28,989 nucleotides of DNA from a virus, in IMG/VR virus record IMGVR_UViG_3300030406_003847, positions 1 through 28,989 of that record, one strand, 5' to 3'. Of the stretch, positions 1 through 28,989 are shown in pieces. Below the pieces are notes generated by a model, which did no database searches, had not been told where the DNA came from, and saw only the letters and a program-made list of their open reading frames with translations. The first letter of the stretch is position 1. Every line of letters starts with the position of its first letter. Made by a program: the position numbers and the translations under genes.

Positions 1-237
1 TGGGGACGCCTCCGCCTTCGCAAGTACCAAACCCGTAGCGGGGAGGAGCGCATGGAGGCACGGGTGACTGCCAGCCACGTCGAGTGGACCGAGCCGCTTG
101 GGCAATCCACCCAGAGTAACAAACCGTCCTATGGGAACTATGGTAAGTACGATGAGTCTTCTTACTACAAGCCCAAAGAGGAGCAGCATCAGCCGACCTT
201 CCAATCGGACGACGGCGATGATGGGGTACCGTTTTGA
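1..237 (+). CDS. ssb: Single-stranded DNA-binding protein, C-terminal part (cut by window edge)
   Basis: The frame is open from base 1, so the N-terminal part of the gene lies outside the window. The visible 78 residues begin with WGRLRLRKYQTRSGEER, which matches the last OB-fold strands of bacterial/phage SSB (typically GRLRTRKWQ...G). They continue with ARVTASHVEW and then a low-complexity polar tail rich in Ser, Tyr, Gln and Lys. The gene ends in an acidic tip, DDGDDGVPF, the SSB C-terminal peptide that docks partner proteins. SSB coats ssDNA during replication and recombination. The internal ATG at 52 is not the real start because the OB-fold homology runs upstream of it. The stop overlaps the ruvC start by 4 nt (TTGA), implying translational coupling. 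Confidence 0.9.
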   Translation, partial: WGRLRLRKYQTRSGEERMEARVTASHVEWTEPLGQSTQSNKPSYGNYGKYDESSYYKPKEEQHQPTFQSDDGDDGVPF

Positions 238-776
238 TCATACTAGGGCTGGACCCTGGCCTGGCTTCATGCGGCTGGGCTGCCATCGAGCGTGAGCTTG
301 ATGGTGGCCTGGTCTGCCTGAGCGCCGGGGTGATCAGGACAAAGAAAGAACTTGGAAACAAATACCAAGACGACCTCCGTCGCATCCGCTACCTGTCGGC
401 TGAACTGCAGTCCATCAAGGACACCTACCGCATGGACTTCGTCGCTAGTGAGTCGATGTCCTGGCCGAGGCACACACGGGCTATCCAGTCCATGGGCTTT
501 TGCTGGGGGGTGATCGGCTCGCTGTTCGATAATGACTCGATCATTCAGCGCCGTCCTCAGCAGATCAAGGTGGACCTCGTCGGTAAGAAGACAGCCTCCA
601 AGAAGGAGGTGGACGCTGCAGCCTGCAAGGTGATCGAGGAGCTAGACGTGTTCCTTGATGACCTGCCGAAGACGCAGCGTGACCACGCCGCCGACGCAGC
701 GGCTGCCGTCATCAGTGCCTGGTGCGATCCGGTCGTCAAACTCGCTTGGAAGTTCAGTGGAAATAAAGAGATGTAA
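234..776 (+). CDS. ruvC: RuvC-type Holliday junction resolvase
   Basis: This is a 180-aa protein, close to the usual RuvC length, with an RNase H-fold endonuclease pattern. Strand 1 is IILGLDPGLASCGWA with catalytic D7. E73 lies in VASESMSW. The C-terminal acidic pair is in RDHAADAAAA (D150, D154). A Lys-rich stretch near 118-125 (GKKTASKK) matches the RuvC DNA-contact region. Phage RuvC-like enzymes resolve branched replication and recombination intermediates so that DNA can be packaged. The start is TTG at 234, inside the ssb stop. It is chosen because translation from there gives the RuvC N-terminus immediately. All catalytic acids are present, so it is probably active. Confidence 0.92.
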   Translation: MIILGLDPGLASCGWAAIERELDGGLVCLSAGVIRTKKELGNKYQDDLRRIRYLSAELQSIKDTYRMDFVASESMSWPRHTRAIQSMGFCWGVIGSLFDNDSIIQRRPQQIKVDLVGKKTASKKEVDAAACKVIEELDVFLDDLPKTQRDHAADAAAAVISAWCDPVVKLAWKFSGNKEM

Positions 777-942
777 CTGTAAGTGGTATGAGTGTTCGCT
801 CGATAACAAGAGGAACTGCAGGAAATATGGGATTGACCCCAACACAGTAGACATCGAGGTCTACAGCAGGATCAGTTGGGTGTTCATTTGGGGACTGTAC
901 TTTGCGTACATCGTGTTTGGGGGACCGTATTGTGGAACTTGA
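757..942 (+). CDS. Cys-rich single-pass membrane microprotein (unknown)
   Basis: This 61-aa protein starts at GTG 757, inside the end of ruvC, with GGAAG 8-9 nt upstream. It fills the otherwise empty stretch between ruvC and the DnaC-like gene. The N-terminal half carries Cys at 6, 8, 13 and 21 (RCNCKWYEC...NC), a possible small metal-binding knuckle. Residues 40-55 (SWVFIWGLYFAYIVFG) form one predicted membrane helix, and a last Cys is at 59. The stop overlaps the next start region by 11 nt. The family is not recognised. Placement suggests co-expression with replication genes. The overlapping packing supports a real gene, but there is no homology evidence. Confidence 0.55.
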   Translation: MEIKRCNCKWYECSLDNKRNCRKYGIDPNTVDIEVYSRISWVFIWGLYFAYIVFGGPYCGT

Positions 943-1576
943 TATACATCAGATTGACGCACACTTTGAACTGCTCAAGGACGCAGGTGTGCCCAAGGCG
1001 TACAGGCTATGGACCTTGGGGGACAGCAGCATCGCTGACCCTCGGGAGCCTGTCATCCGGGACAGTGAGAACCTAGCAGCGCAGCAGGTATGCGACGCTC
1101 ACACCAGCGAGGGGTGGCTTGTCTTAGCTGGCGACGTTGGCACGGGGAAGACCACCTTCGCCACCGCTACCTTCAACGACATGGTGGCTAAGCGCGTCAG
1201 GCGCAACACCCAGTATGGTAGCAAGCGCCCACCCAAGTGGCTGACCGAGGCTAAGTTCCTTCGAGGGGCTGGGCTCGCTGGGTCCGCAGGCTACCATGGA
1301 CGGGCTGCCTTCGTAGGCACCATGGCTATCTGCCCCATCCTTGTCTTCGATGACTTGGGAGGTCAGCGCGTTCCACTTACCAACTGGGGAGCCGGAGCAA
1401 TCCGGGACATCATGGACGAGCGGTACGCCAACATGCGACCGACCATCCTGACAACAAACCTTGCCACGTGGGACGAGCTTGCCCAAAGATACGGGGACCA
1501 CATCGTAAGCCGCATGATCGAGCGTGCTAAGTATATGACCGTCCTCAAGGGGCGTGACCGGAGAATGAACCGATGA
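932..1576 (+). CDS. DnaC/IstB-like AAA+ ATPase, probable helicase loader
   Basis: The 214-aa product has Walker A GDVGTGKT at 67-74, Walker B ILVFDD at 136-141, a sensor-like LTTN at 173-176 and a C-terminal arginine-finger-like VSRMIER at 192-198. This order is typical of DnaC/DnaI/IstB ATPases. Such proteins load the replicative DnaB-type helicase onto DNA. GTG at 932 is preferred over the longer TTG at 902 because a GGGGGA Shine-Dalgarno lies about 8 nt upstream of 932, and the extra residues from 902 look unlike the family. The neighbours ssb and ruvC fit a replication module. No helicase gene is in view, so the partner may be a host or off-window phage helicase. IstB of a transposon is unlikely because no transposase is nearby. 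Confidence 0.85.
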   Translation: MELDIHQIDAHFELLKDAGVPKAYRLWTLGDSSIADPREPVIRDSENLAAQQVCDAHTSEGWLVLAGDVGTGKTTFATATFNDMVAKRVRRNTQYGSKRPPKWLTEAKFLRGAGLAGSAGYHGRAAFVGTMAICPILVFDDLGGQRVPLTNWGAGAIRDIMDERYANMRPTILTTNLATWDELAQRYGDHIVSRMIERAKYMTVLKGRDRRMNR

Positions 1577-1836
1577 AGATAAAGATGACCACCCGTGTGA
1601 TCGAGGGGATACTCTGCCTTGCCAAGCCTGGCGTGGCGCACTGCGTGAACTTCAAGATGTCTGCACCTGAGATGCACAAACGGAACATCAAGTACAGGGA
1701 CGTAGCCCTTGCACGGGAGGCTGTTGAGTGGGCAGAGCGCGTCACCGACGCCAGGAAGGCAGGCATCCTTGAGACTAAGCCTGAGCCCAAACTAGACCCA
1801 AAGATGGAACTGCCTGTCTTTGAATCTGTGGACTAA
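1573..1836 (+). CDS. Unknown small protein, 87 aa
   Basis: It begins with an ATGA overlap with the DnaC-like gene, so the two are probably translationally coupled. The N-terminal half is mildly basic (KIKMTTRVIEG) and contains a helix-prone segment, RDVALAREAVEWAERV. The C-terminal quarter is Pro/Lys/Glu-rich (ETKPEPKLDPKMELP) and looks disordered. No family is recognised and no catalytic motif is visible. Its place in the replication operon suggests an accessory role, which is inference only. Confidence 0.7.
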   Translation: MKIKMTTRVIEGILCLAKPGVAHCVNFKMSAPEMHKRNIKYRDVALAREAVEWAERVTDARKAGILETKPEPKLDPKMELPVFESVD

Positions 1837-1945
1837 AAAGACGAAAGCGACCCTGTACAAGGCCGCTTCCGCGTTCAGGAAAGTGAGGGGCTTGGAATCC
1901 CTCAGGGATAAGCGGGGACTGGAACCGCTTATGGATGCAACATAG
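1820..1945 (+). CDS. Small basic protein, 41 aa (candidate)
   Basis: This short frame starts at TTG 1820, overlaps the end of the 87-aa gene by 17 nt and has GGAA about 10 nt upstream. The product begins MNLWTKKTKATLYKAA, is Lys/Arg-rich and predicted helical, and contains a short internal repeat (RGLESL and RGLEPL). It occupies most of the space before the convergent late operon. The amino-acid composition is more natural than that of random frames. The non-ATG start and the lack of homology keep confidence moderate. Two hairpins (1897-1909 and 1908-1932) lie inside it. Confidence 0.4.
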   Translation: MNLWTKKTKATLYKAASAFRKVRGLESLRDKRGLEPLMDAT

Positions 1946-1953
1946 GGTACCTT

Positions 1954-1974
1954 GTTAGGTAATGCAAGCCTAAC
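1954..1974. terminator. Hairpin at the convergent junction, possible bidirectional terminator
   Basis: GTTAGG (1954-1959) pairs with CCTAAC (1969-1974) around a 9-nt loop. The stem can be extended by a T-G and a T-A pair outward. It sits between the last plus-strand stop (1945) and overlaps the last minus-strand stop codon (1970-1972). That position suits a terminator for the two opposing operons. Neither side has a clear U-run, so this is only a positional and structural call. Confidence 0.3.
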
Positions 1975-2296
1975 GAAACAGGACTGCGTTCAAAGCCTGA
2001 GCAGCACCGTCACAAGCGACGTAGACCTTAGCCTCACGGGCAACGGCTAAGTTCAGCGAAGCGCCGGGCTGGAGCAAGACACCCTTGACCGAATCGCTGT
2101 TGCCAACCCACACGTTGCTCGGTCCAGTGTTGCTGATGAGCAGATGATAGACACCATCGTAGGTGAAGTTAGGGGAGGTGAAACCGTTACCCCAAACACT
2201 ATCGAAGGCACCTCCGCCAGTAAGCGTGATCTGTTCCGTCTTGCAGGAGCCCGTAAGGATAGGAGCGTTAGCGCCCTGTCGATTGTTGTCAAACAT
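1970..2296 (-). CDS. Small beta-rich structural protein candidate (108 aa), last gene of the late operon
   Basis: ATG at 2296 is preferred over GTG at 2302 because GGAG lies 7 nt upstream of it. The product has the pattern of small phage capsid/tail accessory beta-sandwiches: ITLTGGG, YHLLISNTGPSNVWVGNSD, GVLLQPGASLNL and AKVYVACDG. Alternating strands surround a 'ligand plus vertical-bar' type motif (NTG..NVWVG) often seen in phage decoration or fibre-associated domains. It overlaps the upstream gene's stop by 8 nt. The likely location is the virion surface. The family assignment is inference from strand pattern, not a database match. Confidence 0.7.
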   Translation of the reverse strand: MFDNNRQGANAPILTGSCKTEQITLTGGGAFDSVWGNGFTSPNFTYDGVYHLLISNTGPSNVWVGNSDSVKGVLLQPGASLNLAVAREAKVYVACDGAAQALNAVLFR

Positions 2297-2507
2297 CTGC
2301 ACTCTCCAAGGCGTCGATGATCTGAGTCTTTGTCATGCGGCTGCTTACCTCAACACCACGCTCATCCGCTAGTGCAATCAGCTTAGCCTTCGTCATTTTG
2401 GACAGGTTCATAAACTTGCTGACACCGGACTCCGAGTCAGGCTCCGCCTTGACGTAGACAACGACCTGCCTACCCCCGAAGTTCATCAGTTTCTTTTGTA
2501 GTTCCAT
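2289..2507 (-). CDS. Small protein with Rho_N/SAP (HeH)-like helical domain
   Basis: The 72-aa product has a short N-terminal beta-like segment (GGRQVVVYVKAEP). Residues about 36-70 follow as MTKAKLIALADERGVEV...MTKTQIIDALE. This helix-extended loop-helix pattern is shared by Rho N-terminal, SAP and phage HeH/LEM-like domains, which bind nucleic acids or form small structural folds. Such domains occur in phage head-tail region proteins, often near fibre genes. It sits 8 nt after the LamG gene and overlaps the following gene. The exact role is unknown. Confidence 0.7.
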   Translation of the reverse strand: MELQKKLMNFGGRQVVVYVKAEPDSESGVSKFMNLSKMTKAKLIALADERGVEVSSRMTKTQIIDALESADV

Positions 2508-2515
2508 GATTCCCC

Positions 2516-3196
2516 CTACGGGTGAGCCGGCTTGCCGGCATGATAGTCTCTAAGTATTTCGTCGGCGCTAAGCGCACGGCTGTAAAATCTAACGGTGTCC
2601 ATGTTGCCGGTCAGGTAATCATCAGGATTTCCCGCTGCATCATTTTGCCTTCGCCCAAACTCCCAAGGGGTTGTAGCGTGCCAAGCGATCGACGCTCCAT
2701 TGCCTGCATTTGTTGCTCGTAACTCCCCATCTACATATAGATGCAAGTCGTTGCCAGCGCCTTCATTTACGAAAGCGATGTGGTGCATATTGCCTTTGAC
2801 AGGGGGAGCGTACTGCACAAACTTTGCCCCAGGGCTGAAAAGAAAACCAGAAATAAGGGCGTTATTGTCTAGCATCGAAATGCCCATATCGCGACCGGTT
2901 TGCAATCCGTCCTTGCCCACTAGGTACTCACCGCCCTGAACAGGGGGGTTAGGGTTTTGCTCTCCCCATACTGAAATAGTAAAGGCACCACTAAAATTCA
3001 ACTTCGCAGGGTTGCCAACGGCGACGTAGTTTGAGTCACCAGTTACAAAGTTGGGGAACCAACTGCCATCACCGCTAAGCGTGCCGTTAGCAGGCGTGGG
3101 CATTGAGTCATACCAAGTGGTACCCCCAACACTTAGGCTCTCATAACGAGCGGTTGCATCACCGGTGGGTACTGGCGGACGTACTGACTTAACCAT
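2516..3196 (-). CDS. LamG/concanavalin-like domain virion protein
   Basis: The 226-aa product starts at ATG 3196, chosen over an upstream in-frame start (3232) because GGGGGAG lies directly before it. From about residue 50 it shows the LamG/ConA-like jelly-roll pattern: FSGAFTISVWG, NMHHIAFVNEGAGNDLHLYVDGELR, and the hallmark C-terminal MDTVRFYSRALSADEI followed by RDYHAGK. These domains bind carbohydrate or act as decoration on phage virions, often in fibres or host adsorption proteins. It overlaps the M15 peptidase stop by 8 nt. A receptor- or glycan-binding role is likely but inferred. Confidence 0.82.
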   Translation of the reverse strand: MVKSVRPPVPTGDATARYESLSVGGTTWYDSMPTPANGTLSGDGSWFPNFVTGDSNYVAVGNPAKLNFSGAFTISVWGEQNPNPPVQGGEYLVGKDGLQTGRDMGISMLDNNALISGFLFSPGAKFVQYAPPVKGNMHHIAFVNEGAGNDLHLYVDGELRATNAGNGASIAWHATTPWEFGRRQNDAAGNPDDYLTGNMDTVRFYSRALSADEILRDYHAGKPAHP

Positions 3197-3581
3197 TGCT
3201 CCCCCACCGTGCCGGACCCTGCCGGATGTCAACGTGTGTGAATGTTTTATACCGACCTAAGCCGCCGTTGGGAATAGCACCTGTCTCCATCAGGTCCTGC
3301 ACCCTGTCAGCTACAGCGGCAGCAGGCACGCCCATCACGTCGATGTCGGCTGCGATGCCCTCAAGGTGCTTGGAGTATTGGGCTCCCCCCACGTCCTTGT
3401 TGTGCTGCTCGCAGCGGTAGGCACTGTTGATCCTGATCGGGAATCCAATCTCGTCCCGGATGCGTTGCAGCGTCCAGGCAAGGTGGCGAGTGCGATCCGG
3501 GTAAGCACTTGGCCCATCACAATATTTGTTACACTTGCAGTAAAATTCTTTAGGGCTGAAGTTGGGTGGGTATCCGCTCAT
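3189..3581 (-). CDS. Peptidase M15 family protein (endolysin or virion-associated peptidoglycan peptidase)
   Basis: The 130-aa product carries the M15 signature SxHxxGxAxD as SKHLEGIAAD (residues 70-79; H72 and D79 zinc ligands). The final ligand is H116 in FTHVDIR, and the family motif INSAYRCEQHN is at 51-61. The length and single-domain form match phage D,D-/L,D-carboxypeptidase or L-Ala-D-Glu endopeptidase lysins. The N-terminus has three close Cys (15, 17, 21), which is less usual. No signal peptide is visible, so release would need a holin. It overlaps the upstream 1380-aa virion protein by 4 nt (ATGA). It could therefore alternatively act in wall penetration during ejection. Confidence 0.9.
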   Translation of the reverse strand: MSGYPPNFSPKEFYCKCNKYCDGPSAYPDRTRHLAWTLQRIRDEIGFPIRINSAYRCEQHNKDVGGAQYSKHLEGIAADIDVMGVPAAAVADRVQDLMETGAIPNGGLGRYKTFTHVDIRQGPARWGSNG

Positions 3582-6500
3582 TTGCGTTTCCTTAGTATCT
3601 CGATAGCGAGCCTGTTGCCTTTCAGGTCAGGCGGCAGCGGGGACATCTTCATTTTGATGAAGGCATTTTTGAACAGCGTCTTTTCGTTCTTGTCCCAGTT
3701 CTCACGCGCCTTGACACCATCAACAAAGCCGAGCGCAGCATCAATAACCTGCTTGTTGTACCAGTCTCGCACATCCGACCATGCCTTGACCCTGTCCTCG
3801 ATAGTACCGCTCTTCTTGACTACTGGGTCATAGTAAAGGCTGATCAAGTTCTTCTTCATTCTTCCAAGGTTGCGCTCTAACTTACCTTTCGATCCGATCC
3901 CGCTGGCAGCCAGATCACCCCAGATCTGAGCCTGGTCTGCTAACAAGCCAGCACTGTTGCGAACGAAGAAGTCACGAAGGCGACCCTGTCGTTGCGATGG
4001 GAGTGTGCCCCGATTGATGTAATCGTAGTATGTCTCGGGCAGCATCTCATCAGCCCACTCAGGCAGCGCATCATTATCACGAAGCATACCCACAATAATC
4101 TCGAAAACATCGTTAGGGGTTCGACCCATAAGCGACTGACGCAATCTTCGATAAGCACGCGAGCTTGTCTTCTTCTCGTTGGCAATAATGTCATTAACCA
4201 TGCTGATTACAGGCGCATCGGTTGCAAACCCCAAAGCGGTAAGCGTATTGATCATGGCATTATAGCCTGAACTAGTTGATCCCGCCTTTGCTGCCAGCGA
4301 CATCTCTAAGTCTTTACGCCCCTGCTCCGTGCCACCCCAGTCAAAGATGGTACTAAGCATTGTCGGTACGTAATGGTAAAGTTTGACCGCCTCGCCAATA
4401 GCACTGAGCTTACTAAAATCACGGAGCATTGCCATACCTGGCGATTTAGCTGCCGCAGTTGTGCCCGCCGCTGTCGAGCCAGCAAACGGATTGAGAGCAG
4501 AGATGAGCTTGTCCGTTTTGTCATCGGTACGCGACTTGTTTGTATGCAAGATGGCAGCAAGCCTTGCGCGCTTCATGGCGTCCTGCTTAGCCATCATCCT
4601 GTTTACTTTGGCGCTGTTGGTTACATACTCTGGTGGCGTGAGGCCCATCACTGTACGAAACAGATTGGGTCCACCGATTCCTTTGACTTTCAACATCCAT
4701 GTTAGGAATGGCGACAGGAGGGTCCCGGACAAGCCAGCCCGGTCAATAGCCCTCAGAACGCCCGGTCGATTGCCAAAGTCTACGAAGCGATCATTAGCGC
4801 GCCGTCGAGCGTTAGCCATCAATATATCTCGAAGCGCCTTATTCTGAGGTGCGTCAATATTATCGAGGTCTAACTTCTTGTTTTTGTAGAAGTAGTTACC
4901 AGCGTTGTCTCTTCTAATAACACGCAGAACTTTAGGTCCGGTACGAATAGATATGTCAGCGCCAGGTTCGAGGTTTCGGATGAAGTCTAGCGTCTGTCGC
5001 ATTGCGCCCATAATCTCGACGCGCTTTGGAACGATGTCACCGGCAGCGTAGAGTTTTGTAGGCCCCTTTGCGCCAGCCCTTGCTCCACGTTTCATCAGAG
5101 CAGCGATTTCGCTTTTGCTCAATACACCAGCCGCAGCATCAACCAACTGTCCCAGTTGACCGGCACTGAGCAGGCTATTGGTATCATCAGCACGGAGGAA
5201 GTTTCTGATTTCACGCGCAGTGAAGTCCGCCTTATCGAGGCCGATGTCTTCAAGCATCCTGCGCATAGCCGTTTCATCTTTGCTGAGTTTAGGTTTAGGC
5301 ACCCCTTTTGGCCATTTGTTATGGTATGCTGCTGAACTTATTAGTTCATTCATGTAACCGACATAGATTGCTGGCATGGGCACACCACGCTCGACAGCAG
5401 AAATGGCGGCATTACCAAGGTTGTTTAGGAGTGATGTCCCACCTGACAGAACGGTATTACCCGTTTTGAATATGGACCCAAGCGTGTTCATCACGCGCCC
5501 ATATTTACTGGTATCGGCGTTCCAGTTGGTGATCCAGTCTAGGGTGTTAGCCAGTTCAGGTCTAACTTCCATTTGATTCAGCCTGCTAAGAGGCCCATCC
5601 TCGGTAACTTCGTAGGCCCGGCGAAGGTTGGATTGAAACGCCCTCTCATCCGGGGTGAAATCAATCCCTGCCTCACGCAGCGCGTTATAATCTGCATCTA
5701 GTTTTTCAACGTCACGCTTGAACAACTGCAGTTCGGTGGTCGGCCCGATAATCCTACCATCATCGAATGACCGCACCAAGCCTTCCATCGCTGCTCTAAA
5801 CTGCGGGCTGTCAGGTTGCGCATACTTGGCTCGAAAGAACTGCTGGAAGTTACGGTCGTTTAGCCTGCGCCTGATTTGCGCAAATGTGACGCCAGCAGGG
5901 AGAGCCATCGGGATAGTTTCGCCACGCATGATGACTGACTCAGCGATCCCCTCAGCTAAGTTGTCGATCCACTGAGGAGGCAACGAAGCGCCCTTTGCCT
6001 CGGGGATATTACGCCAAGTCTTGATAGCCTCGCTGAGAGGCATCTGCTTGCCAAGGTAGTTAACACGTATCTGATTAGCCACCATGTTAGCATTGTCGGC
6101 GATGGCATTGCGGAACGAGCGTGCAGTCAGGGCTCCAAGTTCGCGTTGCATAATCTGCCCGGTAGCCCCTAGCATTGCTTGGCGAATGTCGCTTTGTGGC
6201 ATCTCACGCAAGGTGCGCTGCACTGCGTTATTAATGTTTACTTCCACATCGCCGATTCGGAGCGTACCGGTCACTGGCTTGTCGGTTAGCGGTGCCGTAG
6301 ACCGCATAACGTTCATCTTCTTAGTGACTTTATTGATTTCATCTGGCGACAACTTGCGATTAATCCGGCGCTGGATGTCCTGAATCACGCCCTGCCTTAC
6401 TGCCCGAGACTGCAGGAACATCGAGGACTCAAGACCGGCGATCTGATCTATTTGGGTTCTGACGTAAGGGGCTCGGTCGCCGATAACCTCATTGAGGATC

Positions 6501-7720
6501 TGAAGCGAGGCATCCAACGGCTCTTGGATTGACTCCGGCAGTTTACGACGCACCCCTTGGACAGTCCTACCGGCAGGTGGTTGGTCAACACGTGAGGCGA
6601 TCTTTAGGTCTGGCGCTACCGACCCAACTAGTTCTGACTCCAGAACCTTGACGGGTGCTACATCTTCGAGTGCAGCGATAAACTCGTTGGCGTTATCTAG
6701 ATCGCCACGCTTGATGGCATCCTCAATCAAACGCAACTGCGTCTGCAGTTTGCTACCTGCTTTAGCCGCCTCGCTTAGAAGGAATGACTTAGCAACACCA
6801 TCGCTTACGTTACGGGCTGCAGACACCTGCTTGACGATGCGATCCAATGCGCCAAGAAACTCTCCACCGAGCGCTGTATTCTTAGCAGTCTTTGGGCCTG
6901 ACCTTAAAGCAGAGATAACACCTCGGTATCCAGCGCCAGCCATCAGGCCCGCAACCCCACCAGCCAAGCCAGAGGTAGCAAAGCCGATAGCCCCTGGGAT
7001 AGCAGCGCTCTTCAGGATGTCCCCTGTAGTTAGCGCCATCTCCCCAGCGGGAACGTCTACACGCCTGCGTGGCTGCGAGCCGCCGACAACTTTCTCTGAC
7101 CGACTAAGCGGGATGTTACCAGGCAGCAAGTCCTCAACGGGCTTGTTAAGTATTGTGTCGGCAGCGCGCTCAAATGCTTGGGTTGTGCGGTTGATACGCT
7201 CCGCTACCTTGGGCGGCGCTTTAGCAGCAGCGGCAGCGGCGGCAGCGGGAGCCCCGGCTTTGGCGAGTCTGAAAGCAGGTACTAAGGTAGTAAAAGTGCC
7301 AATCGGATCAGTTGCAATAGATTCAAGAGGATCACTAAATACTTGCGCTGTACCTGCGGCAACAGCCGGCGGCATTTTGGAAAGTATGTTTGCTACCGCC
7401 TCGGGATCTTTCTCGCTTGCCTCAATCAAGGTGTCTGCCAAGTGAAACAAGCCAGTGGCAAAGTCACCCCCCTCACGGATGATGTTCTTTACAAACTGAC
7501 CTGTCCCACCAAGGACGCCCTTGCCCTCATACTCTTTGAGGATTTCATCCTGCCGCTTCTCCAGCATGTCGTACATCTTTATGTACTCATCAGGGTCGGC
7601 AGCCTTGGGCAGCGCTTTGGCTGCACCCATCACTAGGTTGTATGCACGTGACTTGGCAAAGTTCTCCATTGGGTCATCATAGTCTGGCCCAGCAAACGCG
7701 CTGTCGTCACGGAATACCAT
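3578..7720 (-). CDS. Very large internal virion/ejection protein candidate (1380 aa)
   Basis: This is the largest gene in the window. Most of it is predicted helical. It has hydrophobic Gly/Ala-rich stretches near 235-265 (IPGAIGFATSGLAGGVAGLMAGAG), a poly-Ala run near 158-166 and a segment near 740-775 (TGNTVLSGGTSLLNNLGNAA) of a kind found in giant phage internal or 'polyvalent' proteins. There is no obvious lytic transglycosylase motif. Size and position (third of three consecutive large helical genes after the tail genes) resemble T7 gp16 (1318 aa), which is ejected into the host envelope. The M15 peptidase gene follows with a 4-nt overlap. The ejection role is inferred from architecture and context. 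Confidence 0.75.
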   Translation of the reverse strand: MVFRDDSAFAGPDYDDPMENFAKSRAYNLVMGAAKALPKAADPDEYIKMYDMLEKRQDEILKEYEGKGVLGGTGQFVKNIIREGGDFATGLFHLADTLIEASEKDPEAVANILSKMPPAVAAGTAQVFSDPLESIATDPIGTFTTLVPAFRLAKAGAPAAAAAAAAKAPPKVAERINRTTQAFERAADTILNKPVEDLLPGNIPLSRSEKVVGGSQPRRRVDVPAGEMALTTGDILKSAAIPGAIGFATSGLAGGVAGLMAGAGYRGVISALRSGPKTAKNTALGGEFLGALDRIVKQVSAARNVSDGVAKSFLLSEAAKAGSKLQTQLRLIEDAIKRGDLDNANEFIAALEDVAPVKVLESELVGSVAPDLKIASRVDQPPAGRTVQGVRRKLPESIQEPLDASLQILNEVIGDRAPYVRTQIDQIAGLESSMFLQSRAVRQGVIQDIQRRINRKLSPDEINKVTKKMNVMRSTAPLTDKPVTGTLRIGDVEVNINNAVQRTLREMPQSDIRQAMLGATGQIMQRELGALTARSFRNAIADNANMVANQIRVNYLGKQMPLSEAIKTWRNIPEAKGASLPPQWIDNLAEGIAESVIMRGETIPMALPAGVTFAQIRRRLNDRNFQQFFRAKYAQPDSPQFRAAMEGLVRSFDDGRIIGPTTELQLFKRDVEKLDADYNALREAGIDFTPDERAFQSNLRRAYEVTEDGPLSRLNQMEVRPELANTLDWITNWNADTSKYGRVMNTLGSIFKTGNTVLSGGTSLLNNLGNAAISAVERGVPMPAIYVGYMNELISSAAYHNKWPKGVPKPKLSKDETAMRRMLEDIGLDKADFTAREIRNFLRADDTNSLLSAGQLGQLVDAAAGVLSKSEIAALMKRGARAGAKGPTKLYAAGDIVPKRVEIMGAMRQTLDFIRNLEPGADISIRTGPKVLRVIRRDNAGNYFYKNKKLDLDNIDAPQNKALRDILMANARRRANDRFVDFGNRPGVLRAIDRAGLSGTLLSPFLTWMLKVKGIGGPNLFRTVMGLTPPEYVTNSAKVNRMMAKQDAMKRARLAAILHTNKSRTDDKTDKLISALNPFAGSTAAGTTAAAKSPGMAMLRDFSKLSAIGEAVKLYHYVPTMLSTIFDWGGTEQGRKDLEMSLAAKAGSTSSGYNAMINTLTALGFATDAPVISMVNDIIANEKKTSSRAYRRLRQSLMGRTPNDVFEIIVGMLRDNDALPEWADEMLPETYYDYINRGTLPSQRQGRLRDFFVRNSAGLLADQAQIWGDLAASGIGSKGKLERNLGRMKKNLISLYYDPVVKKSGTIEDRVKAWSDVRDWYNKQVIDAALGFVDGVKARENWDKNEKTLFKNAFIKMKMSPLPPDLKGNRLAIEILRKRK

Positions 7721-9489
7721 TATTTCAAACCAAGCTCTTCGCCCGCTTGGGCTTGGGCTGCTTGTGTAACCTGACCCGATAACAGAGCCGCTGCATCGGT
7801 AGTTGCAACTGAGCTTGTAATGTAATCTTTGCCCATTATTAGATAGATTGCTTGGAGTCGCTGTTCGTAGTTTTCTGGCGTAGTGCCAGAACGGTACTTA
7901 CTGAGTTCTTTGGATGCTTTTATGCGAACGGCGCGCTGTTGGATGCTGCCGAGTAAGCGGTTCATTTCACTATTGAGGTCGGACTGTGCTTTCTTGGCGC
8001 TGTCCTTCTTACCCTTTAGTTGATCTTTGCGCTTTTGAGCAGCAGCGCTTGCAGCGGCTCTTCGTTTCTTAGCGTCCGCATTGACAAGAGCAATGAGGAG
8101 AGCCTGTCCTGTTTCCGCTGCAGTTTTGGCTGTCGTAGCCTTCTTCTGCTCGACATCAGCCTCAGCCTGTTTGATTTGCGCTTCACGCAGGCGTATCTTC
8201 TGAGCACGATCAGGATCAAACTTCGGAATCAGGTCAACAACTTCCTTCTCAAACTCAGTGGCGATTTCGTCGTCAGTTCTGAAGTAGTCACCCAAGGTTT
8301 CACGAACCGGAGCGAACCGGCCCAGTAGGTTCCTAACCTCCTGAGCGTCCTCTTCAGATTTGACCTCACGTGCCATGCGCCGCAGTTCCTGTTTCTGCTG
8401 GAATGGGGACAGTGTTGCCAGTTGTTGACCACGCTCACTGAGGAACGATACAGGTGCCCGCTGTGCAAGTTCCCGGCCCCGCTTGCGCAGTTCTCGGTTG
8501 ATTGCTTCTCGGTTAGCCATCCTTGCCTCGGTGGACTTGTCGATGTTTTGCTGGACGATGAACGGGTTGATCTGTTCGCCGAACTTCTCTTGGAACGTGC
8601 GGCTCTGCCTTTCAAACTGCTTGTTATCCTTACGCACCTGATTGGCGAGCGCCCTGAGTTGCTCATCATCCATATCAGCAAGTTGTTCTGACTGGATCAG
8701 TTCCGGGGTTGGAAGTTCTTCTTCGATCTGCTTGCGGATGGCTTCTTCGCTTAGTGCAGCCGCATCCGCTGCAGTGCTTGCCCGGCCTTCACGCTGCGCC
8801 TGGGTAACCATTTGAAGGATGCGCTCTTCCGGCACCGTCATGCGCGTTTCAGAGGTCACTGGGCCACCGTAGGCTAGTTGCTCAAACTCCCGCTTGGTGT
8901 CAGCAACGCGCTGGTCTAGTTCTTTGGAGCGCCTGTCTTTAGCCCCAAGTTGTTTCTGGGCTTCTGTAAGTTGCGTAAATACGTCCGACACCTCACGGGC
9001 TTGGTCAATCAAAGCCATCCGGTCAGGATCATCGGCAGGCATCCTGTCGATCAGTGCTTGCAGTTTCTCTAGTTTATCAAACTGCATCTTACGCTGACCT
9101 TCGATAGCCTGCATCTCTGCTTGCATGGCCATGTTGCCACGCGCAGTGACGGTATCAGGCATTGCGTCTGGGTCACGTTCTGCCATGCGCTCACGCTGCT
9201 GACGGACCTCTTGCTGACTTTGCCCTGCCTTCATCTGCTTTTGTGCTAACTCAGCGTCTTTGAGTTGGGCGATTGCAGCGCTGCGTTTTGCCGCTGCTTC
9301 TTTGGCAAGCCCGAGCCCACCCTCCTTGGAGCGGAAAGGCAGTTTGCCTAAAGCGCCGATACCCTGAGCCAAGAGGTAGACACCGCCTGGGGATACGAAC
9401 GATGCAAGCGCTCGGTCCATGGCAGTTTCCTGCGGACCAGACCGTTGGATGATTGGAGCCTTGAACGATGATCCTACAATACGCGCCAT
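7720..9489 (-). CDS. Internal virion/ejection protein candidate, coiled-coil rich (589 aa)
   Basis: The product is almost entirely charged, Gln/Ala/Glu/Arg-rich helix, with long coiled-coil stretches (about 65-215, 265-320 and 420-500). It has one short hydrophobic N-terminal segment (YLLAQGIGALGKL). No enzymatic motif is seen. It lies between two other large helical genes with 1-nt overlaps on both sides. This matches the middle member of a T7 gp14-gp15-gp16-like set, which forms the internal core and the DNA-ejection conduit. Confidence in the coding call is high; the role is inferred. Confidence 0.75.
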   Translation of the reverse strand: MARIVGSSFKAPIIQRSGPQETAMDRALASFVSPGGVYLLAQGIGALGKLPFRSKEGGLGLAKEAAAKRSAAIAQLKDAELAQKQMKAGQSQQEVRQQRERMAERDPDAMPDTVTARGNMAMQAEMQAIEGQRKMQFDKLEKLQALIDRMPADDPDRMALIDQAREVSDVFTQLTEAQKQLGAKDRRSKELDQRVADTKREFEQLAYGGPVTSETRMTVPEERILQMVTQAQREGRASTAADAAALSEEAIRKQIEEELPTPELIQSEQLADMDDEQLRALANQVRKDNKQFERQSRTFQEKFGEQINPFIVQQNIDKSTEARMANREAINRELRKRGRELAQRAPVSFLSERGQQLATLSPFQQKQELRRMAREVKSEEDAQEVRNLLGRFAPVRETLGDYFRTDDEIATEFEKEVVDLIPKFDPDRAQKIRLREAQIKQAEADVEQKKATTAKTAAETGQALLIALVNADAKKRRAAASAAAQKRKDQLKGKKDSAKKAQSDLNSEMNRLLGSIQQRAVRIKASKELSKYRSGTTPENYEQRLQAIYLIMGKDYITSSVATTDAAALLSGQVTQAAQAQAGEELGLK

Positions 9490-10226
9490 TAGATCGACCC
9501 TAAACCACGACCGCCGCTAGCGAACATGTCCTCTTCGTAAAGCCTAAACTTACGAGCTTGCTCAAGTGCGTACTCACGCTCGGTTTCTGAGATGTCCTGA
9601 CGTGAAGCATAGCGTTCCAGTTCTTTGGCAATGCCCTCTTCGTCGTCTCCGAATACACCTCTGTATTGACTTTCAATGCCTTCAATAAACGACTCGACGC
9701 TTTGCTGTGCTTCTGCCGGGCTGACGTACTTCTCAGCCATGAACTGCTGCTTCTCTAGCCGGGTATCAATCGCCCGCTCTTCAGCAGATGCAGCATCAGC
9801 CGCAGCTTGCGCCTGCAGGCCAGCGCCCACGTCAGCCAGCATCTCACCACGTCCGCCACCACGGGCCATACGGGCACTGCGCCCAACGTCAGCAGCGAGG
9901 CTTTGCTCTGCGCCACGACGAGCGGCTGCCGATCTAGCCTTTGCGGCCCTAGTAATCGCATCAGCTTTCTGGTCGAACAAACCCTCAGCAGTCTGGCCAA
10001 TACCACGCAAACCCGTTCCAACGCCGGCTCGGGCTCGTTCTAGGCGCTGCTCTTCTCGGGTTCCACGACCACGGCGACGAGTAGTTCCCGGCGAGGTTTG
10101 ACCGGGACGACTAACAACGGGACCAGTTCGAGCGGCACCTGCCTGCTGCAGGTTGCGTTGCGCCGTACCCTGCATGTTGTTTTGATTGCGGCGTCTACGC
10201 TGCCGTCCTCGTTCAAACACACTCAT
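9489..10226 (-). CDS. Internal virion protein candidate, Arg/Ala-rich (245 aa)
   Basis: The N-terminus is strongly basic (ERGRQRRRRNQNN, then a TTRRRGRGTREEQR stretch). An Ala/Gly-rich helical middle follows (AAARRGAEQSLAADVGRSARM), then an acidic helical C-terminus. AAGGGG-type Shine-Dalgarno (AAGGGG, about 6 nt upstream) supports ATG 10226. Small, basic, Ala-rich proteins ahead of two larger helical proteins resemble T7 gp14/P22 gp7-type ejection proteins that touch DNA or membrane. No family is recognised from sequence alone. Confidence 0.7.
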   Translation of the reverse strand: MSVFERGRQRRRRNQNNMQGTAQRNLQQAGAARTGPVVSRPGQTSPGTTRRRGRGTREEQRLERARAGVGTGLRGIGQTAEGLFDQKADAITRAAKARSAAARRGAEQSLAADVGRSARMARGGGRGEMLADVGAGLQAQAAADAASAEERAIDTRLEKQQFMAEKYVSPAEAQQSVESFIEGIESQYRGVFGDDEEGIAKELERYASRQDISETEREYALEQARKFRLYEEDMFASGGRGLGSI

Positions 10227-10235
10227 AATAACCCC

Positions 10236-11843
10236 TTAGCACAGATGCTTCTTACCAACTATGTACACCCAGTGACCGCCAAAGCCGATGACACCCTCGT
10301 TGGCAGGCATATTGTCTATGCCACCAGAGTCACCGATTTCCCACCTGATTTCAAGGTATTGGTCCATACCCGCCATCGCAGGAGTGAAGGGCAGCAACGC
10401 CCCTACGCTAGGTGCCATAGCCGTTCTTGTAAGTTCACTACTGAGCGCTTGACCAACAAAGATCGGACGCCCCGTGTCGTCTAATCCCGCCTTGGCATTG
10501 TTGTCGTAACCAGTGCCCTCCTGGCCCACGATGTGAACCAAGGGGATGTTCATCAGTTGCATGTTCTCAGTGCGGATGATTGCTTGATCGATTTGGTATC
10601 CGCCCTTGGTTGCAGGTGTCCACTCAGCAAAAGCAACCTGCCTGCTTTCAAACAGGTCAGTTCGCACACCGCAGCCGACACCCACTCCAACCTTGTTGGT
10701 AAACGTGGCAGACGTGGGCACCACCGCTCCAACGTTGACGCAGGCAAACACGTGGTGGATTGTCATAGGGAACTGCAGCGGGATGATGCGTCGGTCGCAC
10801 ACAGCGTTTGAATACGGTGACGCGCCAATCAACGGCAGGAACGGAGTGTCGTCACCAGCCGGAACCCCACCACGACAGTACCAGCCGTTACCCCACATAG
10901 GGACTGCGATGATTTCGTAGGCAGCATCGTCGAGGATATTACTCTTGAATGTCTGCCTGCTCTTCTCGCTGTACCCACCCTTGAGGCGGTTGTGAAATAC
11001 CGTGTCAATCTTTTCGAGCGCTGTCTGAACGCCGTCACCAGCCGTGTTGTCATCAGCGGTAATCAAAGCGCCAGCACCCGGCGCAGTCGTAGTTACCGGG
11101 CTGACCGACCTGCCGCCCTTGTGGCTGGTGGGGATGTTCTGCAACTCGTTGTCATTGCTGACAATCTTGTCCCGCTCCATAAGAGGTGCATAGAAGTCAA
11201 GGGTAACTACAAGGCTGTTGATTACCAAGTCTGCAGCGCTGCTTTGAAACGAACTAAGATCAACCTCCAGAAACAGCACCTGATAAGGGTCAACGCTGAT
11301 GCCTAGCCCCGTCTTGATGCTGGGGTTTTGAACGAAGTCAGCGTTGCTAAACTGCAGGCTATCGAAGGTGATTGATGCAAGTTGGTTATCCGGGAAGCCA
11401 GCCGAGCCACCGAACACCAGACTCTTCTTACTAAAGATGTTTACTGTAAACTCAACATGATCGACCTCGTCAAAGTCCAAGCTGCCATCTTCCTTGATGG
11501 CTGCTGCCTCTGCACGCTGGTCGAAAGACAGGCTGATGGAGTCCAGCACATAACTGATGTCTTGAGGGTAGCTGACCCCATTAGATCGGAACATCTCTTG
11601 AGGAGGGGCAAGGGTAAACGATGCCTGTACCTGCCTGCGGTCAGTGCTCCCTGATGCGCCAATCTTCGGCTGTAGCCCAGACCACGGGAACGATATGCGG
11701 AACCGACTGTTGGCGGTGTCCATGTTGGACGCTTCCACGCCTGTGCTGGTAAACCGGGTGAGCGATTTCTGGATCTGAGTATGGATGTGGCTGGTAAGGA
11801 GTTTGACTCCACGACTTAGCCTCTTGAAACCAATCTTAGGCAT
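10236..11843 (-). CDS. Structural protein candidate, probable tail/fibre-associated (535 aa)
   Basis: The protein is beta-rich with few charges, many Ser/Thr/Val/Gly residues and no signal peptide or catalytic motif. The basic N-terminal ~30 residues (KIGFKRLSRGVKLL) may be an attachment region. The central and C-terminal parts read like a beta-sandwich or jelly-roll surface protein (for example VLFLEVDLSSFQ, LVINSLVVTLDFYAPL, YLEIRWEIGD). It lies between the tail nozzle/beta-helix group and the ejection genes and overlaps the preceding gene by 8 nt. The start is 11843. The function is not recognised; a virion surface role is inferred from location. Confidence 0.7.
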   Translation of the reverse strand: MPKIGFKRLSRGVKLLTSHIHTQIQKSLTRFTSTGVEASNMDTANSRFRISFPWSGLQPKIGASGSTDRRQVQASFTLAPPQEMFRSNGVSYPQDISYVLDSISLSFDQRAEAAAIKEDGSLDFDEVDHVEFTVNIFSKKSLVFGGSAGFPDNQLASITFDSLQFSNADFVQNPSIKTGLGISVDPYQVLFLEVDLSSFQSSAADLVINSLVVTLDFYAPLMERDKIVSNDNELQNIPTSHKGGRSVSPVTTTAPGAGALITADDNTAGDGVQTALEKIDTVFHNRLKGGYSEKSRQTFKSNILDDAAYEIIAVPMWGNGWYCRGGVPAGDDTPFLPLIGASPYSNAVCDRRIIPLQFPMTIHHVFACVNVGAVVPTSATFTNKVGVGVGCGVRTDLFESRQVAFAEWTPATKGGYQIDQAIIRTENMQLMNIPLVHIVGQEGTGYDNNAKAGLDDTGRPIFVGQALSSELTRTAMAPSVGALLPFTPAMAGMDQYLEIRWEIGDSGGIDNMPANEGVIGFGGHWVYIVGKKHLC

Positions 11844-12612
11844 AGCGCAACGGCTCCAAGAAAGTAGCAGTTAGTGTGGGCGTAAAGTTACGCCAAGGCT
11901 GTGTGCCCCACAATACGGTGCTGCCTGACTCGTCCGGGATCAACAGAACTAAACGGATGCGCCCAAAGGCTCGGACTGGGATGTTAACGTCCTGTAGATT
12001 GATGAACCAACCAGAAGCATTACCGCCAGGATAAGCAGGCGACATAACAGTCGTCGGCGCACCTGACAAAGCAGTCGAGGTAAGCAACCACGCATCCGTG
12101 CTGAAGTTCTGCTTGTGAATCTCCATATCCGACTGCGATCGGTCACTGGGCGCATACTCAGAGTCCACATAGACATGTATCTCAACTTGGTCCGCATTAG
12201 GCGGTAGGTAAGGAGCGGAAATGCCAGGCATTTGATATGGCGCACCAGCCGCATCATCCTGCAGCATGGCATATGTTAGGTTGTGAATGATGACCGGGTG
12301 ATCGAACGTAGTGCTCGTTTCCCATCCAATAAGACCGGTGCTGCTATTTGCTTGGGTGCCTTTGTATCGGAACGGGTTCTTCACACTGCCAGTGTTGACA
12401 ATGGGAAAGTATGGATCACGCCTAGCTGCGCCGGTATCAAGGATAGGGCTAAAGCCAAAGACAAGTTGGCTTTGCGTGAAGCGGGTTTTGACCGCAGACA
12501 GCGGCACACCATCTGACAGTTCCTCCAGTTTCTGGAGTGCCTCTTCGAGGCGGTTGCCATCAATCGTGGTGCCGTCACTGAACTGCTGATGAGTAATGTA
12601 TCTGATGCTCAT
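11836..12612 (-). CDS. Structural protein candidate (258 aa)
   Basis: The N-terminal ~45 residues are helical (TTIDGNRLEEALQKLEELSDGV), a trimerisation- or docking-like segment. A long beta-rich domain follows, with strands such as ADQVEIHVYVDSEY and FGRIRLVLLIPDESG. It overlaps both neighbours (4 nt with the beta-helix gene, 8 nt with the 535-aa gene), so the three appear to form one translational unit. The N-terminal helix followed by beta sandwich is common among phage tail appendage proteins. No family is recognised. Confidence 0.7.
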   Translation of the reverse strand: MSIRYITHQQFSDGTTIDGNRLEEALQKLEELSDGVPLSAVKTRFTQSQLVFGFSPILDTGAARRDPYFPIVNTGSVKNPFRYKGTQANSSTGLIGWETSTTFDHPVIIHNLTYAMLQDDAAGAPYQMPGISAPYLPPNADQVEIHVYVDSEYAPSDRSQSDMEIHKQNFSTDAWLLTSTALSGAPTTVMSPAYPGGNASGWFINLQDVNIPVRAFGRIRLVLLIPDESGSTVLWGTQPWRNFTPTLTATFLEPLRYA

Positions 12613-13205
12613 GGAACCACCTGAGTGTAACTTACATGATGAAACGGACTGTTTATATCTGTTAAGTTCATGGACCCCAAAACTGCAACCGTCGAGGCAT
12701 GGACGTTGTAGTTGTAAATAATGTGCCCAGTGTTACTTTGTGCGCCATGAAAGATGGTATCGCTGACCGATAAGTAGCCACCATCATTTACTTGGATGTA
12801 GGTATCAGCCGCAACGCTGTGCTTGCCATCAGCTTTGATTACCTGACATTTCTGCAGGATAAGCCTGCCGCCGTTCTCGATGGTCAGCCCCGCACTAGCA
12901 GACGACATTTCAATGTAGGCATTGCACAACGTCACCGTGCCCTTGATAACAATGTCACGCTGGAACCTAACGCCAGGAGCGCAGGTGATCATGTGCTTGC
13001 CTGACTCTACAGTGAAGCCGCCATACGTGCCGGTCGGTACAAACAAACCGCCGAAGTCCTTACGCTCGAAGGTAATCGCTGACTCGGGATCAATGATCTG
13101 CGCGCCCAGCGAGCGCACTGTGTCATTGTAAGATTCGGTAACGTTGTAGTTGAGACTGTTGCGCTGTGTGCGCTCTGCATCAAACAGTTCCCGTGTTTTG
13201 CTCAT
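12609..13205 (-). CDS. Beta-helix-like tail appendage protein candidate (198 aa)
   Basis: A helical N-terminus (SKTRELFDAERTQRN) is followed by short repeated turns from about residue 60. Examples are GGFTVESGKHMITCAPG, RDIVIKGTVTLCNAYIE, AGLTIENGGRLILQKCQVI and YIQVNDGGYLSVSDTIF. Repeated V/I-x-x-G/N-G turns spaced about 20-25 residues apart suggest a small right-handed parallel beta-helix, the fold used by many tailspikes. It is short for a full depolymerase spike and may be an adaptor or truncated spike. The call is from the visible repeat pattern only. Confidence 0.65.
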   Translation of the reverse strand: MSKTRELFDAERTQRNSLNYNVTESYNDTVRSLGAQIIDPESAITFERKDFGGLFVPTGTYGGFTVESGKHMITCAPGVRFQRDIVIKGTVTLCNAYIEMSSASAGLTIENGGRLILQKCQVIKADGKHSVAADTYIQVNDGGYLSVSDTIFHGAQSNTGHIIYNYNVHASTVAVLGSMNLTDINSPFHHVSYTQVVP

Positions 13206-15787
13206 CGACCCACCCGCCGACGTGCTTTGCTGCGCAGGCGGAGGAGCATCTTAGAACTTTTGATTCGGATGGATTCCGCTTTGTTTCGCATGAACCCGAA
13301 CATCATGTAGCTGATTGTTTCGCCACGTGTGCTGTCCGAAGTCTGGATGGTATCAAACTCTTCATCGTCGATGAGGTAGTCACCATAGGTTGCAGCGTTA
13401 TTGAAAGTCTTTGGTGTGATCGAAGTGGACGAGCGGAAACGACTGCGAACACTAAGTTTGTTAGCAATCGACTCTATGTTTCCACCTGTAAAATCAATCA
13501 CTTGGGATGACCAGTCTTTCCAGTCGCTACCAAGGAGGGTGTTGTAAACGCCCCACAACCAGCCAGTAGACAACTCGCTTGTGGCAGTTCCGTGGCTCAC
13601 CATCGAAGTGAACAAACCACGTGACTGGATCTGGGCGTTGCCATCGCTGACCTGCATACCTTTGTATGCCCAGTCAACTGCCTGCGCTTTGCTGTCATTG
13701 GCATTGAGTTGGCCAAAGTATGACTGCCAAACATAAACTGACGGGTTAGCTGTGCCGGATGCGCTGGTCACAGTAGATACCACGTTGCTGATACCGTATC
13801 CCCAGAAGTTCCCAGTAACTGGCGATCCCGTCAAAACGTACCATGGATTGCGCTGGCTCATCGTTGTGTTGGTGGCAACAGCAGCACCAAGCGATAGGCT
13901 TAGATTGTCTTTCCCGCCTGCCGGAGTAAGAGTCAGCGTATAGTTTGCCGCATTGTTAAGGCGCTCTGTCGGCACAAGGCCGGCAGCATCGAACACAAAG
14001 TTAGCGTCCTGATAGTCAAACGACAGCAGGCTTGCCGTTGGGTTCTTGTGGGCAGCGTCCGTAACTAGATCAATCTGTACTTCGTAGCCGCCCGTGTTGC
14101 CGTTGTATGTAGGTTTGCCAATGTAATACCGGTTGGTATTCGACGCTGCACCGTAGACCAGTTTCCAGTAACCAACGACAGTTCGGCTGTCCTCGTCTTT
14201 GATGCTGCGATCTAACGCCCCGCCACGGCCATACTCAAGAAGGTAGTAACTGGTGCTGTCTACCTGCTCACTGGTAATGGCGTCTGTAACCGTCTCAGTT
14301 TCAACGCTGCCAACCATAAACAAGCGGTCGCCAGTGTACATGACGAATGGGTTGTCAACGTTCTTGGTGACACCAACAAACGAAACGCCACCACTAACTG
14401 CGACACTGCTCTCTAGCGGCCAAATGCTCCACTCACCGCCAGTATATACCCAACACACATTGCTGCTAGCAAAACAGGCCACAAGCGCCTGCTTCTCTTC
14501 CCAGTATGATAGCGATACGGTTTCACCGTCTTTGTACCTGTACAGTGTAGTGGGTTGCTCGTTGTTCACAGGGTCAGCGACACCGCTAGCTGTGAGGTAG
14601 TGATTCAATGGGGAGGTGATACCACCAGCAAAGAATGAACTAATCGGGATACTAAGTTCCTGAAACTCGGTGCCGTTGTTTGAAAGGTAGATGCCACTCT
14701 TGCCGACCCAGAACGTACCAGCACCAGTTGAGTATACTGCGGTCTGCGAAACACAGCCCACTGTTTTGCTCAGAGTAACGATGAACCCTCGGGAGGCCAG
14801 ATCGCCTACCGACGGTTGATAGAAGAACGTTTCGTCTTCAGTGAAGATCATCAGGTTGTCGAGGACCTGGCTCATCGCAGTAATACGGTTGGACGTTGGA
14901 ACCTGAATGAAGTTGTTGGCGGCAAAACTGTTAGGCGTTCCAATATCGCTGAAAAAGACCTCGTTACGACCGGCAATAGCCAGCCTTCCGCCTACACTAG
15001 CCACCGCTTGGATAGCAGGCAGTTCAGAGTTGTTGCGGTAGGTGAAGCCCTCGTTGAAGACGCCATCGACAGCAGTCAGACGGTTGATCAGCGATGATTC
15101 TGAACGACCATTCACCCAGTCGTTTTTCTGCGCTGACTCTACCTGCCCTGTCTTGATCTTACGAAAGTCCACAGGGAAGTAGGACAGGATACCGGTAAAC
15201 TCATTGCCGAAGATAAGACCGGACTGGAAACCGAGAAAGAAGAAAGGCGCATCAAGACCGCCAACGAAGTTCTGTCGATCAAAGTCTTGGTTCGTCTCGT
15301 AGCAGCCGTGCCATGTAGCTGGGCTATTTGATGTAGTCGCTCTACCGGGGCTTTTGTTTTGCCCGGTGTGGTTGTGCAAGACTTCCTCGTAAAACTCACC
15401 GGTATCTACATCGTGGATGCTTACACTGTAGTAAGCACCCCAGCGGTTCGATGAGTCAGCCTCGGAACCATCGACGCCCTCACCGGATGACGAGCGCACC
15501 TGAAACACTGACAGGATCTGAGTGGTGCCAAACTCAGTTTCGATGGCGTGGCTACCAAGGTGCTTCTGATACCCAGCGCTGAAGTCCACGGGGTTTACCC
15601 CTTGGAACACGTTGCTTACGTTGCTGAGCGTGGTGTCAATCTGACCTAACTGACCAAACCCGCTGCGGACCGATAGGTATGCCTGACCATCAGGACGCCA
15701 TACATTTTGCGCCCAGTCCCCACGCTCAAGGTTTCGGTCCTCGACACCACCAGCAATAAGTTCAAGCTCAACGCCAGGTACCGCCAT
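13202..15787 (-). CDS. Large tail nozzle/hub protein (P22 gp10- or T7 gp12-like)
   Basis: The 861-aa product is beta-rich throughout. Residues about 270-380 have a propeller-like signature seen in podovirus nozzle and 'stabilisation' proteins: AIQAVASVGGRLAIAGRNEV, FFSDIGTP, NRITAMSQVLDNLMIFTEDETF and GTFWVGKSGIYLSNNG. It directly follows the adaptor gene with a 1-nt overlap, the same order as portal-adaptor-nozzle in podoviruses. It would cap the portal-adaptor channel and hold packaged DNA. The class call rests on size, pattern and position. Confidence 0.8.
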   Translation of the reverse strand: MAVPGVELELIAGGVEDRNLERGDWAQNVWRPDGQAYLSVRSGFGQLGQIDTTLSNVSNVFQGVNPVDFSAGYQKHLGSHAIETEFGTTQILSVFQVRSSSGEGVDGSEADSSNRWGAYYSVSIHDVDTGEFYEEVLHNHTGQNKSPGRATTSNSPATWHGCYETNQDFDRQNFVGGLDAPFFFLGFQSGLIFGNEFTGILSYFPVDFRKIKTGQVESAQKNDWVNGRSESSLINRLTAVDGVFNEGFTYRNNSELPAIQAVASVGGRLAIAGRNEVFFSDIGTPNSFAANNFIQVPTSNRITAMSQVLDNLMIFTEDETFFYQPSVGDLASRGFIVTLSKTVGCVSQTAVYSTGAGTFWVGKSGIYLSNNGTEFQELSIPISSFFAGGITSPLNHYLTASGVADPVNNEQPTTLYRYKDGETVSLSYWEEKQALVACFASSNVCWVYTGGEWSIWPLESSVAVSGGVSFVGVTKNVDNPFVMYTGDRLFMVGSVETETVTDAITSEQVDSTSYYLLEYGRGGALDRSIKDEDSRTVVGYWKLVYGAASNTNRYYIGKPTYNGNTGGYEVQIDLVTDAAHKNPTASLLSFDYQDANFVFDAAGLVPTERLNNAANYTLTLTPAGGKDNLSLSLGAAVATNTTMSQRNPWYVLTGSPVTGNFWGYGISNVVSTVTSASGTANPSVYVWQSYFGQLNANDSKAQAVDWAYKGMQVSDGNAQIQSRGLFTSMVSHGTATSELSTGWLWGVYNTLLGSDWKDWSSQVIDFTGGNIESIANKLSVRSRFRSSTSITPKTFNNAATYGDYLIDDEEFDTIQTSDSTRGETISYMMFGFMRNKAESIRIKSSKMLLRLRSKARRRVGR

Positions 15788-16503
15788 TAGAACCGTCCGT
15801 AATAATCACGCTGCGGGGTAATGTATTGGGCATTGTCAGAAACGCGCCCAGTGGTCAGGTAGGTTTCAAGTTCGCGTTCTTTGCGGGCCATCTGCACCTG
15901 CAAGGGCTCGTTGAAAGCGCCATCTCGAATAGCGTAATATTGAGCAGCATACATCGCAATCAACTGATGATGCGGACGCAAGTCATCAATGTAATCGGTG
16001 GACACCGAGGTCCAGTTGATGATCGGTTCCCTGATGTATTCCAAACGGAGGTACTGCCCGGAGTAATCATAGGCAACAATCAGTGACTGACCATTGACGC
16101 AGTAATCACCTTGACCCTGGCTAACCTGCAGCGAAGTGGAAGCCGGCGTCAGGTAGTAGTTGAGATTGTCACCAGTAGACCCAACAGCACTAGGAGGCGA
16201 GTCAACAGAACCAATGCGGACAATCCGGGACATTAGTTTGTTTTGAGCCACAGCCGTTGCACCAAGGATAGGATGGGTGTCCGTGAAGTTAGCACCATCC
16301 GCTAGGCTAATCTCGGCTTGCGCATTGGGCACCAGCATATAGGTACGCTCAACAAAGTAGTTCGGGTCGATGGATGTGACCTTCTCACGGAAGTCACTAT
16401 ACCCTGCCTTTAGGTAGGTATTGGTGTTGTCCGACGTAAGGAAAGTCTCGTCAGTGTCATCGACCAGCGACTGGAACAGGTTGTAAACCTCACCAACGTT
16501 CAT
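15787..16503 (-). CDS. Head-tail adaptor (tail accessory factor, P22 gp4/T7 gp11-like)
   Basis: The 238-aa product begins with a helical region (MNVGEVYNLFQSLVDDTDE...TYLKAGYSDFREKV) typical of phage head-tail adaptors that dock under the portal. A central beta part follows, then a C-terminal helical region (LRPHHQLIAMYAAQYYAIRDG...ARKERELETYL). Such 'helix - sandwich - helix' adaptors follow the portal gene in podoviruses. Here the gene overlaps the portal stop and the nozzle start by 1 nt each. Charged helical termini and lack of catalytic motifs fit a ring-forming structural role. Confidence 0.82.
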   Translation of the reverse strand: MNVGEVYNLFQSLVDDTDETFLTSDNTNTYLKAGYSDFREKVTSIDPNYFVERTYMLVPNAQAEISLADGANFTDTHPILGATAVAQNKLMSRIVRIGSVDSPPSAVGSTGDNLNYYLTPASTSLQVSQGQGDYCVNGQSLIVAYDYSGQYLRLEYIREPIINWTSVSTDYIDDLRPHHQLIAMYAAQYYAIRDGAFNEPLQVQMARKERELETYLTTGRVSDNAQYITPQRDYYGRF

Positions 16504-18404
16504 CAGCCGCCTCCCATATCATTGCGCCGCAGGCCCTGCTCAGGATTAGCGTCACCGTCTAGCATCTGGCGTGCAATCTTGAGTGAGTTCAGTTTGTTAA
16601 ACTCAGTGCTCTGTTGCAAGGCCGCAACCGGACTCTCCATAGCAATAACCTGATCGGCTGCTTGACGTGGGTCCTTGGTAGCACGTGGGAAAACACGGTC
16701 GTTTACCAGTTTATCGACGAACTGGTTCTCCGGTGAGCCGAAGGTTTCGATGCTGATCAGAACGTCACGTAGATAGTTCTGCCGTTCCTCAGGTAGGCTG
16801 TAGTAATCAGGACTACGAATAAAGTTACTAAAGACCTCACGGAACGCCTGCAGATCGTCAGTAGTAAAGATTTCAATCTCGTTTCCAAGTGCTGCAGCTT
16901 GAAGGATGTCGTTAGCATGAGCCATCGCCTCCATCTTCTCAGTGACAAATGCGTTGCCTGTACCGAACTGCAACTCAGTAAGGGCAGTCGTCTTATCAAT
17001 AAGGCCAAGCTGCAACAGATCAATGATCTTCTGATCACGGTCCTGCTTCTCATTGCGAAACAACGAGCCAGCCTCGATGAAGACTTCAGGCTCCTCAACC
17101 AGCGATGTGGCCTGCAGGTACTTGAACACAACTTTGCCGAAGCTATCTAGCATACGGACCATCTTACCTTCGGTATAGTACCGCTTCATCAGGGTAAGAA
17201 CGATGGTGCCGAGGTCGCTAGCAGCCTTCTCGATGTTGGCCTGGGTAGTCTGCAGTTGTGTAGCATCCTTAGCAGACAGTTGTTCAATAGCCTTCCCAGA
17301 GGTAACACCGACGGCTCGCTTGCCGAGCGACGTAGCATGTAGGCCACTTACGTCCATCATCTCACTGGCAATCTGCGAGATGTTCTGCAGGACAAAGCCA
17401 GGAAGGCTTGGGGGCGTTACAGCCGTAGGAGCGCCACCGGCTGGGTTGTAGTAGACCTTTTCGCCACGACGATTCGTAATAGCGTTTGGTCCAACCCCTG
17501 ATGTCTTTGGGATCAACCACTTGGGATTACCAATAAGGTCCGCGTTTTCAATGACTTGTGCGCGTGATCGGTTATACTGAGACTGCAAGTCAATCAGCGG
17601 CTCAAGGCAACCAACACCCCAAATGCGCCCTGGAATATCGGTGTACCGCAGGAACTGCAGTGGGTTAGTCTCGCCAAACCACTTGCCTTTGAACAGGTAG
17701 GTCGTATCAAGGAGCACCCGCCGCTCGTTGTTGCGAAAGAAAATCTCGTAGATCTTCAAACGGTCTTTGAGCTTTTGCTTGGGATACAACCCAAAGGCAT
17801 TGCGCAGTTGGTCATCGTAACTGCTGGCTGCAGCCTTCTTAATCTGTTCTTTGAACTCCGGGTAGGCAGCCTCTAGCTCATCCCGGTTCACCAACTTGGA
17901 GTAGGCAACGTAGTTGCTTTCCTTGATGCGCGTAGTGCCCGGCTCGAAGTACATGCGATACGGGTCAATGACCTCGGTGCAAACATCCCTGCCGTTGTAG
18001 CGAGTGTACATACCCACGTTGCCGCAGGTAATCAGCCAGGAGATAGCCTCCTCGAAGATTGTGGGCATCTTCTCCCGTGCCCAGTAGTACCGCAGTGCAG
18101 CCTCGCTTGTCTTGGCTTTGACGATGTCTTCAGGCGACGGACTAGACGGCAGCACCGTCAGGGACGGATAGGCAACCGACAGGCGAGCCTCAAGGTTTCG
18201 GTAGATGTTAATCAGCAAGTTGATGGTAACATCGCTTGTGTCCCGCTTGCGACGACGGAAGTCATTGATCGTGCGGTCGTAGTAGAGGTGCTGACGCCCC
18301 TGCAGGTACAACAAACAAAGGTCCCAAGTACGGCTGAACCGATTCTTGTCCTGATCAAAGTCAGACAGCTTCGTCTTCATTACCGCAGCTTTGGGGATCT
18401 TCAT
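16503..18404 (-). CDS. Portal protein
   Basis: The 633-aa product matches podovirus-type portals. It has an N-terminal helical region (RFSRTWDLCLLYLQGRQHL) and the typical 'NLLINIYRNLEARLSVAYPSL' region near 60-80. Further matches are ISWLITCGNVGMYTRYN with a downstream IDPYRMYFEPG (about 120-155), LIDLQSQYNRSRAQVIENA and the stem/crown-like region VSGLHATSLGKRAVGVTSGKA. The dodecameric portal forms the DNA entry/exit vertex. The start ATG 18404 overlaps the upstream 52-aa gene (ATGA), suggesting coupling. The gene lies about 2 kb downstream of the capsid gene, whereas portals normally precede capsid. Confidence 0.9.
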   Translation of the reverse strand: MKIPKAAVMKTKLSDFDQDKNRFSRTWDLCLLYLQGRQHLYYDRTINDFRRRKRDTSDVTINLLINIYRNLEARLSVAYPSLTVLPSSPSPEDIVKAKTSEAALRYYWAREKMPTIFEEAISWLITCGNVGMYTRYNGRDVCTEVIDPYRMYFEPGTTRIKESNYVAYSKLVNRDELEAAYPEFKEQIKKAAASSYDDQLRNAFGLYPKQKLKDRLKIYEIFFRNNERRVLLDTTYLFKGKWFGETNPLQFLRYTDIPGRIWGVGCLEPLIDLQSQYNRSRAQVIENADLIGNPKWLIPKTSGVGPNAITNRRGEKVYYNPAGGAPTAVTPPSLPGFVLQNISQIASEMMDVSGLHATSLGKRAVGVTSGKAIEQLSAKDATQLQTTQANIEKAASDLGTIVLTLMKRYYTEGKMVRMLDSFGKVVFKYLQATSLVEEPEVFIEAGSLFRNEKQDRDQKIIDLLQLGLIDKTTALTELQFGTGNAFVTEKMEAMAHANDILQAAALGNEIEIFTTDDLQAFREVFSNFIRSPDYYSLPEERQNYLRDVLISIETFGSPENQFVDKLVNDRVFPRATKDPRQAADQVIAMESPVAALQQSTEFNKLNSLKIARQMLDGDANPEQGLRRNDMGGG

Positions 18405-18559
18405 CCTGAGTATTCTCCCATTTTACGCTTTGCAGCACTCTTGCGTTGCAAGCTGTACCCAATAGCCGCAGCTTGATCAGGTTTGTAGCCTGACTTGATT
18501 AGCTTCTTTGTGTTCTTTTTGCGAGTGTTGTCAGAGTAGCCTTGTTTTAGCTTGCCCAT
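18401..18559 (-). CDS. Small basic protein, 52 aa, coupled to portal
   Basis: This short gene runs from ATG 18559 to a TGA that overlaps the portal start. The product starts MGKLKQGYSDNTRKKNTKKL and has a compact helical segment, SGYKPDQAAAIGYSLQRKSAAKRK. The 'SGY...QAAAI..S...K' pattern is familiar from short basic proteins encoded next to portal or terminase genes in many podoviruses. Their function is unknown. It starts 5 nt after the stop of the predicted frameshift extension at 18565, so the spacing is as tight as elsewhere in the operon. Confidence 0.75.
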   Translation of the reverse strand: MGKLKQGYSDNTRKKNTKKLIKSGYKPDQAAAIGYSLQRKSAAKRKMGEYSG

Positions 18560-18564
18560 TTAAA

Positions 18565-18995
18565 TCACCATCTCCACTCAACGCCTACGGTTCCGACCCA
18601 ATCGGCGGAATCTCCCCAGGCAGCGCCTGCTGCGAGCGTTGCTGTGAGGTCGAGTTCACGCCCGACTGTATGTCTAGCAGCAACACCAGCATCCCACCTG
18701 TCAGTATTCCCAGCAAGAAAGAGGTCAAGACCCCCATTGTCACCAGGGCGCAGATCAACAGGGTTTATCCCTCTGAGTCCGAGGGCTTTCCCGTTTGGGC
18801 TGCTGCTGCCTCCACTGCTGCTCGCTTCTGCTTAGCAACATCTTCCATAGAGATTCCCAACACACCGCCTAATGCTCCTAGTACAGATGCAACGATAGCC
18901 TCTGTAGGCAGATCAGGCCAAAAATGGCTAAGCAAAACAGGAAGAAGCGCCGCAAGAAGGGACAGCCAAAGTTTGCGTGATTTCATCTTATCCAT
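18565..18995 (-). CDS. Predicted -1 frameshift product: holin-like N-terminus fused to beta-rich C-terminal domain (143 aa)
   Basis: Residues 1-70 are those of the holin-like gene. At the GGGAAAG heptamer (18792-18786) a -1 slip would continue for 73 codons to TGA 18567-18565. The added domain contains GINPVDLRPGDNGGLDLFL, GNTDRWDAGVAARHT, DLTATLAAGAAWGD and ends VGTVGVEWRW. The -1 frame is open from 18831 and contains no ATG, GTG or TTG. By hand count, 39 of the 73 codons begin with G, a strong coding signature. It fills the gap up to the 52-aa gene. Alternating hydrophobic residues and a terminal Trp resemble an outer-membrane beta-strand signal. Frameshifting is inferred; a sequencing error joining one long gene is the main alternative. 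Confidence 0.6.
18765..18995 (-). CDS. Two-TM holin-like protein (76 aa, zero-frame product)
   Basis: The basic N-terminus (MDKMKSRK) is followed by a first hydrophobic segment (LWLSLLAALLPVLLSHFW, 9-26), a short loop with Pro, and a second (AIVASVLGALGGVLGISM, 33-50). A charged, Ala-rich tail completes the protein. This layout is that of small phage holins that open the inner membrane for the endolysin. AGGGGA lies about 9 nt upstream of ATG 18995. It lies between structural genes, far from the M15 peptidase. The TAA at 18767-18765 ends the normal frame after the slippery site. Confidence 0.75.
   Translation of the reverse strand: MDKMKSRKLWLSLLAALLPVLLSHFWPDLPTEAIVASVLGALGGVLGISMEDVAKQKRAAVEAAAAQTGKPSDSEG
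18786..18792 (-). other. Candidate -1 ribosomal frameshift site (GGGAAAG)
   Basis: In the holin-like frame the heptamer reads G|GGA|AAG, the canonical X_XXY_YYZ phase. It is the same heptamer as in the lambda G/GT tail-chaperone frameshift. GGAGG lies upstream at 18813-18809 (16 nt spacer), a possible internal Shine-Dalgarno stimulator, though the spacing is longer than the 10-14 nt usually described. Directly downstream, CCCTC (18785-18781) can pair with GAGGG (18773-18769) around a 7-nt loop. The usual 5-9 nt spacer to the stem is missing, so this stem may not be the stimulator. Confidence 0.6.
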
Positions 18996-18997
18996 GA

Positions 18998-19717
18998 TCA
19001 GATCCCCTGTGAGAACGTGATAAACACAGTAAGTGCAGGCAGATTACCACCAGCGTCGGTGACATTGACTGACAGGCCATCCCCTGCGGCCAACTTAATA
19101 ACGCCAGCGGACGAAGCGGTTGGGCGCAAGATCGCAACACTTGTTTGATCGCAGGTAAACTGCGGGAAAATGTTGGCAGGGCCAGGACCGATAATATCTA
19201 CGAGGCACCCAGCGCCACCTGCTGCAGCCCCTTGGTAGATAACACAATCGTGAATCACGACTGCGTCTTTGACGGTAATCGAATACGTCTCGGTCGCAGC
19301 AGCGGCAGTATCAAACCGATACACACCCAGCGGGGCACCAGTTTGCAGCGGGTACACAGCAGGCGCACCCTGATCGAAGTTGACCGTGCGGCTAAAGAAC
19401 GAAGACGTAAGCTCAGCAGAGGTGCCAAGCAAATCGAAGTCTGTGGTTGCAACCCAAGCGCTGCCCTCAAAGCGGTAGTACAGTGCGTTGGTCTTATCAA
19501 ACACCGTGTCTTGGTGAGTGGGGTAAACAAACTCCCACCGATCACCACCACGCCGCACTGCGATGTGATTCTCTTTGCCAATCCAGCGCCCGGTCGCACC
19601 GGTGTCCGCAACAAGCCACATCTGGTTGTTGGGAGTAGAAGCAGGAGGCGTTGTTGAGATGCCCTCGACCACAAAGGTTGGATCGAATGTCTGGGGGCTA
19701 GTAAGCGAAGTAGACAT
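18998..19717 (-). CDS. DUF2793-like virion protein (239 aa)
   Basis: Residues about 20-70 (STTPPASTPNNQMWLVADTG, GRWIGKENHIAVRRGGDRWEFVYP) match the pattern of the DUF2793 domain. In that domain a 'P..G..W.VA....G.W.G....IA....G.W.F..P' repeat is common in phage tail/decoration proteins. The C-terminal part is beta-rich and low in charge (IHDCVIYQGAAAGGAGCLVDIIG, LTVFITFSQGI). AAGGA precedes ATG 19717. It lies between capsid and portal genes, so head decoration or fibre attachment are both possible. The DUF name is from recall of the motif, not a search. Confidence 0.75.
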   Translation of the reverse strand: MSTSLTSPQTFDPTFVVEGISTTPPASTPNNQMWLVADTGATGRWIGKENHIAVRRGGDRWEFVYPTHQDTVFDKTNALYYRFEGSAWVATTDFDLLGTSAELTSSFFSRTVNFDQGAPAVYPLQTGAPLGVYRFDTAAAATETYSITVKDAVVIHDCVIYQGAAAGGAGCLVDIIGPGPANIFPQFTCDQTSVAILRPTASSAGVIKLAAGDGLSVNVTDAGGNLPALTVFITFSQGI

Positions 19718-19725
19718 GTTGTTCC

Positions 19726-20097
19726 TTATGCGGTGAGCTTCTTAAGTGCTGCCGCTAAAAGTTCGTTTTGTTGTTTGGCTGATTTGGCTGCCGCTTTGTC
19801 ATCAAAATACCCTGTGGCAGTCCCGGCAGCAGTTAACGCTGCGCTGCCCATGTCAGCGTTTTCATCACCGAGCAGTGCTCTGGTTGCCTCATTTCCAGCC
19901 TGATAAGCACCCATAATAGCAGCCGGGTTGCCCTGAGTTGCTATACCAGCACCCAATGCACTCAGCCCACCGCCGATCATGCCGCCGATGTTTTGACCAC
20001 GCTTAGCCTTAGCCGCTTTGCGCATCATCTCTTCACGCTGCATGTTGCTGCGCTGCTGCTTGCGCCCAATGACGCTGCCAAGTCCTCGGTAATCCAT
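19726..20097 (-). CDS. Small Gly/Ala-rich virion protein candidate (123 aa)
   Basis: A basic N-terminal third (GRKQQRSNMQREEMMRKAAKAKR) is followed by a flexible hydrophobic Gly/Ala segment (NIGGMIGGGLSALGAGIATQG). The protein ends with a Lys/Ala helix (AKQQNELLAAALKKL). This pattern resembles small ejection/pilot proteins that insert into membranes. ATG 20097 is preferred, with GGAG 5 nt upstream; ATG 20100 and GTG 20103 are in-frame alternatives. It overlaps or abuts the small upstream frame ending at 20100. The function is unknown. Confidence 0.7.
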   Translation of the reverse strand: MDYRGLGSVIGRKQQRSNMQREEMMRKAAKAKRGQNIGGMIGGGLSALGAGIATQGNPAAIMGAYQAGNEATRALLGDENADMGSAALTAAGTATGYFDDKAAAKSAKQQNELLAAALKKLTA

Positions 20098-20099
20098 CA

Positions 20100-20228
20100 T
20101 CACTCCATGATGTCGTCGATCGACACGGGGCCGTTATCTTCTGAGTTGCTGTAATCCTGTGACCACGCAGAGCGGATGGCCCTGGCTACCATGAAGATAG
20201 CCAGAGCCTCCGCCCCTTGAAGTAACAA
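20100..20228 (-). CDS. Small membrane-like protein, 42 aa (candidate)
   Basis: A frame from TTG 20228 to TGA 20102-20100 fills most of the 145-nt gap after the capsid gene. GAGG lies about 8 nt upstream. The N-terminal half is hydrophobic (MLLQGAEALAIFMVARAI), followed by an amphipathic, acidic tail (SAWSQDYSNSEDNGPVSIDDIME). The stop overlaps the start region of the next gene, as elsewhere in the operon. It could be a tiny membrane protein. Only size, position and composition support it. Confidence 0.45.
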   Translation of the reverse strand: MLLQGAEALAIFMVARAIRSAWSQDYSNSEDNGPVSIDDIME

Positions 20229-20248
20229 CGAGATTACCTCAAGCAACG

Positions 20249-21532
20249 TTACACACCTGCGTAGCTGATGCCGACGAGGATGCCGTTGCGGTTCGGGTGG
20301 CTACAAACCAAGTTGTAGTAGTAACGAACATACGCTTCGTACGCATCTTTGTCACCAACACGCGACAGCACGTTGCCGTCGAGGTTTGCAAGTTCCGGGG
20401 ACTGCACCTCGGTAATAAGCCAGCTATCCGTCCGAAGGAAGATAAGCAGGCCTTTGCCGCAGTGACGGCTTACCTTGAGCGGAAGCCCGTTGAACGAGAA
20501 CCCACCGGTGAAACCAGCGTCGCCGCTATCGACGTTCTTCCGAAACGCGCTTGCACCAACAAGTGCCCCAGGAACCGTCTGAACCAGAAGGCCCATGTAT
20601 TCCTGACGGAAAATGTAGTGGGCAATCATGCAGTCAGGCATTTCACCCGAAGCCGACATGATTTCGTCGAGCATGAACTGCAGGCTCTTCGGCGTTACCA
20701 GCGAGGTGCGAGCACCGTCGTTAGCAACCGCACGAATGGTGCTTTGCAAAATCGGATCACCAGTAAGCGTCGAGCGATCAACACCAAAGTGCTTTTCTAC
20801 ATCAGCGTATTTTTCGCCACCAGCAAGGTTGCTGTAGATGCCGCACGTCATAAGGTCACGAGCGTTACCGGCAATGTCGTTTTGGCAGATGACAGCACAG
20901 GCTACCTTGTTACCAAAAGCCGATGTATCAACCGCAACACCAAACGTTACCTCACCAGCGTTAGTAGCATGTTGCGTAACGGTGGTAGTAGCAACAGTTG
21001 CATAGGTATCCATACGGACAACCTTGCACGGAACCGTAGCCGGGTTTGCCGGGATCTGCTCAATGTTCCCACTGAACTGGTGGTCAGCGCTGTTGATGTG
21101 CTCATGGATAAACCCAACGCAGCCGTTGCCCACGAACATTGCCGAGTCGGCAGCGTTCTTCACGGTTTCGATCGCACCATCAAGTTCGCTTTCAAGAGCG
21201 TTCAAGAACGCACCTTCGCTAGCCTTGGCCTGCGCAATCGCCGGACCCGTCAGAGCCATGCGACCGTAGAGGTACTTGGCTTCAATCTGCAGATCCTTGT
21301 AGGTGTTTTGTCCGTCGTCAGGCAGGGTCCCGCCGTCTGCACGGTAAGCGCCGGATGCGTTACGAGCAGTACGCACGGGCATAATAACTTTGCGACCGGT
21401 CCACGTCATTTTGCGACGGTTGAACAGGTCAAAGATCATCATTTCGTTGTTAAGCTGATCCCGAACAGGACCGGCATAATGGTCCTTCAGGATTGCATCC
21501 AACGAACTGAGGGGATTAGGAGTGAGTGCCAT
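20249..21532 (-). CDS. Major capsid protein
   Basis: The 427-aa product has the layout of HK97-fold capsid proteins of the N4/P22-like relatives. The N-terminal helical region is LDAILKDHYAGPVRDQLNNE. It is followed by KVIMPVRTARNASGAYRADGGTLP, the E-loop/spine-like EAKYLYGRMALTGPAIAQAK and the C-terminal SRVGDKDAYEAYVRYYYNLVCSHPN. It follows the scaffold gene by 10 nt and is followed by small virion genes. AGGAT precedes ATG 21532. A 426-codon opposite-strand frame overlaps it completely and is a shadow of this gene. Confidence 0.9.
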   Translation of the reverse strand: MALTPNPLSSLDAILKDHYAGPVRDQLNNEMMIFDLFNRRKMTWTGRKVIMPVRTARNASGAYRADGGTLPDDGQNTYKDLQIEAKYLYGRMALTGPAIAQAKASEGAFLNALESELDGAIETVKNAADSAMFVGNGCVGFIHEHINSADHQFSGNIEQIPANPATVPCKVVRMDTYATVATTTVTQHATNAGEVTFGVAVDTSAFGNKVACAVICQNDIAGNARDLMTCGIYSNLAGGEKYADVEKHFGVDRSTLTGDPILQSTIRAVANDGARTSLVTPKSLQFMLDEIMSASGEMPDCMIAHYIFRQEYMGLLVQTVPGALVGASAFRKNVDSGDAGFTGGFSFNGLPLKVSRHCGKGLLIFLRTDSWLITEVQSPELANLDGNVLSRVGDKDAYEAYVRYYYNLVCSHPNRNGILVGISYAGV

Positions 21533-21542
21533 TTCTTATATC

Positions 21543-22286
21543 CTAGAAAATGCCTTCTTTCAGGAGCCTTTCTGTGACCTCCCGAATCGAAGTAGCGTTA
21601 AACTTGTTACCTGGCTGACTATCATGCCCGCCAGTGTGCCCAACCTCGGGCGGAATATCAGACTCTGCAGAGGGAGACTGACCATGTTCTTGGGTGTACC
21701 GAGCGATTGCAGCCTCTTCGATTTTAGCAATGTGTGCCGAGTAGACAGAAGCCAGTTCAGTCATGTTAGTTGACGGGTCATCAATAACCGCTTGCAACAA
21801 CATTTCCGACGGAACGTTTGGGTACTGCTGCTCAATCGAATCAAGCTCACGCTCGATAAGGTCGTACTGTTGCTGCTCGACGATTTGATCCATCGAGTGC
21901 CGCAGTATATCCAACTCAGAAACCTCTTGGGGCTCCTCAGTATAACCGTAATCGCTTTGTTCTTCCTGACCCAGAAGCTGCTTCAAGTTGTTGATTTGCT
22001 TGAGTTGTTCTTCTAGTTCAGCAATGCGGGCCTGACTCTGCTCAGCCTGCTCGGCGTAACCATTACGCGCTGCGATTACCTCAGAAAATCGGCTGTAGGG
22101 AACGGAGTGACCAGTTTCGGTTTCTTCGTCACTGTCCTCGTGTTCCTCGTACTCACTACTGCCTTCATCCTCGTACTGCTCGCCCTCGTCAGAGTAAGCC
22201 TCGTGGGTTTCGGGTTCGTGTTCGATTTCCTCTCCACGGAGTTGGGCGAGCACTCCTTCTCGTTGCTCATTACTTAGCACCGACAT
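21543..22286 (-). CDS. Scaffolding protein
   Basis: The 247-aa product has an extremely acidic N-terminal third (Glu/Asp/Tyr/Ser-rich, EYEEHEDSDEETETG). A coiled coil follows (EQAEQSQARIAELEEQLKQINNLKQLLGQEEQ), then a helical region and a short C-terminal end (REVTERLLKEGIF). The position between TerL and capsid, the acidity and the helical content are hallmarks of podovirus scaffolds, which template the procapsid and leave before packaging. AGGGG lies about 6 nt before ATG 22286. Confidence 0.87.
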   Translation of the reverse strand: MSVLSNEQREGVLAQLRGEEIEHEPETHEAYSDEGEQYEDEGSSEYEEHEDSDEETETGHSVPYSRFSEVIAARNGYAEQAEQSQARIAELEEQLKQINNLKQLLGQEEQSDYGYTEEPQEVSELDILRHSMDQIVEQQQYDLIERELDSIEQQYPNVPSEMLLQAVIDDPSTNMTELASVYSAHIAKIEEAAIARYTQEHGQSPSAESDIPPEVGHTGGHDSQPGNKFNATSIREVTERLLKEGIF

Positions 22287-22287
22287 T

Positions 22288-22318
22288 TAACGCCCCTTTC
22301 ATGCGCGGATAACGCCCC
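22288..22318 (-). repeat. Direct repeat GGGGCGTTA, two copies, between terL and scaffold
   Basis: On the minus strand GGGGCGTTA occurs twice, 13 nt apart (plus coordinates 22288-22296 and 22310-22318), in the only sizeable gap inside the late operon (22287-22337, 51 nt). The copy nearer the scaffold gene supplies its Shine-Dalgarno. The second has no gene after it. It could be a decoy ribosome-binding site, a protein-binding site or chance. No promoter hexamers are evident in the gap. Confidence 0.4.
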
Positions 22319-22337
22319 GCCTAGCGAAAACGCACCG

Positions 22338-23924
22338 TTATGGAGACAAGTCTCCGAATAAATCTTCCAGAGGATTTGGTGCGAAGTCATCCTCGGAAGC
22401 TGTAGCAAAGGCACGTCCTGTCGCCATTTCCCACTCGATCATTTCTCTAGTGTTCGATGGACGTTGTTGTTGGACAACTTCTGCTACAATATCATCTACT
22501 TGATCTAATCCCATCAAAGCAAGGCCAGTTGCAATTACAATGTCATCGTGCTTGCCGCTAGCAGCCTCTACCTTGCCACGTGAGTTGTAAACTAGGGCAT
22601 TGGCCTCAGCCATAAAGTTCTGGTCGATCACCTCGCACCAGCCCCTTGTAATGTACTCGTAAAGCCTTGATAGTAGTAGGTTTCTGCTTTTGGCATTGGT
22701 GTTGAAACCGTACCGTGGGGTAAACATACCCTTCACTTTGTCCCAGTACTGATCCCGATACTGACGTGGATAAGCCTTGGATTGCAGGTGCTCAATGATG
22801 GACAGACCATAACTGTTGGACTCGACGACGGCCAAGGCGCTGTACTTGGCTGCCATCTCATGGACTACTTCGCCAAAATCCGACGGCGCAATGTGGTCGT
22901 AATAACTGGCCACCATTTCGATCTTTTGCTGATTAGATACATCAAGGACCATGATAGCACTGAAGTCACCCCCTGGGGAGCCACTAGCAGTATCCACCCC
23001 CATGGCGTAAACATGAAACTTCTGGGGTTGTTTGTAGATCTTAAGCCCGGCGGTCGTTGACTTGACAGGCCACGGGTCAGGGAAGAACCGGCTACCACTG
23101 GTGACAAACGCCATCTCCGCGGAGACAGGAAACTCCTGATTGAAGATCTGCCAGTTGTTAGCGCACTTGGTTCGCAGGACCTGCACCATCCAGTTACGCT
23201 GAGGATCGGTGAGGTTGTGCTTCTGGGCGTACTGTCGCTCTAACTTGCTGAAGTCTTTGAAGGCTGGGTTCTTGCGGGTGTAGCGATCATCAATCGTCCA
23301 GCCCATGAACATCTTGTCGAACCCATTCTCGGACTGCCACATCTCATAGGCTTCATTGAGGCCGTTAGCTGTAGACTCCAGAATGACGGTTGCGTTGGCC
23401 TCTGCTGTACCGAACAGACCTGCAATGGTTTTGCCGAGGTTGGGCCAGAAGGCGTACTCACTGGCGTGGATGTACTGGTAGGTCTGCCCACGGAAAGACT
23501 CTGACGATGCAGTGCCGACCTTGATCATACTGCCCGTCGCTAGCTTCAGGGTGTTCGACCGGTCATGCAACGCACGCACACGGATGTGGTTTGGCAGGTT
23601 CTTGTAGAAGAACTGGTAGATGGAGAAGATAGCCTTAGACGCTTCGTCGGTGTGGGCCACCACTGCGATCTTAGTGTTCTTCTTAAACAACGCTTTCCAC
23701 AGGAAGTACCCCGCAATAAACGTCGTTGACCCCAGCTTACGAGCCTTCAGGATCATCAAGTGGTTTTCAGTCTTGAGCTTCTCGAAGACTTCTTTCTGGG
23801 CCTGGTTCAGCTTGAGCGTCGTTTCCAAACCGTGGATGTCCACGATCTTGAGGTATCGCTCCGCAAAGTAAGGGAAGTCCTTGGCGCACCTAAGGATTTC
23901 CTTTTTTACTTTAACGCTGCTCAC
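22338..23924 (-). CDS. terL: Terminase large subunit
   Basis: The 528-aa product carries both TerL activities. The ATPase has a Walker A variant KARKLGSTT (60-68), Walker B-like YIHASEYAFW (151-160, acidic E156) and coupling motif ILESTANG (181-188). The RNase H-like nuclease has D311 in MGVDTASGSPGGD, E368 in VVESNS and D460/D461 in GKHDDIVIATG. TerL pumps DNA into the procapsid and cuts concatemers. The start is GTG 23924 in a TAGTG overlap with the upstream stop. The scaffold gene follows after a 51-nt gap. A short inverted repeat lies across the last codons. Confidence 0.95.
   Translation of the reverse strand: MSSVKVKKEILRCAKDFPYFAERYLKIVDIHGLETTLKLNQAQKEVFEKLKTENHLMILKARKLGSTTFIAGYFLWKALFKKNTKIAVVAHTDEASKAIFSIYQFFYKNLPNHIRVRALHDRSNTLKLATGSMIKVGTASSESFRGQTYQYIHASEYAFWPNLGKTIAGLFGTAEANATVILESTANGLNEAYEMWQSENGFDKMFMGWTIDDRYTRKNPAFKDFSKLERQYAQKHNLTDPQRNWMVQVLRTKCANNWQIFNQEFPVSAEMAFVTSGSRFFPDPWPVKSTTAGLKIYKQPQKFHVYAMGVDTASGSPGGDFSAIMVLDVSNQQKIEMVASYYDHIAPSDFGEVVHEMAAKYSALAVVESNSYGLSIIEHLQSKAYPRQYRDQYWDKVKGMFTPRYGFNTNAKSRNLLLSRLYEYITRGWCEVIDQNFMAEANALVYNSRGKVEAASGKHDDIVIATGLALMGLDQVDDIVAEVVQQQRPSNTREMIEWEMATGRAFATASEDDFAPNPLEDLFGDLSP
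22342..22355 (-). other. Tight hairpin at the 3' end of terL
   Basis: GGAGA-CTTG-TCTCC on the minus strand is a perfect inverted repeat with a CUUG-type tetraloop, spanning the last codons of terL. It has no U-run, so it is unlikely to be an intrinsic terminator. It could stabilise the upstream mRNA or mark a processing site before the highly expressed scaffold-capsid genes. This interpretation is inference. Confidence 0.35.
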
Positions 23925-24961
23925 TACCTACCTGCTTGATTCAGAAGCCGACTAAGTTCACGGGCTCGTGCAGGCATCCCAAGGTCAATCAACTCCTGGC
24001 GCAGTTTCGGAAACTGGTCGCGCAGCTTCTTGCCCGTGTTGATCTTCTGATTGCGCAAGAACTTTTCAAGTTTAGGGCTTGGCGCATCTTTGAGTTTTAG
24101 TTGGCTACGAAACGGGGTGTGCGTTCCGGTACGACGCCGCATAGCCGAACGGATCTGTTGCGGGTTCTTGCCCGTTTCCTTAGCAATCTGTTTGAGCGTT
24201 TTACCTTTACCTTTCAGGCGCAGGCCCTTTTCAGCCGGGTCTTCCAGGCGAGGTTTGCGTGATTCGAGACGCCGGACAGGTTTAGCAGGAGGCTGCTTAT
24301 AAGACTGGCGAGGGGGTAAAGCCTTACGTTGCGGTCCAGACGGCAAGCCCCTTCGCCCTGCAATCTTCTTAGCCGGCTGCACAACCTCAGCATCAATAAT
24401 CTCAGGTTCCTTCTTTGGCCTGCGGGTAACAGCCTTGCCCGGACCCCGTGGAGGAATGACCTCTGCGTCTACTGCCTCGGTCTTAGGCTTGCGCTTAAAC
24501 TTGACGGTCTTCTTAGCTTTGATTGCTTTGCTAAGAAGCGGCAGTTTTTGCAGCGCCTTAATGGTAATAGCGCCTCCAACACCCATGGTGGCAGCGGTTG
24601 CCGCACTTACCAAGCCGGCTTCGAGAAGGAACTTCCCAACGTCTTTTGCGCCTTCTTTGTATAGGTCGTGCAACTCCGCTTTTTTATACGACTTAGCCAT
24701 CTCACGAAACCTGCGCTTGCGGGCCTCGACATCATCTTTAGACTTGTCTTTGCCTGGTGCGACGAGCCCTGGCACCTTGGCCTCAACTTTACGCTGGGCG
24801 CTGGCAATCCGGTTGCGGACCTTGCCGGTCTTATCTTTCTTCACCTCTTTGACGATGATGTTCGTAAAGGTGGGGTCGTACCCAGCACGCTTGGAACTTT
24901 CGATGAACTGCTGGACCAGTCGCTCGTTTTCTGGGGTCGGTTTGTAACGTCGCTCAGCCAT
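23924..24961 (-). CDS. Large basic protein with hydrophobic segment and HTH-like motif (345 aa)
   Basis: The protein is very rich in Lys, Arg and Pro. Residues 109-135 form a hydrophobic Ala/Gly stretch (GKFLLEAGLVSAATAATMG). The basic linker contains an imperfect repeat (EAVDAEVIPPRGP near 162-174, EPEIIDAEVVQPAK near 185-198). Residues 243-277 (AEKGLRLKGKGKTLKQIAKETGK, NPQQIRSAMRR) read like a homeodomain-like helix-turn-helix. It lies directly upstream of terL, overlapping its start by 1 nt. A DNA-binding virion or packaging protein is plausible but unproven. Confidence 0.7.
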   Translation of the reverse strand: MAERRYKPTPENERLVQQFIESSKRAGYDPTFTNIIVKEVKKDKTGKVRNRIASAQRKVEAKVPGLVAPGKDKSKDDVEARKRRFREMAKSYKKAELHDLYKEGAKDVGKFLLEAGLVSAATAATMGVGGAITIKALQKLPLLSKAIKAKKTVKFKRKPKTEAVDAEVIPPRGPGKAVTRRPKKEPEIIDAEVVQPAKKIAGRRGLPSGPQRKALPPRQSYKQPPAKPVRRLESRKPRLEDPAEKGLRLKGKGKTLKQIAKETGKNPQQIRSAMRRRTGTHTPFRSQLKLKDAPSPKLEKFLRNQKINTGKKLRDQFPKLRQELIDLGMPARARELSRLLNQAGR

Positions 24962-24963
24962 GG

Positions 24964-25407
24964 CTATGCGCTCCCTGCCGGTTCGGCGAATCGAAGATAG
25001 GCGTTCTGAATGATCTGATCGCGCAGCTTCTGATTGGTTTCTTCGTTAAGGATGGTGTGGGCATCCTCAACAATCTTAACAAGGCCCTTGAAGAAACGCA
25101 GTGTCTCTTCCGGTGAGTCCTCAATAGACTCGGGAAAGCCGCTGATCCACACCTGCACCGGCTCAAAGTACCTGTAAAAGCTCTTCTGCTTTTTACGGAG
25201 ACACCGCTGGTTGATGAGTTTAAACTCTTTGCAGAGCTTTGTAACCTCCATCACGGTGACAAGGTAAGTAGCATTGTAGTTCTGCTCTGGCGTCAAGTTC
25301 GTCTCGTCCCGATCTTTGTAACACGCGTCCATAGATAAGGCGATTGACTGCATAAAGTCCATGAGTCGAAACTCAGTCCCTTGTGACGTTACTCGATACT
25401 TTGGCAT
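24964..25407 (-). CDS. Unknown protein, 147 aa
   Basis: The product is mixed alpha-helical, with Cys at 29, 59 and 69 and no membrane segment or recognisable motif. Segments include FMQSIALSMDACYKDRDETN and ETLRFFKGLVKIVEDAHTIL. It overlaps the HExxH gene stop by 1 nt (TAATG) and ends 2 nt before the basic 345-aa gene. The tight packing shows it is a real operon member. No function can be proposed. Confidence 0.7.
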   Translation of the reverse strand: MPKYRVTSQGTEFRLMDFMQSIALSMDACYKDRDETNLTPEQNYNATYLVTVMEVTKLCKEFKLINQRCLRKKQKSFYRYFEPVQVWISGFPESIEDSPEETLRFFKGLVKIVEDAHTILNEETNQKLRDQIIQNAYLRFAEPAGSA

Positions 25408-26189
25408 TAGACTTCCCTTCCAGCATTACTTGTCCGCCTTACAGCAACGGAGTTAATCAGTTTGGCAAGATCCTCCAGAGATATGCCAGGATTAGCTTCC
25501 ATTGCCCTTCTAATCATACCATGAGGTCTAGGCAGGTTCCCTTTGCTAACCCCCTTGGATTCTTTGATGTACTTTTCCAACTGTTTAGCGCTGACATCTT
25601 CGCTACCGATTTCATCTCGTAGCTCCATAATGTCGGTTCTCATCTCCTCTGGAGAATAGCGTCCGTACTCTTCCATGTTAGCGCCAAGTTGTTTAAGCAA
25701 AGGCCCCTGTACTCGCGATAAAGCCTTACCGGGGCTGGCAGCCTTAAATGACTCATCGAAGGCGTGCTCTAACTCATGGCGAGTAACGCTTCTTTTCTTC
25801 TTGTCGGTCAACTGGCCAGGGTTCACACGAACGTCAGTGCCCGCTTTTTTTAAGCTCCTCCGGTGCTTAGTTGCACTTGTGGGGTTTTTACCCCGCTCTG
25901 TGTAGACACCGTACGCATCTCCAACTCGTTTCGTTGCGTAGACCGGGGTTGCTCTAACTGTGTCGTGCACATGCTCCAGCACATCGTCGTCAACTTCTAT
26001 GCCTTGTTTTGCAAGCCTATCACGAAAGCGATCACTAGTAAGCCTTTCAAGTAACTCATCTTTTTTTCTTGTAGCAGCCATTTGCACCGCCGCTGCCTCT
26101 CTAGGGGTAATACCTTTACCTTTGTAAACCTTGCGTCTGATGTAGGTAGGAAGGCCGAGCAAGAGTGTTGCGCGCGAGCGTTTACTCAT
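25407..26189 (-). CDS. Putative zincin-type metalloprotease (HExxH, 260 aa)
   Basis: Residues 137-145 are RHELEHAFD, a complete HExxH zinc motif (H138, E139, H142) preceded by hydrophobic/polar residues as in zincins. About 35-50 residues downstream lies the helix YSPEEMRTDIMELRDEIG, which could give the third ligand (Glu). The N-terminus is basic (MSKRSRATLLLGLPTYIRRKVYKGKG) and there is no secretion signal, so it would act in the cytoplasm or in the particle. TGATG coupling to the upstream gene and TAATG to the downstream gene place it in the terminase region. It could be a maturation protease or a peptidase-like structural relic. Confidence 0.65.
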   Translation of the reverse strand: MSKRSRATLLLGLPTYIRRKVYKGKGITPREAAAVQMAATRKKDELLERLTSDRFRDRLAKQGIEVDDDVLEHVHDTVRATPVYATKRVGDAYGVYTERGKNPTSATKHRRSLKKAGTDVRVNPGQLTDKKKRSVTRHELEHAFDESFKAASPGKALSRVQGPLLKQLGANMEEYGRYSPEEMRTDIMELRDEIGSEDVSAKQLEKYIKESKGVSKGNLPRPHGMIRRAMEANPGISLEDLAKLINSVAVRRTSNAGREV

Positions 26190-26542
26190 CAGACCTCCTT
26201 TCCAATCACGGCGCTAATCTTAGCGTAATGCTTGCGCATTTCGCTCAAGCCTTCCTTGATGAGCACCTCAGTGTCTTTTACTTCTTTCTCGATTGAGTCG
26301 AGGCGAGTTACCCACTGCAGGCGTTCCTCATCGTACTTGCGCACGACATCCATAAACCTGTCACGGGTTGCCTGCTCCCTGCGGTTACAGTCTTCCATTT
26401 GCTCACGTAGCTGTAGTTGGAAGTTGTCCGTCAGATCATCAAGGCGTTTTGCCATCTTTAGGTACAACCAGAATATAGCTCCACTGGCGAGGCCCAAGGC
26501 CCCGAAGTCCGCCAGCATTTGGAGTATCTGGTTGGAATCCAA
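26189..26542 (-). CDS. N-terminal-TM coiled-coil protein (117 aa), holin/spanin-like candidate
   Basis: A hydrophobic helix at about 12-29 (FGALGLASGAIFWLYLKM) is followed by a long charged coiled coil (RLDDLTDNFQLQLREQ... to MRKHYAKIS). This is the architecture of BhlA/UviB-like holins and of inner-membrane spanins. The start directly abuts the upstream stop. No zinc or catalytic motif is seen. Without a signal peptide the coil would be cytoplasmic or periplasmic depending on topology, which the sequence does not settle. Confidence 0.7.
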   Translation of the reverse strand: MDSNQILQMLADFGALGLASGAIFWLYLKMAKRLDDLTDNFQLQLREQMEDCNRREQATRDRFMDVVRKYDEERLQWVTRLDSIEKEVKDTEVLIKEGLSEMRKHYAKISAVIGKEV

Positions 26543-26764
26543 CTACTTTCCGTATTTGGGGGCGGTTTGCTCCCGAAAGCGCTCCATCATGGTTTTCGTC
26601 TTGCCACGAAGTTTGGCGCGTGCTTTTGCTGCCGCCTTCAAACGATTCAAACGTTTGACTGCTTTTTGCTTGCTGTCCACCGGTTTTCTGCCGGTTTCGC
26701 CGGGACGAACCACAGCGCGATCAGCGCCACGCATCATGCCTTTGAGTTTGTCGAGTTTGTTCAT
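26543..26764 (-). CDS. Small, very basic protein (73 aa)
   Basis: The product is about one-third Lys/Arg (for example KRLNRLKAAAKARAKLRGKTK), predicted helical and without membrane segment or Cys. Such composition suggests nucleic-acid or capsid-interior binding. It is placed between two membrane/coiled-coil proteins with spacings of 2 and 0 nt. No family is recognised. Confidence 0.68.
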   Translation of the reverse strand: MNKLDKLKGMMRGADRAVVRPGETGRKPVDSKQKAVKRLNRLKAAAKARAKLRGKTKTMMERFREQTAPKYGK

Positions 26765-26766
26765 TT

Positions 26767-26967
26767 CTACCTCACTAAGTATTGAACAATAAGGGCCGTA
26801 GCGATTGGCGTCGCAAGCCCAACAAATGTGGTCATACGCACGACAGCCTTACTGATGTCGCGCATCTCATTATCCAACTTTTCAACGTCTTTGAACAGGG
26901 CTTTGATCTGGGTATCGTGCCCGTCGATCCGTGCCTCGTTCTTTGCAACCTTCGCTTGGACGGTCAT
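26767..26967 (-). CDS. Coiled-coil protein with C-terminal membrane anchor (66 aa), XhlA-like candidate
   Basis: Residues 1-45 form a heptad-like coil (KVAKNEARIDGHDTQIKALF, KDVEKLDNEMRDISKAV). Residues 48-63 are one membrane helix (FVGLATPIATALIVQYL). The coil-then-TM layout is that of XhlA/hemolysin-type small membrane proteins from phage lysis cassettes. It overlaps the upstream gene by 4 nt. A role in lysis is inferred from architecture. Confidence 0.68.
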   Translation of the reverse strand: MTVQAKVAKNEARIDGHDTQIKALFKDVEKLDNEMRDISKAVVRMTTFVGLATPIATALIVQYLVR

Positions 26968-27296
26968 GCCTGAGCCTGCTTACTGGACTCATACCGCTTC
27001 AGAAGGGATCTTCCCTTTGCAGCCAATCGAAGCGCAGCTTCACGGCTTTGTGGTACAGGCTCACCCCATGCGTTAGCGGAAAGGGCCAGGCGTGTAGGGC
27101 GACCCTTGTCATCCTTCATGGGACCCTTTGGATTGGTAAAGAACCGAGTTAGGAACGATCCTTTGCGCCGCATCTTTTCCGGGGTGTCGGCTGCGCCTTT
27201 GACTCCGGGCTTGAGGTTTGCACCTTCTTTGCGCTTGAAGTGCTCACGCCCTGCTTGTGTCAGGCCGCCCTTGGGATCTTTGAGTCGCTTCTTCAT
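26964..27296 (-). CDS. DUF6321-like protein (110 aa)
   Basis: The sequence contains GGLTQAGREHFKRKEGANLKPG and the stretch VKGAADTPEKMRRKGSFLTR, followed by RLALSANAWGEPVPQSREAALRLAAKGRSLLKRY. I recognise this as the conserved pattern of the phage-associated DUF6321 family. The function of the family is unknown. It is basic with no TM or Cys. It overlaps both neighbours by 4 nt and sits next to a DUF5872-like gene, a pairing that suggests a shared role near DNA packaging. The assignment is from memory of the motif. Confidence 0.78.
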   Translation of the reverse strand: MKKRLKDPKGGLTQAGREHFKRKEGANLKPGVKGAADTPEKMRRKGSFLTRFFTNPKGPMKDDKGRPTRLALSANAWGEPVPQSREAALRLAAKGRSLLKRYESSKQAQA

Positions 27297-27679
27297 GCTT
27301 TGCTTGTCCCTGCCGCCAGTCCGTGCCGGCTGTACTGCTTGCCCTTACGAGTCGCTCTTGCCTTGGCAGCCTCGGCTTTCTTCAGTTTGAGCCTACCCGC
27401 TGCAGAGGACTTTAGCCTGGCAATCTTCTTTTCGGGCAAGTAGACCCCGCTACCACCCTGGCCCGGCTTATCTTTGCCGGAGTATTTCCATTTCTGCTTA
27501 GTCCATTTGCTAAGGGACGTTTCCTTCTTTGCGCCGGAGTAACCACCGCCCCGCTTCTTATACAGTTGGGTGGCAAGCTGCATGGCACGGGCGCTGTGCT
27601 TTCCGCCCATCTTTGCCTTGGCGTCTTTCTTAGCCTGCTCCCACTTTGCGGGATCGGTCTTAGTTGCTGTCTTAGCCAT
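27293..27679 (-). CDS. DUF5872-like basic protein (128 aa)
   Basis: The N-terminal half reads KWEQAKKDAKAKMGGKHSARA. The central LSKWTKQKWKYSGKDKPG and GVYLPEKKIARLKSS (residues about 55-92) match the pattern I associate with DUF5872 (W.K..W....G....G.YLP), a family found in phages and giant viruses. The rest is Lys/Ala/Arg-rich. The start is in a TAATG overlap with the TerS-like gene. The function is unknown; a nucleic-acid-binding role is plausible given its charge. Confidence 0.78.
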   Translation of the reverse strand: MAKTATKTDPAKWEQAKKDAKAKMGGKHSARAMQLATQLYKKRGGGYSGAKKETSLSKWTKQKWKYSGKDKPGQGGSGVYLPEKKIARLKSSAAGRLKLKKAEAAKARATRKGKQYSRHGLAAGTSKA

Positions 27680-28200
27680 TACTCAACAACCTTGAGCTTG
27701 GACTGCGCCTTCTCATCGGACACGTCCTCAATCTCATCGAGCAGTTCCTCAAGCATGGTTCCCTTCTGCTGGTCATCCATGTTCCACGTCCGGCGCTGGT
27801 TTTTCATCAGGGTCGTGCTCACCTCGCTGGCTGTCTTGAGGGCGAACAGCTTCTTGTTCAAGTTCTCAAACTCTTCCCGCTTCAACTCATCAATGGTTTG
27901 CTTGAGAAGGTGGGACAGATCGAGGCTGACGTTCTTGTGATCCTCAAGCACTTGCTGCAGCGTGGTAACAGCTTCCCGCTCGGCATCCTCCACGCGCTTA
28001 CGCGCACGTGACTTAATACGCTCCAGCTTCTCGACGGCGAGTTTCTTTAGGTCACGGCCCCACCCATCACGCTTGGCACGGCTCCGAAGCGTATGCACCG
28101 AGATGCCATTGGCAGCGGCAAGCTCCGTCTGCGGAAGCCCGGCCTCGTAATCAAGCCGAATCTGAATCCATTGACTATCGCTTAGTTTGCTTGCGGGCAT
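27679..28200 (-). CDS. Terminase small subunit-like HTH protein
   Basis: The 173-aa product starts with a DNA-binding helix-turn-helix (residues about 6-48: SDSQWIQIRLDYEAGLPQTE and ANGISVHTLRSRAKRDGWGR). That N-terminus is typical of TerS-like and phage terminase-associated HTH proteins. A long coiled-coil middle (KRVEDAEREAVTTLQQVLEDHK and on) suits oligomerisation. The acidic C-terminus (LLDEIEDVSDEKAQSK) would suit contact with TerL. GAGGA precedes ATG 28200, which lies inside the preceding gene by 26 nt. TerS normally adjoins TerL; here eight genes intervene, so the assignment remains probable rather than certain. Confidence 0.72.
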   Translation of the reverse strand: MPASKLSDSQWIQIRLDYEAGLPQTELAAANGISVHTLRSRAKRDGWGRDLKKLAVEKLERIKSRARKRVEDAEREAVTTLQQVLEDHKNVSLDLSHLLKQTIDELKREEFENLNKKLFALKTASEVSTTLMKNQRRTWNMDDQQKGTMLEELLDEIEDVSDEKAQSKLKVVE

Positions 28201-28381
28201 TTCGTTTCCTCAGTTTGTCTGCAGCCAGGCGTCGAGCCTGCTCCTTGGTCATAGGGATCAACTTCATCGAGTCGTCATCTGGATAACCAGCCGAAGATGG
28301 CAGTTCAAAAGCAACAGCAGGACCACCCCGCTTCAAAAGGTGAAGAGCACCCCTACCGAGTAGCTGCACGAGTGGATGCAT
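28175..28381 (-). CDS. Small protein, first gene of the late operon (68 aa)
   Basis: The start is ATG 28381 because GGAGG lies 5 nt upstream; a longer in-frame start (28420) has no such signal. The N-terminal part is mildly hydrophobic (HPLVQLLGRGALHLLKRGGPAVAFEL). The C-terminal part is basic and helical (TKEQARRLAADKLRKRNARK). It overlaps the TerS-like gene by 26 nt. No family is recognised. Its position makes it the likely leader gene after the late promoter. Confidence 0.65.
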   Translation of the reverse strand: MHPLVQLLGRGALHLLKRGGPAVAFELPSSAGYPDDDSMKLIPMTKEQARRLAADKLRKRNARKQTKR

Positions 28382-28437
28382 GGAACCTCCGCCCGCACTA
28401 TGCGGAAAACAACCCCCCATCGCAAGTACAAGCCCAG

Positions 28438-28466
28438 TTGGTAAGTCCCCGTGCTTCGCTTACCAA
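28438..28466. repeat. Inverted repeat 1 (TTGGTAAG / CTTACCAA)
   Basis: A perfect 8-bp stem with a 13-nt loop lies about 60 nt upstream of the first late gene start at 28381. It may be an operator half-site pair or a 5' mRNA hairpin for the late operon. It shares its 6-bp core with the second inverted repeat at 28606-28627. Confidence 0.45.
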
Positions 28467-28605
28467 GTGGCCAAGCCCCTCGTGTGCGTCAGTTTACTTA
28501 GAGTTTTTTTGCTCTTAGATTCAGACCCCTGAGCGAGCCTTCCGCATGGTAACTCTCTGATTACACACGCAAAGATCCCAATACTGTTGCTTTTCGGAAA
28601 CACAT

Positions 28606-28627
28606 GGTAAGTAGAGAACACCTTACC
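28606..28627. repeat. Inverted repeat 2 (GGTAAG / CTTACC)
   Basis: A 6-bp stem with a 10-nt loop lies 17 nt before the GTG of the plus-strand zinc-knuckle gene. The core is identical to that of inverted repeat 1. A shared binding site for one regulator controlling both divergent units is the simplest reading, by inference. Confidence 0.42.
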
Positions 28628-28644
28628 TGATGTAAGCGACAAAC

Positions 28645-28821
28645 GTGCCACGTAAGAAACAAGCCGCCAGCACCGCAAAGTTCAAACTGTTCCCAGGACC
28701 CAAGCTCGCACTCTGGATGAAGTGGAGATGCCCACAGTGCAAGGGACACAGGGCAGCCCCAGTAAGTACACGCAAAGTCTGGGAAGAGCCATGCTCGGTA
28801 TGCACCACTTTGAAAAACTAG
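28645..28821 (+). CDS. Small zinc-knuckle protein (58 aa, two CxxC)
   Basis: The frame runs from GTG 28645 to TAG 28821. The product starts with a basic segment (MPRKKQAASTAKFKLF). It carries CPQC and CSVC about 22 residues apart, a treble-clef/zinc-ribbon-like pair. No strong Shine-Dalgarno is seen upstream, and the only start is GTG. Small zinc-ribbon proteins are common in phage early regions and often modulate transcription or bind nucleic acids. The specific role is unknown. Confidence 0.55.
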   Translation: MPRKKQAASTAKFKLFPGPKLALWMKWRCPQCKGHRAAPVSTRKVWEEPCSVCTTLKN

Positions 28822-28931
28822 GTGCGGGTGGAAGTGGTATTATCAACATATACCGCAATCCAAACAACACGATCGCACGATGGAAGCCGGCCAACCCAGC
28901 GAAGCTGGAAACCTACTGGCTGGTAGATTAG
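28791..28931 (+). CDS. Small unknown protein (46 aa)
   Basis: ATG 28791 has GGGAAG about 7 nt upstream and lies inside the zinc-knuckle gene, so the two would be coupled. The product starts MLGMHHFEKLGAGGSG, continues IINIYRNPNNTIARWKPANP and ends ETYWLVD. Composition is protein-like, with few rare patterns. The last codons and the stop coincide with the first unit of the tandem repeat at the window edge. No family is recognised. Confidence 0.45.
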   Translation: MLGMHHFEKLGAGGSGIINIYRNPNNTIARWKPANPAKLETYWLVD

Positions 28932-28986
28932 GGAACCTACCGACCGGTCAGTAGATTATGGAAACCTACCCAAAGGTAGATATTAG
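28907..28986. repeat. Three degenerate tandem hairpin repeats (25-28 nt)
   Basis: Three units start with GGAA(A)CCTAC and end with GTAGAT..TA, at 28907-28931, 28932-28959 and 28960-28986. Each can fold through CCTAC/GTAG arms. The middle unit contains the palindrome GACCGGTC (28942-28949) within the near-palindrome CTACCGACCGGTCAGTAG. The array reaches the window edge and may continue. Iterons of an origin, operator clusters or RNA hairpins are all possible. Confidence 0.6.
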
Positions 28987-28989
28987 TTT

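Follow-up and report, generated by a model that had tools for sequence, protein, structure and literature searches.

A short gene for a holin-like membrane protein overlaps an open frame that has no start codon of its own. We asked whether ribosomes enter that frame by a programmed −1 slip and, if so, what the extended protein would do. The locus lies on the minus strand of IMG/VR record IMGVR_UViG_3300030406_003847, of which positions 1-28,989 are called the window; coordinates are those of the window unless stated otherwise.

A −1 frame without a start codon

The zero-frame gene (18765-18995, minus), taken from the list of open reading frames and holin-like by a scan of transmembrane (TM) segments and charges, has 76 codons. 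Its product begins MDKMKSRKLWL and then runs into two TM segments, which a hydropathy scan placed at residues 9-25 (18921-18971, minus) and 34-50 (18846-18896, minus); the second is Gly/Ala-rich and leads to a conserved EDVAKQK. A slippery heptamer, GGGAAAG, stands at 18786-18792 (minus) in the phase G GGA AAG, and the zero frame meets a TAA six codons past it. The −1 frame stays open between 18831 and 18568, up to a TGA at 18567-18565, and contains no ATG, GTG or TTG. Slippage would append 73 codons (18568-18786, minus), delineated by dN/dS, alignment and AF2 and made up of a linker and a four-stranded domain, giving a predicted fusion of 70 + 73 = 143 aa that ends in VGVEWRW. On the presence of two TM segments, the heptamer and its phase, the early zero-frame stop, the extent of the start-less −1 frame and the predicted product, as on the G found at the first base of 39 of the 73 −1 codons beyond the slip site, which we recounted, we agree with an earlier, sequence-only reading of the window.

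That reading had missed that the zero frame reopens past the TAA, as a TM-like shadow ORF with a TTG start (18758-18585, minus). Because of this reopening, base composition alone left the coding frame undecided; it was settled as −1 by dN/dS among homologues and by stops that break the reopened zero frame. For the domain region, dN/dS was estimated from 304 sequence pairs with 3-30% of sites different: it came to 0.25 when read in −1, to 0.81 for the zero frame and to 1.67 for +1, and most differences fell at third positions of −1 codons. Judged from these comparisons, the −1 frame is under purifying selection. The shadow ORF, with its dN/dS of 0.81 and with stops in L017, L018, L029, L036 and L037, was rejected as a gene.

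The 143-aa fusion matched 36 viral contigs, and profiles of the domain and of the holin part, used as further queries, brought the family to about 59 contigs of uncultured marine viruses of bacteria, in two diverged subfamilies. The earlier reading had proposed such homologues as a check on the −1 frame, and the offset was indeed kept in all complete copies inspected. The domain is present in every close N-terminal homologue (KSRKLWL...EDVAKQK type) long enough to show it; a distant two-TM protein, L107, is without it. Members of the second subfamily (L169-L183) have a different N-terminal part (MKNGGTGWRK..., ~41-55% identical over the matched stretch) and a domain ~33-40% identical, again in the −1 frame. 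Since the same offset recurs in about 59 separately assembled contigs, an assembly indel, the main worry voiced earlier, is excluded. A separate start for the domain was likewise rejected, since the window's −1 frame has none and none is conserved among the homologues, in some of which a TTG lies near the domain start. No relatives turned up in the collections of cultured phages searched or in one alignment scan of one-per-species bacterial and archaeal genomes, both of incomplete coverage, and no close cultured relative was found by TerL or portal, for which the best matches had 20-29% identity.

The slip site had been described as lambda-type. This holds for the window, but family-wide GGGAAAG is one of about eight heptamers that replace one another in homologues (GGGAAAG, GGGAAAC, AAAAAAG, CCCTTTG, CCCTTTA, AAACCCC, AAACCCT and CCCCCCG). 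The sequence varies between groups, the phase is constant and the position nearly so. Conservation of the heptamer, also suggested as a check, was therefore found in part: an in-phase slippery site is retained, but its letters differ and are degenerate (C CCC CAG) in L170-L172 of the second subfamily, the sole such exceptions, which still keep the −1 frame. In L173, L174, L177, L179, L180 and L182, a −1 stop lies immediately 5' of CCCCCCG, so that the slip must occur at this heptamer or later. By synonymous resampling, chance alone would give an in-phase XXXYYYZ heptamer in 3% of cases in the window, in 1.6% in the CCCTTTG class (L012, L029) and in 2% in the GGGAAAC class (L058); the figure rises to 7-43% in the A-run, C-run and AAACCC-type groups. 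From the aligned sequences, the conserved property is an in-phase slippery heptamer, not one sequence.

Possible stem-loops downstream of the window's site (18732-18785, minus; a CCCUC/GAGGG pairing and a second hairpin) were not significant (z = −0.46), nor was structure in the AAAAAAG group (z −0.12). Downstream structure was strong in L018 of the AAACCCC group (z = −3.98) and in L058 of the GGGAAAC group (z = −3.27). We also noticed a strong hairpin ~5 nt 3' of A AAC CC(C/T), overlapping the zero-frame stop, in L018 (3006-3045 of that contig), L017, L037 and L061; L017, L018 and L037 differ from one another in both arms of its stem.

The conserved offset, the in-phase heptamers, the lack of a conserved start and the purifying selection on the −1 frame together argue that the programmed −1 slip put forward earlier is almost certainly real. 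They equally weigh against there being no programmed shift, with an assembly indel, a decayed gene or a domain translated from an overlooked start in its place. We hold this to be very improbable, even granting the TTG seen in some homologues and a slip proposed from sequence alone. Among phages, most known cases of conserved −1 frameshifting are tail chaperones, with some capsid proteins. A tail-assembly chaperone identity was considered here and rejected, the genomic context being wrong and the product a TM protein. PMC10885494 cites work that ties frameshifting to lysis-gene expression in the RNA phage MS2, by another route. As the earlier reading had supposed for holins, the literature searched yielded no report of a frameshifted holin or barrel-type spanin, and neither did the searched passages of PMC10885494, on frameshift prediction, and PMC6139136, on spanins.

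The holin-like part and the beta domain

The zero-frame protein has the shape of a class II holin, being small, with two TM helices and charged ends. Lys and Arg around the TM segments are distributed 4/0/4, which by the positive-inside rule predicts an N-in/C-in topology. The domain would therefore be made in the cytoplasm, and no secretion signal was found on the fusion. Holin profiles of PHROG gave weak matches with some members only (phrog_9987, E 0.0017; phrog_297), and no Pfam holin family matched at cut-off. The TM segments, the charge pattern and these weak matches uphold the holin-like character attributed to the N-terminus at the outset. Taking the two-TM architecture and the profile matches together with the position of the gene (see below), we consider that it is probably a lysis gene.

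Two other TM proteins of the window are of interest. One (117 aa, 26189-26542) has a single N-terminal TM segment and a cytoplasmic coil, and is 31-86% identical in most relatives; its position varies between them, and in G011 it follows shortly after the fusion gene. By eye it is BhlA/UviB-like, a possible additional holin, and a convincing Pfam match is absent. The other (66 aa, 26767-26967) has a coil and a C-terminal TM segment and resembles XhlA-type hemolysin/holin partners, with weak PHROG matches. Either could be the real holin.

AF2, run on family alignments, gave a four-stranded meander for both subfamilies, with pLDDT values of 87.7 for that of the window and 83.4 for the second. 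The predicted strands cover residues 12-21 (18709-18738), 25-36 (18664-18699), 40-51 (18619-18654) and 57-66 (18574-18603) of alignment A2, all on the minus strand. The chain ends in TVGVEWRW-COOH (18568-18591, minus), and across alignments A2 and A5 this end is of the xxGxxWxW type, with the Gly and the terminal Trp invariant. It comes close to the outer-membrane beta-signal described in the general literature. Hydrophobic/polar alternation on the strands exceeded that of within-strand shuffles in all 12 of the diverse members compared (P ≤ 0.002), and Trp residues sit at strand ends. A beta-rich domain whose last strand resembles the beta-signal had been suggested from the window alone, and the modelled strands, their alternation and the invariant residues support it: a four-stranded amphipathic sheet with a beta-signal-like C-terminus is predicted.

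When both models were compared with the PDB by Foldseek, AtaA, Hia, YadA and EspP were among the best matches; these were individually weak (E 0.04-0.2, TM ~0.5), and soluble methyltransferase sheets scored equally. In the viral structure library BFVD, the matches were phage proteins named YadA-like anchor or agglutinating adhesin. Several belong to cultured phages with short "YadA-like membrane anchor" proteins of 90-122 aa, possibly comparable envelope proteins. At the level of sequence, the domain gave nothing convincing against Pfam or the PDB: the YadA anchor family was unmatched, and the lone Pfam match was OpcA (0.19), with one of 22 sequences. Weighing the strand alternation, the C-terminal residues and the fold matches, and also the lack of spanins described below, we put the chances that the domain is directed to the outer membrane at about even.

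Genomic setting and possible roles

Genomic context was studied in ten relatives with most of the genome in hand, among which the zero-frame protein is 67-90% identical and TerL only 31-61%. In nine of the ten, the fusion gene lies 3' of an endolysin/LamG cassette, within ~1-2 kb, a count that includes G002, where contig ends separate the genes, which are taken as adjacent on the assumption that the map is circular or permuted. In G013 the gene is found close to the terminase genes. The window and the second subfamily have it between the MCP and portal genes, at a distance from the endolysin. The window's own M15 endolysin (3189-3581, minus; PF08291, 2e-24) has its homologue just upstream of the fusion gene in most relatives; a LamG/concanavalin-like protein (2516-3232) adjoins it and is conserved in the relatives' lysis cassette. 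Because its positions relative to endolysin, terminase and MCP/portal differ, the gene moves, most often within late or lysis modules.

Scanned for lipoboxes with a tool that recovers T7 18.7 and lambda Rz1 as controls, neither the window nor the ten relatives yielded a credible spanin lipoprotein. The sole candidate lipoprotein was a 60-aa ORF with a weak lipobox, TASC, conserved in two genomes (contig coordinates 30421-30603, minus, in G011 and 22596-22778 in G012). According to PMC6139136, known u-spanins combine an N-terminal lipobox with a C-terminal TM helix, and one survey did not find a spanin in 91 of 677 phages. The fusion has no N-terminal lipobox, and its C-terminus is occupied by the domain instead of a TM helix; as for a two-component spanin, the −1 frame has neither lipobox nor start codon. 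The likeness to a unimolecular spanin seen by the sequence-only reading does not extend to these features, and the positive-inside rule places the domain in the cytoplasm. The outer membrane would therefore be reachable only after a breach of the inner membrane or through an unusual topology. On these terms, a spanin-like role, linking or acting on the two membranes, is plausible.

In the mechanism that we propose, most ribosomes would make the 76-aa two-TM protein, and some would move back by one base at X XXY YYZ, adding the 73-aa tail to give the 143-aa protein. The majority product would form, or help form, an inner-membrane lesion, and the minority product would sit in the same assemblies with its beta domain on the cytoplasmic side. 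Because of this predicted location, action is proposed only after the lesion opens: cytoplasm and periplasm would become continuous, and the domain would meet the periplasm and the outer membrane. There it would oligomerise, like trimeric-autotransporter anchors with four strands from each chain, and tie or break the membrane. The extended form would stand in for a spanin, apparently missing in these phages, and the frameshift would set how much outer-membrane-breaker is made per hole-former. Speaking for this are the conservation of offset and phase, the dN/dS values, the hairpins in two groups, the AF2 meander, the barrel-anchor matches, the strand alternation, the post-endolysin position in nine of ten relatives and the absent spanin lipoprotein. 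Against it stand the N-in/C-in topology, the missing secretion signal, the MCP/portal position, the weak fold matches, the lack of a sequence family, the non-significant RNA structure in the window (z −0.46) and the alternative holin candidates. The full spanin-substitute mechanism is the reading that we favour among those considered, but it is tentative and, taken as a whole, less likely than not. We think it unlikely that the protein is a new kind of lysis effector, whose zero-frame product opens the inner membrane and whose slip couples inner and outer rupture through an oligomeric outer-membrane beta-barrel domain, with no need of a lipoprotein spanin.

The frameshift may be real and the domain have no link to the outer membrane, being a soluble cytoplasmic or host-interaction module that, for example, dimerises via its hydrophobic face. 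The predicted topology and the equal Foldseek scores of soluble four-stranded sheets and barrels agree with such a module, but barrel strands account better for Trp at strand ends, the strict dyad alternation and the invariance of the Gly and of the last Trp, and we would not expect it to be the answer. The extended form could instead be an antiholin or lysis timer, co-assembling with the short holin and delaying pore opening, with the beta domain as a cytoplasmic oligomerisation or gating module. Pore opening is delayed in this manner by the longer S107 form of lambda S. The N-in/C-in topology would put the domain where gating is possible, a frameshift supplies the short and the long form of the membrane protein in constant proportion, and the gene is 3' of the endolysin in most relatives. 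A timer, however, does not require a sheet that is amphipathic in the manner of outer-membrane proteins and whose beta-signal-like end is conserved down to the final Trp, and a dual start at MDKM in the style of lambda S, which we rejected, is not conserved (M4 is V or I in homologues), so that an antiholin seems rather unlikely.

The extended form could also be a virion or DNA-ejection protein, packaged in few copies and helping at infection to build an envelope-crossing conduit, with its TM hairpin in the inner membrane and its beta domain seated in the outer one. This would suit the window and the second subfamily, which place the gene between MCP and portal, and frameshift-extended minor virion proteins are known (T7 gp10A/10B). 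We nevertheless judge it improbable in view of the place 3' of the endolysin in nine of the ten other genomes and of the weakly holin-like N-terminus.

The slip and the domain, kept in every relative inspected, hint at a construction for cell-bursting or envelope-crossing proteins that would be new. For phages in which no spanin is found, this family offers a concrete candidate for the breaking of the outer membrane, in an uncultured marine lineage. A lysis-type membrane protein would also join the few phage gene classes with conserved −1 frameshifting. The slip site itself shows repeated exchange of its sequence at a constant phase. Lacking a start codon, the domain will escape gene callers.

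Comparison with known systems

With class II holins (T7 gp17.5, phage 21 S), the zero-frame protein shares a small two-TM hairpin, the N-in/C-in arrangement predicted from charge and, in most relatives, a place near the endolysin. It differs from them in the frameshift-encoded beta domain, the highly conserved cytoplasmic EDVAKQK and the weakness of the profile matches. The proposed outer-membrane action recalls spanins (Rz/Rz1, T1 gp11-type), and the overlap of the domain with the upstream gene in another frame recalls embedded or overlapped o-spanins; unlike these, the domain has no lipobox or start of its own, a barrel-like sheet takes the place of the lipid anchor and the predicted topology is opposite. 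The anchors of trimeric autotransporters (YadA, Hia, AtaA) resemble it in the four-stranded meander, the aromatic C-terminus and the recurrent fold match, whereas here sequence match and secretion signal are lacking, an inner-membrane hairpin is attached and a trimer is conjectured.

One gene giving two products in a set ratio is also the arrangement of T7 10A/10B and of lambda S105/S107, although the T7 case is a capsid protein and lambda S uses two starts. The closest parallel for the slip itself is lambda gpG/gpGT, with other tail-chaperone −1 shifts: an X XXY YYZ site, which in the window is the same GGGAAAG, places a C-terminal domain on the minority product. In contrast to gpG/gpGT, the gene is not a chaperone before the tape measure gene but a TM holin-like gene near the endolysin or portal, and within the present family the heptamer varies.
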